NCBI RefSeq assembly: GCF_002844555.1
Contig: NZ_PJNI01000001.1
Span: forward strand, 310,001 to 374,000
Direction of reading: 5' to 3'
DNA length: 64,000 bases
Origin: Brumimicrobium salinarum
GTDB lineage: Bacteria; Bacteroidota; Bacteroidia; Flavobacteriales_D; Crocinitomicaceae
The notes below the pieces were generated by a model, which was not told the DNA's origin, did no database searches, and was given only the letters and a program-made list of their open reading frames with translations. Positions within the stretch are counted from its first letter, which is position 1; each line of letters starts with the position of its first letter. This document shows positions 1 through 64,000 of the stretch, one piece after another. Position numbers and translations under genes: made by a program.

Positions 1-252
1 CTAGTAGTTAATAAACTACAATATAGAGTATTCTTTTCAACTGGTTGGAATGTGAGATTTGCGAAGGATCTTACCAGCTAACCGTTTATTCAAATGATTA
101 ACGTCTTAGATATATTTAATGGTAAAGTATCAGATAGGTATTTTAAAGAATAATGATTATTTTCTAAAAGTTGTTATATCGCACTATTAAAATTGACGTT
201 TATCATTAACTTATCATTTTAAAATCTACACATTTGTAAAAAATAAAGCATT

Positions 253-1560
253 ATGAAAAGAGCATTTTATTATACACTTCTATTTACTGGTCTTATAAGT
301 TTCTTTACAAGTTATAGTTTTGGTCAATTTGAACTTACAGGCCAATATAAGGCAAGAGCTGAGTTTGCCAATGGTTACCAAAGACCTTTGATGAATAATC
401 AGGATCCCGGTTTTTTTATTGCTCAAAGAGCTCGTTTGGGAGGAATCTACACACATGAACGTTTTCAATTTAATGTAACAGTTCAAGATGTAAGGACATG
501 GGGGAATACTTCTCATTTAGCCATTGATGATAACGGACTTTTATCTGTCTATGAAGCTAATGTGTCCTTATTTTTAAATAAAAAATGGGCCATAAAAGTA
601 GGTCGTCAACCAATTTCGTATGATAACCAACGTATTTTCGGAGGATTAGATTGGGCAATGCAAGGAAGGCGACACGACGCTGCACTTATTCAGTTTAGAG
701 ACAGCAGTTGGAGTTTAGATGTAGGAGCAGCCTATAATCAAGACCGCCCATCCAATCACCAGATTTTTTATACCGTAAATAATTATAAAACCTTCCAATA
801 TGTTTGGGCGAATAAGAAATGGACCAATTTTGAGGCAAGTCTGCTCGCATTAAACAACGGAATTGACCAGTTTTATACAGAAGATAGCATTCAAAAAAGT
901 AGAACTAATTTTTCACAGACTATTGGAACCCAACTTAGTTATAAACGTTCTAAGTTTGACATCACCGCTTACGGTTATTATCAAATGGGATTTGCAGCAA
1001 ACCATCAAACACTAAGTGCTTACAATGCAAGTCTTGCAGGAACGTATAAACCAAATAAAAAATGGAGATTCACACTTGGAGGAGAACTTCTTTCAGGAAC
1101 ATCACAAGAAGCTACTGTTAATGATAAAAACAGATCGTTCACACCACTATTTGGTACCAATCATGGATTTAATGGATTTATGGATTACTTCTATGTTGGG
1201 AACCATGGAAATAACGTAGGATTAATCGATGGTTATTTAAAAGCTAAATATACCAAAGGGAAATACACTTTTGCTTTAGCAAACCACTTATTCTTTACTG
1301 AATCTGATGTTAGAATACCAGGAATACCGCTAATGCCTGGTTTCGTAGCAATGGATCCTTTCTTAGGCTATGAAATTGATTTCACTTTTAAATATCAATT
1401 TGTGGATGAAGTAAGCATTCAAGCCGGATACTCTCATATGTTTGGAACATCAACTATGCGGGAAGTGAAAATGGTGGACGACGACGATACAAGTGGTTGG
1501 GCTTATGTAATGTTAACTGTGAAACCGTTCAAAAACTTTAAGCCTTTTGAAAAGAAATAG
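253..1560 (+). CDS. Alginate-export-family outer-membrane porin-like protein
   Basis: The 435-residue protein starts with a hydrophobic signal peptide (about residues 1-24, ending TSYSFG) and continues as alternating beta-strand sequence with many aromatic residues, as in an outer-membrane barrel. The segments FFIAQRARLGGIYTHE and KVGRQPISYDNQRIFGG look like the alginate_exp/AlgE-like porin family. Expected location is the outer membrane, acting as a diffusion or substrate channel. The substrate cannot be told from sequence; the family name does not prove alginate. The gene is monocistronic and ends at a clear hairpin terminator. No TonB plug or partner SusD is adjacent. Confidence 0.75.
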   Translation: MKRAFYYTLLFTGLISFFTSYSFGQFELTGQYKARAEFANGYQRPLMNNQDPGFFIAQRARLGGIYTHERFQFNVTVQDVRTWGNTSHLAIDDNGLLSVYEANVSLFLNKKWAIKVGRQPISYDNQRIFGGLDWAMQGRRHDAALIQFRDSSWSLDVGAAYNQDRPSNHQIFYTVNNYKTFQYVWANKKWTNFEASLLALNNGIDQFYTEDSIQKSRTNFSQTIGTQLSYKRSKFDITAYGYYQMGFAANHQTLSAYNASLAGTYKPNKKWRFTLGGELLSGTSQEATVNDKNRSFTPLFGTNHGFNGFMDYFYVGNHGNNVGLIDGYLKAKYTKGKYTFALANHLFFTESDVRIPGIPLMPGFVAMDPFLGYEIDFTFKYQFVDEVSIQAGYSHMFGTSTMREVKMVDDDDTSGWAYVMLTVKPFKNFKPFEKK

Positions 1561-1597
1561 TATTTATTAAGATTACCTAGATCTAAATAAAGTTTCG

Positions 1598-1630
1598 GCC
1601 TTCTTCTAATTGTTTGAAGAAGGCTTTTTT
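1598..1630 (+). terminator. Rho-independent terminator after the porin gene
   Basis: A 9-bp perfect stem (GCCTTCTTC paired with GAAGAAGGC) with a 9-base loop is followed directly by six T. It lies 38 bases after the porin stop codon. Confidence 0.85.
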
Positions 1631-1817
1631 GATCAAAAAATTGAACAGATTAAAATATAGAGATTTAAAATTTACAATTATAAATCCTCCCCCTGTATCT
1701 TCATCCAAAGGAGGAAGTGCCACGATCAACATTGTCCGTAACAATAAGACTTTTATATCAACCGATATAATCGTTTAAAAAAAAGCGACTTAAGATTAAC
1801 TCCTCCCCGAGAGGGAA

Positions 1818-2055
1818 TTAACCCGAATTATTCACCAATCTTAAAGTTTAAGAGTATTAACATCTGTAAGTCAGTATTTTAACTGTATTTCCTGTAAAAT
1901 TTGAGAAACCCATTTTTGGGTATTTGTGTATTTGTAAGATTTTGATTTAATTTTGATCTATTCGTCGTTACAAGCCCCGCGAAATATACATATATTACTT
2001 TAGGTCTTGTGCCTAGAATAGATTTAAAATTAAATGCATGAATAATCCGGGTTAA
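1818..2055. repeat. Inverted pair of a short AATCCGGGTTAA-type repeat
   Basis: TTAACCCGAATTATTCA at 1818-1834 is the near reverse complement of TGAATAATCCGGGTTAA ending at 2055. The same core, AATAATCCGGGTTAA, recurs at 46197-46211 and inverted at 47395-47409. The flank AAATGCATGAA before 2041 also matches the flank at 46154-46164, so the copies belong to one element family. No transposase lies between the arms. Confidence 0.55.
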
Positions 2056-2104
2056 GGAAAAGGGAAAATACAATTGAAGCAAAAATAAACTAGTTGTGTT
2101 TTAT

Positions 2105-2809
2105 TCAATCAAACAAAGTGGTACCAGACATTAACTTATTAAAGTCAGGAATGCTTATTTCCTTTTTATTTAGTTCTAAATATCCTTCCTTTTCCATTTT
2201 TGCAAGCGTACGAATTGTTGTTTCTTGCGTTGTACCAGCTAAACTTGCTATTTCAGCTCTTGATAATTTTATATTGATTGTTTTTCCATCTTCTTTATAA
2301 CCGTAGGTATTGACCAATAAAACAAGTGATTCTGCAATTCGTTCTTGAACAGATTTTTGAGATAATCCCAAAATACTTTCTTCTGCTGTTTTTAAATCGT
2401 CGCCTAATAAATTAATGATATTCTTTGAAAAATGTCGGTTTTTATCAACCATAGATAAAAATGTATTCTTAAGAATTAAGCATACATAGACATCTTCAAT
2501 AGCAATAGCACTGGCTTGATAAGGTTCTTGATTTAAAAGAGAACGATAACCGATGATATCCCCTGGTTTAGAAAACCTTAAGATCTGTTCTTTACCGTCC
2601 TTACCCATCTTCGTTAGTTTTACTTTTCCTTTGTAAAGACAGTAAAGTCCAACAGTATATGCACCAGATTTAAACAAGTACTCACCTTTTTTAATTGTTA
2701 GGTGTTTTTTATCTTGACCTATTTCAGCCTTAACACCAGGAGAGAACGCACAAAAAAATCCTTCTTGTATTTCACAGTCTTGACAACTTGGAAACGATAT
2801 ATCTTTCAT
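2105..2809 (-). CDS. Crp/Fnr family transcriptional regulator
   Basis: The 234-residue protein has an N-terminal cyclic-nucleotide-binding-like beta-roll (about residues 30-140) and a C-terminal winged helix with the recognition segment AGTTQETTIRTLAKMEKEG. Three cysteines cluster at the N-terminus (C9, C12, C20), which resembles the Fe-S ligand region of FNR-type sensors; a fourth cysteine (C57) and another (C110) lie in the beta-roll. An oxygen or redox sensor is possible but not shown. It is transcribed alone, facing away from the thioesterase/MATE pair upstream by a 137-bp gap. I saw no clear TTGAT-N4-ATCAA site beside it. Confidence 0.85.
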   Translation of the reverse strand: MKDISFPSCQDCEIQEGFFCAFSPGVKAEIGQDKKHLTIKKGEYLFKSGAYTVGLYCLYKGKVKLTKMGKDGKEQILRFSKPGDIIGYRSLLNQEPYQASAIAIEDVYVCLILKNTFLSMVDKNRHFSKNIINLLGDDLKTAEESILGLSQKSVQERIAESLVLLVNTYGYKEDGKTINIKLSRAEIASLAGTTQETTIRTLAKMEKEGYLELNKKEISIPDFNKLMSGTTLFD

Positions 2810-2946
2810 GACAGTCTCATTTTAAAACATTAACGAAATTAGCTAATTAAGACATAAACATCTTAAAATAAGATATGAGATAAATCAGTTTTTAAATAAG
2901 AAGGCCTTTACATCGGTATAATCAGCATAGATAGTCAGTGTAACAC

Positions 2947-3336
2947 CTACTTTACTGAAACTGGGTTCTTATTATCATCAACAGCAACCATGGTAAATGA
3001 ACCAAATACGGCTTGCTCCCTTTTGTGGGAATACATTTCTTCAACAAATATTTCAACACAAACCACTATACTCGTTCTTCCTACTTTTTCAATATTCGCA
3101 ACGAGTTCAACCAAAGTACCGCTAGGTATGGGTTTCTTAAAATCTACACGATCAGAGCTAACCGTAACAACTTTTTGACGTGAAAATCGGGTTGCACAGA
3201 TAAAGGCAACTTCATCCATCATTTGTAATGCGGTACCACCAAATAGAGTGTCATAATGATTAGTTGTATTTGGAAAAACTGCTTTAAAAATTCGTGTTTC
3301 AGCGTCTTTTTTACGTTGTTCAAGATTCATATTCAT
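2947..3336 (-). CDS. Hotdog-fold acyl-CoA thioesterase
   Basis: The 129-residue protein is a single hotdog domain of the YciA/BFIT acyl-CoA hydrolase type. The family signature HYDTLFGGTALQMMDEVAF (about residues 27-45) covers the central helix and its catalytic acidic residue, and VDFKKPIPSGTLVELVANI follows. It would release CoA from acyl-CoA in the cytoplasm. The start overlaps the MATE stop by 17 bases; a second ATG two codons in (3330) shortens this to 11 bases. It is probably co-transcribed with and translationally coupled to the MATE gene. Confidence 0.85.
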   Translation of the reverse strand: MNMNLEQRKKDAETRIFKAVFPNTTNHYDTLFGGTALQMMDEVAFICATRFSRQKVVTVSSDRVDFKKPIPSGTLVELVANIEKVGRTSIVVCVEIFVEEMYSHKREQAVFGSFTMVAVDDNKNPVSVK

Positions 3337-4723
3337 TGGTCATTATTTCTGAGGCGATCCTATTTTTACTTTCGAGATCTGCTTCTTGTTTTGAAGGATA
3401 TTTTGCTGGAAAAATTTTAAAATATAAAAAACTCACTAAAGCTGCTCCAATATCGGCAATAGGAAATGACATCCAAATACCTGATAATCCAAAATATAAA
3501 GGCAATAATAAAACCAAGGGGATAAGAAAGATCCCTTGTTTGGTTAAAGCTAAAAACAAAGCAGCTCCAGCTTTTCCTATAGCTTGGAAGTAGGCACTTA
3601 TAATTAAACTTACCGCCAATAATGGAGTGGCAAGAAAAACAGTTCGAATAACAGGCGAGGTTTCACGTATTAATTCTAAATCGTTGGTAAAAAGACGAGG
3701 TATTTCTGAAGACAAACTCATCAAAATGATAAAAATTAGAAGCGAAAATGCAGAAGCCCAACCAATTGATAATTTAATGATTTTTTCCACTCGTTCTTTT
3801 AATCGAGCACCAAAATTATATCCTACAATAGGAACAAAACCTTGGGTGATTCCTAAAACAGGGAAATTAGCAAACATCAAAATTCGGTTTACAATTCCAT
3901 ATACTGATAAACCCTGTTCACCCCCGTAATAAAACAAAGAATTGTTGAGCACGATAGCCAGAATACTAATAACTCCTTGTCTAGCTAAAGTAACCAAACC
4001 TAAAGCACTGATTTCTTTTATTAAGGGAAAAGAGGGAATACAATATTCTAATGATATTCTCAGCATTGATTTACCAAAAACAAAGTGAGATAATGTAAAA
4101 GCAGCACTCCCAATATAAGATAGCGTTGTTGCCCATGCCGCTCCTTCAATACCTAAATCGAGCAAAATAATAAATATAGGATCTAAAATTATATTTAAAA
4201 TTGCGGGAATTATCATTGCAAACATTGCTACTCTCGGATACCCTTCAGCACGAATAACATTGTTACTCATCATTGACCAAGCGAGGAATGGCACGCCGAT
4301 TAACAGAATGTTAAAATAAGCTATCGCAGGTCCTTCAACATCTCCCATCCCGCCAAAGACATGAATGATTTCATCAGTATATATCGCACCAAGAACGACA
4401 AATAAGAGTGCTAACGTAATGGTCATCATTACTTGATGTCCAAAAGTTTTAAAAGCTTTACTTTGATTTTTATTTCCTAATGCACGGGAAAGAACTGATG
4501 AACCTCCTACACCAATTGCCATTCCGATACTAGAGATAAGAAAAGTAATCGGTAAAACAACAGTAATGGCTCCAATTGCATCTGCACCAACAAAATTCCC
4601 TACATATATTGTATCAACGATGGCATAAATAGACATTGTTAATATACCCACAGATGCTGGAATGGCTTGTCCTGCCAATAACTTACCCAAAGGTGCTTTT
4701 CCAAACTTTTCTGTCGACTTCAT
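3320..4723 (-). CDS. MATE family efflux transporter
   Basis: The protein is 467 residues, the usual length, with about 12 hydrophobic segments in two halves typical of MATE multidrug/Na+ antiporters. The N-terminus (GQAIPASVGILTMSIYAIVD) and the segment FGGMGDVEGPAIAYFNILL fit the NorM/DinF branch common in Bacteroidota. It sits in the inner membrane and exports cationic compounds or toxins; the substrate is unknown. It is the first gene of a two-gene unit with the thioesterase. Confidence 0.88.
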   Translation of the reverse strand: MKSTEKFGKAPLGKLLAGQAIPASVGILTMSIYAIVDTIYVGNFVGADAIGAITVVLPITFLISSIGMAIGVGGSSVLSRALGNKNQSKAFKTFGHQVMMTITLALLFVVLGAIYTDEIIHVFGGMGDVEGPAIAYFNILLIGVPFLAWSMMSNNVIRAEGYPRVAMFAMIIPAILNIILDPIFIILLDLGIEGAAWATTLSYIGSAAFTLSHFVFGKSMLRISLEYCIPSFPLIKEISALGLVTLARQGVISILAIVLNNSLFYYGGEQGLSVYGIVNRILMFANFPVLGITQGFVPIVGYNFGARLKERVEKIIKLSIGWASAFSLLIFIILMSLSSEIPRLFTNDLELIRETSPVIRTVFLATPLLAVSLIISAYFQAIGKAGAALFLALTKQGIFLIPLVLLLPLYFGLSGIWMSFPIADIGAALVSFLYFKIFPAKYPSKQEADLESKNRIASEIMTNEYES

Positions 4724-4879
4724 ATTTTACACTAACATTCACTAAAAAGAAATGTTGTGAAGATAGTTTTTTATTTTAAAAAGAAAACAGGAAAACAAAA
4801 TCAAAGAATTGGTGTCAAAATGGTTTAGATAATTAACCGTTTTAAAAAACAAACAAGACTAAATATCCGAATCTTTCTT

Positions 4880-5947
4880 CTAACTATTAATTATCAGACT
4901 AGAAAACCTTTTACGTTGAAGATCTGCAGAAAATTTTGGATGTGATTGAAGCGCTTTTTTATAGGCTTGATGATGGGTAAAAAACTTTGTTAAAGTTTCG
5001 CTAACATTTGCTAAGTCATAGAATAAACATCCTTTACTAAAATCTTCCCAATATGCATATTGTTGGTGAATTAACATGGGGATCGAATAAGAAAAAGCCA
5101 CGTTAATCGCCCCAGAAATCTGCCTGTTGAAATATTCATCTGCACTTGGTGTATGGGGATGAACTAACGGAAGTATTAAATCTGTATTTTGTAAGTAGGC
5201 ATCAAAAAGCTCTTCCGAGATGAAGGAATCAAAGAGTTTTACTTGATCGAAAAGTTGATTTTCTTTTAACTTTTCAATAAAATCAACAACTTCAGTATTT
5301 TTAACATCGCTTTTACCTAAAAAAACAAAGGATATGTCCTTGTTAGCCTGCTTAGCGATATTAATGAATCCGTCAAGGTCTTTTCTTCGATTTTCTACCC
5401 CACCAATTATAGTTACACGCCACTTCCTTGTTTTTTCAATCCTTTCGTCAAAGTTTGGATAATCTAAAGGGTAAAAACTATTAATTGTTAAATGTTTTTG
5501 TTCTGGTATTTTGGCTAATAAAGTGTCATTTAGAACAAAGTAATTTTTTATTTTTAATGAGATAATTTTTTGGGTAAAACTATTCGGTATTTTCTTTATG
5601 GTATGTAAAATTCCATAAAACTTTATGGGTGAAAACAAACTAATCAACATAAGGTTTCTAATGTGTCCACCTTGTGCAGTATTACATATCACTTTACTGA
5701 TGCCTTTTTGTTTGAGTTGTTTTTTCAAACGAACCATTGCATTAACATCAGCACGTGTTTTACCTGAAAGTTCAACTTTATAAAAACCATCGAACAATGA
5801 TTTGAAGTAAGTATTTCGTAAATAAATTTCTTCATTTCCAAAAAAATAAACTTCACAACCTTGTTCCTTTAAGCCGAGTACCTGACTAAGAATGCACTCA
5901 TCGTGACTTCCACCAATTTCAATTATGGCAATTCTTTGTTTTGACAA
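4880..5947 (-). CDS. GT-B fold glycosyltransferase-like protein
   Basis: The 355-residue soluble protein has a Rossmann-like start (IAIIEIGGSHDECILSQVLG) and a second nucleotide-binding-like half (VTIIGGVENRRKDLDGFINI, then FVFLGKSD and LPLVHPHTPSADEYF). This is the two-domain layout of GT-B glycosyltransferases of the GT4 type. The catalytic EX7E pattern is not obvious, so the donor and acceptor are unknown. The chosen start is TTG at 5947; no earlier or better ATG exists in frame. It stands alone, with 156 bp to the MATE gene. Confidence 0.6.
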   Translation of the reverse strand: MSKQRIAIIEIGGSHDECILSQVLGLKEQGCEVYFFGNEEIYLRNTYFKSLFDGFYKVELSGKTRADVNAMVRLKKQLKQKGISKVICNTAQGGHIRNLMLISLFSPIKFYGILHTIKKIPNSFTQKIISLKIKNYFVLNDTLLAKIPEQKHLTINSFYPLDYPNFDERIEKTRKWRVTIIGGVENRRKDLDGFINIAKQANKDISFVFLGKSDVKNTEVVDFIEKLKENQLFDQVKLFDSFISEELFDAYLQNTDLILPLVHPHTPSADEYFNRQISGAINVAFSYSIPMLIHQQYAYWEDFSKGCLFYDLANVSETLTKFFTHHQAYKKALQSHPKFSADLQRKRFSSLIINS

Positions 5948-6058
5948 TCAATGTGTTTTATAAAGTGATAAATCTGTAACGAAATTACGAAAATAAGTAT
6001 AAATTGGGATTGTATACATCACCATAATTTTAAAATACTCATAAGGAACTTTAATAAT

Positions 6059-6574
6059 TTAATCTGTTATACGTTTTTGGTTAGTTGATTTTTTAGAAAT
6101 CATTTTTTGAATAAATAAATTACTTGGAATGGTGATTAAGCCGCCCTCTTTATTTTTTATGGTAACGAAGAAGATTCCTATATCGTTTATGGTACCTTTT
6201 ACAGGATGATCTATATCGAATACTTCTATTTCATCTCCCATTTTTGCAGGATGATTGAAAAAAATAATTAACGTGGCCGTAATGTTTGAAATAATTGACC
6301 ATTGAGCAAAAAACGCAATTCCAAGAACAGTAAGAATAGAAGTTATAAATAACATTAGCTCTGATTGTTCTACACCCCAAATTAAAAGGATTAATGTTAA
6401 CGCTGTGGTGATTAAAATGAGATTAATGATTTTACCAACGATATTAACTCTTGATGCTGATTTTGAAAATTTTAAAGCTGCTTTTATGGTCGCTTTTTTT
6501 GTTAGATATTTTAAAACAAAGTGAATAACAAGAATAACTATTGTTTCGATAAGATGTAGATAATATTCTTCCAT
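6059..6574 (-). CDS. Small mechanosensitive ion channel (MscS family)
   Basis: At 171 residues this is a minimal MscS: two or three N-terminal hydrophobic segments, then the pore-lining and beta-domain signature FAQWSIISNITATLIIFF and HPAKMGDEIEVFDI, then the start of the beta domain ending GGLITIPSNLFIQKMISKK. The C-terminal alpha/beta vestibule of full MscS (about 280 residues) is absent, but the frame is clean and short MscS proteins are common in Flavobacteria. It acts in the inner membrane, relieving osmotic pressure. A TAnnTTTG box precedes the start. Confidence 0.85.
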   Translation of the reverse strand: MEEYYLHLIETIVILVIHFVLKYLTKKATIKAALKFSKSASRVNIVGKIINLILITTALTLILLIWGVEQSELMLFITSILTVLGIAFFAQWSIISNITATLIIFFNHPAKMGDEIEVFDIDHPVKGTINDIGIFFVTIKNKEGGLITIPSNLFIQKMISKKSTNQKRITD

Positions 6575-6598
6575 ACGAACGTTTTTTAAATGTTACAA

Positions 6599-6606
6599 CA
6601 AAAGTA
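6599..6606 (-). promoter_or_regulatory. -7 promoter box of the MscS-like gene
   Basis: Read on the minus strand, TACTTTTG matches the Bacteroidota sigma-ABfr -7 consensus TAnnTTTG. It lies 24 bases upstream of the ATG at 6574. A -33 TTTG box is not clear. Confidence 0.6.
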
Positions 6607-6840
6607 TAGTTCTTTGAAGGAAAAACAACTGTATTTAAAGCGTAAATAAAGCATAATTTCCATTGTGTTTATTTTCATGCTGTAGCAATACAAGTTTCGT
6701 ATAGAGGGACGAGAATAATCTAAACAGTTCAAACCAGCCTAATATCTGAAATTATAACTTTCTTAACTGTGACAATTGCAACTTCAATAATAGCCTTATC
6801 TCCTTCATATAAAACGTATTAACTAATTGGTTTTAAACAA

Positions 6841-6872
6841 AAAAAGTTCTAACAAAAATGCTAGAACTTTTT
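6841..6872 (-). terminator. Terminator after the tandem rhodanese genes
   Basis: An 11-bp perfect stem (AAAAAGTTCTA with TAGAACTTTTT) around a 10-base loop lies 35 bases past the stop of the last rhodanese gene. Read on the minus strand it ends in a T tract. The plus-strand reading also has a T tract, so it may work both ways. Confidence 0.75.
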
Positions 6873-6907
6873 TTACATTAATTATATGTACTACTACTAT
6901 TATGAAA

Positions 6908-7213
6908 CTAAAGCTTGTTATTTAAACTTCTCCAACCTCCACCATTATATACCTCAAACCCTGCGTTTTTAAGAATACTTTTCGCACTTCCGCTTCTGTT
7001 TCCTGAAGCGCAACAGGTTATGATAACTTGGTTTTTCTTTAAACCTTTTAATTTATTATTTAATGATTGCAACGGAATGTTTTTCGATCCTTTTATATGC
7101 CCACCTTTAAACTCTTGAGGTGTTCTTACATCAAGAATAAGAGCTCCATTTCTTTTCAATTCTGCGAAATCTATTTTTGGTCCGCCTCCAAATAATCTAC
7201 TTAAAAACCCCAT
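6908..7213 (-). CDS. Single-domain rhodanese-like protein, second of a tandem pair
   Basis: The 101-residue protein is one rhodanese domain: LILDVRTPQEFKGGHIKGS, then the active-site loop CCASGNRSG, whose second cysteine is the expected persulfide carrier, and a C-terminal NGGGWRSL. It has no signal peptide, so it is cytoplasmic. Likely role is sulfane-sulfur transfer or thiosulfate:acceptor transfer; the acceptor is unknown. It starts 2 bases after the stop of a paralogue with the same active-site loop, so the two form an operon made by duplication. Confidence 0.85.
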   Translation of the reverse strand: MGFLSRLFGGGPKIDFAELKRNGALILDVRTPQEFKGGHIKGSKNIPLQSLNNKLKGLKKNQVIITCCASGNRSGSAKSILKNAGFEVYNGGGWRSLNNKL

Positions 7214-7215
7214 GC

Positions 7216-7476
7216 TTATGCGTTTTGCGCTACTTTATAATTTACTTCCATCCAGCCACCGCCGTTCTCACACTCAATTCCGTGAGATTTTAAAAATTGA
7301 ACCGCTTGGCCACTTCTATTTCCTGAAGCACAGCAAAGAATAGGATTTTCCATTGCTTTAATCTCATCTATTCGGTTGGGAACTTCTTGCAATGGAATGT
7401 TTATACTCCCTGCAACATTTCCACCCATAAATTCCATTTCGGAACGTACGTCTATAATTACTCTATTATCGCTCAT
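7216..7476 (-). CDS. Single-domain rhodanese-like protein, first of a tandem pair
   Basis: The protein is about 86 residues from ATG 7476. A TTG at 7497 would add seven residues and is also possible, since the -7 box at 7506-7513 would then give an almost leaderless message. It contains VIIDVRSEMEFMGGNVAGS and the loop CCASGNRSG with the catalytic cysteine, then ENGGGWMEV. It is a close paralogue of the gene directly downstream. The matching CC loop and GGGW ending suggest the two act in one sulfur-relay pathway. Confidence 0.82.
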   Translation of the reverse strand: MSDNRVIIDVRSEMEFMGGNVAGSINIPLQEVPNRIDEIKAMENPILCCASGNRSGQAVQFLKSHGIECENGGGWMEVNYKVAQNA

Positions 7477-7505
7477 GTCTTTAATTTTAAGTTTCAATTC
7501 TGCAA

Positions 7506-7513
7506 CAAAGTTA
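7506..7513 (-). promoter_or_regulatory. -7 promoter box of the rhodanese pair
   Basis: TAACTTTG on the minus strand fits TAnnTTTG. It is 29 bases before ATG 7476 and 8 before the alternative TTG 7497. Confidence 0.55.
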
Positions 7514-7607
7514 AGGACATGTAAAGGGTTTTACAGTTACTTTTGTAACATAACCCCAAGTGAATAGTGAGATAAACACATCATTAACAACCTCCTTTAA
7601 ATAAAAA

Positions 7608-7637
7608 CACCGCCTCATACTACTGTACAAGACGGTG
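7608..7637 (-). terminator. Terminator after serS
   Basis: On the minus strand the stem CACCGTCT pairs with AGGCGGTG (one G:U), followed by TTTTTATTT. It lies 18 bases after the serS stop. Confidence 0.65.
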
Positions 7638-7655
7638 ATTCTGATTAAATTTAGT

Positions 7656-8927
7656 TTAATTTATAATATCAAAATTCAAATACTTTTCAAGTACTTTTGG
7701 TATTTCAATTCCTTCAGGAGTCTGATAATTTTCAAGCAATGCTGCTAAAACCCTTGGCAATGCCAGTGCACTTCCGTTTAATGTATGACACAATTGCGTT
7801 TTTTTGTTTTCATTCCTGAAGCGTAATTTCAAACGATTTGCTTGGAAAGTTTCAAACAACGAAACAGAACTTACTTCTAACCATTTTTCTTGTGCTGCTG
7901 AGAATACTTCAAAATCATACGTAATTGCAGAAGTAAACCCTAAATCTCCACCGCAAAGCCTTAAAATTCGGTAGTGTAAACCTAGTTTTTCAAGCAGCCC
8001 TTTTACGTGGTTTACCATTTCTTCAAGCGCTTTTTCAGAATGATCAGGGTGTTCAATACGTACCAATTCAACCTTATCAAATTGATGCAAACGGTTTAAT
8101 CCACGCACATCACTTCCATAAGAACCCGCTTCTCTTCTAAAATTGGGCGTATACCCTGTCATTTTAATTGAAAAGTCTTCTTTTGGTAGAATGACATCAC
8201 GGTAGATATTGGTTAGCGGAACTTCTGATGTAGGAATTAAAAATAGATTGTCCTTAGTTGCATGATACATTTGACCTTCTTTATCTGGTAATTGACCTGT
8301 TCCAATACCACTATCTTCATTCACCAATAATGGTGGAATATATTCAGTGTATCCAGCATTTTCAGACTCATCTAAGAAAAAGTTGATTAATGCACGTTGT
8401 AATTTTGCTCCTTTACCTTTATAAAAGGGAAAACCAGTTCCAGTTACCTTAACACCTAATTCAAAATCGATAATATCATACTTTTTGGCCAATTCCCAGT
8501 GTGGCAAAGGTGTACCGGTAAACTTAACTTTTTGTCCAACCTCTTCAACAGTTACATTATCATCTTCGGATTTACCAGCAGGTACAATATCTTTTGGAAC
8601 ATTAGGAACTTCATATAAGAGTTCTTGAATTTTATCCTCTAGTTGAGCAACCTCTTCTTTAAGTGTTTGTTCCTGTTTTTTTAATTGTGCAGTTTTTTCT
8701 TTAGCTGTGTTCGCCTCATCTTTTTTTCCTGCTCCCATTAGTTTTCCAATCTCTTTTGAGATTTTATTACTTTCGGATTGTACGGATTCCATTTCCGTTT
8801 TTTTTGCGCGCCATGATTCATCAAGCGCAGTAATTTCGTTCAACTGCGTGCTAAAATCAACGCCACGTTTTTTTAACCCTTCAATAAGGATTTCTTTTTC
8901 TGCTCTAATCCGTGTAATTTCCAACAT
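7656..8927 (-). CDS. serS: Seryl-tRNA synthetase
   Basis: The 423-residue protein matches the usual length. An N-terminal coiled-coil tRNA-binding arm (about residues 30-100, rich in K/E/Q with SNKISKEIGKLMGAGKKDEA) is followed by the class II core: LIPTSEVPLTNIYRD, then motif 2 (NFRREAGSYGSDVRGLNRLHQF) and motif 3 (NGSALALPRVLAALLENYQ). It charges tRNA-Ser in the cytoplasm and also tRNA-Sec where present. It is transcribed alone from a TAnnTTTG box upstream. Confidence 0.97.
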   Translation of the reverse strand: MLEITRIRAEKEILIEGLKKRGVDFSTQLNEITALDESWRAKKTEMESVQSESNKISKEIGKLMGAGKKDEANTAKEKTAQLKKQEQTLKEEVAQLEDKIQELLYEVPNVPKDIVPAGKSEDDNVTVEEVGQKVKFTGTPLPHWELAKKYDIIDFELGVKVTGTGFPFYKGKGAKLQRALINFFLDESENAGYTEYIPPLLVNEDSGIGTGQLPDKEGQMYHATKDNLFLIPTSEVPLTNIYRDVILPKEDFSIKMTGYTPNFRREAGSYGSDVRGLNRLHQFDKVELVRIEHPDHSEKALEEMVNHVKGLLEKLGLHYRILRLCGGDLGFTSAITYDFEVFSAAQEKWLEVSSVSLFETFQANRLKLRFRNENKKTQLCHTLNGSALALPRVLAALLENYQTPEGIEIPKVLEKYLNFDIIN

Positions 8928-8948
8928 AATGTATCAATTTAGAAAGCG

Positions 8949-8956
8949 CAAATTTA
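8949..8956 (-). promoter_or_regulatory. -7 promoter box of serS
   Basis: TAAATTTG on the minus strand fits TAnnTTTG, 21 bases upstream of the serS ATG. Confidence 0.6.
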
Positions 8957-9014
8957 ATAGTTATTGCGTGATTAAGGTAGGAGTGTTAAAGAATTCTTTT
9001 TTTAGAAGCGTTTT

Positions 9015-10235
9015 TTACTTCATCTGTTCGCTTCTTCTGATTAAGATTTTAGTAGGAAAATAAGAAACAATAAATCCTAAAACACATACAGAAAAGAAAA
9101 TCATAAAAGCATCACTCCAGGTAGTTACCAATGGAAAGCTCTCGCTTGGTGCACTAGGCATAGAAATGATTCCTGTTAATATCTGAAAGAAAGCCACCGC
9201 ATAACCAATCAATAAACCGAATATTACACCACGACCCACAATCATTAACCCTTCAAAAAAGAAGATATTAAAAATTGTTTTACGATTTGCTCCCATACTA
9301 AACAAAGTAGAAATATCGGCTTTTTTCTCTACAAACAACATCGCTATCGAAGCAATAAGATTAAACGAAGCAAGTATAAAAATGAAAACCAAAATAAAAT
9401 ATACGATTAAACGTTCGGACTGACTTGTTTTAAAAATTAACTCGTTTTTTTCGAAGCTTGTTTTCACAGTAAAATCTTCACCTACTAAAGATTGAATTTC
9501 TTTTTTTACATTGTTTAGTTGAGCTTTGGGATCCACTGCAATATAAAAAGCAGTTATATCATTACCATATTCTAAAAGCTCATTTGCTAGTTCGTAAGGA
9601 ACTACAACTTTTTCAGCATTGACTTCACGGTTATAATTCATCCTTGCTGCAACTTCCACAATGCGCACATTTAATGGGTTTTTACCCGGTCGTAATTTTC
9701 CTTCACGTAGTGGTACATTGAAAGTTACTTTTTCGTGGACATTATTTGATAATGGAATATACCCACCAAGTTTATCTAATAAATATGCTCCAAAAATAGC
9801 TTTTGGTTGATCATCTTGATACAAAATAGCTTGTCCATCAACAAGATGGTCTTTCATTTTTGACATAGATAGAAAACAAGTATCGACCCCTGTCATTTGG
9901 GCGTGTACCCACTTATCTTCATGTTTGAGGATAATCACTTCTTCCAAAGCACGAGATGTATTTATTACGCCTTCAAGACGCTTAATTTGCTCGATATCAA
10001 CAAATCCTTGATTAAATGTTTTTGCTTGAGCTGATCTTATACTTATGGAAGGATCAAAATCGCTATACAGTTTTACAACCATCTGCTCAATTCCATTAAA
10101 TGCAGAAAGTAGAATAACTAAAGCAGCGGTAGAAATTGTAATTCCAACTACACTAATAATTGAAATTAGATTAATTACATTCCTAGATTTTTGTGCCTTG
10201 AAATATCTTTTTGCTATGAAATAAGCAATATTCAT
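9015..10235 (-). CDS. LolC/LolE-type ABC transporter permease (FtsX domain)
   Basis: The 406-residue protein has one N-terminal membrane segment (SVVGITISTAALVILLSAF), a large periplasmic MacB_PCD-like region (about residues 45-260) and three C-terminal membrane segments of the FtsX fold (YFILVFIFILASFNLIASI onward). The opening YFIAKRYFKAQKSRNVINLIS is typical of LolC/E-family permeases. It would extract lipoproteins from the inner membrane with a LolD ATPase, which is not in this window. It follows rbfA with a 3-base gap, so the two form an operon. Confidence 0.82.
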   Translation of the reverse strand: MNIAYFIAKRYFKAQKSRNVINLISIISVVGITISTAALVILLSAFNGIEQMVVKLYSDFDPSISIRSAQAKTFNQGFVDIEQIKRLEGVINTSRALEEVIILKHEDKWVHAQMTGVDTCFLSMSKMKDHLVDGQAILYQDDQPKAIFGAYLLDKLGGYIPLSNNVHEKVTFNVPLREGKLRPGKNPLNVRIVEVAARMNYNREVNAEKVVVPYELANELLEYGNDITAFYIAVDPKAQLNNVKKEIQSLVGEDFTVKTSFEKNELIFKTSQSERLIVYFILVFIFILASFNLIASIAMLFVEKKADISTLFSMGANRKTIFNIFFFEGLMIVGRGVIFGLLIGYAVAFFQILTGIISMPSAPSESFPLVTTWSDAFMIFFSVCVLGFIVSYFPTKILIRRSEQMK

Positions 10236-10238
10236 GGC

Positions 10239-10574
10239 TTACTTTTTTAATAGTTCATCAATTTTTTCGGCGTAATCCAAAGAATCATCAATGTGGAAAT
10301 CTAAATCGGGAATGTGTCGCATATTTTTAAGTCTACGTCCAACGTCACCACGTATCTTTCCTTTATTGTAGCGAATATGTGTTAACACTTCTTCTTTTGG
10401 TGGTCCTGCAAAAATACTCAAGTAAACACGTGCAAGACTTAAATCTGGCGTTACTCTTACCACAGTTGCTGTAACCATTGCTCCCATGCAAAGCTCACGA
10501 GCATTTTTCTGAAATATTTTTGATATTTCTTCTTGAATAACTTTTTCTATCTTATTTTGTCTAATTGAACTCAT
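10239..10574 (-). CDS. rbfA: Ribosome-binding factor A
   Basis: The 111-residue KH-like protein has the family pattern RQNKIEKVIQEEISKIF, then VTPDLSLARVYLSIF and the ending MRHIPDLDFHIDDSLDYAEK. It assists late 30S subunit maturation and cold adaptation. It is the first gene of a two-gene unit with the LolC/E permease. Its -7 box ends only 4 bases before the ATG, which implies a leaderless or nearly leaderless transcript. Confidence 0.95.
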   Translation of the reverse strand: MSSIRQNKIEKVIQEEISKIFQKNARELCMGAMVTATVVRVTPDLSLARVYLSIFAGPPKEEVLTHIRYNKGKIRGDVGRRLKNMRHIPDLDFHIDDSLDYAEKIDELLKK

Positions 10575-10578
10575 AGTA

Positions 10579-10586
10579 CAAAAGTA
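10579..10586 (-). promoter_or_regulatory. -7 promoter box of rbfA, almost touching the start codon
   Basis: TACTTTTG on the minus strand is an exact TAnnTTTG. Only four bases separate it from the ATG at 10574, so transcription would begin at or just before the start codon. Confidence 0.65.
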
Positions 10587-10721
10587 ATGATATTTTGAAT
10601 AGGGTTAACTGAAAAAGGTAGAAGTGATGATTTGAAATGCGGATATCTCCCAAGCTTGAAGAAAGTAATCAATAAGCATGTATAAAAGACATTTGTTGTG
10701 AATTAAAACTTGAAATAATCC

Positions 10722-10729
10722 TATATTTG
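10722..10729 (+). promoter_or_regulatory. -7 promoter box of the ABC exporter; decides its start
   Basis: TATATTTG followed by C is an exact -7 box. The ATG at 10736 is six bases downstream. An in-frame TTG at 10727 lies inside the box and so cannot be the start if this promoter is used. Confidence 0.65.
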
Positions 10730-10735
10730 CCGCTG

Positions 10736-12574
10736 ATGAAACAATTAAAAACAATATTTAAAGCGACATTTATTTATAAAGCCAGAGCAATAGCAACGAT
10801 TGTCTTTAATCTGCTATTCGTTGTTTTTAATTTATTATCACTCGTTTTATTTGTTCCTTTTCTTCAAGTAATATTTCCTTCCGAAAAGGTAAACATTGTC
10901 AAAAAACCTTCATTTGAATATGATGGAATTACCTCTGTAATTGACTTTAGTAAAGACTACTACAATTACTTTATGACTTCAATGGCACAGGAAGACCCCA
11001 AACATGCTTTGCTTTTTGTGTGTGTAACGGTTGTAATTGCGTTCTTTTTTAAAAGTCTTTTCCGTTATTTAGCAATTTACCATCAATCTCAGTTGAGAAT
11101 GGCCGTGGTAAGAGACTACCGAGATCAATTGTTTAAAAAGTCAATGGGGTTGCCGATTTCTTTCTTCACTGAAGAAAAAAAGGGTGACTTGATGTCAAGA
11201 ATGAACAACGATGTAAATGAAATAGAAACTGCTGTTATCGCTGTTTTAGAACTCGTTTTTCGAGATCCTTTGTCGGTGATAATAACCGTAAGCGTACTTA
11301 TATACTGGAGTCCAGCGCTTACCTTATTTTCTTTTATCTTACTTCCGCTTTCTGCCTTAATTATTGCACAAATAGGTAAAAGTTTGAAAAGAACTGCAAG
11401 TAAAACCCAAAAACAAATGGGCGTTCTGTTTTCCTTTTTAGATGAATACTTAGGAGGAATAAGAATTGTTAAAGCCTTCAACGCCACTGAAGAATCTGTG
11501 CGTAAATTTGCATCAATCAACTTACATCATCAAAAACTCACCACAAGGGCATTTAGAAAAAGAGATATTTCTTCGCCCTTAAATGAATTTTTAGGCGCTG
11601 TAGTAATGATTGCTATTGTTTGGTTTGGCGGCTCAATGATTTTAGATGGCGCAGCTGCGGATGGATTTACGGGCAAAGAATTCATTGGGTTTATCATTGT
11701 ATTTTCACAATTGCTTGTTCCTGTTCAAAACATTGCTAAAAACAGTGCGAACCTTAGTAAAGCAAAAGCAAGTCAAGAAAGAATCGAAGAAATACTAAGT
11801 ACAAAAGAAAAAATAACGAATCCAAAAAATCCAGTCGCAATAAAACCACTCCAATCAGAAATTAAATTTAATAACGTTTCATTCGCTTATCAATCAGAGT
11901 CAGTGTTGAAACACCTTAATTTCGAAATTCCAAAAGGAAAAACTATTGCCTTAGTTGGTGAGTCTGGTAGTGGAAAATCAACGATAGCAGATTTACTACC
12001 TAGATTTTATGATGTAAATAATGGCTCAATTACCTATGACGGTGTAGATATAACTGGATTTGCACTTGAAGATTTACGAAGTCAGGTGGGAATTGTTAAT
12101 CAAGAATCCATTTTATTTAACGATACCGTATTTAACAACATTGCATTTGGAATGAGTGATGTTTCTGAGGAAGAAGTAATTAGAGCTGCTAAAATAGCGA
12201 ATGCTCATGACTTTATCATGTCGATGGATGAAGGGTATCAGACCAATATTGGTGAACGTGGAAATAAATTATCTGGGGGTCAGAAACAACGGGTGAGTAT
12301 CGCGCGTGCAGTATTAAAGAACCCACCTATAATGATTTTAGATGAAGCAACCTCTGCTTTAGATACAGAAAGTGAAAAACTGGTTCAAGATGCTTTGGAT
12401 AAGTTAATGAAAAACAGAACATCATTAGTGATTGCTCACCGCTTAAGCACAATTATGAATGCAGATACTATTCTTGTATTAAGTAAAGGAGAAATCATGG
12501 AGCGTGGAACTCATGATGAGCTTTTCGCAAAGAAAGGTTTGTATTATAAGTTAAGTACAATGCAAGGGTTGTAA
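10736..12574 (+). CDS. MsbA-like ABC exporter (permease-ATPase fusion)
   Basis: The 612-residue half-transporter has an N-terminal ABC_membrane domain (six membrane segments, about residues 15-335) with the coupling region GDLMSRMNNDVNEIE. Its ATPase domain has Walker A GESGSGKST (about 408-416), signature LSGGQKQR (about 512) and Walker B IMILDEATSALD (about 532), and the H-loop falls in IAHRLST. It probably works as a homodimer moving lipid A, lipid-linked glycans or drugs across the inner membrane; MsbA is the likeliest role but is not certain. The gene is divergent from rbfA. Confidence 0.9.
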   Translation: MKQLKTIFKATFIYKARAIATIVFNLLFVVFNLLSLVLFVPFLQVIFPSEKVNIVKKPSFEYDGITSVIDFSKDYYNYFMTSMAQEDPKHALLFVCVTVVIAFFFKSLFRYLAIYHQSQLRMAVVRDYRDQLFKKSMGLPISFFTEEKKGDLMSRMNNDVNEIETAVIAVLELVFRDPLSVIITVSVLIYWSPALTLFSFILLPLSALIIAQIGKSLKRTASKTQKQMGVLFSFLDEYLGGIRIVKAFNATEESVRKFASINLHHQKLTTRAFRKRDISSPLNEFLGAVVMIAIVWFGGSMILDGAAADGFTGKEFIGFIIVFSQLLVPVQNIAKNSANLSKAKASQERIEEILSTKEKITNPKNPVAIKPLQSEIKFNNVSFAYQSESVLKHLNFEIPKGKTIALVGESGSGKSTIADLLPRFYDVNNGSITYDGVDITGFALEDLRSQVGIVNQESILFNDTVFNNIAFGMSDVSEEEVIRAAKIANAHDFIMSMDEGYQTNIGERGNKLSGGQKQRVSIARAVLKNPPIMILDEATSALDTESEKLVQDALDKLMKNRTSLVIAHRLSTIMNADTILVLSKGEIMERGTHDELFAKKGLYYKLSTMQGL

Positions 12575-12681
12575 ATCAGCATGAGTTGTTTAAACCCTAA
12601 TTAGTTTCAGTAAAAAAAGAAAAACACTACTAAATCAGAATATTCTGTTCAATAAGAAGTGTAAATTGATTTCTTTTATTG

Positions 12682-12689
12682 TAAATTTG
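12682..12689 (+). promoter_or_regulatory. -7 promoter box of the SPFH gene
   Basis: TAAATTTG fits TAnnTTTG, 17 bases upstream of the ATG at 12707. Confidence 0.6.
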
Positions 12690-12706
12690 ATATAAAACTT
12701 ATTATT

Positions 12707-13654
12707 ATGGACGAATTCCCAATTTCCAATATTGTATTCATTGTCATAGCTATATTATTAGTCTATGGTATTTTCTTTTTAGTAAAACAACAAACCTCTG
12801 CTATAATCGAGCGATTTGGTAAATTCCAATCGGTGAGAAGTTCTGGATTACAATTAAAAATACCATTGGTAGATAAAGTTGCTGGACGAATAAATTTAAA
12901 AATTCAACAATTAGATGTAATTGTTGAAACAAAAACCAAAGATGATGTTTTTGTGCGTTTAAAAGTATCTGTTCAGTTTCAAGTGATGAAAGACAAAGTT
13001 TATGACGCTTTTTATAAACTTGAAAATCCACAATCGCAAATCACCTCTTATGTTTTTGATGTAGTGCGTGCGGAAGTTCCAAAAATGATTCTTGATAATG
13101 TGTTTGAGCGCAAAGATGACGTAGCAAACGCAGTTAAATCTGAACTAAATGATGCCATGCAAGATTATGGTTATGACATCATAAAAACCCTTGTAACAGA
13201 TATTGATCCGGATGAACAAGTAAAGACTTCTATGAACCGTATTAACGCGTCAGAACGTGAAAAGGTAGCTGCAGAATTCGAAGCAGAGGCAGAACGAATT
13301 AAAATTGTGGCAAAAGCACGTGCAGAGGCAGAAAGCAAGCGTCTTCAAGGACAAGGTATTGCAGATCAAAGAAGAGAGATTGCACGTGGACTTGAGGAAA
13401 GTGTTGATGTGTTAAATAATGTTGGAATTAATTCCCAAGAAGCTTCAGCCTTAATTGTAGTAACACAACATTATGATACTTTACAATCGATTGGCGAAGA
13501 AACAAATACGAATCTTATTTTACTTCCAAACTCTCCACAAGCTGGAAGTGATATGCTCAACAATATGGTGGCGTCTTTTACAGCGTCGAATCAAATTGGT
13601 GAAGCCATGAAAAAGGCAGAGGCCGAAAAGAAAAATAAGAAAGAAGATAATTAA
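12707..13654 (+). CDS. SPFH/stomatin-like membrane scaffold protein
   Basis: The 315-residue protein has an N-terminal membrane anchor (about 7-26) and an SPFH/Band 7 domain (about 27-200; ERFGKFQSVRSSGLQLKIP). An Ala/Glu-rich coiled coil follows (EFEAEAERIKIVAKARAEAE), and the tail is charged. Members form ring oligomers that organise membrane microdomains and often partner with proteases. No NfeD or FtsH partner is adjacent. The gene is monocistronic between its own promoter and a strong terminator. Confidence 0.9.
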   Translation: MDEFPISNIVFIVIAILLVYGIFFLVKQQTSAIIERFGKFQSVRSSGLQLKIPLVDKVAGRINLKIQQLDVIVETKTKDDVFVRLKVSVQFQVMKDKVYDAFYKLENPQSQITSYVFDVVRAEVPKMILDNVFERKDDVANAVKSELNDAMQDYGYDIIKTLVTDIDPDEQVKTSMNRINASEREKVAAEFEAEAERIKIVAKARAEAESKRLQGQGIADQRREIARGLEESVDVLNNVGINSQEASALIVVTQHYDTLQSIGEETNTNLILLPNSPQAGSDMLNNMVASFTASNQIGEAMKKAEAEKKNKKEDN

Positions 13655-13681
13655 ATATTGAAATTAATAAAGTGTACTCAT

Positions 13682-13713
13682 AAAAGAGACCTTCTCATGC
13701 GAAGGTCTCTTTT
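13682..13713 (+). terminator. Terminator after the SPFH gene
   Basis: A 13-bp perfect stem (AAAAGAGACCTTC with GAAGGTCTCTTTT) around a 6-base loop ends in a T-rich tail. It lies 27 bases past the stop codon. Confidence 0.88.
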
Positions 13714-13794
13714 GTCATTTTTACAGCTTTTTTTAAGTTTTTTATGGAATCCTTATTTGCTTTGCATCTCAAGAGTGAACCAAAACATAAAAAC

Positions 13795-14526
13795 ATGAAA
13801 AAAGCAATAAGTTTAATCGTAACACTAGTGTTTGTTCACTTCGGAATGACGCAAGGATCCTATGGTGATATCCAAGGTAGAATTTTTATAAATCCAGAGA
13901 GTGACAAACCCGCAATGTTTGCAAAAGTTTGGGTAGAAAGAGGCGCATCTAAATTTGGTGCTGACACAGATGAAACTGGACGTTTTAAAATCAATGCTGT
14001 TCCCACGGGAATGTATGTGCTCAATGTAAATTATTTAGGAGACACCATACAACACAAGGTTTATGCGAATGTACTAACAGATGGAATCGCGTTTTTAAAG
14101 CGAATAAATTTTAATGATCAAATCACTGAAACAGTTGAAGTAGACATCGTAGAATATATTGATCCTTTAATAAGCCATGATTTTGGTCAAAACCGTATCA
14201 ATTCATTAGATATCATGAAAAGTCCTGCAAAAAATGAACTTAAATCATTAATTGCGAGTAGAAACTCAGATATCCAGGTGGCCCCAGATGGTCAAATGAT
14301 GATTCGTGGCTCTCGAGGGAATGATTTAATTCATTATATCGATGGTGTAAAAACAGGAAAAGTGCAAGGAATTCCAAGTGCAGCTATTGGAGGCGTTACT
14401 GTTTACACAAGCGCTATACCTGCAAAATATGGTGACACTACAGGTGGTGTTATAATTATGGAAACAAAGAGTTATTATGATTTGTGGAGGGCTTGGAAAA
14501 TTAGAAAAAGTAAAGAAGAGTTTTAA
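13795..14526 (+). CDS. CarboxypepD_reg plus TonB-plug protein without a barrel
   Basis: From ATG 13795 the protein is 243 residues with a signal peptide (KKAISLIVTLVFVHFG). A carboxypeptidase-regulatory-like beta-sandwich follows (about 22-110; GADTDETGRFKINAVPTGMY). It ends with a plug-like segment (MMIRGSRGNDLIHYIDGVK, then GVTVYTSAIPAKYGDTTGG). A TonB-dependent receptor would continue into a barrel of some 600 residues, but this frame stops cleanly with a charged tail. It may be a free-standing plug protein, a known type in Flavobacteria, or the head of a lost receptor. The in-frame ATG at 13744 is rejected because the signal peptide starts at 13795. Confidence 0.7.
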   Translation: MKKAISLIVTLVFVHFGMTQGSYGDIQGRIFINPESDKPAMFAKVWVERGASKFGADTDETGRFKINAVPTGMYVLNVNYLGDTIQHKVYANVLTDGIAFLKRINFNDQITETVEVDIVEYIDPLISHDFGQNRINSLDIMKSPAKNELKSLIASRNSDIQVAPDGQMMIRGSRGNDLIHYIDGVKTGKVQGIPSAAIGGVTVYTSAIPAKYGDTTGGVIIMETKSYYDLWRAWKIRKSKEEF

Positions 14527-14545
14527 AAAAATTCAAATTTACAAT

Positions 14546-14582
14546 ATTAGACGTAGTTAAAAACTGCGTCTAATTGTGTTTT
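14546..14582 (+). terminator. Probable terminator after the TonB-plug gene
   Basis: The stem ATTAGACGTAGT pairs with ACTGCGTCTAAT (12 bp, one G:U or mismatch) around TAAAA, followed by TGTGTTTT. Confidence 0.6.
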
Positions 14583-14665
14583 AGCGGAAAAAATTAAAGG
14601 TATAAAGTAATTTTAATTAATCATTTGTAGTACATTTAGAGAAATGGCGAAAATTTACAATTTGA

Positions 14666-16069
14666 ATGAAAATAACCTTTAAAGGAGCTGCTAAGACGGT
14701 AACTGGAAGCAAACATATTGTACAACTTTGGGATAACCAAAGAATAATGCTTGATTGCGGTATGTATCAGGGAAGAGGGAAAGAAACTCACGCTCTTAAT
14801 TCAGAAGCTATTATCGATCCTAATACAATCTCTGCAATTTTATTATCACATGCACACATCGACCACTCAGGTTTAATACCCAAATTCGTTAAAGATGGAT
14901 TCGAGGGTCCGATATTTTGTACGGAGGCCACTTACGCACTTTGTCAAATAATGCTTAGAGATAGCGCATATATACAAGAAGCAGACGTAAAGTACTCCAA
15001 TAAAAGAAACAAAAGAGGAGAAAAAGAGGCTTACCTGCCTTTGTATACCCATGATGATGCCATAAAAGCCCTAGAACAGTTTGTGATTGTTAAGGAAAAT
15101 GAATGGACATCAATAATTGCAGGGATTAGAGCTAAGTTTATCCCAAATGGACATATTTTAGGCAGTGCCGCTATATATTTAGATATTGATGAAATAAGTG
15201 AAAAGCATACGCTTTTATATACAGGAGATATCGGTAGATACAATGCTACTTTAATGAAAGATCCTGAACGACCACCGCAAGCAGATTATATAATCTGTGA
15301 ATCAACTTATGGAGATCGACTTCATGACCACACAATAGATGCTGAACAAGAGTTATTAAATACAGTTTTACACACATTAAAAGACAAAAAAGGAAAACTC
15401 ATTATACCTGCATTTAGCTTAGGTCGGACGCAAGAGATTGTTTTTGCCTTAAATAAATTAGATGTTCATGGACTACTTCCAGACGTACGGATTTATGTAG
15501 ATAGTCCATTAGCAATAGATGCGACAGATATTATGAGAAAATATTCAAACTTGTTAAGTCGAGAAGTTAAAAGATTTACCAAAGGTAGTAGAAATGACCC
15601 TTTTGGATTTAAAAAACTCTTTTACGTTAAAGAACAGAAATATTCTAAACGAATTAATGACATTAATGAACCATGCATAATTATTTCAGCTTCTGGAATG
15701 GCTGATGCTGGTAGGGTTAAACACCATATATTTCACGCTATTGAAAAAGCCAAAAACACCATTTTATTTGTTGGATATGCTGAACCTAATTCTTTGGCTG
15801 GAAGATTACAAAATAAAGATGAAAAGGTAACAATATATGGAGAAGAAAAGAATGTTAAGGCAGAAATAAGATATATTAAATCTTTAAGTGCTCATGCCGA
15901 TTATAAAGAAATGATACGTTATTTATCGAGCAATAATTCAGGGGCAGTAAAACGAATTTTCTTGGTACATGGTGAAGATGAAGTAGCGCAAAATTTTCAA
16001 CTTCATTTAACAGAAAATGGGTATCATAACGTAATTATTCCCGATAAAAATTGGACATTTACTACATGA
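14666..16069 (+). CDS. Metallo-beta-lactamase/beta-CASP RNA-processing hydrolase
   Basis: The 467-residue protein carries the metal-binding motif SHAHIDHSG (about residues 66-74), a later GHILGSA histidine, DIGR, and the beta-CASP and RMMBL parts (VDSPLAIDATDIMRKYS; ISASGMADAGRVKHH; KSLSAHADYKEMI). This is the CPSF-73/KH-less archaeal-type family, expected to cleave RNA with two zinc ions. Length and all motifs look complete. It overlaps the next lipoprotein gene by 4 bases (ATGA), so the two are translationally coupled. Confidence 0.92.
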   Translation: MKITFKGAAKTVTGSKHIVQLWDNQRIMLDCGMYQGRGKETHALNSEAIIDPNTISAILLSHAHIDHSGLIPKFVKDGFEGPIFCTEATYALCQIMLRDSAYIQEADVKYSNKRNKRGEKEAYLPLYTHDDAIKALEQFVIVKENEWTSIIAGIRAKFIPNGHILGSAAIYLDIDEISEKHTLLYTGDIGRYNATLMKDPERPPQADYIICESTYGDRLHDHTIDAEQELLNTVLHTLKDKKGKLIIPAFSLGRTQEIVFALNKLDVHGLLPDVRIYVDSPLAIDATDIMRKYSNLLSREVKRFTKGSRNDPFGFKKLFYVKEQKYSKRINDINEPCIIISASGMADAGRVKHHIFHAIEKAKNTILFVGYAEPNSLAGRLQNKDEKVTIYGEEKNVKAEIRYIKSLSAHADYKEMIRYLSSNNSGAVKRIFLVHGEDEVAQNFQLHLTENGYHNVIIPDKNWTFTT

Positions 16070-17070
16070 AAATTAGAGTTCTATATACAATTTTACTTTG
16101 TAGTTTAATAATAGTTAGCTGCAAAAGCGATGTTCAAACAAATGTAAAACAAACGCCAATACCACCTCTTCAAAATCAACTCGTCAATTGGTCTGTAATG
16201 AACGATAAGGGATGGAACGACATGAGTTTTCCGATATGGTTTTCTAAATCATTAATCGATTCATTAGGTATTTCTCAAATAGAAATGAAACATATTTCTT
16301 TCAACTTTACAGATTCTCTAATGAGTTATACGGATACAGTTCCTCACACATCATTTCAATTTTCTTTTAAAAAAAATGGACAAATTAAAAAACTTGTAAT
16401 CGCGGAAATGGTTGATGGAATTGAGATAGCAAATTATTTTTTCAGTTATAATAAGGACTTAGATTCCTTGGGTTATTCTGCTCCAGCAATTTCCAGTAAT
16501 ATTAAATACAGAAAAAAAGGTGTTGTTGCTTTATTGAGTACATTTCAAGAGTTAGAACAGTTTCAACGAAAAGTATTTTTAGAAAAAGATTCAAGCCATA
16601 TTAGTTATATTGATAAAAATAGCAGTGATAATATTCACCATTATTACATAACTGATTCGGATTATTGGAATGTTTCTTTTATAGACAATACGTATGCTCC
16701 GGAAGGGAAAAATGTTTTTTACTTTGGAACACCCAAGAAATATACATCAGCATTTACATTGGAGAATCTTGTTGAGAAAACAACGCTTGAAAAACGCTCC
16801 TATTATTCAAATGATGTGCTTAAAAAGCAAATTTTTTATGCAGGTCAGTTTATGACGCAAAGGCATTTTCATTATGATACAATAGGGCAATGTGTTTCCT
16901 TTTATGATAGTTTAAAGACCAATACTAACGAATTTCTACATTTAGAAAAAGGTAAAATTAGTTACCACAACAACCTACCTAAATATGTGGCGTACTATAA
17001 TGAAGAAGACACATTAAACACAACACCAATCAAGCAAATAGCGTTTAAGTATACTTATTGGTCCGATTAA
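16066..17070 (+). CDS. Hypothetical lipoprotein
   Basis: From ATG 16066 the protein is 334 residues with a lipoprotein signal ending IIVSC (Cys19). An earlier TTG at 16051 would put charged residues before the signal and is rejected. I do not recognise the remainder, which is rich in beta-strand and aromatic residues with no obvious catalytic motif. It overlaps the beta-CASP gene by 4 bases, and its stop overlaps the stop of the convergent SDR gene. Confidence 0.7.
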   Translation: MKIRVLYTILLCSLIIVSCKSDVQTNVKQTPIPPLQNQLVNWSVMNDKGWNDMSFPIWFSKSLIDSLGISQIEMKHISFNFTDSLMSYTDTVPHTSFQFSFKKNGQIKKLVIAEMVDGIEIANYFFSYNKDLDSLGYSAPAISSNIKYRKKGVVALLSTFQELEQFQRKVFLEKDSSHISYIDKNSSDNIHHYYITDSDYWNVSFIDNTYAPEGKNVFYFGTPKKYTSAFTLENLVEKTTLEKRSYYSNDVLKKQIFYAGQFMTQRHFHYDTIGQCVSFYDSLKTNTNEFLHLEKGKISYHNNLPKYVAYYNEEDTLNTTPIKQIAFKYTYWSD

Positions 17071-17774
17071 ATACGGTGAATAATTCCTTCTTCTTCTGGA
17101 TGTTCTGTCTCTATAAACTCATTTAGTAAAACAGCAACTTCTTGTGCGGTTCTTAGTTCATTATTTTCTTTTAAATCAACAAAATTTTGACGTCCTGAAA
17201 AATGCTTTTCTTCACTAGAACGAATATTACTTTGCATTTTTGTATCAACCACTCCAGGAGAAACATTATACACTTTCGTGTTGTGGCCTAACTCTTTTAT
17301 CTCAGCAGCTAAAGTTTTTGCAAAAAGATCTATCCCTGCTTTTGTAGCGCAATAAGCTCCCCATGAAGGAACAGGACGTTCGCCAGCTCCAGAACTAATA
17401 TTTATAATCATGTCTACTTGCTCGAACCCAAAAGTTTGTAAAACATAGGTGGATAAAAACTGTGGTGCAACTAAATTAACCATTGCCATATCCGCATAAT
17501 GCGTAAGCGTAAGTTGATGTGACCGCTTGATATCTCCAATGATTCCAGCGTTATTAATCAAACGTACGGGATAATCTTCTTTTTTTACATGTTGTAGCAA
17601 TGCAAGATCATGCAATTGTTGCTTATCTGATAAATCACATGCAATATGTTTAAAATTTTCATGCGTAATGGTATTGTTTCTAGAAATACCTATCACCTGC
17701 TCTCCTTTGTTTAGATAAAACTTTGCTAATGCGTTACCTATTCCTGATGATGTACCTGTTATTATATAAATCAT
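17067..17774 (-). CDS. Short-chain dehydrogenase/reductase
   Basis: The 235-residue Rossmann protein has the nucleotide-binding motif TGTSSGIG (residues 7-14), the NNAG motif, and the catalytic Ser and YxxxK (SSGAG, then YCATK). It resembles the sepiapterin reductase/YueD-like SDRs; the substrate is unknown. Its ATG overlaps the KtrA-like stop by 4 bases, so it is the last gene of a three-gene operon. Confidence 0.85.
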   Translation of the reverse strand: MIYIITGTSSGIGNALAKFYLNKGEQVIGISRNNTITHENFKHIACDLSDKQQLHDLALLQHVKKEDYPVRLINNAGIIGDIKRSHQLTLTHYADMAMVNLVAPQFLSTYVLQTFGFEQVDMIINISSGAGERPVPSWGAYCATKAGIDLFAKTLAAEIKELGHNTKVYNVSPGVVDTKMQSNIRSSEEKHFSGRQNFVDLKENNELRTAQEVAVLLNEFIETEHPEEEGIIHRI

Positions 17775-18469
17775 GATTCGTTTACGTCTATGAAACGCTG
17801 GACATGCTTGGCAGTACCAAAAACAACGAGTGTATCACGTGATTCGATAACTGTATCTCCTTTTGGAACTCCAATAACATGTTGTTCAACTTCATATTGA
17901 CCTCTTTTCTTGATGTCATATTCGCGTCTCATGGTTACTAATGTCAATTGATATTTGTTTCTAAAATCGATATCTTGGATCGTTCGATTTAATGTACCTT
18001 TTGGGGGTTTAATTTCGGCTATTTCGTATTCCTCTGATAATTGAAGAAAAGATAATATAGAAGGATTCAATAACTTTTCTCGAATAACAAAAGCGACCTC
18101 ATCCTCAGGAGTTAAAATTTCTTTTATTCCAATTTTTTCTAAAATCAAACGTTGATCCGCACCATTTGCTCTTGCAATAATTCTTTTCACACCAAGATCA
18201 ATCAGATGAACAGCTGTTAGCACGGTTGCTTCAAAGTTTTCACCAATGGCAACAACAGCAGCATCCATTTCCTCTAAATTTTGTGAGGTGAGCACTTTAA
18301 AATCGGTACTATTTAAAGTAACAGCAAATGCAACGTCATCTTTAATGTTTTCAATTTTCTCTTCGTTATTATCAAAAGCAAAAACCTGCGCACCTTTTTC
18401 TGCTAAACGACGCGCAATGTTCGAACCATATTTTCCTACTCCTATTACGGCAAACTTATTAAATCCCAT
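17771..18469 (-). CDS. TrkA/KtrA-type potassium channel regulatory subunit
   Basis: The 232-residue protein has an RCK_N Rossmann domain (VIGVGKYGSNIARRLAEKG with the acidic D at the end of strand 2) and an RCK_C domain (about 140-225). It would gate a KtrB/TrkH-like K+ channel in response to nucleotides. No channel gene is in the window, so the partner must be elsewhere. It lies 26 bases after the cystathionine gamma-synthase gene and overlaps the SDR gene. Confidence 0.88.
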   Translation of the reverse strand: MGFNKFAVIGVGKYGSNIARRLAEKGAQVFAFDNNEEKIENIKDDVAFAVTLNSTDFKVLTSQNLEEMDAAVVAIGENFEATVLTAVHLIDLGVKRIIARANGADQRLILEKIGIKEILTPEDEVAFVIREKLLNPSILSFLQLSEEYEIAEIKPPKGTLNRTIQDIDFRNKYQLTLVTMRREYDIKKRGQYEVEQHVIGVPKGDTVIESRDTLVVFGTAKHVQRFIDVNES

Positions 18470-18495
18470 TTTTATTTAATTCATAATCAAGCCAT

Positions 18496-19650
18496 TTATT
18501 TTGTTAATGCTTGCATTATATCTTGTTTTAAATCTTCAATATGTTCTACTCCAACACTTAATCGTATTAAAGAATCAGTTATTCCTGCTTTTTCTCTCTC
18601 TTCTTTTGGAAGTGCAGCATGTGTCATAGTTGCAGGATGGCAAACTAGTGACTCAACTCCTCCTAGCGACTCAGCTAAAGTAATGACTTTAAAGCTTTCC
18701 ATTAATTTATGTGCAGCTTGAATCGAGTCTCCTTTTAAAGTAAATGAAAGCATTCCACCAAAACCCTTCATTTGTTTTTTTGCTATTGCATGATTTGGAT
18801 GATCCTTAAAACCTGGCCAATGTACTTTTTCAATTTGTGGATGATTGCGCAAAAAATAGGCTAATTGCGCTCCGTTTTCACAATGTCTTTCCATACGTAA
18901 GTGCAAGGTTTTTAAGCCGCGTAACACCAAAAAAGAATCCATTGGACCTGCAATTGCACCTGTTGTGTTTTGAATATGATAAATTTCTTTGGCAACTTCC
19001 TCATTATTAGTCGCAAGAAAACCCATCACAACATCAGAGTGACCTCCTAAATATTTCGTAGCTGAATGCATCACTATATCTGCTCCTAAATCAATAGGTG
19101 TTTGCAAATAAGGTGTTGCAAAGGTATTATCGACAGCGAGCAATAAGTTGTTTTTTTGCGTAATTTTGCTAATAGCTGCAAGGTCAACAATATTCATCAT
19201 CGGATTGGTTGGAGTTTCTACCCAGACAAGCTTTGTTTTCTTGTTAATGGTCTGCTCTAACACTTTGACGTCTTTCATTTTAATAAAATGAAACTTTATA
19301 CCATATTTTGCAAAGATCGTCGTGAAAATTCGGTAAGAACCTCCGTAGAGATCATCAGTTGTTATCACCTCATCTCCTGGAGATAACAACTTAAGGACGG
19401 CATCAATTGCAGCCACTCCACTACCAAAACAAGCACCATATTTCGTGTTTTCAAGTGCTGCAATAGCATTTTCTAGCACATTTCTAGTTGGATTAGAACT
19501 ACGTGCGTAAGCAAAACCCTTGTGCTCACCTACTTTTTCTTGAGCAAAAGTAGTTGTTTGATATATCGGTGTCATCACTGCTCCTGTTGTTGGATCTGGA
19601 TTAACTCCTGCGTGAATTGCCTTGGTATCAAATTTATAACTTCTTTCTGC
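18496..19650 (-). CDS. Cystathionine gamma-synthase/lyase family PLP enzyme
   Basis: From ATG 19650 the protein is 384 residues. It shows AYARSSNPTRNVLE, the PLP lysine in HSATKYLGGHSDVVMG, and the C-terminal LAESLGGVESLVCHPA of the Cys/Met-metabolism family. It makes or breaks cystathionine in transsulfuration; CGS, CGL and related lyases cannot be separated from sequence alone. A longer in-frame start at 19683 is excluded by the -7 box at 19681-19688, which overlaps it. It heads an operon with the KtrA-like and SDR genes. Confidence 0.9.
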   Translation of the reverse strand, partial: AERSYKFDTKAIHAGVNPDPTTGAVMTPIYQTTTFAQEKVGEHKGFAYARSSNPTRNVLENAIAALENTKYGACFGSGVAAIDAVLKLLSPGDEVITTDDLYGGSYRIFTTIFAKYGIKFHFIKMKDVKVLEQTINKKTKLVWVETPTNPMMNIVDLAAISKITQKNNLLLAVDNTFATPYLQTPIDLGADIVMHSATKYLGGHSDVVMGFLATNNEEVAKEIYHIQNTTGAIAGPMDSFLVLRGLKTLHLRMERHCENGAQLAYFLRNHPQIEKVHWPGFKDHPNHAIAKKQMKGFGGMLSFTLKGDSIQAAHKLMESFKVITLAESLGGVESLVCHPATMTHAALPKEEREKAGITDSLIRLSVGVEHIEDLKQDIMQALTK

Positions 19651-19680
19651 CATCGAAACTAAATCCCGTTTTAATTTAAA

Positions 19681-19688
19681 CAAAGATA
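19681..19688 (-). promoter_or_regulatory. -7 promoter box of the cystathionine gamma-synthase operon
   Basis: TATCTTTG on the minus strand is an exact TAnnTTTG, 30 bases before ATG 19650. It overlaps the longer candidate start at 19683, which argues for the shorter protein. Confidence 0.6.
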
Positions 19689-19918
19689 TAAAAAATAGTA
19701 CAGCTCTTAGTTTTTTTAATGAGGTTGATTACAATCTTAATTCAAGATAAACATTCCTATTCCAGGGCTTAATTATAAAGAATCTGAAAAAAAGTATAAG
19801 TCTATTGAAATCAGACACTCAAATGAAAATTTTAATTAATAACTCTCTAGCAAACACGCTTTTTACAAATTTTAATTCTATTTTTAAGAAATATGAAATG
19901 TTATAGATTAACTACAAC

Positions 19919-21133
19919 ATGAAAAAATCTATTGAATATACTGATTTTCAAGATAAAGCGAAATTTAAATTTGTTTTTAGAATTACATTAACCTTTACAG
20001 TTTTTTCTATTTTACTAACCATTGCATCTTATTTGAATGGTGATGTCTTCTCATATTTTTATGGCATGACCTTTCTATTGATGCTGATAGGAGTAATTAC
20101 ATTGCAAGTTTTCAAAGTATATAAAACAGTTGCTACCCTACTTTTTTCCTTTACTAGTTTGGTTCTTTGTACATCTGTTTTTTATATAGATGATGCCCTT
20201 CATATTCAAGAAGCGCTATGGATGGTAGTAATCATACTTTCTGCATTTTTTACACTTGGCAAAGTTTGGGGAGTTATTCTTTTAGTCTTTAATGTATTTA
20301 TTTACGTGACCTATTATAATTTTCTTTTTAGAGAAACCATGGATGAGCGATTAGATATTTTACCAAACTCACTCTTTCTGATGTCCATTGAGTTTTCAGT
20401 TTCCATGTTTTTAATAGGATATGTTATGTTTCAATATAGTTTGGTGAATGAATACGCGTTAAAGAGCACCTCAAAAGCTTATAATGAGCTAAAGAAAGAA
20501 AAGCAAACAGTTGAACGTCAGAACAAAGAAAAAACAGTCCTCCTACAAGAAATTCATCATAGGGTAAAAAATAACCTTCAAGTTATTGTAAGTCTGTTAA
20601 GAATTCAATCGAAAGATTTGAAATCAGAAGAAGCGAAATCAAGCTTTCAAGACGCTATTTCAAGGGTTTTAACGATGTCTTTAATTCATCAAAAACTATA
20701 TGAAAAAAAATCTTTAGTCGATGTAAACATAAAAGATTACATTAATTCTTTGATGGATAACTTAATAAAAACAGGGTCGGTAGGTATGCAAATTGAATAT
20801 TCATTAAATTCCAGTCTTAAAAGCGTAAGTGCCAAAAGCATTGTTCCTCTAGGATTAATTGTAAACGAACTTGTGAGTAACTCAATTAAACATGCTTTTG
20901 ATAAAAAAGGTCGTATTGAATTGAGTATTTTATCTGATAATGACAGTCAGTTTGAGATGATTTATTTTGATAATGGAAACTGGAAAGAAAATGAAAACGA
21001 AACCTTTGGAACACAATTAATTGAAATTTTCACAGAACAGTTAGATGGTACTTTTAGTAGAAAAACTAACGCATCAGGTACGTTCTATCATTTTAATCTT
21101 AACCAAGACAAAAAAGAGAATAATTTTAAATAA
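19919..21133 (+). CDS. Membrane sensor histidine kinase (HisKA_2 type)
   Basis: The 404-residue protein has six membrane segments (about 17-180), a short linker helix, then the HisKA_2 phosphoacceptor motif LLQEIHHRVKNNLQ with the histidine near residue 213. The HATPase part has VNELVSNSIKHAF (N box) and YFDNG. It is a sensor kinase with no separate periplasmic domain, so the signal is probably membrane-borne. No response regulator is adjacent. A second HisKA_2 kinase lies at 44203-46155. Confidence 0.88.
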   Translation: MKKSIEYTDFQDKAKFKFVFRITLTFTVFSILLTIASYLNGDVFSYFYGMTFLLMLIGVITLQVFKVYKTVATLLFSFTSLVLCTSVFYIDDALHIQEALWMVVIILSAFFTLGKVWGVILLVFNVFIYVTYYNFLFRETMDERLDILPNSLFLMSIEFSVSMFLIGYVMFQYSLVNEYALKSTSKAYNELKKEKQTVERQNKEKTVLLQEIHHRVKNNLQVIVSLLRIQSKDLKSEEAKSSFQDAISRVLTMSLIHQKLYEKKSLVDVNIKDYINSLMDNLIKTGSVGMQIEYSLNSSLKSVSAKSIVPLGLIVNELVSNSIKHAFDKKGRIELSILSDNDSQFEMIYFDNGNWKENENETFGTQLIEIFTEQLDGTFSRKTNASGTFYHFNLNQDKKENNFK

Positions 21134-21143
21134 AATCTGTTTC

Positions 21144-22145
21144 TTAAAACATTCCAATCTCAATGATTTTTTTCTCAATCATTTTCTGCACGATTTGAAC
21201 GGTGTTTAACGCTGCTCCTTTTCGTAAATTATCAGCAACAACCCACATGTTTAGCGTTTTTTCCTGACTTTCATCACGACGAAGTCTTCCGATATAAACC
21301 GCGTTTTTTCCTTGTACCATTAAAGGCATTGGGTAAATATTTGTGTCTGGATTATCTTGTAAATGAACAGCAGGGTTGTTGTGATATGTTTTACGAATGA
21401 AAGGCAAATCAAAATCGTTTTCAAAGCTCACGTTAATAGCTTCCGAATGTCCGCCCTGAACAGGAACACGCACTGCCGTAGCAGTTACAGCAATCGATGG
21501 ATCCAAAATTTTCTTTGTCTCATTTACCAATTTCATCTCCTCCTTGGTGTAGCCGTTTTCTAAAAAGTCATCGCAATGTGGTAAAACATTTTGATCGATA
21601 GCATAAGGATAAACCATTTCTCCTTTAATTCCTTGTCGCTCATTTTCCATTTGTTTAACGGCTTTGGCGCCTGTTCCAGAAATGGATTGATAGGTAGAAA
21701 CCACCACTCTTTTCACTTTATAAAGATGGTGCAATGGAGCCAACGCAATCAACATTTGAATGGTAGAGCAATTCGGGTTTGCAATAATATAATCGTCTTT
21801 GCTTAAGTCGTTTCCGTTAATTTCTGGAATAATGAGTTTCTTGTCTTCATCCATTCGAAAAGCTGAGGAATTGTCTACCACTCTGCAGCCTTTTTCAGCA
21901 AATTTTGGTGCCCATTCCAAAGAAATAGAACCACCCGCCGAAAAGAGCGCAACATCAGGTTGCATTTCAAGGGCTTTTTCTAGATCAACCACAGTATGTT
22001 CTTGACCACCATATTGAATTTTTGTTCCTGCTGATTTTTTTGAGGCCACAGGAATCAATTCAGTTATTGGCAAACTCATTTCGGCCAATACTTTTAGCAT
22101 TTCTTGCCCCACCATTCCCGTTACACCGACTATTGCTAGTTTCAT
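21144..22145 (-). CDS. asd: Aspartate-semialdehyde dehydrogenase
   Basis: The 333-residue protein has the NADP-binding start AIVGVTGMVGQEMLKVL, the catalytic cysteine in NPNCSTIQMLIALAPL, and the histidine in VQGGHSEAI. It reduces aspartyl phosphate to the semialdehyde on the way to lysine/diaminopimelate, threonine and methionine. It is single-gene, convergent with the histidine kinase 10 bp away, and has its own TAnnTTTG box. Confidence 0.97.
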   Translation of the reverse strand: MKLAIVGVTGMVGQEMLKVLAEMSLPITELIPVASKKSAGTKIQYGGQEHTVVDLEKALEMQPDVALFSAGGSISLEWAPKFAEKGCRVVDNSSAFRMDEDKKLIIPEINGNDLSKDDYIIANPNCSTIQMLIALAPLHHLYKVKRVVVSTYQSISGTGAKAVKQMENERQGIKGEMVYPYAIDQNVLPHCDDFLENGYTKEEMKLVNETKKILDPSIAVTATAVRVPVQGGHSEAINVSFENDFDLPFIRKTYHNNPAVHLQDNPDTNIYPMPLMVQGKNAVYIGRLRRDESQEKTLNMWVVADNLRKGAALNTVQIVQKMIEKKIIEIGMF

Positions 22146-22161
22146 GATTTTTTTGTTTTTA

Positions 22162-22169
22162 CAAATGTA
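22162..22169 (-). promoter_or_regulatory. -7 promoter box of asd
   Basis: TACATTTG on the minus strand fits TAnnTTTG, 16 bases before the asd ATG. Confidence 0.6.
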
Positions 22170-22206
22170 ATTATATTTTGATTTTTGTAGATATAAGCAG
22201 GCTAAA

Positions 22207-22596
22207 TCATAAATCTGCTTTATTCTTATAATAAGACTTTAGCACTTTTTCAAGTAACTCAGTAGCTTCTGTGATTTGTTTACGTCGCTCAGTTAAAAAT
22301 CTAAGATTTCGTTTTGCATATAAAGCGTTTTCTAGATCCAAATCATTTTCAATTTTACCTTTTTTAGATAAACTTAAAATAGTCATTTGAGTTTTCAATT
22401 CTCTAACATCCACAGGCGCTAATTCATGTCCGAACATGCTTAAAACTAAATTCACTTTATCCAAGTTTAAATTGGTTTTACCTTGTTCAATTTTTCGTAA
22501 AACCGTTAAAGCTACTCCTGTTTTTTCAGCAAATTCCTCCTGAGTGAGGTTCACCTCTTTTCTTCTCTTTTTTACGAAGCTCGATAAATCTTTCAT
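22207..22596 (-). CDS. XRE-family helix-turn-helix regulator (HipB-like)
   Basis: The 129-residue protein starts with an HTH_3 domain (VKKRRKEVNLTQEEFAEKTG, then LTVLRKIEQGKTNLNLDKVN), as in HipB/y4mF antitoxin-type repressors. The C-terminal half (about 70-129) is a charged helical region with no known domain, rich in K/E. No HipA kinase or other toxin is adjacent, so it is either a solitary regulator or an orphan. An inverted repeat lies between its ATG and the region upstream, suggesting autoregulation. Confidence 0.85.
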   Translation of the reverse strand: MKDLSSFVKKRRKEVNLTQEEFAEKTGVALTVLRKIEQGKTNLNLDKVNLVLSMFGHELAPVDVRELKTQMTILSLSKKGKIENDLDLENALYAKRNLRFLTERRKQITEATELLEKVLKSYYKNKADL

Positions 22597-22598
22597 TA

Positions 22599-22648
22599 TA
22601 TGTAATTAGATACAAATTTCTATAAAAAAAACTATATCTAAATACATA
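22599..22648 (-). promoter_or_regulatory. Inverted-repeat operator upstream of the XRE gene
   Basis: TATGTAATTAGATACA (22599-22614) and the reverse complement of 22633-22648 (TATGTATTTAGATATA) agree at 14 of 16 positions, with 18 bases between arms. It begins 2 bases before the XRE start codon, where a dimeric HTH repressor would block its own transcription. The binding protein is inferred. Confidence 0.65.
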
Positions 22649-22833
22649 CAATTTTTAAGGTTTTTAATTAATACTAGTTTCTAATTGATTGATCTTTTAA
22701 ATAACATCTCCCCAATATTTCCACAAATCATTATTATAACTTTTCGGTAAAAATCTTTACTTTTAACACTCACAATAACATCCGAAATAAAGTGTTTTTG
22801 ATGAATAAAGCAGTTACAATTCTACAATACGCT

Positions 22834-22841
22834 TATATTTG
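22834..22841 (+). promoter_or_regulatory. -7 promoter box of the lamin-tail gene
   Basis: TATATTTG fits TAnnTTTG, 39 bases before the ATG at 22881. Confidence 0.6.
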
Positions 22842-22880
22842 TAGTACATTTTGTAGCTTATTCTACTGAATTTTAAAATT

Positions 22881-25460
22881 ATGAGACATATCTTTCTGGT
22901 TTTCTGTTCGCTTTTTATTTTTAATTCATGGGCGCAAATGAGCGACTCCTTCGATGATGGAGACTTCACCAACAATCCAACTTGGACAGGAGATGTGAGC
23001 GATTTCATTGTCAATGCAAATAATGAATTACAGCTCAACGCAGGAGGTGCGGGAGATAGTTATCTTGCTACGCCTCATAACCTAACGCAATTGAATGAAA
23101 GAGAATGGAGATTCAAGATAAAATATGATTTCTCTCCTTCTGCAAGTAACAAAGGAGAAACCTATTTAACAGCCGCCAACCCTGATTTATCGACCGCTCC
23201 TGATGGAATATTTATGGAAATTGGAGAAAACGGAAGTAACGACCCTATTTACCTGAAAGAAAGAATCGGGGGGACAGAAACAACGATTTTAACGAGTACG
23301 CCGGCACTTGTTGCTTCAAGTTTTGAAATTAGCGTAAAAATCATTCTTAATGCAAGTAACGATTGGGAATTATTCGTAGATGATGCAGGTGGAACCGCTT
23401 ATCAATTGGACGCTACAGCAAACTACTCTCCAAATTTAGTGGGTCAATATTTAGGGGTTAACCTTAGTTATTCTGCTACACGTGCCGATAAGTTCTACTT
23501 TGATGATATTTATGCTGGTCCAATTCAAGTGGATAATATTCCACCTAACTTAACAAGCGTTACGGCGATTTCTGTCAATGAAGTTGAAGTATTATTTGAT
23601 GAAAGTATAGCACAAGCATCGGGTGAAAATATTGCGAATTATGTTGTTGACAATGGAATAGGAAACCCAACTTCTGTCCAGCAAGACGCCTCAAACACAG
23701 CGCTTTTCACTTTAACATTTGCAAATAATTTCACAATTGGAAATACTTATATTTTAACCTCAGAAAACGTGGAAGATTTAGCTGGAAACCCCATGTCGGC
23801 GCAAAGCGAAACTTTCCAATATGTTGTAGCCCAAACACCGGAATATGGCGACATTCTCATCAATGAGTTTATGGCTGATGAATCTCCTGTGGTAGGTTTG
23901 CCTGAAACTGAATTTGTAGAGATTTATAATAAAAGTAATAAGTATTTCAATTTAGAAAACTGGCAATTAAGCGACAACAGTTCATCGGGAACAATTCAAG
24001 ATGTTTGGTTATTGCCTGGACAATACTTGATTTTAGTACCGAGTAGCGGAGCCACAGCATATCCGCAAGCTACACAAGTAACGAGTTGGGCTGCATTAAA
24101 CAATAGTGGCGACGACATTGAATTGAAATCCGATAATGGGATTGTTGTAGATAAAATCTCATACACAAGTGACTGGTACAAAGATGAAAATAAAAACAGC
24201 GGAGGTTGGACCATTGAACGCATAAACCCTGATTTAGTTTGTTCTTCAGCAGATAACTGGCGTGCAAGTATTGATCCTTCTGGGGGAACACCTGGCACAC
24301 AAAACAGTGTTTACGATAATTCGCCAGACACTCAAGCGCCAGAACTCATAAAGTTTGAAACCACACTGCCTAACCTTTTAACATTACAGTTTTCGGAAGG
24401 AATGGATTCCTTGAGTTTAATGAATGCTATTTTTACTTCTTCACCTGTATTAACAATTGTTTCAAGAACAGTTACAAGTCAATATCCATCTGAAATAATC
24501 ATCGAATTTGCAGAAGAGCTCGTTGCGGGTCAGCCCTACTCTTTTGAGTTCAATAACTTCTCCGATTGCTCTGGAAATACAAATAGTTACGACGGGTTTT
24601 TCGTGTTACCTCAAACCCCAGAGAAAGGAGATTTAATCATTAATGAAATTCTTTTTAATCCCCTTACAGGAGGCTCAGACTTTGTGGAGATTTACAATAA
24701 TTCCGACAAATACATTGATTTAAAAGATTGGGAATTGGGGAATCATAAAGACGATACAGTTTCGAGTCAAAAACAGATTGAGACGAGTTATGTATTGAAT
24801 CCGAAAGATTATGTCGTAATAACAAAAGACAGCAGTTTTCAAATCATGAATTATGCTTACGCCATTCCTGGAAAATTCATTCAATTGTCGAGCTTACCCA
24901 GTTATAACAATGATTCGTCGACTGTTTATTTGATTTTTAATGATACGATAATGGACAAAGTTTCTTATTCAGAAGATTGGCATTTTTCATTACTAAACGA
25001 TAAAAAAGGTGTGAGTTTAGAACGTTTTTCAGCGGATGAAGCTTCAAATTCTGCTGCTAATTGGCACAGCGCAAGTGAAACACAAGGCTTTGCGACTCCT
25101 GGAAGAGTGAATTCTCAAGAAATGAAACCCAATCAAGAAGGAGGGACTTTAAGTTTATCATCAAAATCATTCTCTCCAGATGGAGATGGATTTGAAGACG
25201 TTTTACTCTTAAGCTACAAAACTTCTTCACCAGATCTATTAGGCGATTTAGTAATCTACGACGACAAAGGACGTATGATTAAAAGTCTATTTAAAAACCA
25301 TTTATTGGGTGCAGAAGGAACAGTAAAGTGGGAAGGAACACGAGAAGACGGAACCAAAGCCTCGATTGGTCCTTACATCATTATATTTGAAGTTTTTGAT
25401 GTTAATTCAAGCAAGGTGAAGTCAATTAGAAAAGTAGTTACATTAGCAGGAAAACTATAG
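22881..25460 (+). CDS. Secreted protein with two lamin-tail domains and Ig-like modules
   Basis: The 859-residue protein has a signal peptide (RHIFLVFCSLFIFNSWA). A beta-sandwich follows (about 20-220), then a Big_5-like module (about 220-315). Lamin-tail domain 1 (about 320-460; DILINEFMADE, FVEIYNKSNKYFNLENW) is followed by another Ig-like module and lamin-tail domain 2 (about 588-740; LIINEILFNP, FVEIYNNSDKYIDLKDW). The C-terminus has a FlgD/gliding-motility-like module (SFSPDGDGFEDVLLLSY) rather than a classic T9SS sorting domain. It is a cell-surface or secreted adhesive protein; the partner is unknown. The gene is monocistronic. Confidence 0.82.
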   Translation: MRHIFLVFCSLFIFNSWAQMSDSFDDGDFTNNPTWTGDVSDFIVNANNELQLNAGGAGDSYLATPHNLTQLNEREWRFKIKYDFSPSASNKGETYLTAANPDLSTAPDGIFMEIGENGSNDPIYLKERIGGTETTILTSTPALVASSFEISVKIILNASNDWELFVDDAGGTAYQLDATANYSPNLVGQYLGVNLSYSATRADKFYFDDIYAGPIQVDNIPPNLTSVTAISVNEVEVLFDESIAQASGENIANYVVDNGIGNPTSVQQDASNTALFTLTFANNFTIGNTYILTSENVEDLAGNPMSAQSETFQYVVAQTPEYGDILINEFMADESPVVGLPETEFVEIYNKSNKYFNLENWQLSDNSSSGTIQDVWLLPGQYLILVPSSGATAYPQATQVTSWAALNNSGDDIELKSDNGIVVDKISYTSDWYKDENKNSGGWTIERINPDLVCSSADNWRASIDPSGGTPGTQNSVYDNSPDTQAPELIKFETTLPNLLTLQFSEGMDSLSLMNAIFTSSPVLTIVSRTVTSQYPSEIIIEFAEELVAGQPYSFEFNNFSDCSGNTNSYDGFFVLPQTPEKGDLIINEILFNPLTGGSDFVEIYNNSDKYIDLKDWELGNHKDDTVSSQKQIETSYVLNPKDYVVITKDSSFQIMNYAYAIPGKFIQLSSLPSYNNDSSTVYLIFNDTIMDKVSYSEDWHFSLLNDKKGVSLERFSADEASNSAANWHSASETQGFATPGRVNSQEMKPNQEGGTLSLSSKSFSPDGDGFEDVLLLSYKTSSPDLLGDLVIYDDKGRMIKSLFKNHLLGAEGTVKWEGTREDGTKASIGPYIIIFEVFDVNSSKVKSIRKVVTLAGKL

Positions 25461-25487
25461 TAGAGGTAATTTGAAAGTTACCCCTAC
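25460..25487 (+). terminator. Possible terminator between convergent genes
   Basis: GTAGAGGTAA pairs with TTACCCCTAC (10 bp, one mismatch) around eight bases, between the lamin-tail gene and the convergent paaZ gene. No T tract follows closely, so it may equally be a REP-type palindrome. Confidence 0.35.
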
Positions 25488-25521
25488 AATAGTTATCTCA
25501 ATAATTTAAACCATTATTTTT

Positions 25522-27591
25522 TTATTGATTTTTCAATTTCACCATCGTTAAAATAGTAGCAAAACCTACTAATGGTTCTTCTGGATCTTCATCTAACATT
25601 TCAACCATCCATTTTACAATTCCTCGTTTGATTTTTGTTTTTGGATCGTCTTCTTTTTCAGTTACGTCATTTGGAATTAATTCTTTACACGTAAAACGCA
25701 CATGCATTTTTGCTCCGGCATAAACTGGTTTTGTAAATCGTAAATTGTCAATTCCATAATTCAACAACACTGGATTCATGTCGTAACTATCAACAAATAA
25801 TCCTGCAGTTGCACTCATTAAGAAATAACCATGCGCAACTTGTTCGTCGAACATCGTGCCTTCAAAATTAGTATCTCTCTTGTGTGCATAAAAATTGTCG
25901 CCAGATAAAGCCGCAAATTGATCAATGTCATCTGCTGTAATTTCGCGGGCTTCTGTAATCAATTGATCGCCGACATTTAACTCTTCAAAATACTTTTTAA
26001 ACGGATGTTCTTCTAATACATTTCCTTTTGCACCTTGCTGATAAACTTGCGTGATTTCTGTTATCGTCGATGGATGCCCTTGCAATGCCGTTCTTTGTAA
26101 ATAGTGCATGATACCACGTTTTCCACCCATTTCTTCACCGCCTCCAGCACGACCTGGACCTCCGTGCGTTAATAATGGCAATGGCGAACCGTGTCCTGTA
26201 CTTTCTTTCGCACATTCTTCGTTCAACACTAAAATTCGTCCATGCATACTTGCTGCACCCACAACATATTCTCTTGCTTCTTTGTCGTCTGGCGTTACAA
26301 TTGTTGAAACCAAAGAACCTTTCCCCATTTTACACAATTCAATAGCATCATCCATTGTTTTGTAAGGCATAATGGTAGAAACGGGTCCAAATGCTTCAAT
26401 TGAATGCACATCTGTTTTCTCAAATGGAGCATCATTTCTAAATAAAATTGGCGAGAAGAAAGCACCTTTTTCTTTGTCTGCTCCAGTGACTTCAAAATCG
26501 TTCATATCTCCAAAGACAATGTTTTGAGATTCTGCTAAAGCTTCTACTTTTTCACGTACTTCTTTTACTTGATCAATAGACGCCAAAGATCCCATTCTCA
26601 CGCCTTCTTCAGAAGGATCACCGATGATGGTTTTTGCCAAACGATCAGAGACCGCTGCTTGCACCTCATCAACATATTGTTCTGGTACAAATATTCTACG
26701 AATTGCCGTACATTTTTGTCCCGCTTTGGAAGTCATCTCACGTACAATTTCCTTTACGAAAATCTTAAACTCTGGCGTGTCCGGCGTTGCTTTTTGACCT
26801 AAAACAATAGCGTTAAGTGAATCTGCTTCTAAGTTAAAAGGCACATTGTTTTGTGTAATTACGGGATTAGATTTCAGTTTTAAACCTGTACTTGCGCTTC
26901 CTGTAAATGAAACTACATCTGAAGGCTTAACGTAATTAATCAATTCTCTAGCAGAACCTAAAACCAATTGCAAAGCTCCTTCAGGTAAAATTTTAGAAGC
27001 AATAATGTCTTCAACAACAGCTTGTGTTAAATAACTGGTTACACTAGATGGCTTAACCACTGCTGGAACTCCCGCCATTAAGTTAACGGCAATTTTCTCC
27101 AACATTCCCCAAACAGGGAAGTTAAAAGCGTTAATGTGTACTGCAACTCCTTCTTTTGGCACCATGATGTGATGCCCGATAAAAGTACCGTTTTTAGATA
27201 ATGGCGCTGCTTCACCATCTACATAATACGGTAAATTCGGAAATTGTCGTCTCAAAGATGAGTTGGCAAAAAGGTTTCCTATTCCACCTTCAATATCTAC
27301 CCAAGAATCAGATTTTGTAGCACCTGTCCACGCACTGATTTCGTAATATTTCTTTTTGTTCTTTAAAAGATATAAAGCCAATGCTTTTAACATTCGACCA
27401 CGTTCGTGGAAAGTCATTTTTCTCAACTTCTTTCCTCCTGTAGTTCGACCGTATTTCAACACCGCATCAAAATCGAATCCTTTACTGGAAACACCTCCAA
27501 TTTTCTCTCCTGTGATAGCATTAAAAAGCTCGGTTTCTACACCTTCACCGCTTTTCCATTCACCACAGATATAACTTTTAATTTCTTGCAT
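25522..27591 (-). CDS. paaZ: Bifunctional aldehyde dehydrogenase/MaoC hydratase, PaaZ-type
   Basis: From ATG 27591 the protein is 689 residues: an aldehyde dehydrogenase (about 1-520; Glu255 in FNLEADSLN, Cys294 in GQKCTAIRR) fused to a hotdog MaoC-like dehydratase (about 545-689; ALSGDNFYAHKRD and DEQVAHGYFLM). This is PaaZ, which opens oxepin-CoA and oxidises the semialdehyde in phenylacetate breakdown. No other paa gene is in the window. A longer frame to 27783 is rejected because it runs through palindromic intergenic sequence, and a weak TATATTTA box at 27615-27622 precedes the chosen start. Confidence 0.9.
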   Translation of the reverse strand: MQEIKSYICGEWKSGEGVETELFNAITGEKIGGVSSKGFDFDAVLKYGRTTGGKKLRKMTFHERGRMLKALALYLLKNKKKYYEISAWTGATKSDSWVDIEGGIGNLFANSSLRRQFPNLPYYVDGEAAPLSKNGTFIGHHIMVPKEGVAVHINAFNFPVWGMLEKIAVNLMAGVPAVVKPSSVTSYLTQAVVEDIIASKILPEGALQLVLGSARELINYVKPSDVVSFTGSASTGLKLKSNPVITQNNVPFNLEADSLNAIVLGQKATPDTPEFKIFVKEIVREMTSKAGQKCTAIRRIFVPEQYVDEVQAAVSDRLAKTIIGDPSEEGVRMGSLASIDQVKEVREKVEALAESQNIVFGDMNDFEVTGADKEKGAFFSPILFRNDAPFEKTDVHSIEAFGPVSTIMPYKTMDDAIELCKMGKGSLVSTIVTPDDKEAREYVVGAASMHGRILVLNEECAKESTGHGSPLPLLTHGGPGRAGGGEEMGGKRGIMHYLQRTALQGHPSTITEITQVYQQGAKGNVLEEHPFKKYFEELNVGDQLITEAREITADDIDQFAALSGDNFYAHKRDTNFEGTMFDEQVAHGYFLMSATAGLFVDSYDMNPVLLNYGIDNLRFTKPVYAGAKMHVRFTCKELIPNDVTEKEDDPKTKIKRGIVKWMVEMLDEDPEEPLVGFATILTMVKLKNQ

Positions 27592-27689
27592 ACTTATTTT
27601 TCTCTTTTGGGAACTAAATATACATTTCTTTTGGAGAATGGGGAGGAATTGGGCGGAAAATATGTTTGATGTATTTTGTAGGGGCGATT

Positions 27690-27717
27690 GTAAGGGCGTT
27701 TTGCAAAACGCCCTTAC
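27690..27717. repeat. Perfect 28-bp palindrome (REP-like)
   Basis: Fourteen bases (GTAAGGGCGTTTTG) are followed by their exact reverse complement. It lies between polA and paaZ and shares its core TTTTGCAAAACG with the palindrome at 27792-27809. It may also weaken transcription between the two minus-strand genes. Confidence 0.75.
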
Positions 27718-27791
27718 AAAAAACAATTCTTTTGGAAAATGGAAAAAAATTGAATTGGAAAATAAGATTTTCCCTATGCGCAATAATTACC

Positions 27792-27809
27792 GACGTTTTG
27801 CAAAACGTC
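27792..27809. repeat. Second palindrome of the same type, next to the polA stop
   Basis: GACGTTTTGCAAAACGTC is a perfect 18-bp palindrome 4 bases after the polA stop codon. The core is the same as in 27690-27717. It may act as part of the polA 3' end. Confidence 0.7.
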
Positions 27810-27813
27810 CCTA

Positions 27814-30621
27814 CTAATGCGCATCCAACCAATTCCCGGCAAATTCCATTTCAATATCCAACGGAACAACTAATTCAACAGCGCCTTCCATTTCTTCTTT
27901 TACGATTTTTGCAACGGTGTCTTTTTCTGATTTCAATACATCAAAAACCAACTCATCATGCACTTGCAATAACATTCTGGAGGTGAGGTTTTGTTCTCGC
28001 ATTTTGTTGTAAATGTTGATCATCGCGACTTTGATAATATCGGCAGCACTACCTTGAATAGGTGCGTTAATGGCATTTCTTTCAGCAAATCCTCTTACAA
28101 TTGCGTTTTTTGAATGAATGTCTGGCAAATAACGGCGACGTTTCATAATGGTTTCAACATATCCGTGTTCTTTGGCGTCTTCTTTCACTTTTTCCATATA
28201 AGCTTTTATGGTAGGATATTGCGCAAAATAGCTATCTATGATTGATTTCGCCTCTCGCCTTGGAATTCCTAATGTTTGAGATAATCCAAATGCCGATTGA
28301 CCGTAAATAATTCCAAAGTTAACTGCCTTAGCATTGCTTCTTTGCTCTCGGGTTACTTTATCGATCTCAACATCAAAAACCTTCGCTGCGGTGGAAGCAT
28401 GAATATCGTGTCCATTTTGGAAAGCTTCAATCATGTTTTTATCTTCGCTTAACGCAGCTATAATACGCAATTCAATTTGAGAGTAATCGGCGGCCATCAA
28501 GTAATAATCGTCATTCTTCGCTACAAAAGCTTTTCTAATTTCTCGGCCTTTTGGCGTTCGAATAGGAATGTTTTGTAAGTTGGGATTTGTAGAGCTCAAT
28601 CTTCCCGTTGCAGCAACGGTTTGCATGTAATGTGTATGCAACCTTCCATCGTGTTCATCCACCAAAGCTGGCAATGGATCTACGTAAGTGTTTTTCAATT
28701 TACGCAAGGAACGATAATCCAAAATCAATGGAATAATTTCGTGGTCGTTGATGTGTTTTTGTAATGTATCTTCCGAAGTAGAATATTGTCCTGACTTCGT
28801 TTTCTTTGGTTTTTTGGCAATTTCTAATTTTTCAAATAAAATTTCCCCCAATTGTTTAGGTGAAGCTAAATTGAATTCTTCTCCTGCCAATTCAATTACT
28901 TTTTCTTCTATCTCATTTAAAGAAACCGCTAACTCCTCAGAGAAAACTTTCAAACTTTCAATATCCAATTGAATTCCTTCTTGTTCCATTGCTTTTAAAA
29001 CAGAAGTCAACGGCATTTCCATTTCATAAAACAAATCTTTCAGATGGTCTTTCTGAATTTCTGGTTCAAAAAGCTCTTTGAATTGCCAAGTGATATCGGC
29101 ATCTTCACAAGCGTAATCAACAATTTCTTTTTGTTCGATATCACGCATTGTTTTTTGGTTCTTGCCTTTTTTTCCAATCAAATTTTCAATTGGCAAAGTG
29201 GTATATTTCAAGTAATATTCCGCTAAGTCATCCATGTTATGCTTTCCATCTGGCGACAATAAATAATGCGCGACCATGGTGTCAAAACGCGGACCTCTCA
29301 ACTTAATTCCATAGCGATTAATAACTTGTTCATCGTATTTGATGTTATGTGCCACCTTTTCTACTTTTTCAGAATTAAAGAAAGGTTCAAAAACTGTCAA
29401 TAGAGCTTTTGCTTCATCAAAGTTTTCTGGAAAAGGAACGTAATAAGCTTCTTTTGCTTTAAAAGAAAATGCAATTCCTACTAAATCTGCATTTCGTGCT
29501 TCTAAACTGTTGGTTTCCGTATCAAAAGCTGCTGATTTTTGCTTAAGTAACTTTTCAATTAATGCTTTTTGGTCTTTTTCGGATTCAACAAAATGATATT
29601 TCGTTTCTTCGGTTTCTAAAGATTTCATTTCACTACCCGAAAGCGCTTCTTGTTGAGCCGCAGTTGCAGTAGATCCAAATAGCTCCAATTGACCGTTATC
29701 TACTCCAGCGGAATCTGCGGTAATGACCAACTCCTCTCCTAACACTCTTTTTGCCAAACTTCTGAATTCCAATTCTGTAAAAATTTCACGAATTTTATCT
29801 TCATCGTGTGGACAAATTTCGAGATCTTCAGGGTCGAATTTTACATCAACATCAGTAATGATTGTTGCTAAGCTCTTAGACATTTTTCCTTGCTCTTGGA
29901 AGTTCGTCACGTTTTCTTTTTGTTTTCCTTTTAATTCATCAATATGGTCGAACAATCCTTCCATGGAACCATATTTCTGCACTAATTTCTTAGCTGTTTT
30001 TTCTCCAATCCCTGGAATTCCAGGAATATTATCTGAGGCATCTCCCCACATTCCAAGAATATCGATAACTTGTTTGGGGTCTTCAACTCCAAATTTTTCC
30101 TGTATTTCTGGAACTCCCCAAATCTCGGCAGGTTTTTTCCCTCTTCCTGGTCGGTACATGAAAGATTTATCGCTTACCAACTGACCAAAATCTTTATCGG
30201 GCGTCATCATGTAGGTAATAAAACCTTCTTTTTCTGCCATTCCCGCCAAGGTTCCAATAACATCATCGGCTTCATATCCATCTTTCATCAAAATGGGAAT
30301 TTTAAAAGCTTCGATAATGCGTTTTATGGGCTCGATCATCTTGCGAATATCCTCAGGCATTTTTTCACGTTGCGCTTTGTATTCGGAATATTCTTCAATT
30401 CTATTGGTAGCTCCTCCTGGAGGATCAAAAACCACTGCAATATGTGTGGGTTCCTCTTTTTTTATGACATCCAACAAAGCGTTTGTAAATCCAAAAGCAG
30501 CAGAAGTATTTTCTCCTTTAGAGTTCATCCGAGGATTTTTCAAAAAAGCATAATAAGCCCTGTAAATCAATGCGTAGGCATCTAGTAAAAAAAGTTTCTT
30601 TTCTGTTTTTGGAGTCAACAT
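27814..30621 (-). CDS. polA: DNA polymerase I
   Basis: The 935-residue protein has a 5'-3' exonuclease (about 1-300; LLDAYALIYRAYYAF, then GIPGIGEKTAKKL). A 3'-5' exonuclease with an intact DxE (AFDTETNSLEARN) follows. The polymerase domain has ADYSQIELRIIAALS, RRRYLPDIHSKN and the C-terminal LLQVHDELVFDV with the catalytic aspartates. All three activities look intact. It is single-gene from a TAnnTTTG box at 30645. It repairs DNA and matures Okazaki fragments. Confidence 0.97.
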   Translation of the reverse strand: MLTPKTEKKLFLLDAYALIYRAYYAFLKNPRMNSKGENTSAAFGFTNALLDVIKKEEPTHIAVVFDPPGGATNRIEEYSEYKAQREKMPEDIRKMIEPIKRIIEAFKIPILMKDGYEADDVIGTLAGMAEKEGFITYMMTPDKDFGQLVSDKSFMYRPGRGKKPAEIWGVPEIQEKFGVEDPKQVIDILGMWGDASDNIPGIPGIGEKTAKKLVQKYGSMEGLFDHIDELKGKQKENVTNFQEQGKMSKSLATIITDVDVKFDPEDLEICPHDEDKIREIFTELEFRSLAKRVLGEELVITADSAGVDNGQLELFGSTATAAQQEALSGSEMKSLETEETKYHFVESEKDQKALIEKLLKQKSAAFDTETNSLEARNADLVGIAFSFKAKEAYYVPFPENFDEAKALLTVFEPFFNSEKVEKVAHNIKYDEQVINRYGIKLRGPRFDTMVAHYLLSPDGKHNMDDLAEYYLKYTTLPIENLIGKKGKNQKTMRDIEQKEIVDYACEDADITWQFKELFEPEIQKDHLKDLFYEMEMPLTSVLKAMEQEGIQLDIESLKVFSEELAVSLNEIEEKVIELAGEEFNLASPKQLGEILFEKLEIAKKPKKTKSGQYSTSEDTLQKHINDHEIIPLILDYRSLRKLKNTYVDPLPALVDEHDGRLHTHYMQTVAATGRLSSTNPNLQNIPIRTPKGREIRKAFVAKNDDYYLMAADYSQIELRIIAALSEDKNMIEAFQNGHDIHASTAAKVFDVEIDKVTREQRSNAKAVNFGIIYGQSAFGLSQTLGIPRREAKSIIDSYFAQYPTIKAYMEKVKEDAKEHGYVETIMKRRRYLPDIHSKNAIVRGFAERNAINAPIQGSAADIIKVAMINIYNKMREQNLTSRMLLQVHDELVFDVLKSEKDTVAKIVKEEMEGAVELVVPLDIEMEFAGNWLDAH

Positions 30622-30644
30622 AATATGAGGATTTTATTTCGAAT

Positions 30645-30652
30645 CAAATATA
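30645..30652 (-). promoter_or_regulatory. -7 promoter box of polA
   Basis: TATATTTG on the minus strand is an exact TAnnTTTG, 23 bases before the polA ATG. Confidence 0.6.
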
Positions 30653-30692
30653 AGTAATAATCAATTACGAATGGCTTTAGTCCACAACGAAG

Positions 30693-31628
30693 TTAATTGC
30701 GAAGGAGAGAGTTATCATTTAACGTATCCGTATGATATATTTCTCGTAACAAATCAAAATTGCTGACTTCAATGAAATTAGGACGATAATCCATAGCTTT
30801 TTTAAAGTCTTCTTTTGTTCTAATTGTCCAAAAATCTATTTTTAACCCATTAGTTTTTGCGCGATTGAGTTCTGTTTTATTTAAAGTAGTATCAAACATA
30901 TTTAAAGACAAACCATCTAATGATAATTCTTTTGCATATTTCATCTTTTCTTTCATGTTTTGAAAAATCAAATAATAGCATGCAATGCTTGAGTCTTTTT
31001 CTTTTATTTTTGAAAGAACGGTTGAATAATTCGTTTGAACGACAACTTGTTTTTCTACGCTATACTTTTTTATTAAACGATAAAGTTCGTTAGCTAAATC
31101 AGTTTGATAATACGTATCTACATTTTTTGTTTGCACACAAGTGGAATCAAAATATCCTTTTATATCCAAGGAAATAAACTTGTTACTGTTTTCAGATTTT
31201 GAAATCTCTTTGAACAGTTCAGAAAGTCGGGTAATCTTGTCTTTAGCTCCTTCTCGACAAATATGTAATTGTTCTATTAGACTATCAGGGGTTTGTAGAA
31301 TACAATTGTATTTATAATTATTCAACATATCTTGAGACGAGTCACATAAATGCGTAAAAACATCATCATGATATAGCCAAAGGGTCTTAGAAAGGCTCAT
31401 TTGTACATCTACCTCAACACCATCTGCATAACGAAGTCCTTCCCGAATAGCAGAAATTGTATTTTCAATATGCCCTTCATTTTCATGTATTCCAATTCCC
31501 CTATGTCCTAAAACAAGTGTTTTTACTGGTAAATCTTTAGTTGTTGGTGTAGAACACGAACTAACGGTGAGCCATGTTCCAAGAAAAAGAATCACTGCAA
31601 AGGTGACCTGAAATAATTTAAAAGACAT
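30693..31628 (-). CDS. Glycerophosphodiester phosphodiesterase-like lipoprotein
   Basis: From ATG 31628 the protein is 311 residues with a lipoprotein signal (Cys25 in TVSSC). The GDPD-family pattern follows: LGHRGIGIHENEG with the catalytic His, then DGVEVDVQM and LYHDD. It would hydrolyse glycerophosphodiesters outside the cytoplasm. The in-frame ATG at 31706 lies inside lplA and lacks a signal-like start, so it is rejected. It lies 25 bases downstream of lplA and probably shares its transcript. Confidence 0.82.
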   Translation of the reverse strand: MSFKLFQVTFAVILFLGTWLTVSSCSTPTTKDLPVKTLVLGHRGIGIHENEGHIENTISAIREGLRYADGVEVDVQMSLSKTLWLYHDDVFTHLCDSSQDMLNNYKYNCILQTPDSLIEQLHICREGAKDKITRLSELFKEISKSENSNKFISLDIKGYFDSTCVQTKNVDTYYQTDLANELYRLIKKYSVEKQVVVQTNYSTVLSKIKEKDSSIACYYLIFQNMKEKMKYAKELSLDGLSLNMFDTTLNKTELNRAKTNGLKIDFWTIRTKEDFKKAMDYRPNFIEVSNFDLLREIYHTDTLNDNSLLRN

Positions 31629-31653
31629 AATTATAGCGTTAATACATTGATAT

Positions 31654-32652
31654 TTAATCGTTCTGAAAAAACAGCGATAGAAACGCTTGATGTTCAATGT
31701 TTCCAAAATACTGAGTTAGATCAATACCTTTAAGAACATGATCAATTGCTTGTTTCTCAAAAGGAATTCCATGTAGTTTTGATTCAATTTCCGCAACTGA
31801 ATTTTTTCCAAAAAAATCACCAAAGATGTGCGCTTCTTTAATGCGACCCTTTTCAACAAGAATACGTATATCAATTTCTCCTATTGGAAAACGGGCACTG
31901 TTTTGAAAATTAAACTTCGGTGCACGACCATAATTCCAATCCCATGTATCGTATTTTTCCTTTTTTAATTGATGCACTGCTTCCCATTCCTTGGTTGATA
32001 ACTGATATTTCGTAAAAGCAGTATTCCCCGCGTACAAACCCTCTAGCAACCTTTTTCTAAATTCACTGATTTCTATACGTTCATCTAAAAACTCACAAAT
32101 ATTAGCAACACGACTACGCACTGATTTATGTCCTTTCGATTCTAATTTACTTTGCTTAACATTTAACGCATTAGTTACTTCACCTAAATCTGTGTCGTAT
32201 AGCAAAGTTCCATGGCTTATCATTCTTTTTCCTGTCGAAAATTGTGCTGTTCCTGATATTTTTTTGTCTCCAATTAAAATATCATTCCGACCTTTAAGTT
32301 CTGCACTGATTCCCATCTCATCAAGAACCTTAATTACAGGCGCTGTAAACTTCTTAAAATTATGCAGTTTTTTTACATCATGATTCGTGATAAAGCTAAA
32401 GTTTAAGTTTCCAAAATCATGATAAACAGCACCACCACCACTTATACGGCGAACAACTTGAATATCATGTCTATCAATATACGCCTGATTCACCTCCTCT
32501 ATCGTAATTTGATTTTTACCAATAATAATTGACGGTGCATTTATGTAAAACAATAAATAATCATTTTTAGGATCAAAATGTCGAGCGATATATTCCTCCA
32601 ATGCCAAGTTTAACCTTGGGTCATTTATATTTTCGTTATCTACGTAAATCAT
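31654..32652 (-). CDS. lplA: Lipoate--protein ligase
   Basis: The 332-residue protein has the BPL_LplA fold: RRISGGGAVYHDFGNLNFSF, then GRNDILIGDKKISGTAQ with the active lysine, and the accessory C-terminal domain FPIGEIDIRILVEKGRI. It attaches free lipoate to E2 and GcvH proteins using ATP. A TACTTTTA sequence 20 bases before the ATG is a near match to the -7 box. The GDPD gene follows. Confidence 0.93.
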   Translation of the reverse strand: MIYVDNENINDPRLNLALEEYIARHFDPKNDYLLFYINAPSIIIGKNQITIEEVNQAYIDRHDIQVVRRISGGGAVYHDFGNLNFSFITNHDVKKLHNFKKFTAPVIKVLDEMGISAELKGRNDILIGDKKISGTAQFSTGKRMISHGTLLYDTDLGEVTNALNVKQSKLESKGHKSVRSRVANICEFLDERIEISEFRKRLLEGLYAGNTAFTKYQLSTKEWEAVHQLKKEKYDTWDWNYGRAPKFNFQNSARFPIGEIDIRILVEKGRIKEAHIFGDFFGKNSVAEIESKLHGIPFEKQAIDHVLKGIDLTQYFGNIEHQAFLSLFFQND

Positions 32653-32834
32653 TAATTGAGTATTTTATGAATAAAAGTAGTCATCTTGCCTGTAACAATC
32701 AAGTTTAATTAATGCAGAAGCAAAACAATTATTTGTTCTTAATAAAAGCGTTTAGGAATATAAACACCTTAAAACAAACGTTCATCTGAATTTTCCCATT
32801 TGTTAAATATTTGGTTTTTAAATACAAATGGCTT

Positions 32835-32842
32835 TATATTTA
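32835..32842 (+). promoter_or_regulatory. Promoter of the lipoprotein/T9SS array
   Basis: TATATTTA is one base from TAnnTTTG, and TTTG at 32813-32816 lies 18 bases upstream as a -33 box. It precedes the broken leader gene at 32867, so the whole array may still be transcribed. Confidence 0.5.
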
Positions 32843-32866
32843 CTTTAAACTAAAAAACCAACTATT

Positions 32867-33004
32867 ATGAAACACGCATACATACCAACCGTTAAACGAT
32901 TAGCTCTCGTGCTATAAACCGCCATTTTTATGAACAACAATGCAGGCTTTTCACAAGCCAATCCTGAATGGAAAACGCATGGAAACTCAAAAAATCATAC
33001 GATT
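32867..33004 (+). pseudogene. Signal-peptide leader of a T9SS-type protein with an in-frame stop
   Basis: From ATG 32867 the frame reads a signal peptide (KHAYIPTVKRLALVL), then TAA at 32915. It continues in the same frame with TAIFMNNNAGFSQ and the motif NPEWKTHGN, which I associate with the mature start of large secreted Flavobacteriia proteins. The frame then runs straight into the lipoprotein at 33005. It looks like the 5' end of the protein whose C-terminal half lies at 33285-35060, cut off by a nonsense change and a fusion. Confidence 0.6.
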
Positions 33005-33304
33005 ATGAAAAATACAAAAATCATAATCATCCTATTACTCTTCAGTTTTGGGTTTGTAGGATGTACAAAAATAGGAAAGAATGTAACCATTAAAGGCAGA
33101 GTAATTAGCCCATTAAACAATAAACCAATGGCAGAAAAGAAAATGTACTTATATAAAAACAATTTTAAAACTATAAAGAGAACCAATACAAACGAAAATG
33201 GAGAATTTGAGTTGAGTGCAGGGCGATTTGGATCTATATGGGCTGGAGTGAGTTATGATTATAAAGAATACTACAGTCTAGGCTTTGATTATAAAGGGAA
33301 ATAA
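33005..33304 (+). pseudogene. Truncated lipoprotein with a carboxypeptidase-like domain
   Basis: From ATG 33005 it encodes 99 residues: lipoprotein signal ending GFVGC (Cys20), then a short beta-sandwich (VTIKGRVISPLNNKPMAEKK, then NENGEFELSAG) and an early stop. It resembles the start of the lipoproteins downstream only in layout, not in detail. The stop falls where the lipase-like sequence begins in another frame (33285), so this is probably a fragment joined to that gene by recombination. It could still be expressed as a small lipoprotein. Confidence 0.55.
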
Positions 33305-35060
33305 TTACCCTGATGAAGATTGGGAAAATGTTGTAATTGGCTACAGCATGGGAGGGCAAAAAGCGAGATATGCTTTGATGAAATTAGAGAAAGAACACAT
33401 GGAAAACGGTGGCATGCATCATCATACAAAGTTGTATATTCCTTTTGATTCACCACAGCATGGTGCAAATATTCCGCTTTTTACACAAGCCACATACAAG
33501 ACCTTTAAAAATACCAATATAATTGCTGCGCTTGCGAATCTTAGTTTGGTTGATCCTGCCTCGCGCGACATGGGATTGTATAGTATATATAATAGCAATG
33601 AGCTGTCTAGTTCAGGCTTGTTCTCTAAAGACTTAATTCCACATCCTGATCAAGCCGCAGTCAACTATCAGAATGAACTTAAAAATAATTTTCAACATGC
33701 TTATACCCATTCTACAGATACTCGGAAGACATTTCCTTCTTTTTCTAGGAACATTGCTGTTTCAATGGGAAGTTACAAGGAGGATTATAATGCAAAGTGG
33801 GGTTTGCATCCAGGAAAAAAATTGTTTACTCAGCATGCGCCTAGTTCATTTTATGTTCCTGTTTTAGGATTTCAACCCGGTATGGTGAATAGGAAATTGT
33901 GGGCGTCTAAATACTCTAGTACTTCTCCTCAATCTAGTTTTAGTAGAAATGATTTTTATGTTTTTCTAGGCATACCAATTTACATCAGAAAATTGTATAA
34001 TTTTCAAAAACATTACGAATGGGATATGGCACAAGGTGGTTATAAAACAATGTTCTACGATGGTTTAACAGGTGGAGCAGTAGCTATTTTGAGGTCCGGT
34101 GGAACAGTTCTGGGTAGCCAGCACTATAAAGATGAAATGAGTTTTATGCCTTTGGTTTCAGCTCTAGCAATTAACCCTGAGATTTGGAAAAATAATGACC
34201 TTTATTTTAATTTGCAGAATGAGGGGTTGATGTTTGATTCTTATTTAAATTTAGGCCTAAATATTAAATCAGACATCTTTGGTTATCCTCATTTAGCAAA
34301 TCCAAATAATCATTTTGACATCACTCCTTTCGAAGCAGTTTATGCAGATGATTTTAACTGGGATCACATCGTTATGGGTAATACCTTAGAAGACCATTTA
34401 AGTGGCAATGACGATCAATATTATTACCATAATTTGCGTGATTTTTTAAATGATGAAGTGGAGGGGTATATTGTACCGCTTCAGAATAAAGTAATCGGTC
34501 AAAATCACGTTCAAAATTCAAGTTACGAGTATAAGGCTTGGTATAAATCAAGGGATCAAGTTATTATAGGGAATAACAATACTCCAAAAACAAATCCTGG
34601 AGATTACATCATTGAACAAACGGGGAACATTACCGTCTTTGGCGGGCAGTCTGTTTTAATCAAACCTGGCTTTCACTCCAAAGCGGGTAGTACTTTTCAT
34701 GCATTTATAGATGGTCCAAGTGAATGTTATGGAGATTACGCTAAATCTGGTTCTTCTGACTCCTCTGACGATGACAATGAAAATACAACAAAAACCCATA
34801 CGGAAAAACCAAGTATTAGTCAGGATTTACAAATTAAGTTGATTCCCAACCCCAACTCGGGTAATTTTACTTTTGAAGTCAACCAAGCAAACCCTAAAGG
34901 AGCTTTATACGTTTATGGATTAGAAGGTAAACTATATTATCAGCAAGCTGTCAACCAATACCAAACAAAACTTGACCTATCACTTAAATATGGATTGTAC
35001 CTTGTCGTGTATAAAACAGGAACAGAAATAAAAACAACAAAATTAATAATTAACCAATGA
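33285..35060 (+). pseudogene. T9SS-exported lipase-like protein, N-terminally truncated
   Basis: The frame encodes 591 residues from TTG 33285 with no signal peptide. It opens at a lipase nucleophile elbow, VVIGYSMGGQ (Ser21), followed by FDSPQHGANIP and, near the end of the hydrolase part, NWDHIVMGN with a candidate catalytic His. A coat-hanger-type segment follows (VLIKPGFHSKAGSTFHAF), then a low-complexity Ser/Asp linker and a T9SS type A sorting domain (LIPNPNSGNFTFEV to the end). The strands that normally precede the elbow and the signal peptide are missing, so the protein should be neither exported nor active as it stands. Its stop overlaps the next lipoprotein start by 4 bases. Confidence 0.75.
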
Positions 35061-35722
35061 AAAATTTAATTTTTATAACTCTTCTATTCTTCTTTGGAGT
35101 TTCATGTAAAAAGGAAACATCCGTAGTTATCCAAGCCAAAGATTACAACACCGGTGATGGAACAGCCTATGCTGGTCAAGAATACGCAGTTGCAGAATCA
35201 TGGACACCTTTTCAAGAAACGAAATCTAAAATTGTAGCCACAGGGTTTTTAGATGCCAATGGCCAGGCTTCCTTTAATTTAAAAATGAAGAACAATCGCA
35301 AATATGTACTCGGTGTTAGTGAGCCTGACAATATTTGTTACGGTGGTCTTGTGCAGCATTATTTGGAACATGAAAAAAATAATTTGGTTGATTTTGAATA
35401 TTTAGCTTGCGGTTATATAAATTTACCAAGGGTAAATACCAATTGCGAAGGGCCAAACGACAAGTTTAGATATAAATATTATTATACTGATGATAAAGAT
35501 ATATACATATATACAGGATATATCGACGCAAATTATAATTGGCAAGAAAATAAGTTCTTGGAAGGTTGCATTGACTATTCAAATGCAGTATCTTACAATA
35601 GTAGACCTGTAGGAAATTACACTATTGAATGGATGGTTGAAAGAACAAGCGGCACAACAACAGGAATTGATAACTTTACAATTACTGAAAATGATTCTTT
35701 GACTTACTTAATTGAATACTAA
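35057..35722 (+). CDS. Array lipoprotein 1 (intact)
   Basis: The 221-residue lipoprotein has its lipobox at Cys17 (GVSCKKE). The N-terminal module (about 18-118) is a beta-sandwich with FLDANGQASFNLKMKNN, like a carboxypeptidase-regulatory fold. The C-terminal module (about 119-221) ends PVGNYTIEWMVERTSG and then TENDSLTYLIEY. I do not recognise a named family. There is no acidic run after the Cys, so surface export is not predicted and a periplasmic-facing position is likely. It starts by an ATGA overlap with the lipase-like gene. A role as immunity or inhibitor protein to that hydrolase is only an inference. Confidence 0.8.
   Translation: MKNLIFITLLFFFGVSCKKETSVVIQAKDYNTGDGTAYAGQEYAVAESWTPFQETKSKIVATGFLDANGQASFNLKMKNNRKYVLGVSEPDNICYGGLVQHYLEHEKNNLVDFEYLACGYINLPRVNTNCEGPNDKFRYKYYYTDDKDIYIYTGYIDANYNWQENKFLEGCIDYSNAVSYNSRPVGNYTIEWMVERTSGTTTGIDNFTITENDSLTYLIEY
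35117..35383 (+). repeat. Identical DNA segment shared with array lipoprotein 4
   Basis: This 267-bp segment reads identical, base for base by eye, to 37648-37914 in lipoprotein 4. Flanking sequence on both sides differs. Lipoprotein 2 shares most of it (to about 35325) but differs at its 3' end. This mosaic is typical of gene conversion. Confidence 0.75.
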
Positions 35723-36381
35723 ATGAAAAATTTAATTTTTATAAGTCTTCTATTCTTCTTTGGAGTTTCATGTAAAAAGGAAACATCCGTAGTTATCCAA
35801 GCCAAAGATTACAACACCGGTGATGGAACAGCCTATGCTGGTCAAGAATACGCAGTTGCAGAATCATGGACACCTTTTCAAGAAACGAAATCTAAAATTG
35901 TAGCCACAGGGTTTTTAGATGCCAATGGCCAGGCTTCCTTTAATTTAAAAATGAAGAACAATCGCAAATATGTACTCGGTGTTAGTGAACCTGATAATAT
36001 TTGTTATGGCGGTCTAGTGCAGCATTATTTGGAACATGAGAAGAGTAATACGGTTGATTTTGATTTTCTAGCTTGTGGTTATGTAGATATTAAAAGCAAT
36101 AATATTGATTGTCAAGGAGAAGAGGATGAATTTAGGTTTAGATTTTATTATTCTAGTAACCCCGATATATATATAAAGGATTTGGTACGCTTTCGGAGTG
36201 GTATAATCAAGCAATTTTTGGTTGCCAAGACTATTCAAATGCTGAACCTTTTTATAGAGATGTACCTTATGGTAGCTATACAATAGAATGGGAAGCGATC
36301 AGAACAAGTGGCACAACAACTGGTACAGAATACTTTTCAATTTTAGAAAATGACACAATCACTTATATTATAGAATACTAA
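35723..36381 (+). pseudogene. Array lipoprotein 2, frameshifted at a TA repeat
   Basis: The open frame stops at 36286 after 187 residues. The first ~118 residues match lipoproteins 1 and 4, with the lipobox at Cys17. At 36165-36175 a run (AT)5A puts the reader out of frame. Shifting frame there restores KGFGTLSEWYNQ, then VPYGSYTIEWEAIRTSG and a proper ending EYFSILENDTITYIIEY with TAA at 36379-36381, overlapping the next ATG. One TA unit fewer or two more would repair the gene. It is either a phase-variable gene in the off state or a fresh pseudogene. Confidence 0.8.
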
Positions 36382-37004
36382 TGAAACATTTAATATATAT
36401 CTTATTGATACTCTTTTTTGCAACCTCATGCAAGAAAAAGACAGCTGTCGTTATCCAAGCACAAGACATTACCCGTGACGGCGCGGCCTATGCAGGACAA
36501 GAATACGCTGTTGCGGAGTCATGGACACCTTTTCAAGAAACAAAATCTAAAATTGTAGCCACAGGATTTTTAGATGCCAATGGAAAAGCTTCGTTTAATT
36601 TAAAAATGAAGAATAATAGAAAATATGTCTTGGGAGTAAGTGAACCCGATAATATTTGCTATGGCGGTCTTGTGCAGCACTATTTAGATCATGAAAAAAA
36701 TAATAATGTAATTTTTGAATATGCAGAATGTGCTTATATAAAACTTAAAATTGATAACGTGAATTGTCAAGGACTAAGCGATAAGTTTGTTCTCTATCGA
36801 AAGAATCAAATAGGCTCAATAGACGGTGATTTCGGTTGGCAGCATGATGGATGTGTCTATTGGGAATCAAACGGGTACTCAACTGTTCCAATGGGAGAGC
36901 AGTACTACCGCTGGGAAGTTACTCGTTCAGGTAATACATCGACATATTATGACACTATTTATTTACAAGAAGGAGAACAAAGGATGTACGAGATTAACTA
37001 TTGA
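36381..37004 (+). CDS. Array lipoprotein 3 (intact, more divergent)
   Basis: The 207-residue lipoprotein has its lipobox at Cys17 (FFATSCKKK). The N-terminal module is the same protein type (AYAGQEYAVAESWTPFQETK) but the DNA differs at many silent sites from copies 1, 2 and 4. The C-terminal module is shorter and different (NVNCQGLSDKF, then VPMGEQYYRWEV, ending EGEQRMYEINY). Its start overlaps the restored stop of lipoprotein 2 by one base, so it depends on that reading frame for coupling. Confidence 0.8.
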   Translation: MKHLIYILLILFFATSCKKKTAVVIQAQDITRDGAAYAGQEYAVAESWTPFQETKSKIVATGFLDANGKASFNLKMKNNRKYVLGVSEPDNICYGGLVQHYLDHEKNNNVIFEYAECAYIKLKIDNVNCQGLSDKFVLYRKNQIGSIDGDFGWQHDGCVYWESNGYSTVPMGEQYYRWEVTRSGNTSTYYDTIYLQEGEQRMYEINY

Positions 37005-37084
37005 GAAATAAATCAACTCGATATTATAGTTTTTATGACTTCAGTAATGTTTCTTGTTTTATTGTTTCAATAGAGAAAATAAAG

Positions 37085-37588
37085 ATGAAAAGCAATAACA
37101 GAATAATGCAAGAATCCATTCGATACGCACCTATTTTTATCATTGAGCAAACGGGGAATATTACCGTCTATGGAGGGAAATCTGTTTTGATCAAACCTGG
37201 CTTTCACTCCAAAGCGGGTAGTACTTTTCATGCATTTATAGATGGTTCAAGTAACTGTTATGGAGATTATGCTAAATCTGGTTCTTCTGATTCTTCCGAC
37301 GATGACAATGAAAATACAACGAAAACACACACTGAAAAACCAAGTATAAGTAAGGTGTTACAAATCAAGTTGATTCCAAATCCCAATTCGGGTGATTTTA
37401 CTTTTGAAATTAATCAAGAAAATCCTAATGGTAAATTATATATTTATGGATTAGACGGTAAATTATACTCTGAGCAAGTAGTTAACCAAACACAAACGCG
37501 TCTTGATATATCGCTGAGAAATGGCTTGTACCTTGTCGTTTATAAAACAGTAAAAGAAATGCAAACAACAAAATTAATAATACACTAA
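37085..37588 (+). pseudogene. Orphan second copy of the T9SS sorting domain
   Basis: From about 37136 the frame repeats the end of the lipase-like gene: IEQTGNITVYGGKSVLIKPG, the Ser/Asp linker, then LIPNPNSGDFTFEI to the end. It has no hydrolase part and no signal peptide, and the ATG at 37085 has unrelated residues before the match. It ends in TAA overlapping the ATG of lipoprotein 4, the same join seen between the lipase-like gene and lipoprotein 1. The block sorting-domain plus lipoprotein is therefore duplicated. Confidence 0.75.
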
Positions 37589-38244
37589 TGAAAAATTTAA
37601 TTTTTATAAGTCTCTTATTCTTTTTTGCAGCCTCATGCAAAAAAGAGACATCCGTAGTTATCCAAGCCAAAGATTACAACACCGGTGATGGAACAGCCTA
37701 TGCTGGTCAAGAATACGCAGTTGCAGAATCATGGACACCTTTTCAAGAAACGAAATCTAAAATTGTAGCCACAGGGTTTTTAGATGCCAATGGCCAGGCT
37801 TCCTTTAATTTAAAAATGAAGAACAATCGCAAATATGTACTCGGTGTTAGTGAGCCTGACAATATTTGTTACGGTGGTCTTGTGCAGCATTATTTGGAAC
37901 ATGAAAAAAATAATATGGTTGATTTCGATTTTTTAACTTGTGGTAGCGCTATTGTGCCAACAAATAATATCAATTGTGATGGAGCAGGTGACAAAATGCA
38001 GTATAAATATTATTACACAGACAATCCTGACATATATATATATAGAGGTTTTGGAAATTATTCCGATTGGTCAGAAATTACGTTTGTTGAGGGCTGTGTT
38101 TCTTTTCCTGGTGGTTATAACCCCATACCAGTTGGCAACTACACATTTGAATGGCGAGTTTTAAGACAAAGCGGCACAACTACAGGTATCGATTACTTTA
38201 CGGTTACAGAAAACGATACAACCACGTATATATTAGATTATTAA
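37588..38244 (+). CDS. Array lipoprotein 4 (intact)
   Basis: The 218-residue lipoprotein has its lipobox at Cys17 (FAASCKKE). The N-terminal module is identical in DNA to lipoprotein 1 over 37648-37914. The C-terminal module is related to that of copy 1 (PDIYIYRGFGNYS, then PVGNYTFEWRVLRQSG and VTENDTTTYILDY) but clearly diverged. A perfect (AT)6A run at 38032-38044 lies at the same place as the repeat that breaks copy 2. It starts by overlap with the orphan sorting-domain stop, and its own stop overlaps the next remnant. Confidence 0.8.
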   Translation: MKNLIFISLLFFFAASCKKETSVVIQAKDYNTGDGTAYAGQEYAVAESWTPFQETKSKIVATGFLDANGQASFNLKMKNNRKYVLGVSEPDNICYGGLVQHYLEHEKNNMVDFDFLTCGSAIVPTNNINCDGAGDKMQYKYYYTDNPDIYIYRGFGNYSDWSEITFVEGCVSFPGGYNPIPVGNYTFEWRVLRQSGTTTGIDYFTVTENDTTTYILDY

Positions 38245-38369
38245 TGAAAAATTAAATTTTTATAACTCTTCTTTTCTTCTTTGGAGTTTCATGTAAAAAG
38301 GAAACATCCTTTGTGCATGTCTCTCTAGTTGACGGAAGAAAGGAGAAAATTAAAATCATAGTTCCATGA
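38244..38369 (+). pseudogene. Array lipoprotein 5, broken fragment
   Basis: The ATG overlaps the stop of lipoprotein 4 and the first bases match the start of copies 1 and 2, but one base change turns codon 4 (TTA) into TAA. Reading on, ITLLFFFGVSCKKETS is still recognisable, followed by about 20 unrelated residues and TGA at 38367-38369. No C-terminal module remains. Confidence 0.75.
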
Positions 38370-38497
38370 AAAAAATAGCCACATACCTTACTTTAATCCT
38401 TTTTATCCTACTCTCTTGCGCAAAAGACGGTAAGCGTATATGCGTTGGAAGTAACATTTGTAACACATCTCTCATTCTTGAATTCACTCACCTTTAA
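38366..38497 (+). CDS. Very small lipoprotein ORF at the end of the array
   Basis: The 43-codon frame has a good lipoprotein signal (KKIATYLTLILFILLSC, Cys18) and only 25 residues after the cysteine. Its ATG overlaps the stop of fragment 5 by 4 bases, keeping the coupling pattern of the array. I do not recognise the short mature part. It may be the head of a gene cut by whatever bounded the array, or a real short lipoprotein. Confidence 0.4.
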   Translation: MKKIATYLTLILFILLSCAKDGKRICVGSNICNTSLILEFTHL

Positions 38498-38576
38498 AAG
38501 TGACCAATATCATGTTTTGAGGACAACTTTGTCTTTTTCTTTGTTCTCGTCAAAAAATCGATTAAAACAGAATAGA

Positions 38577-40253
38577 ATGAAATATATAATAATAGGTGCT
38601 GTAGCCGGTGGAGCAAGTACAGCTGCACGTATAAGAAGATTAGATGAAACTGCAGAAATTATAATGATCGAAAAGGGCGATTATGTTTCTTATGCAAATT
38701 GTGGCTTGCCTTACTATATTGGAGATGTCATTCAGGATAGAAATAAGTTATTTATTCAAGATGCAGCTTCTTTTAAAAAGAGATTCAATATCGAGGTAAA
38801 AGTAAAAACTGAAGCAATTGAAATTCATCCAGCCGAAAAGAAAGTCTCACTTTTAGATTTAGACACACAACAAACCTACACCGAAAGTTATGATAAATTG
38901 GTGCTTTCAACTGGCGCTGTTCCCATTAAACCACCAATTCCGGGTATTCATTCAGAAAATGTTTTCACTTTAAGAAATGTACATGATACAGATTTAGTAA
39001 AGTCCGTAATTGAGCATAAAGAGGTGAAACACGCCACGGTTGTTGGCGGTGGATTCATCGGCATCGAAATGATGGAGAATTTAACTCATTTAGGAATAAA
39101 AACCCGATTGATTGAACGTGCACCTCAAGTGCTCACCTTTTTGGATGAAGATATGGCGCAAATGGCTAAATCTGAAATGGAAGCCAATGGAGTTACTGTA
39201 GATGTAAACAATGGATTATCTGCAATAATTAATAACGCTGATGGTTCTAAAACCATTCTACTTGAAAATGGAACAACCTTTAAAACCGATTTAGTCATTC
39301 TTTCCATAGGTGTTCAACCGAATCATTTCTTGGCCAAAGCTGCAGGATTAGAAATTGGAGAAAAAGGCGGTGTCTTAGTTGATGAGTTTATGCAAACCTC
39401 GAATACAGATATTTACGCAGTAGGCGATGTAATTGAATTTCATCATCCTGTTTGTAAAGCATCATATCCAATTTATTTAGCAGGACCAGCCAACAAACAA
39501 GGTCGAATTTGCGCAAATAATATCGTGAATGGAAATACGAAAAAATTCAAAGGTTCTGTAAGTACAACCATTGTAAAAGTATTTGGTAAAACAATTGGTG
39601 CGACGGGTTCAAATAGTCGAATGTTAACCCACCACAACATTAAACACATTACGTCCGTGACACATGGTTCCTCCAATGCTGGGTATTATCCAGGTGCCAC
39701 ACAAATGATAATCAAAATTGCTTTCAATCCAAAAACGGGTGTTTTGTTAGGTGCGCAAGTAATGGGAGACAAAGGTGTCGATAAACGCATCGATGTTTTC
39801 TCAATATACGTTCAAAACAAACAAATCGTTGAAGATTTAATGGAATTTGAACAAGCTTATGCACCACCATTTTCTTCAGCAAAAGACCCCGTAAACATGG
39901 CGGGTTTTGTAGCCAATAACATCATGGATAAGGTTATGCCGATTTTTAATCCCATAGATGCTTTACAAATAGGGGAGACAGAATATTTATTGGATGTTCG
40001 CACTCCAAAAGAATATGAGGAAGGCACAATTCCTAATGCATTGAATATTGAATTAGACGAATTAAGAAATCAGCTAGACCAGCTCCCAAAAAACCAAACA
40101 ATTTACATATTCTGTCAAGTCGGATTAAGGGGATATCTGGCATCACGTATTTTAATGCAGAATGGATTCGATGTAAAAAACTTGTCTGGCGGATATAAAT
40201 ATTGGAAGAATACCTACGGATTAAAACTAGAAACTTTAGAAACTGCCTTATGA
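38577..40253 (+). CDS. CoA-disulfide reductase with a C-terminal rhodanese domain
   Basis: From ATG 38577 the protein is 558 residues. The FAD/NAD(P)-binding part starts IIIGAVAGGASTAARIRR and carries the single active-site cysteine in YANCGLPYY (Cys42) typical of CoA-disulfide reductases. A pyridine-nucleotide dimerisation domain and then a rhodanese domain (about 465-545; LLDVRTPKEYEEG, active loop CQVGLRG) follow. It reduces CoA disulfides or persulfides, a job that fits the rhodaneses at 6.9-7.5 kb. An earlier in-frame start at 38445 is rejected because it adds sequence unlike the family. Confidence 0.9.
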   Translation: MKYIIIGAVAGGASTAARIRRLDETAEIIMIEKGDYVSYANCGLPYYIGDVIQDRNKLFIQDAASFKKRFNIEVKVKTEAIEIHPAEKKVSLLDLDTQQTYTESYDKLVLSTGAVPIKPPIPGIHSENVFTLRNVHDTDLVKSVIEHKEVKHATVVGGGFIGIEMMENLTHLGIKTRLIERAPQVLTFLDEDMAQMAKSEMEANGVTVDVNNGLSAIINNADGSKTILLENGTTFKTDLVILSIGVQPNHFLAKAAGLEIGEKGGVLVDEFMQTSNTDIYAVGDVIEFHHPVCKASYPIYLAGPANKQGRICANNIVNGNTKKFKGSVSTTIVKVFGKTIGATGSNSRMLTHHNIKHITSVTHGSSNAGYYPGATQMIIKIAFNPKTGVLLGAQVMGDKGVDKRIDVFSIYVQNKQIVEDLMEFEQAYAPPFSSAKDPVNMAGFVANNIMDKVMPIFNPIDALQIGETEYLLDVRTPKEYEEGTIPNALNIELDELRNQLDQLPKNQTIYIFCQVGLRGYLASRILMQNGFDVKNLSGGYKYWKNTYGLKLETLETAL

Positions 40254-40355
40254 TATTTTAGCGCAATAATAAATTTGAACCACCCTGTAGAGTTGTGATA
40301 CATCTTTTAGGAAATTAAAAAAGTAAAATCCTTAAAAATATGTAGTTTTACCCCT

Positions 40356-40937
40356 ATGGAAAAACAACGTATCGCAATCTTTGCATCAGGTGGAGGAAGT
40401 AATGCTTTAAAGTTATTAAATCATTTTGAGGAAATCGAAGATATTCAAATAGAATTGCTTCTTACCAATAATGAAAATGCTGGTATTCTTAATAAACTCA
40501 ACGAACGTGTTCCACACATGGTTATCAATAATGAAGCAGCAAAAGACGGTTTGTTTTTGACTCAAACATTGCAAAGTCTGGGTATTGATTATATTGTTTT
40601 GGCTGGATATTTACGTAAAATTCCAATTGATTTAATTCGAGCATATCCTACCCAAATCATAAATATACATCCGGCCTTATTACCCAAATACGGTGGTAAG
40701 GGAATGTACGGTATGCATGTTCATGAAGCGGTTTATAAAAACAAAGAAACAAGCTCTGGTATTACCATTCATTTGGTAGATGAAATTTATGATAATGGAC
40801 AAACTCTTGCGCAAATAACGACTCCGATCGAACAAGGTGATACCCCTTCAGAAATTCAGCAAAAGGTTTTAAAAATAGAACATCAATATTATGCCAAGGT
40901 AGTTGAAGAATACATTCGGTCTCAACATGATTCATAA
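40356..40937 (+). CDS. purN: Phosphoribosylglycinamide formyltransferase
   Basis: The 193-residue protein has ASGGGSNALKLLNHF at the N-terminus and the catalytic region INIHPALLPKYGGKGMYG, with Asp in VDEIYDNGQ. It transfers a formyl group from 10-formyl-THF to GAR in purine synthesis. It is the first gene of a plus-strand run to 44139. No other pur gene is near. Confidence 0.95.
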   Translation: MEKQRIAIFASGGGSNALKLLNHFEEIEDIQIELLLTNNENAGILNKLNERVPHMVINNEAAKDGLFLTQTLQSLGIDYIVLAGYLRKIPIDLIRAYPTQIINIHPALLPKYGGKGMYGMHVHEAVYKNKETSSGITIHLVDEIYDNGQTLAQITTPIEQGDTPSEIQQKVLKIEHQYYAKVVEEYIRSQHDS

Positions 40938-40991
40938 TGCATGAAAACGATTAACTTTTCTAATAATTTCATTCATGACATTACAAATCCG

Positions 40992-40999
40992 TATATTTG
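40992..40999 (+). promoter_or_regulatory. -7 promoter box of the RidA gene; decides its start
   Basis: TATATTTG is an exact TAnnTTTG 19 bases before ATG 41019. It sits inside the longer open frame starting at 40941, so that start would lie upstream of the transcription start. Confidence 0.65.
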
Positions 41000-41018
41000 T
41001 AGACTTAAAGAAAAAAAT

Positions 41019-41453
41019 ATGTCAAACCAAGAGAAATTCAGCACGAATAAGGCTCCTAAACCTGTAGGATTATATCCACATGCAAGAAGAGCCGGAAACT
41101 TATTGTTTTTATCTGGAGTTGGACCTAGAACAGCAGGTTCAGACGATACCGATTCTCACGTTCCTGGATTAGAGTTAGATAAAAATGGTAATTTCAAAAC
41201 ATTTGATTTTGCAGCACAATGTCGACAAGTTTTTGACAATGTACGCGCTATTTTAGAGGAATCAGGTTCAAGCTGGGATCAATTGATTGATGTTCAGGTT
41301 TTCTTGGTAAATATGAAGCGTGATTTTCATACATACAACAAGATTTATGCAGAGTACTTTAAAGAAAATCAACCGTGCAGAACCACTGTTGAAATCTCTT
41401 CACTACCGACACCTATTGCGATTGAATTAAAATGTATTGCCACTATTGATTAA
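41019..41453 (+). CDS. RidA family deaminase-like protein
   Basis: From ATG 41019 the protein is 144 residues. It has the YjgF/RidA fold: PHARRAGNLLFLSGVGP, then the trimer-interface DVQVFLVNMKRDF and the substrate-binding arginine in PCRTTVEIS. It is longer than classic RidA and carries an insertion, GPRTAGSDDTDSHVPGLEL, as in 2-aminomuconate deaminase-like members. Substrate is not certain. The ORF from 40941 is longer but a -7 box at 40992 lies inside it. Confidence 0.85.
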   Translation: MSNQEKFSTNKAPKPVGLYPHARRAGNLLFLSGVGPRTAGSDDTDSHVPGLELDKNGNFKTFDFAAQCRQVFDNVRAILEESGSSWDQLIDVQVFLVNMKRDFHTYNKIYAEYFKENQPCRTTVEISSLPTPIAIELKCIATID

Positions 41454-41461
41454 ATAAAGTT

Positions 41462-42046
41462 ATGATTGGATTTATTATTAGAGTTATTATTGCACTTGCT
41501 GCACTATTTTTTAATGTTTGGTTGTTTTACATTGGCTCTTGGGGCTGGGGAATTACAATGATTTTACCTTTAGCACTCATTTGGTTGAGTTTTTGGCGTA
41601 ATGAAAATGTAATTATCGCGCTATACCAAATGCGTTTAGGGAAACAAGAAAAAGCATGGAAAGCGCTAAACCGTATAAAATCCCCGAAATTTTTACCCAA
41701 AAAGCAACATGCCTACGTGCTTTATCTAAAAGGAATGTTGGGTTTGCAACAAGACATAGGTTTTGCTCAGTGTGAACAACTAATCCGAAAAGGATTAAGC
41801 ATGGGACTGAGAACAAAACAAGACCAAGCGGTAGCTAAAATGCAATTGGCTGGAATATGTATGCAAACTGGCCGTAAAAACGAAGCCAAAATGCTCTTAG
41901 CTGAAGCTAAAAAGTTGGATAAAAACAACATGTTGAAGGATCAAATCAGCACCATGAATAAACAAATGGGAATGGTCGCTTCACGTAATCAAATGCGCAT
42001 GGCTCAAATGCATAAAGGAAGAAAGAAAATGCCCAGAAAAAGATAA
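41462..42046 (+). CDS. Small membrane protein with a TPR-like tail
   Basis: The 194-residue protein has two N-terminal membrane segments (about 3-45) and a helical cytoplasmic tail with TPR-like repeats (KQHAYVLYLKGMLGLQ; KMQLAGICMQTGRKNEAKML) and a Lys/Arg/Met-rich end. Function is unknown; it is probably a membrane-tethered adaptor. It follows the RidA gene by 8 bases and precedes the GAF gene by 3, so it shares their transcript. Confidence 0.7.
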   Translation: MIGFIIRVIIALAALFFNVWLFYIGSWGWGITMILPLALIWLSFWRNENVIIALYQMRLGKQEKAWKALNRIKSPKFLPKKQHAYVLYLKGMLGLQQDIGFAQCEQLIRKGLSMGLRTKQDQAVAKMQLAGICMQTGRKNEAKMLLAEAKKLDKNNMLKDQISTMNKQMGMVASRNQMRMAQMHKGRKKMPRKR

Positions 42047-42049
42047 TTT

Positions 42050-42535
42050 ATGGCTGAAGAGCTCAATATTCACAAAGGTTCTAAAGAAGAAAAATACACG
42101 CTATTGCATCAGCAATTAGAATCCTTATGTGCTAATGAACCAAATAGTGTAGCCAACTTAGCGAATATGGCTGCAGCTATTAAACAAACTTTCAATTTTT
42201 ATTGGGTAGGATTTTATTGCGTTGAAAAGGAAAGCAACGAACTAGTTTTAGGTCCCTTTCAAGGTCCAATTGCTTGCACAAGAATAAAAAAGGGAAAAGG
42301 TGTTTGTGGGCAATCTTGGGCAGAAAAGAAAACACTTGTTGTAGCCAACGTTGATGAGTTTCCAGGACATATCGCATGTAGTAGCTTTTCAAAATCAGAA
42401 ATCGTAGTTCCGCTCATAAAAGACGGAGCAGTTATAGGTGTACTAGATGTTGATGATGACAAATTAAGCGCTTTTGATGAGGTAGATGAAAAACACTTAA
42501 ACAAAATTTGTGCATGGCTCGTTTCTATCTTATAA
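42050..42535 (+). CDS. msrC: Free methionine-(R)-sulfoxide reductase (GAF domain)
   Basis: The 161-residue single GAF domain has the three conserved cysteines of fRMsr: IACTRI, GVCGQSW and IACSS. It reduces free Met-(R)-sulfoxide in the cytoplasm with thioredoxin. The length fits the family. It overlaps the next lipoprotein gene by 22 bases. Confidence 0.9.
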   Translation: MAEELNIHKGSKEEKYTLLHQQLESLCANEPNSVANLANMAAAIKQTFNFYWVGFYCVEKESNELVLGPFQGPIACTRIKKGKGVCGQSWAEKKTLVVANVDEFPGHIACSSFSKSEIVVPLIKDGAVIGVLDVDDDKLSAFDEVDEKHLNKICAWLVSIL

Positions 42536-44139
42536 GTATCGCTTTTGTATTACTTTCTTCATGTGGACAAGTAGGAACAATTACGGGTGGTGATAAAGAT
42601 AATGCTGCACCCAAGATTTTAGTTGATGAAGTTCAACCCCCAATAGGAAGTATTAATACCGCTCCCAAAAAAATAACAATACCTTTTGATGAATATATTG
42701 AGTTTAACCAACCTTCGGATAACATTAAAGTTACACCCGCAGATGTTCAACTTGATTATTCAATAAAGGGCAAATCGGTTGTTTTAGATGTGAAAGAAGG
42801 TTCCTGGAAACCCAATACTACTTATACGATTTACCTAAATAGGGCTGTTAAAGACATTACAGAATATAATGATTCTATTATTGCTTATGTTTTTTCAACA
42901 GGAAACTATCTAGATTCCCTAAAAACAGCTATCCAAGTAATGGATGCTTACACAGGAAAACCAGCAAAGAAAGTAACTGTTGGGTTATATAATTCTGTTC
43001 TTGTAAATGATACTTCTGCTATTGAACCACGATACTATGCTGCAACAAACGAAGAAGGAATTGCTTTTTTTCAAAATATAAAGGATAGTGTATTTTATGC
43101 GTATGCTTTTGAAGATGACAATATCAACAATCGACTTGATGCAACAGAAAAAAGAGCGTATTTAGCTGATCCTGTCCAACTCGACACTTCTTTTGAAGTC
43201 GGTCCTATAATTAGGTTAATGCCTCACCAAGAAAATGAAATAAAGGTAAATAATAGCGAAGTAATTCCCGCTGTTAATTGGTGTATTGGATTTAATCGCC
43301 CCATTAATCAAAATGAAAAATTTAACTTTTTAGACCCTCAACCCAAATATGTACAATGGAACAAAAAACGTGATTCATTAACAGCATTTTATAAAACAAA
43401 AGAAAATTCGGTAGACTTTAAAGGTGTTTTAATAAAGAAAAACAACAGTGACACGCTTACAAAAAAACACTTCTTCAAAGAAGAACGAACGCTAAAGGTG
43501 AAGAACAACCTCAACAACAAAGTTTTGTCACCAAACGATACGTTAAAACTGATGTTTAATGAACCTATCCATAAAATGGATAGAAATGCTATTCAATCTT
43601 TTGCTTATAAAACAAATGATTCCACCAAAAGTGAGATACCGCTTCAAATTGATAGTCTTTCGGTAAATACTTTATCTATAAAATTTAACAAAAAAGATAT
43701 TGAAAAAGTAGAAATAACGCTTCTGCCACAATCAATTGAAGGAATAAATAATACTTTATCAGATAGTCTTAAGATTGACTTTACACTACAATCTAAAAAA
43801 GAAACAGGTAGCTTAATTGTTGCTTTTGATACCCTTCCAAAATATGGTATTCTTTATCTTACCAAAGACAAAAAAGTGGTAAGAAAAGCAGTTTTTAATG
43901 GTATAGATAAAACCGAACATCAATTTAACTTTTTACAACCAGGTAGGTACGGCTATCATTATTTAATCGATACAGATAAAAATGGTGTTTGGAGTACTGG
44001 CTCTATATTTGAAAATATTGATGCTGAAAAGATAATATGGTTTTCTGAAAAATCTCAAGTTCGGGCCAATTGGGAAGTCAAAAAAAGCTTAACATTAGCT
44101 CAACCCAAGAAAAAAATTATTGATATTGAGACTAAATAA
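42514..44139 (+). CDS. Ig-like (Big_5) lipoprotein
   Basis: From ATG 42514 the protein is 541 residues with lipobox Cys17 (VLLSSCGQ). An N-terminal Big_5 module (about 30-125; PPIGSINTAPKKITIPFDE) is followed by a carboxypeptidase-like module and a second repeat of the Big_5 type (about 335-420; LSPNDTLKLMFNEPI). It is a conserved Bacteroidota envelope lipoprotein type of unknown function. Starting at ATG 42514 rather than TTG 42508 places the signal peptide correctly. It is coupled to msrC by overlap. Confidence 0.82.
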   Translation: MARFYLISIAFVLLSSCGQVGTITGGDKDNAAPKILVDEVQPPIGSINTAPKKITIPFDEYIEFNQPSDNIKVTPADVQLDYSIKGKSVVLDVKEGSWKPNTTYTIYLNRAVKDITEYNDSIIAYVFSTGNYLDSLKTAIQVMDAYTGKPAKKVTVGLYNSVLVNDTSAIEPRYYAATNEEGIAFFQNIKDSVFYAYAFEDDNINNRLDATEKRAYLADPVQLDTSFEVGPIIRLMPHQENEIKVNNSEVIPAVNWCIGFNRPINQNEKFNFLDPQPKYVQWNKKRDSLTAFYKTKENSVDFKGVLIKKNNSDTLTKKHFFKEERTLKVKNNLNNKVLSPNDTLKLMFNEPIHKMDRNAIQSFAYKTNDSTKSEIPLQIDSLSVNTLSIKFNKKDIEKVEITLLPQSIEGINNTLSDSLKIDFTLQSKKETGSLIVAFDTLPKYGILYLTKDKKVVRKAVFNGIDKTEHQFNFLQPGRYGYHYLIDTDKNGVWSTGSIFENIDAEKIIWFSEKSQVRANWEVKKSLTLAQPKKKIIDIETK

Positions 44140-44202
44140 GCTTTGAATTCGTGTTTTATTCTAGTAACTTGCTTACGCGTTTAAATACTACATTAACTGC
44201 TT

Positions 44203-46155
44203 ATGAGATTTTTAACAATCAAAATCGTAATTTTGCTTTGTACTTTATGTACATCTTATTCAGCAGTTGCACAAAACACTACTAGTAATTCAAACCAAGG
44301 CCTTATAAAAGCGGCAAGCCTAGCGTCCTATAGTCAGGTACTTAAAAAATTACATGTTTTTGATTCTTTAGCGAACAAAGATAGTATTGACTATTATGTC
44401 GAAAAAGGAAATGAGCTATGTCAATTGATTAACACTTCTGAATTAAAGGATACGACTATCCATGAACTCCAAAAGGCAAAATTAGGTGCGGAAATTTATC
44501 AATTTATTGGTAAGCATTCTTTAAAAATAAAAAATATTCCAGCCAGTATTATTAATTTTTCTCACGCCTACGAACTTTTCGATTTATCAAATATGAAAAA
44601 GGCAGCAGGTAAATGTGCCACAGAAATTGGATGGATTTACTTTAATTCTGGAAACAGAGTAGATGCTTTAAAGCACTTTCACAAATCTGTAAAACATGCT
44701 AAACAAGTTAATGATTCAATTGGACTCATAGATGCATACACTAATATTTCGAAAGTTTATTGGGAACAAGGAGATTATAATCGAACACAGAAAAATTTAT
44801 CTAAGGCTCTTTCGGTTGCTAAAAACATTCAACGCATTGATTTAGAAAGTAAGATATTAATTGCTATCGCTGGTTTAAAAAAGGAGCTCGGGGATTTAAA
44901 AAGTGCTCAATCGATATATGAAGAGATTTTATCTTTTACAAAATCTACCAATGACACATTGTTAATGTCACGTTCGTTAAATAATTTAGGGTCGATTTAT
45001 TTCGAAAAAGGAAATCATAAAGTTGCTAAAAGTTTTTATGATCGCGCATATAACTTACTTGAGTTTTCAGATTGTAGCTTCTGTATTGCTTTTGTAATTA
45101 AAAATTTAAGTCAATACCATTACACATTAAATAACATTGACAAAGCAACAGAACTCGCAAAACAAACCTTATTAATCGGAAATCAAACAGAAAACGAAAC
45201 CCTAATTCCGAATGCTTTAAATTTATTAATTGCGATTTATAAAGAAAAGGAGCAATGGAAAGTTGCTTTTAAATATCAAAAACAATTGTTGGATTTAAAT
45301 TTAAAAAGTAAGAAAGAAAATCTACAACAAATATCACAGCATGAAACAATTCGTTTACAACTCGAAAAGGACAAGTATTTAACAAAGAAAAATGAAATAG
45401 AACAAGGCTTAAAAAAGGAAAAAGAAAAACAAAGGGAATATATCCTCTATATCTTGATTGGATCAATTGTCGTATTGCTAATTGCAGCCTTATTGATTTT
45501 TTATTTTCGATTAAAAAGTTCAAGAGAAAAAAACGCATATATCACCAAGCAAAGTGAAGAAAGGAAATTACTATTACAAGAAGTTCATCACCGGGTTAAA
45601 AACAACTTTCAGCTTGTTTCCAGCATGTTGCGGTTGCAATCTTACAACTTCGATGATGAAGTTTTAAGAATTAACTTTGAAGAAGCGGTGAACAGAATCA
45701 ATGCGATGGCTATTGTACATGATGTAATTTATAGACAAGAAAAGTTTTCAAATATAAATGGAAAAGTTTACCTTGAAAAATTAATAAAAACACTTCAAAT
45801 AACAGGAAATCAAACTGTTAAATATGAGGTGAATTCTGAAGAAATACCTTTTAAAATAGAAACTTTAATTAATCTGGGTATTGTGATCAATGAAATGATT
45901 ACCAACTCTAATAAACATGCCTTTAATCAGCAAAATCAAACCCCTTGTATATCTATTTCATTAAAAGAAACAAAAACTAACACATACGAATTGATTTATA
46001 AAGATAATGGTTCAGGAATAAAAGAAAGGAATTTCTCTTCTGGATTCGGAATGGAATTAATTGAAACAATAATCGATAACTTTGATGGAAATGTTGAAAT
46101 TATTGAAGATGTTAAGTGGAATACCGCAATAAAAATTACGTTTCAAGAAAATTAA
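44203..46155 (+). CDS. TPR sensor histidine kinase (HisKA_2 type)
   Basis: The 650-residue protein has a signal peptide (about 1-24) and a periplasmic region of about 8 TPR repeats (about 50-375; AGKCATEIGWIYFNSGN; LMSRSLNNLGSIYFEKGN). A coiled coil, one membrane segment (about 412-434) and a cytoplasmic HisKA_2 motif LLQEVHHRVKNNFQ (His near 462) follow. It ends with an HATPase that has the N box INEMITNSNKHAF and DNGSGIK. It senses by TPR protein contacts outside. No response regulator is adjacent. Confidence 0.9.
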   Translation: MRFLTIKIVILLCTLCTSYSAVAQNTTSNSNQGLIKAASLASYSQVLKKLHVFDSLANKDSIDYYVEKGNELCQLINTSELKDTTIHELQKAKLGAEIYQFIGKHSLKIKNIPASIINFSHAYELFDLSNMKKAAGKCATEIGWIYFNSGNRVDALKHFHKSVKHAKQVNDSIGLIDAYTNISKVYWEQGDYNRTQKNLSKALSVAKNIQRIDLESKILIAIAGLKKELGDLKSAQSIYEEILSFTKSTNDTLLMSRSLNNLGSIYFEKGNHKVAKSFYDRAYNLLEFSDCSFCIAFVIKNLSQYHYTLNNIDKATELAKQTLLIGNQTENETLIPNALNLLIAIYKEKEQWKVAFKYQKQLLDLNLKSKKENLQQISQHETIRLQLEKDKYLTKKNEIEQGLKKEKEKQREYILYILIGSIVVLLIAALLIFYFRLKSSREKNAYITKQSEERKLLLQEVHHRVKNNFQLVSSMLRLQSYNFDDEVLRINFEEAVNRINAMAIVHDVIYRQEKFSNINGKVYLEKLIKTLQITGNQTVKYEVNSEEIPFKIETLINLGIVINEMITNSNKHAFNQQNQTPCISISLKETKTNTYELIYKDNGSGIKERNFSSGFGMELIETIIDNFDGNVEIIEDVKWNTAIKITFQEN

Positions 46156-46158
46156 ATG

Positions 46159-46211
46159 CATGAACCGAGCCTGCGAGCTCAACGACTAAAGGAGTTAATA
46201 ATCCGGGTTAA
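46159..46211 (+). repeat. REP-like repeat, left copy flanking the symporter gene
   Basis: The sequence runs CATGAACCGAGC, a GAGC/GCTC palindrome, and ends AATAATCCGGGTTAA. The reverse complement of 47395-47440 matches it apart from a short indel and two or three changes. Confidence 0.75.
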
Positions 46212-46317
46212 ATAACTTTTAATGCTTATCGGGTTCATTACTAATTATTCAACTGGCTTTTTTCAATTAAATAATTCTCACTTTTAAAGTCAAAAAACTT
46301 GATCAAGACAAAATCTT

Positions 46318-46325
46318 TACCTTTG
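46318..46325 (+). promoter_or_regulatory. -7 promoter box of the symporter gene; decides its start
   Basis: TACCTTTG is an exact TAnnTTTG, and TTG at 46299-46301 lies 16 bases upstream as part of a -33 box. The ATG at 46332 is six bases downstream, so the message is nearly leaderless. The in-frame TTG at 46299 belongs to the promoter, not to the protein. Confidence 0.65.
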
Positions 46326-46331
46326 TTCACC

Positions 46332-47297
46332 ATGAAAATCGATAAATTTGTTTTTGCCATCATAATCAGTATTATTTTGGCGTATTTTTTTCCGCAATTG
46401 GGCGTAAAAGAAAATGCTATTGCTTTAGATCGCATTGCTAGTATAGGTATTTCATTAATTTTCTTTTTTTATGGATTAAAATTGTCTACAGAAGCGATAA
46501 AAAGTGGTTTAAAAAATTGGAGGCTTCATATTGTGGTGCAAACGAGTACATTTATTTTATTTCCTTTAACAGTACTTGCGTTTTATCCTTTAGTGAAAAA
46601 TACCAACCAAGAAACATTATGGCTTTCCTTACTCTTCTTAGCGGCACTTCCTTCTACTGTTTCTTCATCTGTCGTTATGGTTTCTTTAGCAAAAGGTAAT
46701 ATTCCAGCTGCCATTTTTAATGCCAGTATATCCGGAATCATTGGCATTTTAGTTACCCCAATGTGGATGACTTCATTCATACAAGAAACAAGTGCGAATT
46801 ATAACTTTTCAGCAATATATTTGCAACTTATTACTGAAATACTCTTGCCTCTCATATTGGGTTTATTACTTCGAAAACACCTTGGCGAATTGGCCAGAAA
46901 ATACAGCAGAAAATTAACCTTATTCGATAAGTCAATTATCCTGCTCATCATCTATAAAAGCTTTGTGCAATCCTTTGAAGAGAAAGTATTCAGTAGTTTA
47001 AATATTTTAAACTTACTGTTGATGGTACTGCTCGTTATCGCACTCTTCTTCTTTGTATTTTGGTTGACTGGTTGGATTGCAAAGCGTTTACACTTTAACC
47101 GTGAAGACAAAATTACTGCTCAATTTTGTGGAACAAAAAAATCATTGGTACATGGAACCGTCTTTTCTGATGCTTTATTTGGACAAACAAATATTATGGG
47201 ACTCATGTTATTGCCTTTAATGATTTTTCATGCTTTTCAGATATTAATTATTAGCATAATTGCTACTAAAAAAGGAACGGAAGAAGCAAAGAGTTGA
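46332..47297 (+). CDS. Bile acid:sodium symporter family transporter
   Basis: From ATG 46332 the protein is 321 residues with about ten membrane segments, as in the SBF/BASS-like family of the YfeH/SLC10A7 branch (FFFYGLKLSTEAIKSGLKNW; LPSTVSSSVVMVSLAKGN; FCGTKKSLVHGTVFSDALFG). It probably moves an organic anion with Na+ in the inner membrane; the substrate is unknown. It is monocistronic with inverted REP-like repeats on both sides (46159-46211 and 47395-47440), so the gene may have been moved or recombined as a unit. Confidence 0.87.
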   Translation: MKIDKFVFAIIISIILAYFFPQLGVKENAIALDRIASIGISLIFFFYGLKLSTEAIKSGLKNWRLHIVVQTSTFILFPLTVLAFYPLVKNTNQETLWLSLLFLAALPSTVSSSVVMVSLAKGNIPAAIFNASISGIIGILVTPMWMTSFIQETSANYNFSAIYLQLITEILLPLILGLLLRKHLGELARKYSRKLTLFDKSIILLIIYKSFVQSFEEKVFSSLNILNLLLMVLLVIALFFFVFWLTGWIAKRLHFNREDKITAQFCGTKKSLVHGTVFSDALFGQTNIMGLMLLPLMIFHAFQILIISIIATKKGTEEAKS

Positions 47298-47732
47298 AGC
47301 ATTTAAAAACTCAAAACTATTGGGCTAAATATTTTACAGAACAGTAAATACTAATCAAAACTATAAACGCGTTTTCGATGGAGTTTTATAAACTTTAACC
47401 CGGATTATTAACTTCGTTGAGCTCGCAAGCTCGGTTCATGAGATTATTTTGTATTTTAGATGAGATTCGTGATTTGATGATAATAGTACTCTATATCAAC
47501 AAATTACAATTGAAATATAAAATCAAAAGAATCCAAACATTAAGGACAGATACCCAAATTTGGGGTAGTTTTATACGATACAAAACCAGGTTAGTTATTT
47601 TAAAATCAGACAATTAGTTATTGAAAATAAGAAATGTGCTGAATAATATGGGTTAAACACGCAACATGCATAAAGGTGTTAACGCTATCCATTTATTCAA
47701 TAATAAGTAAAAAATATTATCTTTATTCTTCT
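47298..47732. other. 435-bp gene-free stretch with repeats
   Basis: It holds the inverted repeat copy at 47395-47440 and a weaker copy of the GAATAATATGGGTTAA type at 47641-47656, then a possible -7 box (TATCTTTA) shortly before the SpoIIM start. A 66-codon frame at 47417-47617 starts inside the repeat and has no family features, so I do not call it. Confidence 0.55.
47395..47440 (-). repeat. REP-like repeat, right copy, inverted
   Basis: TTAACCCGGATTATTAAC, then GAGCTCGCAAGCTC and GGTTCATG: the reverse complement of the copy at 46159-46211 with a six-base gap. The inner GAGCT/AGCTC part is itself palindromic. Confidence 0.75.
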
Positions 47733-49520
47733 ATGAAAGAAACAGAGTTCATTCAACAAAATAAACGCAAATGGAATACGTACGAAAAACGCTTATCTTC
47801 TACTTCAACCGAGCCTGAAGAGATTCATGAGTTGTATACAGAGCTTAATAATGATCTTAGTTTTGCGCAAACATTTTATGAAAAAAGAACCGTCCGTGCC
47901 TATTTGAATTATCTCACCCAAAGTATTCACCGGAAATTTTACAAACAAAAAAAAGAACCTTTTTCTGCAATTTGGAAAGCGTGGACTATAGATTTGCCTT
48001 TGGAAATCTATCGCGCCCGAAAAAATTTATTATTTGCACTGGTATTATTTATTATCTATTTTTTAATCGGCGCATTTTCAACACATCAAGATATAGATTT
48101 CGCAAAGATGGTTTTAGGTAATGGATATGTAAACTTAACAGAAGAAAATATAGCCAATGGAAATCCCATGGGGATATATGGCGACACATCTCAAGGTATT
48201 ATGTTTGTTCAAATTACCATCAATAACATACAAGTAGCACTGATGTGTTTTTTTGGAGGATTACTTTTTTCATTAGGAACACACGTAATTTTATTCAAAA
48301 ATGCAGTAATGGTTGGTGTTTTCCAGTACTTCTTTAAACTAAAAGGGTTACTACTTACCTCTTTTTTAACCATTTGGATACACGGTGCTTTTGAAATTTC
48401 AGCAATAATTATTGCCTCAGGCGCTGGGTTTACCTTAGGACACGGACTTCTATTTCCAGGAAGCTATACACGGCTACAAGCGCTACAAATGAGTGGAATG
48501 AGAGGAATTCGCATCATGCTTTCTCTGATTCCTATTTTCGTAATAGCAGGTTTTCTAGAAAGTTACGTAACACGTAATTACCAAGCACTTCCAAATTGGT
48601 CTAAATGGATGATTGTGCTTCTCTCCTTCGGAATGATTTTTTTTTATTACGTTATTTATCCCATTCTAGTAGCCAGAAAACATCCTGAAAAAGTTGATGC
48701 CAAGCCATCCGTAAATGCTTTTGAGACAATTCCTTTTACTCCTCATAAAACAAGAAACAACATCACTATATTTAGAGAAACATTTCAATTATATCGTGTG
48801 AAATTTATTGTATTTTGGAAAGCAATTTTACGCACTGTGGTTCCACTTTCATTGCTAATAATGAGTGTTCAATTAGTGATACATTACGCAGATTTAACAA
48901 CGTTTTATACTACAGATTGGTCAGCACAACTTTCAATTTTGTTTGGAAATCCCTACAAAGAAATGTATAATGGAAGCTCAGACTTTATCATTTCTATTAT
49001 TTGGTTAGTACCCTTAGCTTTCCTTGCGTTATCGGTGTATTATGCTTTGCTAAATGATAAAAATGAATTTGTTTTACAAGATTTTAAGATGTTTGTTAAA
49101 AAGCGGTTTTTTAAAATGTGTTTAGCACTTATGCCCATTTATTTTGCGCTGATTTTTTTACCACACTTTGTATTAATGATCTTACTTTTTGTCTTTCCGT
49201 TTCTACTTCTATCTATTGCTAGTGTTGGAGTTTCTGAAGATGTATCACTTAAAAAAGGTCGACAATATGGAACAAAAAAATGGAGTACTGTATTTATACT
49301 TTCCTTTATCCTATTAATTGTTACTTTCTTTTTTGCTCAACCTTTTGCATTTATTGTCTCTGTAGAGGCCGACTTACTAGACTGGCTAATTGATTTTTTA
49401 CTCCCAATTTTTGCTGAATTTACCGAAGAACCACTTGTTTTTGGAAACCTGATAAGACAATTGATATACATCACTTTTTTATTATTTATAATACCGCTTT
49501 TTTTATTGCTTATGGTTTAA
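47733..49520 (+). CDS. SpoIIM-family membrane protein, frameshifted near its 3' end
   Basis: From ATG 47733 the frame gives 595 residues. The first half (about 1-320) is SpoIIM-like (ARKNLLFALVLFIIYFLIG; GGLLFSLGTHVILFKNAVMVG). The second half adds several more membrane segments (about 345-590). The frame stops at TAA 49518-49520, but with one extra T in the T7 run at 49498-49504 it reads IAYGLIFFSVEEEQEAFAL and on to TAG at 49628-49630, overlapping the next gene. So the C-terminus is lost by a one-base contraction or a sequencing error. It is the first gene of the MoxR/DUF58 operon. Confidence 0.8.
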   Translation: MKETEFIQQNKRKWNTYEKRLSSTSTEPEEIHELYTELNNDLSFAQTFYEKRTVRAYLNYLTQSIHRKFYKQKKEPFSAIWKAWTIDLPLEIYRARKNLLFALVLFIIYFLIGAFSTHQDIDFAKMVLGNGYVNLTEENIANGNPMGIYGDTSQGIMFVQITINNIQVALMCFFGGLLFSLGTHVILFKNAVMVGVFQYFFKLKGLLLTSFLTIWIHGAFEISAIIIASGAGFTLGHGLLFPGSYTRLQALQMSGMRGIRIMLSLIPIFVIAGFLESYVTRNYQALPNWSKWMIVLLSFGMIFFYYVIYPILVARKHPEKVDAKPSVNAFETIPFTPHKTRNNITIFRETFQLYRVKFIVFWKAILRTVVPLSLLIMSVQLVIHYADLTTFYTTDWSAQLSILFGNPYKEMYNGSSDFIISIIWLVPLAFLALSVYYALLNDKNEFVLQDFKMFVKKRFFKMCLALMPIYFALIFLPHFVLMILLFVFPFLLLSIASVGVSEDVSLKKGRQYGTKKWSTVFILSFILLIVTFFFAQPFAFIVSVEADLLDWLIDFLLPIFAEFTEEPLVFGNLIRQLIYITFLLFIIPLFLLLMV

Positions 49521-49613
49521 TTTTCTTTTCTGTTGAAGAAGAGCAAGAAGCATTTGCATTAAAAAAAGCACTTAAACGTTTTGGTAAACGCAGTAGAATT
49601 AAAGAAACCGCTG

Positions 49614-50477
49614 TTGATTTTGACGCCTAGCTTATTAAAATATCAATTCTTTGTGGCAGTATTTGTATTGCTATTTCATGCTGCATATGCACAAGAAAAA
49701 GATGTTTATGAACAACGTTGGGAAGAAATAAGTAAGGATATTGAATACAAGCGTTCCTCTCGCCCTGTTGGTCCGCAGAATAAAGATATTTACCCTCAAG
49801 CTTTAAGACAAGAAGACGGTGTTGTTGTAAACACTCCACCAAGAAGCGATGAAGAAATTGAATATTCACGTGAAAAAACAGTAGAAAATGGTAAAAGCGA
49901 TGGAGTACAAAAGCACATAAAGGATGCAGACAGTGAATACTTCGATGATTTTACACTTCCTGAACAGCAACCTAAACAAGTTTCAAAAAAATGGAATGGT
50001 AATCAACTTGGTAATGGCACGTTGTTTAAGGTCATATTTATTCTCGTAGCTGTACTACTTATCGCTTTTCTTATCTACCATTTCTTTTTTAAAAACAAAA
50101 ATAAATCAGTAGAAAAAATCAATACGAATTACAACATTCACGAAGACATTCATCCTGAAAAATTAGCGCAAACATCTTTAGAAAAAGATTTGAATCAAGC
50201 AATAGCACAACAAGAATATCGTGTTGCAGTGCGCATTTATTACATTTTGCTTCTCAAAGCACTCATACAGCTCAGATACATTGAATGGAAGAAAAATAAA
50301 ACAAACATTCACTATGCCATGGAAATGCAGAAAACAGATGCTTTTTCTCGTTTTCAAAAAGCTTTACAAATTTACGAATGGTGTTGGTATGGTAAAAATG
50401 AACCCGACCAAGTAACATTTGAAGGTTTCTCATCCTTTTTTAATCATTTTTTAAACCACTTGAAAGATGAAAAATAA
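49614..50477 (+). CDS. DUF4129-type membrane protein
   Basis: From TTG 49614 the protein is 287 residues: signal peptide (FFVAVFVLLFHAAYA), a charged periplasmic part (about 30-135), one membrane segment (about 138-160) and the DUF4129 C-terminal helical region (LAQTSLEKDLNQAIAQQEYR to the end). No ATG exists in frame upstream of the signal peptide, so TTG is the best start; it overlaps the restored SpoIIM stop. Function is unknown; the family sits beside MoxR/DUF58 genes. Confidence 0.75.
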   Translation: MILTPSLLKYQFFVAVFVLLFHAAYAQEKDVYEQRWEEISKDIEYKRSSRPVGPQNKDIYPQALRQEDGVVVNTPPRSDEEIEYSREKTVENGKSDGVQKHIKDADSEYFDDFTLPEQQPKQVSKKWNGNQLGNGTLFKVIFILVAVLLIAFLIYHFFFKNKNKSVEKINTNYNIHEDIHPEKLAQTSLEKDLNQAIAQQEYRVAVRIYYILLLKALIQLRYIEWKKNKTNIHYAMEMQKTDAFSRFQKALQIYEWCWYGKNEPDQVTFEGFSSFFNHFLNHLKDEK

Positions 50478-52122
50478 ACGAGGAATTTATCTTATTGTAA
50501 CCGTCATATTAGCAGCAGTTTTGCTGGTTGTTCTGCTCAACTATTCAGGTACGTCTGTTCAAGATAATACGCAAGAACCCACGATTAAATCCGCAAATTG
50601 GAATGTCAACTTTTCTCTTAACAATAAAGATCCGTATGGTTTATACGCTTTTAAAGAATTAAGCATTGCTTCTGATCAATTCTCTTCTTTTAATGCATAT
50701 ACAGACTACAATTTGCTCGATTCTATTCTTGATATTGACTCTTCTTTAATCATGTATATCGGAACAGAGTTTTTATTAACGCAAAAGGAGATAGAAGCTG
50801 TTTTAAATAGCGTTGGATACGGAAATGATTTGTTTCTATCTGTAGATAAGCTACCTCAACATTTAATTGATCAGCTTTTTAAAGAAAACCCACTGACGTA
50901 TAAAACCGAGATAAAAGCACCGTTGAACTGCAACAACCAAGCATTTGACATGTACTATTTTTATGAAAATGATACATTATCGAACTTCTGGAAATTGTTT
51001 CAAACCAAGCAATTAGATACCACAACAAAAGTATGGAGTTCGCTGTTTAAGCAGCCAAATTATATTGAAATTCCTTATGGATTGGGAAGTATATTTCTTC
51101 ACCTTAACCCAATTATTTTTACTAATGTTCAAGTTTTAAGAAAAGAAGGAAAGTCTTATTTAAAAGAGGTATTAAAACCATTAAAAAAACCTCATATACA
51201 ATGGCTTACGTTTGCTCAGAAAGAACTATATCCAAAAAACAACAATAAGCACAAAGAAGATGGAAGTTTACTACAAGTCTTGTTTAAAAACCCTGCTTTT
51301 CGTTGGGCATTTATTTTGGCGCTTTTCGGTTTTCTGCTCTTTTTACTCTTCCGAAGTAAACGACGAAGACCTATTATTCCTGCCGTATTCAATAATAAAA
51401 ACACAGGATATAGCTATGTAGATACCCTGGCGGGAATTTATTATAATAAAAATAAAGCAGAGAAAATACGCACCATTATGCGCCGCAATATATATAATGC
51501 TATTTATGCACACTTTTATATTGATTTAACTAAAAATAATGATCAAAAATCGCGACTTGCACTTGCTAAGAAAACACAAATTCCTTTAGATGAAATAGAA
51601 CAACTCCTCAGCTACTTGGAAAGTGAGAAAGAGATTAATGATGAATATTTAGTTAAACTAAATCAACTTCAACGTAAGTTTTACTTTCAATCAGGAATTT
51701 GGAAAGAGGAAGCCGATAAAATATCGCAATCAACAGATTTTCTTGTTTATTTTGAGAAAAACAGATCAATAGCAATTGTATTTTTAGGCGTACTGTTTAT
51801 TGTGTTAGGTTTCACATTGCTTACATTTTCAATTGGAGCTGGTGTTTTACTATGGCCAATAGGCGTTTTAACCATTTATGCAGGAACACAAATGCTCAAT
51901 GTTCCGGTAATTAAAGTTTCAGCAAAGCAAATTGAAGTCAATTTGTTGTTTAAAAAGAAGTTAATTTTTAATGTTTCTTTAATTCAAGATATAGCGGTAA
52001 AAAATCACAACCTCATCATTAAACGCAAAAACAAAAGCACAATAAAAATAAATAGTTCATTTTTAGATACTGATCAAAAGACAATAATTACGCACATAAA
52101 AAGAGAAATAAAAAACAAGTAG
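50467..52122 (+). CDS. DUF4350-type membrane protein
   Basis: The 551-residue protein has an N-terminal membrane segment (about 5-25), a DUF4350-like periplasmic domain (about 50-270; NNKDPYGLYAFKELSIAS), a membrane segment (about 275-295), a cytoplasmic helical part, and two more membrane segments (about 430-470). It overlaps the DUF4129 gene by 11 bases and precedes moxR-type ATPase by 2 bases. Its partners suggest membrane-protein assembly or envelope stress work, but this is inferred from neighbours. Confidence 0.75.
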   Translation: MKNKRGIYLIVTVILAAVLLVVLLNYSGTSVQDNTQEPTIKSANWNVNFSLNNKDPYGLYAFKELSIASDQFSSFNAYTDYNLLDSILDIDSSLIMYIGTEFLLTQKEIEAVLNSVGYGNDLFLSVDKLPQHLIDQLFKENPLTYKTEIKAPLNCNNQAFDMYYFYENDTLSNFWKLFQTKQLDTTTKVWSSLFKQPNYIEIPYGLGSIFLHLNPIIFTNVQVLRKEGKSYLKEVLKPLKKPHIQWLTFAQKELYPKNNNKHKEDGSLLQVLFKNPAFRWAFILALFGFLLFLLFRSKRRRPIIPAVFNNKNTGYSYVDTLAGIYYNKNKAEKIRTIMRRNIYNAIYAHFYIDLTKNNDQKSRLALAKKTQIPLDEIEQLLSYLESEKEINDEYLVKLNQLQRKFYFQSGIWKEEADKISQSTDFLVYFEKNRSIAIVFLGVLFIVLGFTLLTFSIGAGVLLWPIGVLTIYAGTQMLNVPVIKVSAKQIEVNLLFKKKLIFNVSLIQDIAVKNHNLIIKRKNKSTIKINSSFLDTDQKTIITHIKREIKNK

Positions 52123-52124
52123 CC

Positions 52125-53195
52125 ATGGAAGAAAACGAAAAATACATGCCCAAAGATGATGAGCATTCAAAAACTGAAAATAAAAATTTAAGTCCTGATG
52201 ATAAAGAAAAGCCTACACATGAAAAATCTTTTGAGCACGAAAATCCAGAATTGATATGGCTGTCTTCAAAGGTTGCAGAAATTCGATCAACAATGCGTAA
52301 ATTTATAATTGGACAAGAATCTATTGTAGATTTACTAATGACGGGCATCTTTTCTGCAGGACACATCTTATTAGAAGGTGTTCCTGGTGTAGCAAAAACC
52401 CTTTCTGCTAAGGTACTTTCTAAGTCTATCGCTACTGAGTTTTCTAGAATACAGTTTACACCAGATTTAATGCCTTCAGATGTAATAGGAACATCGGTTT
52501 TTAATATGGAATCCTCCGAGTTTATATTTAAAAAAGGACCCGTTTTTTCCAATATGATTTTAATAGACGAAATCAATCGTGCGCCAGCAAAAACACAAGC
52601 CGCTTTATTTGAAGTAATGGAAGAACGTCAAATTACTTATGATGGGAAATTGTATAAAATGGATTTTCCTTTTATTGTTATTGCTACACAAAACCCTATA
52701 GAACAAGAAGGAACGTATGCTTTACCTGAAGCACAATTAGATCGGTTTTTATTTAAAATAACTTTAGAATATCCTGCACTTAATGAAGAAGTTGAAATCT
52801 TAAAGCGTTACAGAAACAATATCACCTCTCCAGACTTGTCTCAAATTGAAGCTGCTATTTCAAATGCAGATTTACATAAAATACAAGAAATAATAAAAAA
52901 TGTAGTAATCGCTGATGAACTAATAGATTATATCGCAGCTATCGTAGATCAAACCCGAAATCATGGTAAAATATATTTGGGGGCTTCTCCTCGTGCTTCA
53001 CTTTCAATTTTAAAGAGTACAAAAGCCACGGCAGGAATTCGCGGTAGGAATTTCGTAACACCCGACGATATTCAGTTTGTTGCTCCCTATGTTTTAAATC
53101 ACCGTATAATTTTAACACCTGAAGCAGAAATGGAAGGCACATCAACCATGGATGTTATTGCAGAAATTATAAAAGAAATTGAAGTGCCGAGGTAA
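52125..53195 (+). CDS. MoxR-family AAA+ ATPase
   Basis: The 356-residue protein has a charged N-terminal extension (about 1-40), Walker A GVPGVAKT (85-92), Walker B ILIDEINRAPAKTQ (about 145-158), sensor 1 IATQNPIEQEG, and the arginine finger and lid regions after it. MoxR proteins work as chaperones with a VWA or DUF58 partner, which is the next gene. It is cytoplasmic and part of the SpoIIM-DUF58 operon. Confidence 0.95.
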   Translation: MEENEKYMPKDDEHSKTENKNLSPDDKEKPTHEKSFEHENPELIWLSSKVAEIRSTMRKFIIGQESIVDLLMTGIFSAGHILLEGVPGVAKTLSAKVLSKSIATEFSRIQFTPDLMPSDVIGTSVFNMESSEFIFKKGPVFSNMILIDEINRAPAKTQAALFEVMEERQITYDGKLYKMDFPFIVIATQNPIEQEGTYALPEAQLDRFLFKITLEYPALNEEVEILKRYRNNITSPDLSQIEAAISNADLHKIQEIIKNVVIADELIDYIAAIVDQTRNHGKIYLGASPRASLSILKSTKATAGIRGRNFVTPDDIQFVAPYVLNHRIILTPEAEMEGTSTMDVIAEIIKEIEVPR

Positions 53196-53197
53196 TA

Positions 53198-54522
53198 ATG
53201 ATAAAAGCTATATACATATCGTACCGTTTTTTTGTGGTTTTTGGTATTGCCGTTATTTTTTTGATAACAGGTTATTATTGGATGCCATTTTTTTATTTCG
53301 GACAGTTTTTATTTATTGTACTGTTTCTATTTCTGTTCTTGGACGTCATTTTACTTTTTAATCAGAGTACGCCTATTTCTGTTAAAAGAAATATTCCTAA
53401 TCGCTTAAATCTAGGAGATGAAACTAAAATTCAAATAACTATTAAAAACACCTCACAATTAAGTTATTCTTTAATGCTTATTGATGAACCACCTATTGAA
53501 ATGCAAGCCAGAAGTTTAACCTTTCAAAATTCGCTTAAAGCAAATAAAGAAAAAAGCTTTACTTATACTTTTACACCTTCAAAAAGAGGAGTTTATGAAT
53601 GGAAAAATATACATGTTTTTCTTGCTACGCTTATTGGGTTAGTAGAAAGAAGAATTATTGTTGAAGCAAATGAAAAAATCACTGTTTATCCATCAATTAA
53701 ACAAATGAATGATTTCGAATTTTATATTTTTAATCATCAGAGTCAACAACGGGGAATAAAAAAATTCGTCGTTTGGGACATCATAATGAATTTGAACAGA
53801 TTAAAAATTATGTTCAAGGTGATGATATTAGAACTATTAATTGGAAAGCAACCTCTCGGCAATCTCAGTTAATGGTTAATCAATATCAAGAACAACGTTC
53901 TCAATCTGTATATGCTATCATTGATAAGTCACGTGCAATGGAGCATCAATTCGAGGGATTAACTTTATTTGATCATGCAATAAACAGCACGTTGGTTTTT
54001 TCAAATATAGCCCTAAAGAAAGGCGATAAAATTGGTTTAGTTACTTTCTCACACAAACTAGGAACACAATTAGCGCCCAATCCAGGAAAGCGTCAACTTC
54101 AACGTATTTTAGATGCACTTTATACGCAAAAAACTGAGTTTAAGGAAGCCAATTATTCTTTACTTTACCAAGCGCTAAGAAGAAATGTTCCTTTTCGTTC
54201 TTTGTTAATGTTATATACCAATTTTGAAACGGAATTGGCAATGCACCGTGCACTTCCAATGCTAAAAAGTCTTAATAAAAAGCATGTTTTAGTGGTGGTC
54301 TTCTTTAAAAATACTGATTTACATGAGGAGCTAACAAAAAATCCAGATACAACACGAGATATTTATGTTTCTACTTTGGCTGAAGATGTCATTAATACTA
54401 AAAAACGAATTGCTAAAGAATTAAAAAGACAGGGTATTCATACTGTTTTAACAGCACCCAATAAATTGAATATTGATACGCTGAATAAGTATTTGGAATT
54501 AAAATCGAAGGGGTTGGTGTAA
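53198..54522 (+). pseudogene. DUF58 protein gene broken by a one-base frameshift
   Basis: Two overlapping frames carry one DUF58 protein. The first (53198-53872) has two N-terminal membrane segments and the beta part up to QSQQRGIKK. The second (53773-54522) continues with GHHNEFEQIKNYVQGDDIRT and INWKATSR, the DUF58 signature, then a VWA-like half (VYAIIDKSRAM). The join is at the A7 run 53758-53764. With eight A the frame reads KKIRRLGHHNEFEQ without a break and gives about 441 residues. Either a real pseudogene or homopolymer error; the sequence cannot tell. Confidence 0.82.
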
Positions 54523-54556
54523 TGAAAAACATTACATTTGTTGAAAAGTCATTCCA

Positions 54557-56713
54557 ATGAGGTTGCTAAAACTACTCAAAACACATCGTTATTTTCTTTT
54601 AATGATCGCAGCAATACTTATTGCACTTTGGCCCTTGACTTTTTTTGTATTAACGCCCAAGTGGGATAATGTTGATGCTTTTTTGCCTTACCGATATTTT
54701 TTAAGTGATTATTTATGGAATGGTTATTTTCCTTTTTGGAATAGTTTTCAACTTATGGGTTATCCTGCTTATGCTGATCCTCAAAGTGGGATGTGGAACC
54801 CACTAACTTGGATCATTATGCTTTTTGGAAAATACACCATGAAGTCACTTATTTTTGAAGTTCTTTTTTACTTTGTTTTAGCAGGTGCAGGCATGTTCAC
54901 CTTAACCAAAGCACTAGTAAACCATAAAGGCATCGGAGCCATAATTGGTTTGTGTTACGCTTTATCAGGTTTATTTGTTGGTTCAGCGCAATTAATGGTG
55001 TTTTTAGCCGGAACAGCCTATTTACCTTGGTGTCTATACGCTCTTTACAACTATTCAAAGTATTTAAGTTTGAAATATCTTGTTTTAGCTGCATTGTTTT
55101 TTGCTTTAAACACAGTTTCTGCCAGTCCCGCCTTTACAATAGTACTATTTTATATTTATGTAGCTTGGTTCGTTTATCTATTTTTGAAGAACATAAAATT
55201 ACGAAATCAATTAAGAAAAATTGTACTTCAAGGATTTATCTTAATCGGTGTGATTTTAATTCTTTTACTTCCTTACATAGCTTCATTAATTGAATTTTCA
55301 CCCTACTTTCAAAGGGTTTCAAAACTTCCTTATTATGGCGGTCATCTTTTAAATAATCCTTTCACCCTAGTAAGTTATATTTCATTCATTTTACCATATG
55401 GAGTAATCAGTAATTCAGAAGTATTTAACATAACTGATTCTACCTTAAGAAATGCATACTTTGGCATTTTAACCCTTTTTTTCTTCTTTTATACTGTAAT
55501 TTCTTTTTATAAAAAGAAAAAAGTTATCATTGGTTTTCTAGGCGTTGTTTTCTTTCTTATTGTAGCCGCTGGAGGGGAAACCTTTGTTTATAGAATTCTT
55601 TATTTCTTACCTGGTTTTGGTACATTTTCACATCCTTCTTTTTTCAGATCCTATGCGGTTGTTATTATGTTATTAATGGCTGGATATGGAATGAAAGTTT
55701 TTACTCAAAAAAATCAATTCAACTATTTGAAGCGTAAAAAAAATGTATTTGTTTTATCGATATCATTGTTACTTGTTGGAATTGGTTTGTACCTGAATTC
55801 AAGAGAAGAGATAAATGCGGCATTTCAACAGTTAATGAACTTAACAGAGTTTTCCGCTCTATCTTTTAGTACACACATAATATTTAATCTGTTGCTATTA
55901 ATAGCAATTATTATAATAGTTTTACAACTAAAACACTGGCTTAAGCTTTCATTTATTACAACTGTTTTTCTCTTCGCTTTTTTAGATTTAGGAATACAAA
56001 CCATGCTCACCTTTCCGCGAACAATCTCTTATCATATTAAATATGATGGTTTTAAGACTTTTTTTAATAAAATTCCAAATGATATTCATCAACCTGAAGT
56101 GGATACAGCCTTGAAAAAATATGATGATAACAATGGTCTTATAGCAGTTGGTGGTATTTGGCACAATCGATCAACTTTTAATAAAACTATTTCTTATAAT
56201 GGTTATAACCCTTTTAAAATCAAATATTTTGAAACAGCCCGAAAAGATAGCTCTTTGTTTTTTAACATTGAAAATCCGTTGTTTTTCTTTCCAAAATCTA
56301 TAAAAACAGACACAAGTTCACTACGTAAAGGATTAATATGGGGTGTAGAAAATTTTGAGCATGTTCAAGAAAGTGAAAATCAAATTCTATCAATAAATGT
56401 TGGATATAATCAATTCAAAGCTTCTGTTGTGAATAACTCAAAAAATTCACGGTGGTTGTTGCTCAATCAAAATTATTACCCTAAATGGAAAGCCTTTATA
56501 AATGATACTGAAGTCAAGGTATATAAAGTAAACACCCACATCATGGGGGTAGAAGTTCCTCCCAATGGTACCTATACGGTACTTTTTAAATATAAAGCTT
56601 CCTATATGGTTTATCTGGCAATTCTAAATATTATCGCCTTTATATGGGTGTTTATATATTGCATTAAGGTATTTTTACCTGCGAAGAAAGAATTAATCAA
56701 TGAAGAGAATTAA
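54557..56713 (+). CDS. YfhO-like polytopic membrane glycosyltransferase
   Basis: The 718-residue protein has about a dozen membrane segments in its first 490 residues, with the acidic motif DNVDAFLPYRYF soon after the first segment as in GT-C-type enzymes, and the motif PFWNSFQLMGYPAYADPQSG. The C-terminal periplasmic part (about 510-680) is beta-rich. It probably transfers sugars from a lipid carrier in the envelope. It forms a three-gene run with the methyltransferase and GT2 (spacings 2 and -22 bases). Confidence 0.8.
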   Translation: MRLLKLLKTHRYFLLMIAAILIALWPLTFFVLTPKWDNVDAFLPYRYFLSDYLWNGYFPFWNSFQLMGYPAYADPQSGMWNPLTWIIMLFGKYTMKSLIFEVLFYFVLAGAGMFTLTKALVNHKGIGAIIGLCYALSGLFVGSAQLMVFLAGTAYLPWCLYALYNYSKYLSLKYLVLAALFFALNTVSASPAFTIVLFYIYVAWFVYLFLKNIKLRNQLRKIVLQGFILIGVILILLLPYIASLIEFSPYFQRVSKLPYYGGHLLNNPFTLVSYISFILPYGVISNSEVFNITDSTLRNAYFGILTLFFFFYTVISFYKKKKVIIGFLGVVFFLIVAAGGETFVYRILYFLPGFGTFSHPSFFRSYAVVIMLLMAGYGMKVFTQKNQFNYLKRKKNVFVLSISLLLVGIGLYLNSREEINAAFQQLMNLTEFSALSFSTHIIFNLLLLIAIIIIVLQLKHWLKLSFITTVFLFAFLDLGIQTMLTFPRTISYHIKYDGFKTFFNKIPNDIHQPEVDTALKKYDDNNGLIAVGGIWHNRSTFNKTISYNGYNPFKIKYFETARKDSSLFFNIENPLFFFPKSIKTDTSSLRKGLIWGVENFEHVQESENQILSINVGYNQFKASVVNNSKNSRWLLLNQNYYPKWKAFINDTEVKVYKVNTHIMGVEVPPNGTYTVLFKYKASYMVYLAILNIIAFIWVFIYCIKVFLPAKKELINEEN

Positions 56714-56715
56714 GC

Positions 56716-57501
56716 ATGGATATTTGTGAAAAAACAACATTTTCAGAAGGAACCTATGATCGTCACCCTTGGGAATTAGCAAGAATTAAGGTTGTAGAAA
56801 ACATCTTAAAGAAAACCGTAAAAATAAAGTCAGGAGCACGTATTTTAGACCTTGGCTGTGGTGATGCTTATGTGGCTTTACAACTCTCCAAACAATTTTC
56901 TACTGCAAGTTTTCATTGTGTTGACACCGCATTTACTCCGGAAATTATCACAGAATTATCTGCTAACTTAGGTAAACACCCCATAAGCTTATACCCTTCT
57001 CTAGAAGATTTAAAAGCAGATCTTATTGCGCCTGTTGATGTCGTTTTACTATTAGATGTAATTGAGCACATTGAAGATGAAATTGGCTTTCTACAACATC
57101 TGCGTAACTCGGGTATTATTGATAAACACACGAAGGTAATCATTACAGTTCCAGCATTTCAGTATTTATTTAGTAATCACGATGTATATTTAAAACACTT
57201 TAGAAGGTATAACGCCAACCTCCTCAATAATCATCTTGAAAAAGCAGGTTTTAAAAGTGCTAAAACAGGATATTTTTTCATTTCTTTACTGTTTGTACGT
57301 TTACTTCAAAAAATGTTTATTAGAAATCGATCGGTTGACAAAGAAAAAGGTATAGGAGCGTACCAATCTAAAGGTATTTTAGATAAAATTATTGTGAATG
57401 TGCTTTATTTTGATTTCTTATTTGGGAAATTCTTTAGATTTTTTGGTTTAAGAATTCCTGGACTATCTTGCTTTTCAATATGTCGTATACAGCAATCATA
57501 A
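56716..57501 (+). CDS. SAM-dependent class I methyltransferase
   Basis: The 261-residue protein has the SAM-binding motif I ILDLGCGDAYVALQLS (about 43-58), then VVLLLDVIEHIEDEIGFL (motif II and the acidic site). It resembles Methyltransf_23/UbiG-like enzymes acting on lipid or sugar substrates. The C-terminal half has a hydrophobic stretch. Its 3' end overlaps the GT2 start by 22 bases. Confidence 0.85.
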   Translation: MDICEKTTFSEGTYDRHPWELARIKVVENILKKTVKIKSGARILDLGCGDAYVALQLSKQFSTASFHCVDTAFTPEIITELSANLGKHPISLYPSLEDLKADLIAPVDVVLLLDVIEHIEDEIGFLQHLRNSGIIDKHTKVIITVPAFQYLFSNHDVYLKHFRRYNANLLNNHLEKAGFKSAKTGYFFISLLFVRLLQKMFIRNRSVDKEKGIGAYQSKGILDKIIVNVLYFDFLFGKFFRFFGLRIPGLSCFSICRIQQS

Positions 57502-58205
57502 TTCCTTGTTACAATGAAGCTGAAAGGCTTGATGTAGAATTATTTACAGATTTTTTAAATCGGTTTGCCACATTTTCTTTAATTTTTGTTGATGATGGAA
57601 GTAAAGATAAAACACTTGAAAAGTTAGAAGAAATTAAAACTTCGACTCCACAACGGGTTAAAATAATTAGCAACAAAATAAACCGTGGGAAGGCTGAAGC
57701 TGTAAGAAATGGAATACTTACAGCTTATGCGACAGGTGACTTTCAACAATTTGGTTTTTTAGATGCAGATTTATCAACTCCCTTTTCTGAATTTACAGAT
57801 ATTACCGACTATATGGTAAACAACAATAAAAAAGCTGTTTTTGGATCTAGATTAAAATTAGAAGACGCCAAAATTGTGCGTTCTCCATTGCGACACATTA
57901 TAGGAAGAATAATTGCTGCATTTATTCGAATGACGATAAATACTCCTTTTTATGATACCCAGTGTGGAGCAAAAGTTTTTACAAGTGATATTATTGAAGT
58001 TGCTTTTAACAAACCTTTTATTTCTAGATGGTTATTTGATGTTGAGATTATTTTGAGATTAAAAAAACATTGGAAAAAAGATTTTGGTGACCTTTTGTAT
58101 GAATATCCAATTAAAGAATGGAATCAAGTTGATGGATCAAAAATTAGGTTTATAGATATGATTAAAATTCCTTTCGAACTACTGAAAATCAAAATTAAAA
58201 AATAG
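57480..58205 (+). CDS. GT2 glycosyltransferase, dolichyl-phosphate glucosyltransferase type
   Basis: From ATG 57480 the protein is 241 residues: GT-A fold with AIIIPCYNEAERLDVELF, the DxD-type LDADLSTPF, and TPFYDTQCGAKVF. No membrane anchor is present. It would load a sugar onto undecaprenyl phosphate for a membrane GT-C such as the YfhO-like protein two genes upstream. The start at 57468 is an alternative; the domain begins at 57480. Confidence 0.88.
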   Translation: MSYTAIIIPCYNEAERLDVELFTDFLNRFATFSLIFVDDGSKDKTLEKLEEIKTSTPQRVKIISNKINRGKAEAVRNGILTAYATGDFQQFGFLDADLSTPFSEFTDITDYMVNNNKKAVFGSRLKLEDAKIVRSPLRHIIGRIIAAFIRMTINTPFYDTQCGAKVFTSDIIEVAFNKPFISRWLFDVEIILRLKKHWKKDFGDLLYEYPIKEWNQVDGSKIRFIDMIKIPFELLKIKIKK

Positions 58206-58607
58206 GATATTTTTCTTTCAAAAAGTTTTGAAAAGATAAGTTTGCCCTTTAAAATCGCAACAAATATTGCTGAAAACTAATTAATTAATTGGGTTACCAA
58301 GATTAAGTCATAATTATTTAAAAAGAGATTCCTCGTCGTCCCGAGTTCTCGGGACTCCATCGGAATGACAGGTTTTCGTTGGCTTGGCCGGGGTAAAATT
58401 TAACACTAGATAAAATTAATTGATACGATTCTCGGCTGTAATTATTGAAAAAATACAACCATAAAACTAGTGATTAACGACCGATCTTGGTAGCCCAGCT
58501 AGTTAATTCAAATTTATAACAGAGACGAACATGTTCTCATACAATCTCAATTTTAAAACAACGGCGATTAACTTTACTTTAAATGTTTACCTTTATCTTT
58601 TTATAAG
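58206..58607. other. 402-bp gene-free stretch
   Basis: It contains a palindromic repeat (58325-58372) and a possible -7 box TACCTTTA at 58588-58595 before the RDD gene. I see no gene in it. Confidence 0.6.
58325..58372. repeat. Palindrome-centred intergenic repeat
   Basis: GAGATTCCTCGTC leads into GTCCCGAG-TT-CTCGGGAC (58338-58355) and then CATCGGAATGACAG. The layout GAGATTCCTC-palindrome-GGAATGACA resembles a short intergenic repeat I have seen in other Bacteroidota genomes, but I cannot confirm other copies here. Confidence 0.6.
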
Positions 58608-59402
58608 ATGCAAAAACTAAAACTCAAAACCGATCAAAATGTGCCCATTGAGGTGGAATTGGCTTCAATAGGTCAACGTTTACTCGCTGTGTTTTTAGAT
58701 ATTGCTATACTTATTGCTTATTTGTTGGTCATGTCATTAGTAATTATGATGATATTTTCATCACAATTTAACCTTTTGGAATATCAGTTTTTTGACTTTT
58801 GGTCTATTCTTTTTATGTTGGTGGTTTACATACCATTTGCACTTTATACGCCACTTATGGAATATTTTACGAAAGGTCAAACCATAGGTAAAATGGCAAT
58901 AGGCATTCGTGTTTCAAAAATTAATGGAGAAAATGCAACCTTTCGAGATTGCTTCACTCGCTGGCTTTTTAGACCGTATGAATTATATATTTTATTATTA
59001 TTTAATGGAGGTTTCTTCGTTTTTATTGCGTCTTTCTTTTTTGACACACTTATAGGTGCTATTTCCAATAAAAATCAACGTATTGGTGACTTTATGGCTA
59101 ATACTGTTGTAATTAGACAGAAACCCAAACAAGTCTACACGATAAAACAAATTCTAGCCATTCAAAATAAGAAAGAGTACATACCGAAATATTTAGGTAT
59201 TACACAATACACTGATGAAGATATGATGTTGGTAAAACATGTACTTACACGTATGAAAAAACATGATAATAAGGCCACGAGAGAAGTGGCTATTCAATTA
59301 GCTGATAAAATTGCAGAAGACTTAAAATTAGAAGAAATACCTACAAAAAAACTGCAATTTTTAAAAACAGTATTAAAAGATTACATCGTTTTAACCCGAT
59401 AA
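58608..59402 (+). CDS. RDD family membrane protein
   Basis: The 264-residue protein has the RDD motif near its start (QRLLAVFLDIAILIAYLLV), several membrane segments up to about 160 and a helical cytoplasmic tail. RDD proteins in Bacteroidota normally sit with the SpoIIM-MoxR-DUF58 cluster. Here the gene is about 4 kb away on the same strand with three glycan genes between, so it probably belongs to the same system. It is 3 bases before rsmI. Confidence 0.88.
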   Translation: MQKLKLKTDQNVPIEVELASIGQRLLAVFLDIAILIAYLLVMSLVIMMIFSSQFNLLEYQFFDFWSILFMLVVYIPFALYTPLMEYFTKGQTIGKMAIGIRVSKINGENATFRDCFTRWLFRPYELYILLLFNGGFFVFIASFFFDTLIGAISNKNQRIGDFMANTVVIRQKPKQVYTIKQILAIQNKKEYIPKYLGITQYTDEDMMLVKHVLTRMKKHDNKATREVAIQLADKIAEDLKLEEIPTKKLQFLKTVLKDYIVLTR

Positions 59403-59405
59403 AAT

Positions 59406-60086
59406 ATGAGTAAATTATACGTTGTTCCCACCCCAATTGGCAATTTAGAAGACATCACTTTACGTGCTTTACGTGTGCTCAAAGAAGCCGATTTTATTTT
59501 GGCTGAAGACACCCGAACTACGGGAAAACTGCTAAAACATTATGAAATTTCAAATCAATTAATGTCATTTCATATTCATAATGAACACAAAACGGTAGAA
59601 CGTGTAGTTGATCAAATTAAAGCCGCTGGATCTGCTGCCATTGTTTCTGATGCGGGAACACCTTCTATTTCTGATCCTGGGTTTTTATTGATTAGAGAAT
59701 GTATTGCCAACGACATTGAGGTAATTTGCTTACCTGGACCTTCCGCTATTATTCCTGCAATTGTAGGTTGCGGATTTCCATGCGATAGCTTTGTTTTTGA
59801 AGGTTTTCTTCCGCATAAAAAAGGCCGACAAACCATGTGGAAAACCATTGCTGAAGAACAAAAATCTGTTGTGTTATATGAATCACCTCATCGTTTGATC
59901 AAAGCACTCAAAGAAATGACAGAATTTCTAGCAGAAGATCGTCAGATTTGTGTAGCGAGGGAAATTTCAAAAATTCACGAAACTTTTCACCGTGGAACAG
60001 CTGTGGAATTATTAGAATATTTCGAGAAAAATCCTCCAAAAGGAGAGATTGTGATTGTGATTAGTGCGCAAAAAAAGAGAAAATAA
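59406..60086 (+). CDS. rsmI: 16S rRNA (cytidine-1402-2'-O)-methyltransferase
   Basis: The 226-residue tetrapyrrole-methylase-fold protein begins LYVVPTPIGNLEDITLRA and has EDTRTTGKLLKHY, then VSDAGTPSISDPG and GPSAIIPAIVGCG. It methylates C1402 of 16S rRNA with SAM. It follows the RDD gene closely. Confidence 0.95.
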   Translation: MSKLYVVPTPIGNLEDITLRALRVLKEADFILAEDTRTTGKLLKHYEISNQLMSFHIHNEHKTVERVVDQIKAAGSAAIVSDAGTPSISDPGFLLIRECIANDIEVICLPGPSAIIPAIVGCGFPCDSFVFEGFLPHKKGRQTMWKTIAEEQKSVVLYESPHRLIKALKEMTEFLAEDRQICVAREISKIHETFHRGTAVELLEYFEKNPPKGEIVIVISAQKKRK

Positions 60087-60242
60087 GATTTATCTAAAGG
60101 AAAGTCTCGAAAGTTCTTTTCCTATTTCTTAAATCTTCCCAATACTTTTCTAATCGGTTTCATCCCAAGAACAAACATTTGGACATTCAATATAGTTTTT
60201 CACTTTTTTTCATTGCCAAAAAAAGTAAAACAAAAATGTCTA

Positions 60243-60382
60243 GCCCCTGGAAAACCTTTTACCCACTAAGTCTTCACTTCCGAAAAAATTAAAAACTTGG
60301 CTCGTGCCTCACCTTCAAACACTTTAATTTTTTTATGGAAGAATGAAGACTAGTGGGTCCCAAACGTGGTTTTCCTAAGGGC
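60243..60382. repeat. Long imperfect inverted repeat (MITE-like)
   Basis: The arms are 60243-60294 and 60323-60382. The left begins GCCCCTGGAAAACC and the reverse complement of the right begins GCCCTTAGGAAAACC. Both then run through ACCCACTA, GTCTTCA and AAAAATTAAA. About 28 bases separate the arms. It has no ORF. It may be a non-autonomous element or a structured RNA. Confidence 0.6.
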
Positions 60383-60557
60383 AGCTAAAAAAACAATGAC
60401 TTTCGAAAAGTAATTCTCTAATATTCAAATTCATCACAATGTCTTTAGATTGAAAATAAACTAAAACTTTAAAGAGATTATTTAAGACGCTATTGAAAAT
60501 TTACAATAGTAAACATTACTTTATTTACTATTCAGGTAATGAGGTTCTTTAAAATAC

Positions 60558-60565
60558 TATTTTTG
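60558..60565 (+). promoter_or_regulatory. -7 promoter box of the oxidoreductase gene
   Basis: TATTTTTG fits TAnnTTTG, 60 bases before the ATG at 60626. Confidence 0.5.
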
Positions 60566-60625
60566 TAATAACTTGATTTGATCAATTTTTTCCAACATCA
60601 ATAATTAAATCAAAACACTAAAAAA

Positions 60626-61651
60626 ATGACGAAACAAGCCATACAATTAAAGAAATACGGAACTCCAAAAGAAGCTTTTTCTTTTGAGGAATTATCAATT
60701 CCAGAACCTTCAGAAGACGAAGTTCAAATTGAAGTAGAGCGTTTTGGAATTAACTATGCCGATGTAATGGCACGGGAAGGAAATTATCGTGAAGCTCCTC
60801 CTCTACCATGTGTTTTAGGGTATGAGGTTGTTGGAAAGGTAACTAAAGTTGGAAAAGATAGTCCACAAGAGTTACTTGGCAAACGTGTGGTTGCTTTTAC
60901 ACGTTTTGGTGGTTATAGTCAGTGTGTGAATACAAAACACATGGCTGTTGCAGAAATTGGCGATTACGATGGAAATAAAGCCTTGTGTTTGGCCACGCAA
61001 TATGTAACGGCTTTTTATATGAGTCATGTTGCAACAACGATTCAAAAAGGAGATAACGTATTGATTCACGCCGCTGCCGGAGGAGTTGGAACAGCTCTAA
61101 TTCAACTGTTACGCAATAAAGGAGTTAATATTATCGCCAAAACAGGAAGTGATGATAAAATTCAATACTTAAAAGACTTGGGGGTTGATCACATTGTGAA
61201 TTACAATAAAGGTGATTACGCAGCACAAGTACAAAGCATTCTTAAAAAAGAACGGATTGATGTTTCTTTTAACCCTGTTGCAGGTTCTACTTTTAAAAAA
61301 GACTGGAAACTACTCGGCTGTACAGGTTCACTTGTCCTTTTTGGTGGAAGTGAACGTTCGGGAAAAAAATGGGGAATGCTTTCCACTTTGAATTTCGTTC
61401 GAAAAATGGGAATTATCATTCCAATTACTTTAATGATGCGTTCAAAAAGTATTATTGGAATTAACATGTTGAAAGTGGGTGATTTTAAACCGAAAGTTTT
61501 ACAACATTGCATTCAAGAATTAGTCAAACTAGCGATAAATAGTGAAATAGATCCGCAAGTTGGTGCTGTTTATAACGCCAAAGAAATCGGTGAAGCACAT
61601 GCGTTTTTGGCCTCTGGAAAATCCACTGGAAAAGTTGTTTTAGAATGGTAA
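60626..61651 (+). CDS. Medium-chain quinone-oxidoreductase-like enzyme
   Basis: The 341-residue protein has the GroES-like part (about 1-120) and the Rossmann part with HAAAGGVGTALIQLLR (about 148-163). It lacks the zinc-binding cysteine set, as in the NADPH:quinone reductase and VAT1-like group. Substrate is unknown, perhaps small quinones or enones. It is followed by a GT4 gene 9 bases on. Confidence 0.85.
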   Translation: MTKQAIQLKKYGTPKEAFSFEELSIPEPSEDEVQIEVERFGINYADVMAREGNYREAPPLPCVLGYEVVGKVTKVGKDSPQELLGKRVVAFTRFGGYSQCVNTKHMAVAEIGDYDGNKALCLATQYVTAFYMSHVATTIQKGDNVLIHAAAGGVGTALIQLLRNKGVNIIAKTGSDDKIQYLKDLGVDHIVNYNKGDYAAQVQSILKKERIDVSFNPVAGSTFKKDWKLLGCTGSLVLFGGSERSGKKWGMLSTLNFVRKMGIIIPITLMMRSKSIIGINMLKVGDFKPKVLQHCIQELVKLAINSEIDPQVGAVYNAKEIGEAHAFLASGKSTGKVVLEW

Positions 61652-61660
61652 ATTAAGAAT

Positions 61661-62734
61661 TTGAAACCCAGAATTGTCATATTCGCTCCTTATCCAAAAG
61701 GAACTGCGCCTTCTCAGCGTTTTCGTTTTGAACAGTATTTGCCTTTACTTGAAGAAGCAGGTTATGAAATCGTTTATAAAAGCTTTTTAGATCAACAAAC
61801 GTGGAGTTTATTGTATCAAGAAGGAAAATACCTCAACAAAGCTTGGGGACTTTCAAAAAGTTTTTTCAAGCGCTGGAGAGATGTTTTTCAATTAAGGAAA
61901 AACGATATACTTTTTGTCCATAGAGAAATGTCGCATGTTGGACCACCCATTTTTGAATGGTTTGTGTCAAAAGTTCTCCGTAAGAAATATATCTATGATT
62001 TCGACGATGCGATTTGGTTGCCCAATTATAGCGAAGTCAACGCAAAAGTTCACCGATTAAAAGCCTATTGGAAAGTTAAATACTGCATGAAATGGGCACA
62101 TCAATTAACGGTTGGAAACGAATATTTAGCCAATTATGCTCAAACTTTCAACAATAATATATCGATCATTCCAACAACCATAGATTTAGAGAATCACCAT
62201 AATTTAACGACCAATTACGATAAAAATCCTGTTGTAATCGGCTGGACAGGAACACAAACTACCTTAAGATATTTAGATGAACTTATTCCTGTTTTATCTG
62301 AATTAGAAAAAGAATATGATTTTGTTTTTCGCGTAATTTCCAATGAAAAACCGCAATTCGATTTAAAGTCTCTTGAGTTTATCCCTTGGAATAAGACCAC
62401 AGAAATAAAGGATTTAGCCGAAATTCAAATTGGCGTGATGCCACTTGTAGAAGATCAATGGTCGAAAGGTAAATGTGGATTTAAAGCCTTGCAATACATG
62501 GCGCTCGGAATTCCCTCCATTTTGTCTCCTGTAGGTGTGAATAACAAAATAGTTAAAGATGGTCTAAACGGCTATCTATGCTCTTCTACTGATGAATGGA
62601 AAGCGCGTTTGGTGGCTTTAATTACTAATCCCGAACTGCGGAAGTCAATTGGTCAAGCTGGAAGAAAAACCGTGGAGGAAAAGTATTCTGTGGAAAGTAA
62701 TTATGGAAAGTATTTGGAGGTTTTGGGTGGGTGA
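61661..62734 (+). CDS. GT4 family glycosyltransferase
   Basis: From TTG 61661 the protein is 357 residues. It has a GT-B fold with VIFAPYPKGTAPSQRFRFEQ, the acceptor side IYDFDDAIWLPNYS, and the donor side VIGWTGTQTTLRYLDELIP and KALQYMALGIPSILSP. No ATG is available before PRIVIFAPYP, so TTG is the likely start. It may extend a surface glycan. A long palindrome follows. Confidence 0.88.
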   Translation: MKPRIVIFAPYPKGTAPSQRFRFEQYLPLLEEAGYEIVYKSFLDQQTWSLLYQEGKYLNKAWGLSKSFFKRWRDVFQLRKNDILFVHREMSHVGPPIFEWFVSKVLRKKYIYDFDDAIWLPNYSEVNAKVHRLKAYWKVKYCMKWAHQLTVGNEYLANYAQTFNNNISIIPTTIDLENHHNLTTNYDKNPVVIGWTGTQTTLRYLDELIPVLSELEKEYDFVFRVISNEKPQFDLKSLEFIPWNKTTEIKDLAEIQIGVMPLVEDQWSKGKCGFKALQYMALGIPSILSPVGVNNKIVKDGLNGYLCSSTDEWKARLVALITNPELRKSIGQAGRKTVEEKYSVESNYGKYLEVLGG

Positions 62735-62762
62735 TGTTTGAAAATAAATAAACGTAACAATA

Positions 62763-62812
62763 CCATAAAACAGGTAGAAATGCACGGCCGTGAATCTCTA
62801 CCTGTTTTATGG
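62763..62812. terminator. Long palindrome between convergent genes
   Basis: CCATAAAACAGGTAGA (62763-62778) pairs perfectly with 62797-62812, and CACGGCCGTG (62783-62792) sits in the middle. It lies between the stops of the GT4 and M42 genes and could end both transcripts, although no T tract follows. The centre resembles widespread palindromic repeats of the CACGGCCGTG type. Confidence 0.6.
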
Positions 62813-62818
62813 CGATAA

Positions 62819-63871
62819 CTATTTAAACTCCCAATCATACCCATCTATTTCCGAAACACAAGCAATCAACAAATCAATACTGCGTTGAATATCTTCTTTG
62901 TGTGCCATTTCAATCACTTGATGTAAATGTCTTGTGGGAATTGAAATTGCTCCAGCTACTGAACCTCCTTCGGTCATGCGCTGAATTCCAGCAGTATCTG
63001 TTCCTCCAGCAGTAAGAATTTCAGGTTGCCATTTAATGTTGTGACTGTCTGCAGTTTTTTTCATGTATTCAACCATTCTAAAGTCGGCAATAGTTGACGC
63101 ATCCATAATTTTAATGGCTGTTCCTTCTCCTAAAGAAGTGATTTTTTCATGCGCTGCTGCTCCAGGTAAATCGTAGGCAATTGTGGTGTCTAATCCAAAT
63201 CCAAAATCGGGTTTAATGTTTAAAGCGGCAACATTCGCTCCTCTAATTCCTACTTCTTCTTGAACAGTAAATACGCCATAAACGTCATAAGGAACTTCTT
63301 TGTCTTTGAGGTTTTTTAAAGTTTCAATTAAAATAAAAACCGCCAAACGATTATCTAAAGATTTTGAATTTACACAGTCACCCATTTCCACAAAAGAGCG
63401 TTCTCTTGTAATTGGATCTCCAACTTTTATCAATGCCTCAACTTCCTCCTTAGATCGACCCGTGTCAATGAAAAAGTCCGTTGTTTTTGGATTCTTCTTG
63501 CGCTCTTCTGGTGACATTACATGAATAGGTTTGGCCGCCATTACGCCTAAAACATCTTCTTTTCCATGAATTAAAACACGCTGAGCTGTCAATGTTTTTG
63601 GATCAAATCCACCCAAGGTGTGAAAACGAATAAATCCTTTGTCGTCAATATGCGTTACAATGAAACCAATTTCGTCCATGTGTGCACCAATCATTACTTT
63701 CTTGTCAGATTTTCCGCGTTTTATGGCGTAGATATTTCCCATATTATCGAGTTCCACCTCATCGACAAGTGGTTTTATTTCATCTAAAATTAAGCTGCGT
63801 ATTTTTTGTTCGTATCCTGGTGCTCCAGGTGCTTGACAAACTTTTTCAAGTAAAGATAAATTCAAACTCAT
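62819..63871 (-). CDS. M42 family metallopeptidase
   Basis: The 350-residue protein has the two-metal site residues: IGAHMDEIGF, SLDNRLAVF, FTVQEEVGIRGA, FGLDTT and the C-terminal HLHQVIEMAHKED. It fits glutamyl or broad aminopeptidases of the M42 family that trim peptides in the cytoplasm. Its ATG overlaps the TGA of the upstream gene by 2 bases (ATGA). Confidence 0.93.
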   Translation of the reverse strand: MSLNLSLLEKVCQAPGAPGYEQKIRSLILDEIKPLVDEVELDNMGNIYAIKRGKSDKKVMIGAHMDEIGFIVTHIDDKGFIRFHTLGGFDPKTLTAQRVLIHGKEDVLGVMAAKPIHVMSPEERKKNPKTTDFFIDTGRSKEEVEALIKVGDPITRERSFVEMGDCVNSKSLDNRLAVFILIETLKNLKDKEVPYDVYGVFTVQEEVGIRGANVAALNIKPDFGFGLDTTIAYDLPGAAAHEKITSLGEGTAIKIMDASTIADFRMVEYMKKTADSHNIKWQPEILTAGGTDTAGIQRMTEGGSVAGAISIPTRHLHQVIEMAHKEDIQRSIDLLIACVSEIDGYDWEFK

Positions 63872-64000
63872 TTTCTATCGTTTTTAGGCTTTCTACTTTC
63901 TCTTTGTGGTCTTTTTGGTAAAGGATTTTCATTAATTTCTTTAATAAACTTACGCGTTCTGTAAATATCAACTGCTAAATATATAGCACTGCGCATAGAC
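63868..64000 (-). CDS. 3' end of an unrecognised gene, cut by the window edge
   Basis: Reading from the window edge on the minus strand, the frame SMRSAIYLAVDIYRTRKF, then NPLPKRPQRE and a Lys/Arg-rich tail, ends at TGA 63868-63870. The stop overlaps the M42 start, so the two genes are coupled. The body of the gene lies beyond 64000 and I do not recognise the tail. Confidence 0.6.
   Translation of the reverse strand, partial: SMRSAIYLAVDIYRTRKFIKEINENPLPKRPQRESRKPKNDRK

Follow-up and report, generated by a model that had tools for sequence, protein, structure and literature searches.

What is the function of a row of lipoprotein genes that stands behind a broken lipase gene? The locus in question lies in Brumimicrobium salinarum, in the window analysed here (a stretch of 64,000 nt of DNA). 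A preliminary description had listed a truncated lipase-like gene with a T9SS sorting domain, a second orphan sorting domain and five lipoprotein genes or fragments (LPP1-LPP5), joined by overlapping or abutting stops and starts. It had called the locus decayed or recombining and had raised an effector/immunity role. All parts were confirmed at the positions given there, with one extra signal-peptide remnant, and the locus was resolved as follows (UP is the gene upstream of the lipase; CTD, C-terminal sorting domain).

32867-33004, + strand: 5'-end remnant of the UP gene (encoding a fibre-like secreted protein), interrupted by an in-frame stop at 32915-32917
33005-33304, + strand: lipoprotein of a different lineage (CTKIGKN type), N-terminal half only, in ORF 32930-33304
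33285-35060, + strand: truncated lipase, from just before the nucleophile Ser of the predicted alpha/beta hydrolase to the T9SS type A CTD
35057-35722, + strand: LPP1, intact lipoprotein of 221 aa, whose start overlaps the lipase stop by 4 nt (35057-35060)
35723-36378, + strand: LPP2, lipoprotein with a disrupted reading frame (ORF 35723-36286, the rest in another frame from 36166)
36381-37004, + strand: LPP3, intact lipoprotein of 207 aa, mostly inside a stretch recently exchanged with other species
37001-37588, + strand: orphan 3' fragment of a lipase, with GCX and sorting-domain (T9SS CTD) matches
37588-38244, + strand: LPP4, intact lipoprotein of 218 aa
38244-38366, + strand: LPP5 remnant, whose fourth codon is a stop
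38366-38497, + strand: signal-peptide remnant of a further lipoprotein (CAKDGK type)

Compared with the intact UP protein encoded elsewhere in this genome, the UP remnant showed 51% identity (residues 14-58) and one internal stop, and the 215 nt at 32798-33012 were 95% identical to the start of a second decayed locus in this genome (contig C8). The CTKIGKN lipoprotein half ended at the junction with the lipase remnant, to which it was joined out of frame. Its N-domain type was that of the CTKFGK LPPs adjoining the other lipase group, and its CarboxypepD_reg match (E = 5e-4) was below the cut-off. The window lipase lacked the signal peptide and approximately the first 40% of the protein, covering model positions 372-951 of 952. 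Its GYSMGG serine codon was located at 33345-33347, and it was 85% identical to a B. oceani lipase. Por_Secre_tail (PF18962), TIGR04183 and GCX_COOH were all over their cut-offs in this frame. The orphan fragment had no catalytic part and no recognisable signal peptide, and it was 88% identical over 300 nt to the end of the window lipase. The same 195-aa orphan was found in B. oceani (L032, 11640-12227), likewise after the matching LPP. LPP1 and LPP2 abutted, and 1-nt TAATG overlaps were found at 36381, 37588 and 38244.

A conserved three-gene module, in which UP and the lipase are followed by one to eight tandem LPPs, has decayed at this locus. The intact lipase has about 950 aa, with a signal peptide, the alpha/beta hydrolase, GCX and the T9SS CTD. 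The B. salinarum genome carries an intact copy elsewhere (contig C45, with three LPPs) and has three LPP loci and one intact lipase in total; intact copies were also found in the named strain B. oceani C305. A conserved lipase-lipoprotein pairing had been proposed as a check. In the sampled genomes, that of B. salinarum included, an LPP stood directly downstream on the same strand in 25 of 26 intact lipases, and UP lay within 27 nt upstream of 25 of the 26. The loci compared were 34 from sampled genomes with a long lipase match and three named ones; proteins of ~700-1700 aa sharing mainly the hydrolase core were left out. A second B. oceani lipase, cut by the locus edge and not among the 26, was intact in L100 and had an LPP downstream. 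The lipase and LPP genes of the 25 pairs overlapped by 1-4 nt in 16, by 31-38 nt in eight and by 16 nt in one. These lengths rest on start codons picked by a script, and the 16-nt overlap (L041) is not a real start because the first LPP frame begins inside the LPP domain. Such strict pairing and overlap would suit a chaperone equally well. The LPPs could then be accessory factors, and not immunity proteins, for a lipase that serves nutrition or acts at the surface; they might work as a chaperone in the periplasm, as an escort in secretion or as a docking partner.

Exceptions to the pairing were also observed. The intact lipase of genome G107 (L047) had only 1.48 kb of contig left beside it, without any LPP, and two partial lipases (L120, L127) had no adjoining LPP. 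When genomes were searched, with two candidates per genome scored for the lipase and ten for the LPP, an LPP match at E ≤ 1e-30 was found in 24 of 299 genomes among the matches listed. Among the same matches, 15 of these 24 also had a lipase match at E ≤ 1e-89; lipoproteins occurring mostly without a lipase, which would have refuted the proposed role, were thus not observed. The nine genomes without a long lipase match among those listed, together with the G107 lipase and the two partial lipases, count against the effector reading. One of the nine, G001, had a hydrolase-core match (4e-29) in a 993-aa frame, and four of the nine carried, next to their LPPs, either remains of a lipase or of UP or a CTD protein of another kind. 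Orphan units of a CTD without a lipase, paired with an LPP, also occurred, and a Bacteroidales contig (L109) held four units of a lipase or CTD with a lipoprotein. Both count in favour of the effector reading, as do the three LPP loci beside a single intact lipase in the B. salinarum genome. In G049, a different CTD protein lay within the same UP and LPP frame, which suggested that the payload itself may be exchangeable.

The lipase was then characterised by prediction. The candidate Ser, Asp and His columns, relevant to the catalytic triad that intact homologues had been expected to keep, were invariant in 21/21 and 15/15 rows, the second set coming largely from the same genomes. S390, D616 and H730 (L106 numbering) were inferred from these columns, without distances in the model, to form the triad. 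The predicted hydrolase fold gave VIA Z scores of 13-15 against esterases and lipases. The protein therefore met, by prediction and with an inferred triad, the criteria for a serine lipase/esterase of the alpha/beta-hydrolase fold (the fold and Ser-Asp/Glu-His). The CTD matched that of a T9SS NucA, and PF18962 and TIGR04183 were over the cut-off in the intact lipases scanned too. The hydrophobic N-terminus of the intact lipases was taken as a Sec signal by inspection only, without a signal-peptide program, and SprA was over the cut-off in the genome, indicating that a T9SS was present. The criteria for a T9SS type A substrate (CTD, Sec signal and genomic T9SS) were thus met, the CTD by prediction. 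Pfam and NCBIfam named neither the lipase core nor the LPPs, with PGAP1/DUF676 only below the cut-off for the lipase. A PDB sequence search gave small E-values for the lipase in the sorting-domain regions only (BlEst2 against the hydrolase part, 0.017) and nothing convincing for the LPPs. PADLOC gave no result for four proteins. Pairwise identity between lipases dipped in the linker that precedes the CTD and, for a subset of pairs, in an N-terminal stretch as well. A hypervariable lipase block matched to the LPPs was considered and rejected, since these dips were not linked to the LPP C-domain.

The AF2 model of LPP1 (pLDDT 82.8) had two beta-sandwich domains, and the N-domain had a transthyretin/CnaB fold, which is common in accessory domains. 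We kept 79 LPP frames (180-270 aa, >150 model positions), of which one (L082, 11504-12124) was lost to the lipobox pattern. The claim that no acidic surface-export run follows the lipobox held: 77 of the remaining 78 LPPs had at most one acidic residue at +2 to +6. The known Bacteroidota surface-export signal (LES) is described as an acidic run just after the lipidated Cys, with two acids as the minimal C. canimorsus signal (PMC5080379). Judged by their residues alone, the LPPs did not meet it. Some caution is due, as the exported MucG signal, KKEVEEE, begins with KKE like the CKKE lipobox neighbours of the window LPPs, but it has three further acids. This absence bears on the idea that the arrays are diversity-generating surface lipoproteins (adhesins, phage-receptor variation) lying beside the lipase by chance. 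A conserved 5' half with a variable 3' half does resemble cassette systems, and pilin and adhesin folds headed the Foldseek list. However, the LPPs lacked that signal, the lipase adjacency was 25/26, and full-length array copies each carried their own lipobox and start. We gave this idea very little credence.

Within arrays, N-domain identity exceeded C-domain identity in 19 of 20 cases. L088 was the sole exception; L033, which pools two modules (0.31 vs 0.30), was counted with the 19. The same C-type occurred on unlike N-domains, for example at 73% C-domain with 23% N-domain identity. Mantel correlations with the lipase lineage were 0.64 for the N-domain and 0.46 for the C-domain (19 of the 21 lipase rows, with L038 and L047 left out for want of an aligned LPP), and all such correlations were significant. 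The C-domain of the first LPP had been expected to follow the lipase best; this was rejected, as it gave 0.36, worse than the N-domain. If C-domain diversity serves the recognition of foreign lipases, this closer fit of the N-domain to the lipase lineage leaves the binding part undecided, a point against the effector reading. The same fit and the N-domain fold favour accessory factors. However, one copy of such a factor would suffice, and the arrays hold one to eight with strongly diverged C-domains.

At three shared chromosomal sites, lipases were swapped for ones only 26-38% identical (9/9 pairs). LPPs stood without a lipase where a relative has the full module at site A (G083, L088, with both flanks in common) and at site B (G001, L124, with one flank in common). 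LPPs were also exchanged between species: 36486-37195 (710 nt) was identical to B. oceani, whose polA was only 84% identical, and 36475-36919 (445 nt) to G001, with polA at only 79%. LPPs without a lipase at such sites and their exchange between species speak against accessory factors, which we regard as unlikely. The window's own site allowed no comparison; the CoADR gene was found in three of nine genus genomes, where the neighbours differ. Direct repeats of 300 nt at 97-98% were present in the window locus, far above chance expectation. With ~40% of the lipase gone, three LPPs intact, and the rest frame-shifted or reduced to remnants, the window copy could be neutral debris of duplication, unequal crossing-over and decay, without present function. 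However, this genome and many related ones also carry the module intact, and dN/dS was 0.08-0.25 in LPP and lipase pairs, the broken lipase included. Neutral debris alone therefore seemed scarcely credible. The low value for the lipase fragment (0.13), which counts against the effector reading, means either that the truncation is recent or that the test is blind to truncation, and dating by dN/dS was uninformative. The module, its order and overlaps, decay, recombination and allele swapping were thus observed directly. The preliminary description had missed UP, the second, intact copy of the module and the allele swapping; the UP remnant and the CTKIGKN lipoprotein half are likewise additions made here.

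We consider it likely that in this locus type a lipase effector secreted by the T9SS is paired with immunity lipoproteins that recombine, and that the effector side has decayed here. Of the proposed effector/immunity role, layout and evolution were borne out, but not activity, as both toxicity and inhibition are only inferred. The lipase's toxicity and target, its inhibition by the LPPs and their localisation were inferred without an assay or a modelled complex. The intact lipase would pass through Sec into the producer's periplasm, where membranes could be attacked from inside. The CTD would carry it over the outer membrane as a lipid-degrading weapon against neighbouring cells. Fixed to the outer membrane on its periplasmic side, the tandem lipoproteins would bind and block it, so that the row probably shields producer and kin. 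UP is a secreted partner with a fibre-like form, whose so far unassigned role could lie in delivery or display. An array's set of C-terminal domains might be widened and shuffled when copies recombine via their almost identical N-terminal halves and via the sorting-domain repeats, and these varied domains might protect against competitors' lipase variants. The window effector was probably truncated by a deletion that fused two former modules, with the immunity genes retained. Against this effector reading, the secreted lipase may simply serve nutrition. We propose only tentatively, holding it possible and still in some doubt, a polymorphic T9SS antagonism in Flavobacteriales: the UP/lipase/LPP-array cassette would be swapped at fixed sites, and the C-domain would be an exchangeable specificity module shuffled between species through the homogenised N-domain.

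By analogy, the best reading is that the module may work like TslA/TilA (T7SS) or Tle/Tli (T6SS), yet it belongs to neither. TslA of S. aureus is a T7SS lipase toxin with tandem immunity lipoproteins (PMC10730906). A GxSxG lipase, a neutralising lipoprotein (here inferred), toxin polymorphism and many non-identical tandem copies are common to both, with 18 tilA-related genes in USA300. In contrast, TslA/TilA is Gram-positive, with the lipoprotein gene ahead of the toxin gene and two small partners behind it (PMC10730906). The module lipase ends in a T9SS CTD instead of a helical targeting domain, so membership was not met. No sequence relation turned up, and DUF576, the TilA family, was not among the Pfam matches listed for the LPPs; Riean_0653 matched LPP3 below the cut-off (E = 1.5e-4). 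Tle/Tli are T6SS phospholipases with lipoprotein immunity (PMC13133936 on Tle1/Tli1a; PMC9860674 on Tle3/Tli3). The lipase is likewise followed by a periplasm-facing outer-membrane lipoprotein, a facing only inferred here; P. aeruginosa has two such genes with Tle1, one a proposed pseudogene (PMC13133936). The LPPs fit a Tli-like protein in position and lipobox, with lipase inhibition inferred. However, T6SS delivery uses VgrG and an adaptor, and the module has a signal peptide and a T9SS CTD. The UP partner and arrays of up to eight also set the module apart. With a T9SS CTD on the effector and UP and LPP as neighbours, T6SS delivery was not met at the locus; the genome was not searched for a T6SS.

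The TANFOR/BaCT polymorphic toxins are proposed T9SS substrates, and a role of the T9SS in competition between bacteria was already proposed with them (PMC7073777). They share Bacteroidota hosts, mostly a Sec signal, a downstream immunity gene and the proposed T9SS link. They differ in DNase and other payloads, and the word lipoprotein is absent from the available text of PMC7073777. Their T9SS link was drawn from gene neighbours and from genomes; in the module, the effector itself carries the CTD. No match to the N-terminal TANFOR domain at E ≤ 0.1 was found in the lipase domain scan, although the presence of a TANFOR model in the library is uncertain. The esaG and tipC arrays of T7SS immunity paralogues evolve by recombination (PMC9484751) and resemble the LPP arrays in non-identical immunity gene strings, homology blocks that mediate recombination and orphan immunity genes. 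The proteins are different, and the module's homology block is the whole N-terminal half together with the sorting-domain repeats. A review of T9SS effectors from 2023 (PMC10202324) uses none of the words antibacterial, competition and lipase in its available text. Lipase weapons with lipoprotein shields are known for two other secretion systems, and we found none described for the T9SS. If the effector reading is true, lipase with lipoprotein immunity would extend to a third secretion system, and the module supplies a concrete, testable lipase/lipoprotein pair for the T9SS in competition.

The locus at 32867-38497 contained, in order, a remnant of UP (the label used here for a secreted fibre-like protein), the first half of a lipoprotein, the lipase and two lipoproteins. 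A third lipoprotein then preceded an orphan sorting domain, which was followed by a fourth lipoprotein and the remnants of two more. The window lipase lacked about the first 40%. The second of the two lipoproteins after it was frame-shifted, and three were intact (LPP1, LPP3 and LPP4). The UP remnant matched the UP start on C45, another contig of this genome (51% over residues 14-58). C45 carried a complete second lipase of 956 aa, with a hydrophobic N-terminus, an alpha/beta hydrolase, a GCX-like region and a T9SS sorting domain (CTD). A 382-aa UP preceded it and three lipoproteins followed. On a further contig, C8, the same UP remnant as in the window ran into a lipoprotein, followed by an orphan CTD and further lipoproteins. 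In this C8 locus (L112, 1-2051) the orphan CTD was 38 aa long, and the last of the two lipoproteins after it was truncated by the contig end. In total, three loci of the genome carried lipoproteins, and only one lipase was intact. Por_Secre_tail matches across the whole genome numbered 99 (E<=0.001), so the organism makes heavy use of T9SS export.

The lipase class to which the CTKIGKN-type lipoprotein half in the window belongs is not that of the adjoining lipase remnant, and B. oceani carried three tandem modules with both lipase classes represented. On these grounds, the simplest account is that the window copy may have arisen by a deletion spanning two tandem modules, which took out a whole lipase together with the beginning of the following one. 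This account is an inference.

The preliminary description had named conserved pairing of an intact lipase with a matching lipoprotein as a result that would support its idea, and pairing with a lipoprotein was borne out in the sampled genomes. Among 199 related genomes searched, 54 had lipase matches, many to the hydrolase core only, and 32 had lipoprotein matches. Adjacency was scored in fetched loci on 26 intact lipases; the genomes belonged to a single order and most of them to a single family, with a few named contigs in addition. The lipoprotein (LPP) was the next same-strand gene in 25 of the 26, and UP lay directly before the lipase in 25. One exception (G107) had no LPP within the 1.48 kb to the contig end; in the other (G138), UP and lipase were separated by a gene of 291 aa that matched the CTD weakly. 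The lipase stop and LPP start overlapped in 25/25 cases (1-4 nt in 16, 31-38 nt in eight, one doubtful), although these lengths rest on the script's start choice. Two partial lipases with the C-terminus kept (L120, L127) had no adjoining LPP. Arrays held 1 to 8 LPPs. Lipase-LPP pairs were also found in a Bacteroidales contig, where a UP match was absent:

L109, 2956-11329: lipoproteins alternating with lipase fragments or orphan CTDs

The order there was lipase, LPP, lipase fragment, lipoprotein-like gene, orphan CTD, LPP, orphan CTD, LPP, orphan CTD. One of these LPPs scored over the cut-off to TIGR04134, a radical SAM-associated putative lipoprotein. At another locus (L080, G049:C14, 8144-14419), UP lay upstream and three LPPs downstream, but a different 679-aa CTD protein stood between them. 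It matched the lipase model in the GCX/CTD part only and might be an alternative payload. Two small genes with lipoprotein-like starts lay between UP and this protein. A second lipoprotein family, with a CTITKR start, recurred within arrays or at array ends:

L116, 3337-4011: CTITKR lipoprotein
L116, 4823-5518: CTITKR lipoprotein
L037, 9809-10498: CTITKR lipoprotein
L050, 11029-11685: CTITKR lipoprotein

The B. oceani lipase ortholog was modelled with AlphaFold2 (15 sequences, mean pLDDT 72.8). The model was an alpha/beta hydrolase, with a VIA Z of 15.0 and an rmsd of 3.5 over 222 residues against a feruloyl esterase, and Z of 13-14 against further esterases and monoglyceride lipases. Its CTD matched the T9SS CTD of NucA (TM 0.80 by target). 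The lipase is thus a predicted alpha/beta hydrolase with a T9SS CTD; its substrate, phospholipid or other, is undetermined. A lack of a catalytic triad in intact homologues would have refuted the earlier proposal. A candidate triad, its role inferred, was invariant: Ser390, Asp616 and His730 were kept in 21/21 rows of one alignment and 15/15 of a second, which share genomes. Asp424 and His712 were variable. All three candidate triad residues were present in the window fragment, which has no signal peptide, so its export is not expected.

In the AlphaFold2 model of LPP1 (mean pLDDT 82.8), two beta-sandwich domains were observed, the first of which folded like transthyretin/CnaB (about 90 residues at a Z of about 10). 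Mostly basic residues follow the lipidated Cys in LPPs (CKKE, CGKK, CTKF), and 77 of 78 had at most one acid at +2 to +6. In C. canimorsus, the shortest signal sufficient for surface export has two acids, and the B. fragilis and F. johnsoniae consensus has more (PMC5080379). Because of this acid-poor stretch, the LPPs are predicted to face the periplasm; the export rule is unproven for this family.

Within one genus, several genomes carried the module at shared chromosomal positions, sites A, C and D, where the flanking genes were conserved (identity 77-100%). Same-site lipases were 26-38% identical in 9/9 pairs, two of which rest on the N-part of one frame-shifted lipase, and those of different sites reached 79%. 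Site A in G083 (L088, both flanks shared) had two LPPs and no lipase; this genome has a lipase elsewhere. Site B was an intact module in the window's genome, and in G001 (L124) it held three LPPs and a fragment without a lipase. Only one flank entered this comparison (three genes at 97-100%), because the contig ends on the other side. Lipase C-terminal remnants adjoined LPPs in G004 and G001. Neither a chaperone reading nor that of a purely nutritional enzyme predicts effector swapping or LPP retention without the lipase. Judged from sequence, both are the pattern of effector-immunity loci; toxicity and binding are inferred.

The LPPs also recombined. In 19 of the 20 arrays, the N-domains resembled each other more than the C-domains did (sign test, 4e-5); the identities in the window array were 90% and 37%. 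Across arrays, the same C-domain type occurred with unlike N-domains (73% C versus 23% N). Mantel correlation of lipase lineage was 0.64 with the LPP N-domain and 0.46 with the C-domain (19 modules). The window shared an exact 710-nt run (36486-37195) with B. oceani and one of 445 nt with G001, despite polA identities of 84% and 79%, respectively, which shows that the species exchanged DNA recently. Relative to B. oceani, synonymous divergence formed a mosaic: LPP3 stood at 0.06, the LPP1 C-half and orphan CTD at 0.25-0.3, LPP4 at 0.5, and both the hydrolase part and the LPP1 N-half at about 1.1.

A T9SS lipase with lipoprotein immunity was not found in the literature on T9SS effectors, immunity and lipases, as far as it was accessible; preprints and most subscription papers lay outside, and absence is unproven. 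T9SS-linked polymorphic toxins, TANFOR, have already been proposed (PMC7073777). The module resembled three systems in layout and evolution: TslA with tandem TilA lipoproteins (PMC10730906), Tle1 with Tli1a/Tli1b (PMC13133936), and the esaG/tipC arrays, which recombine through homology blocks (PMC9484751). However, it differed from all three in its secretion route and, as far as family searches show, in its sequence family.
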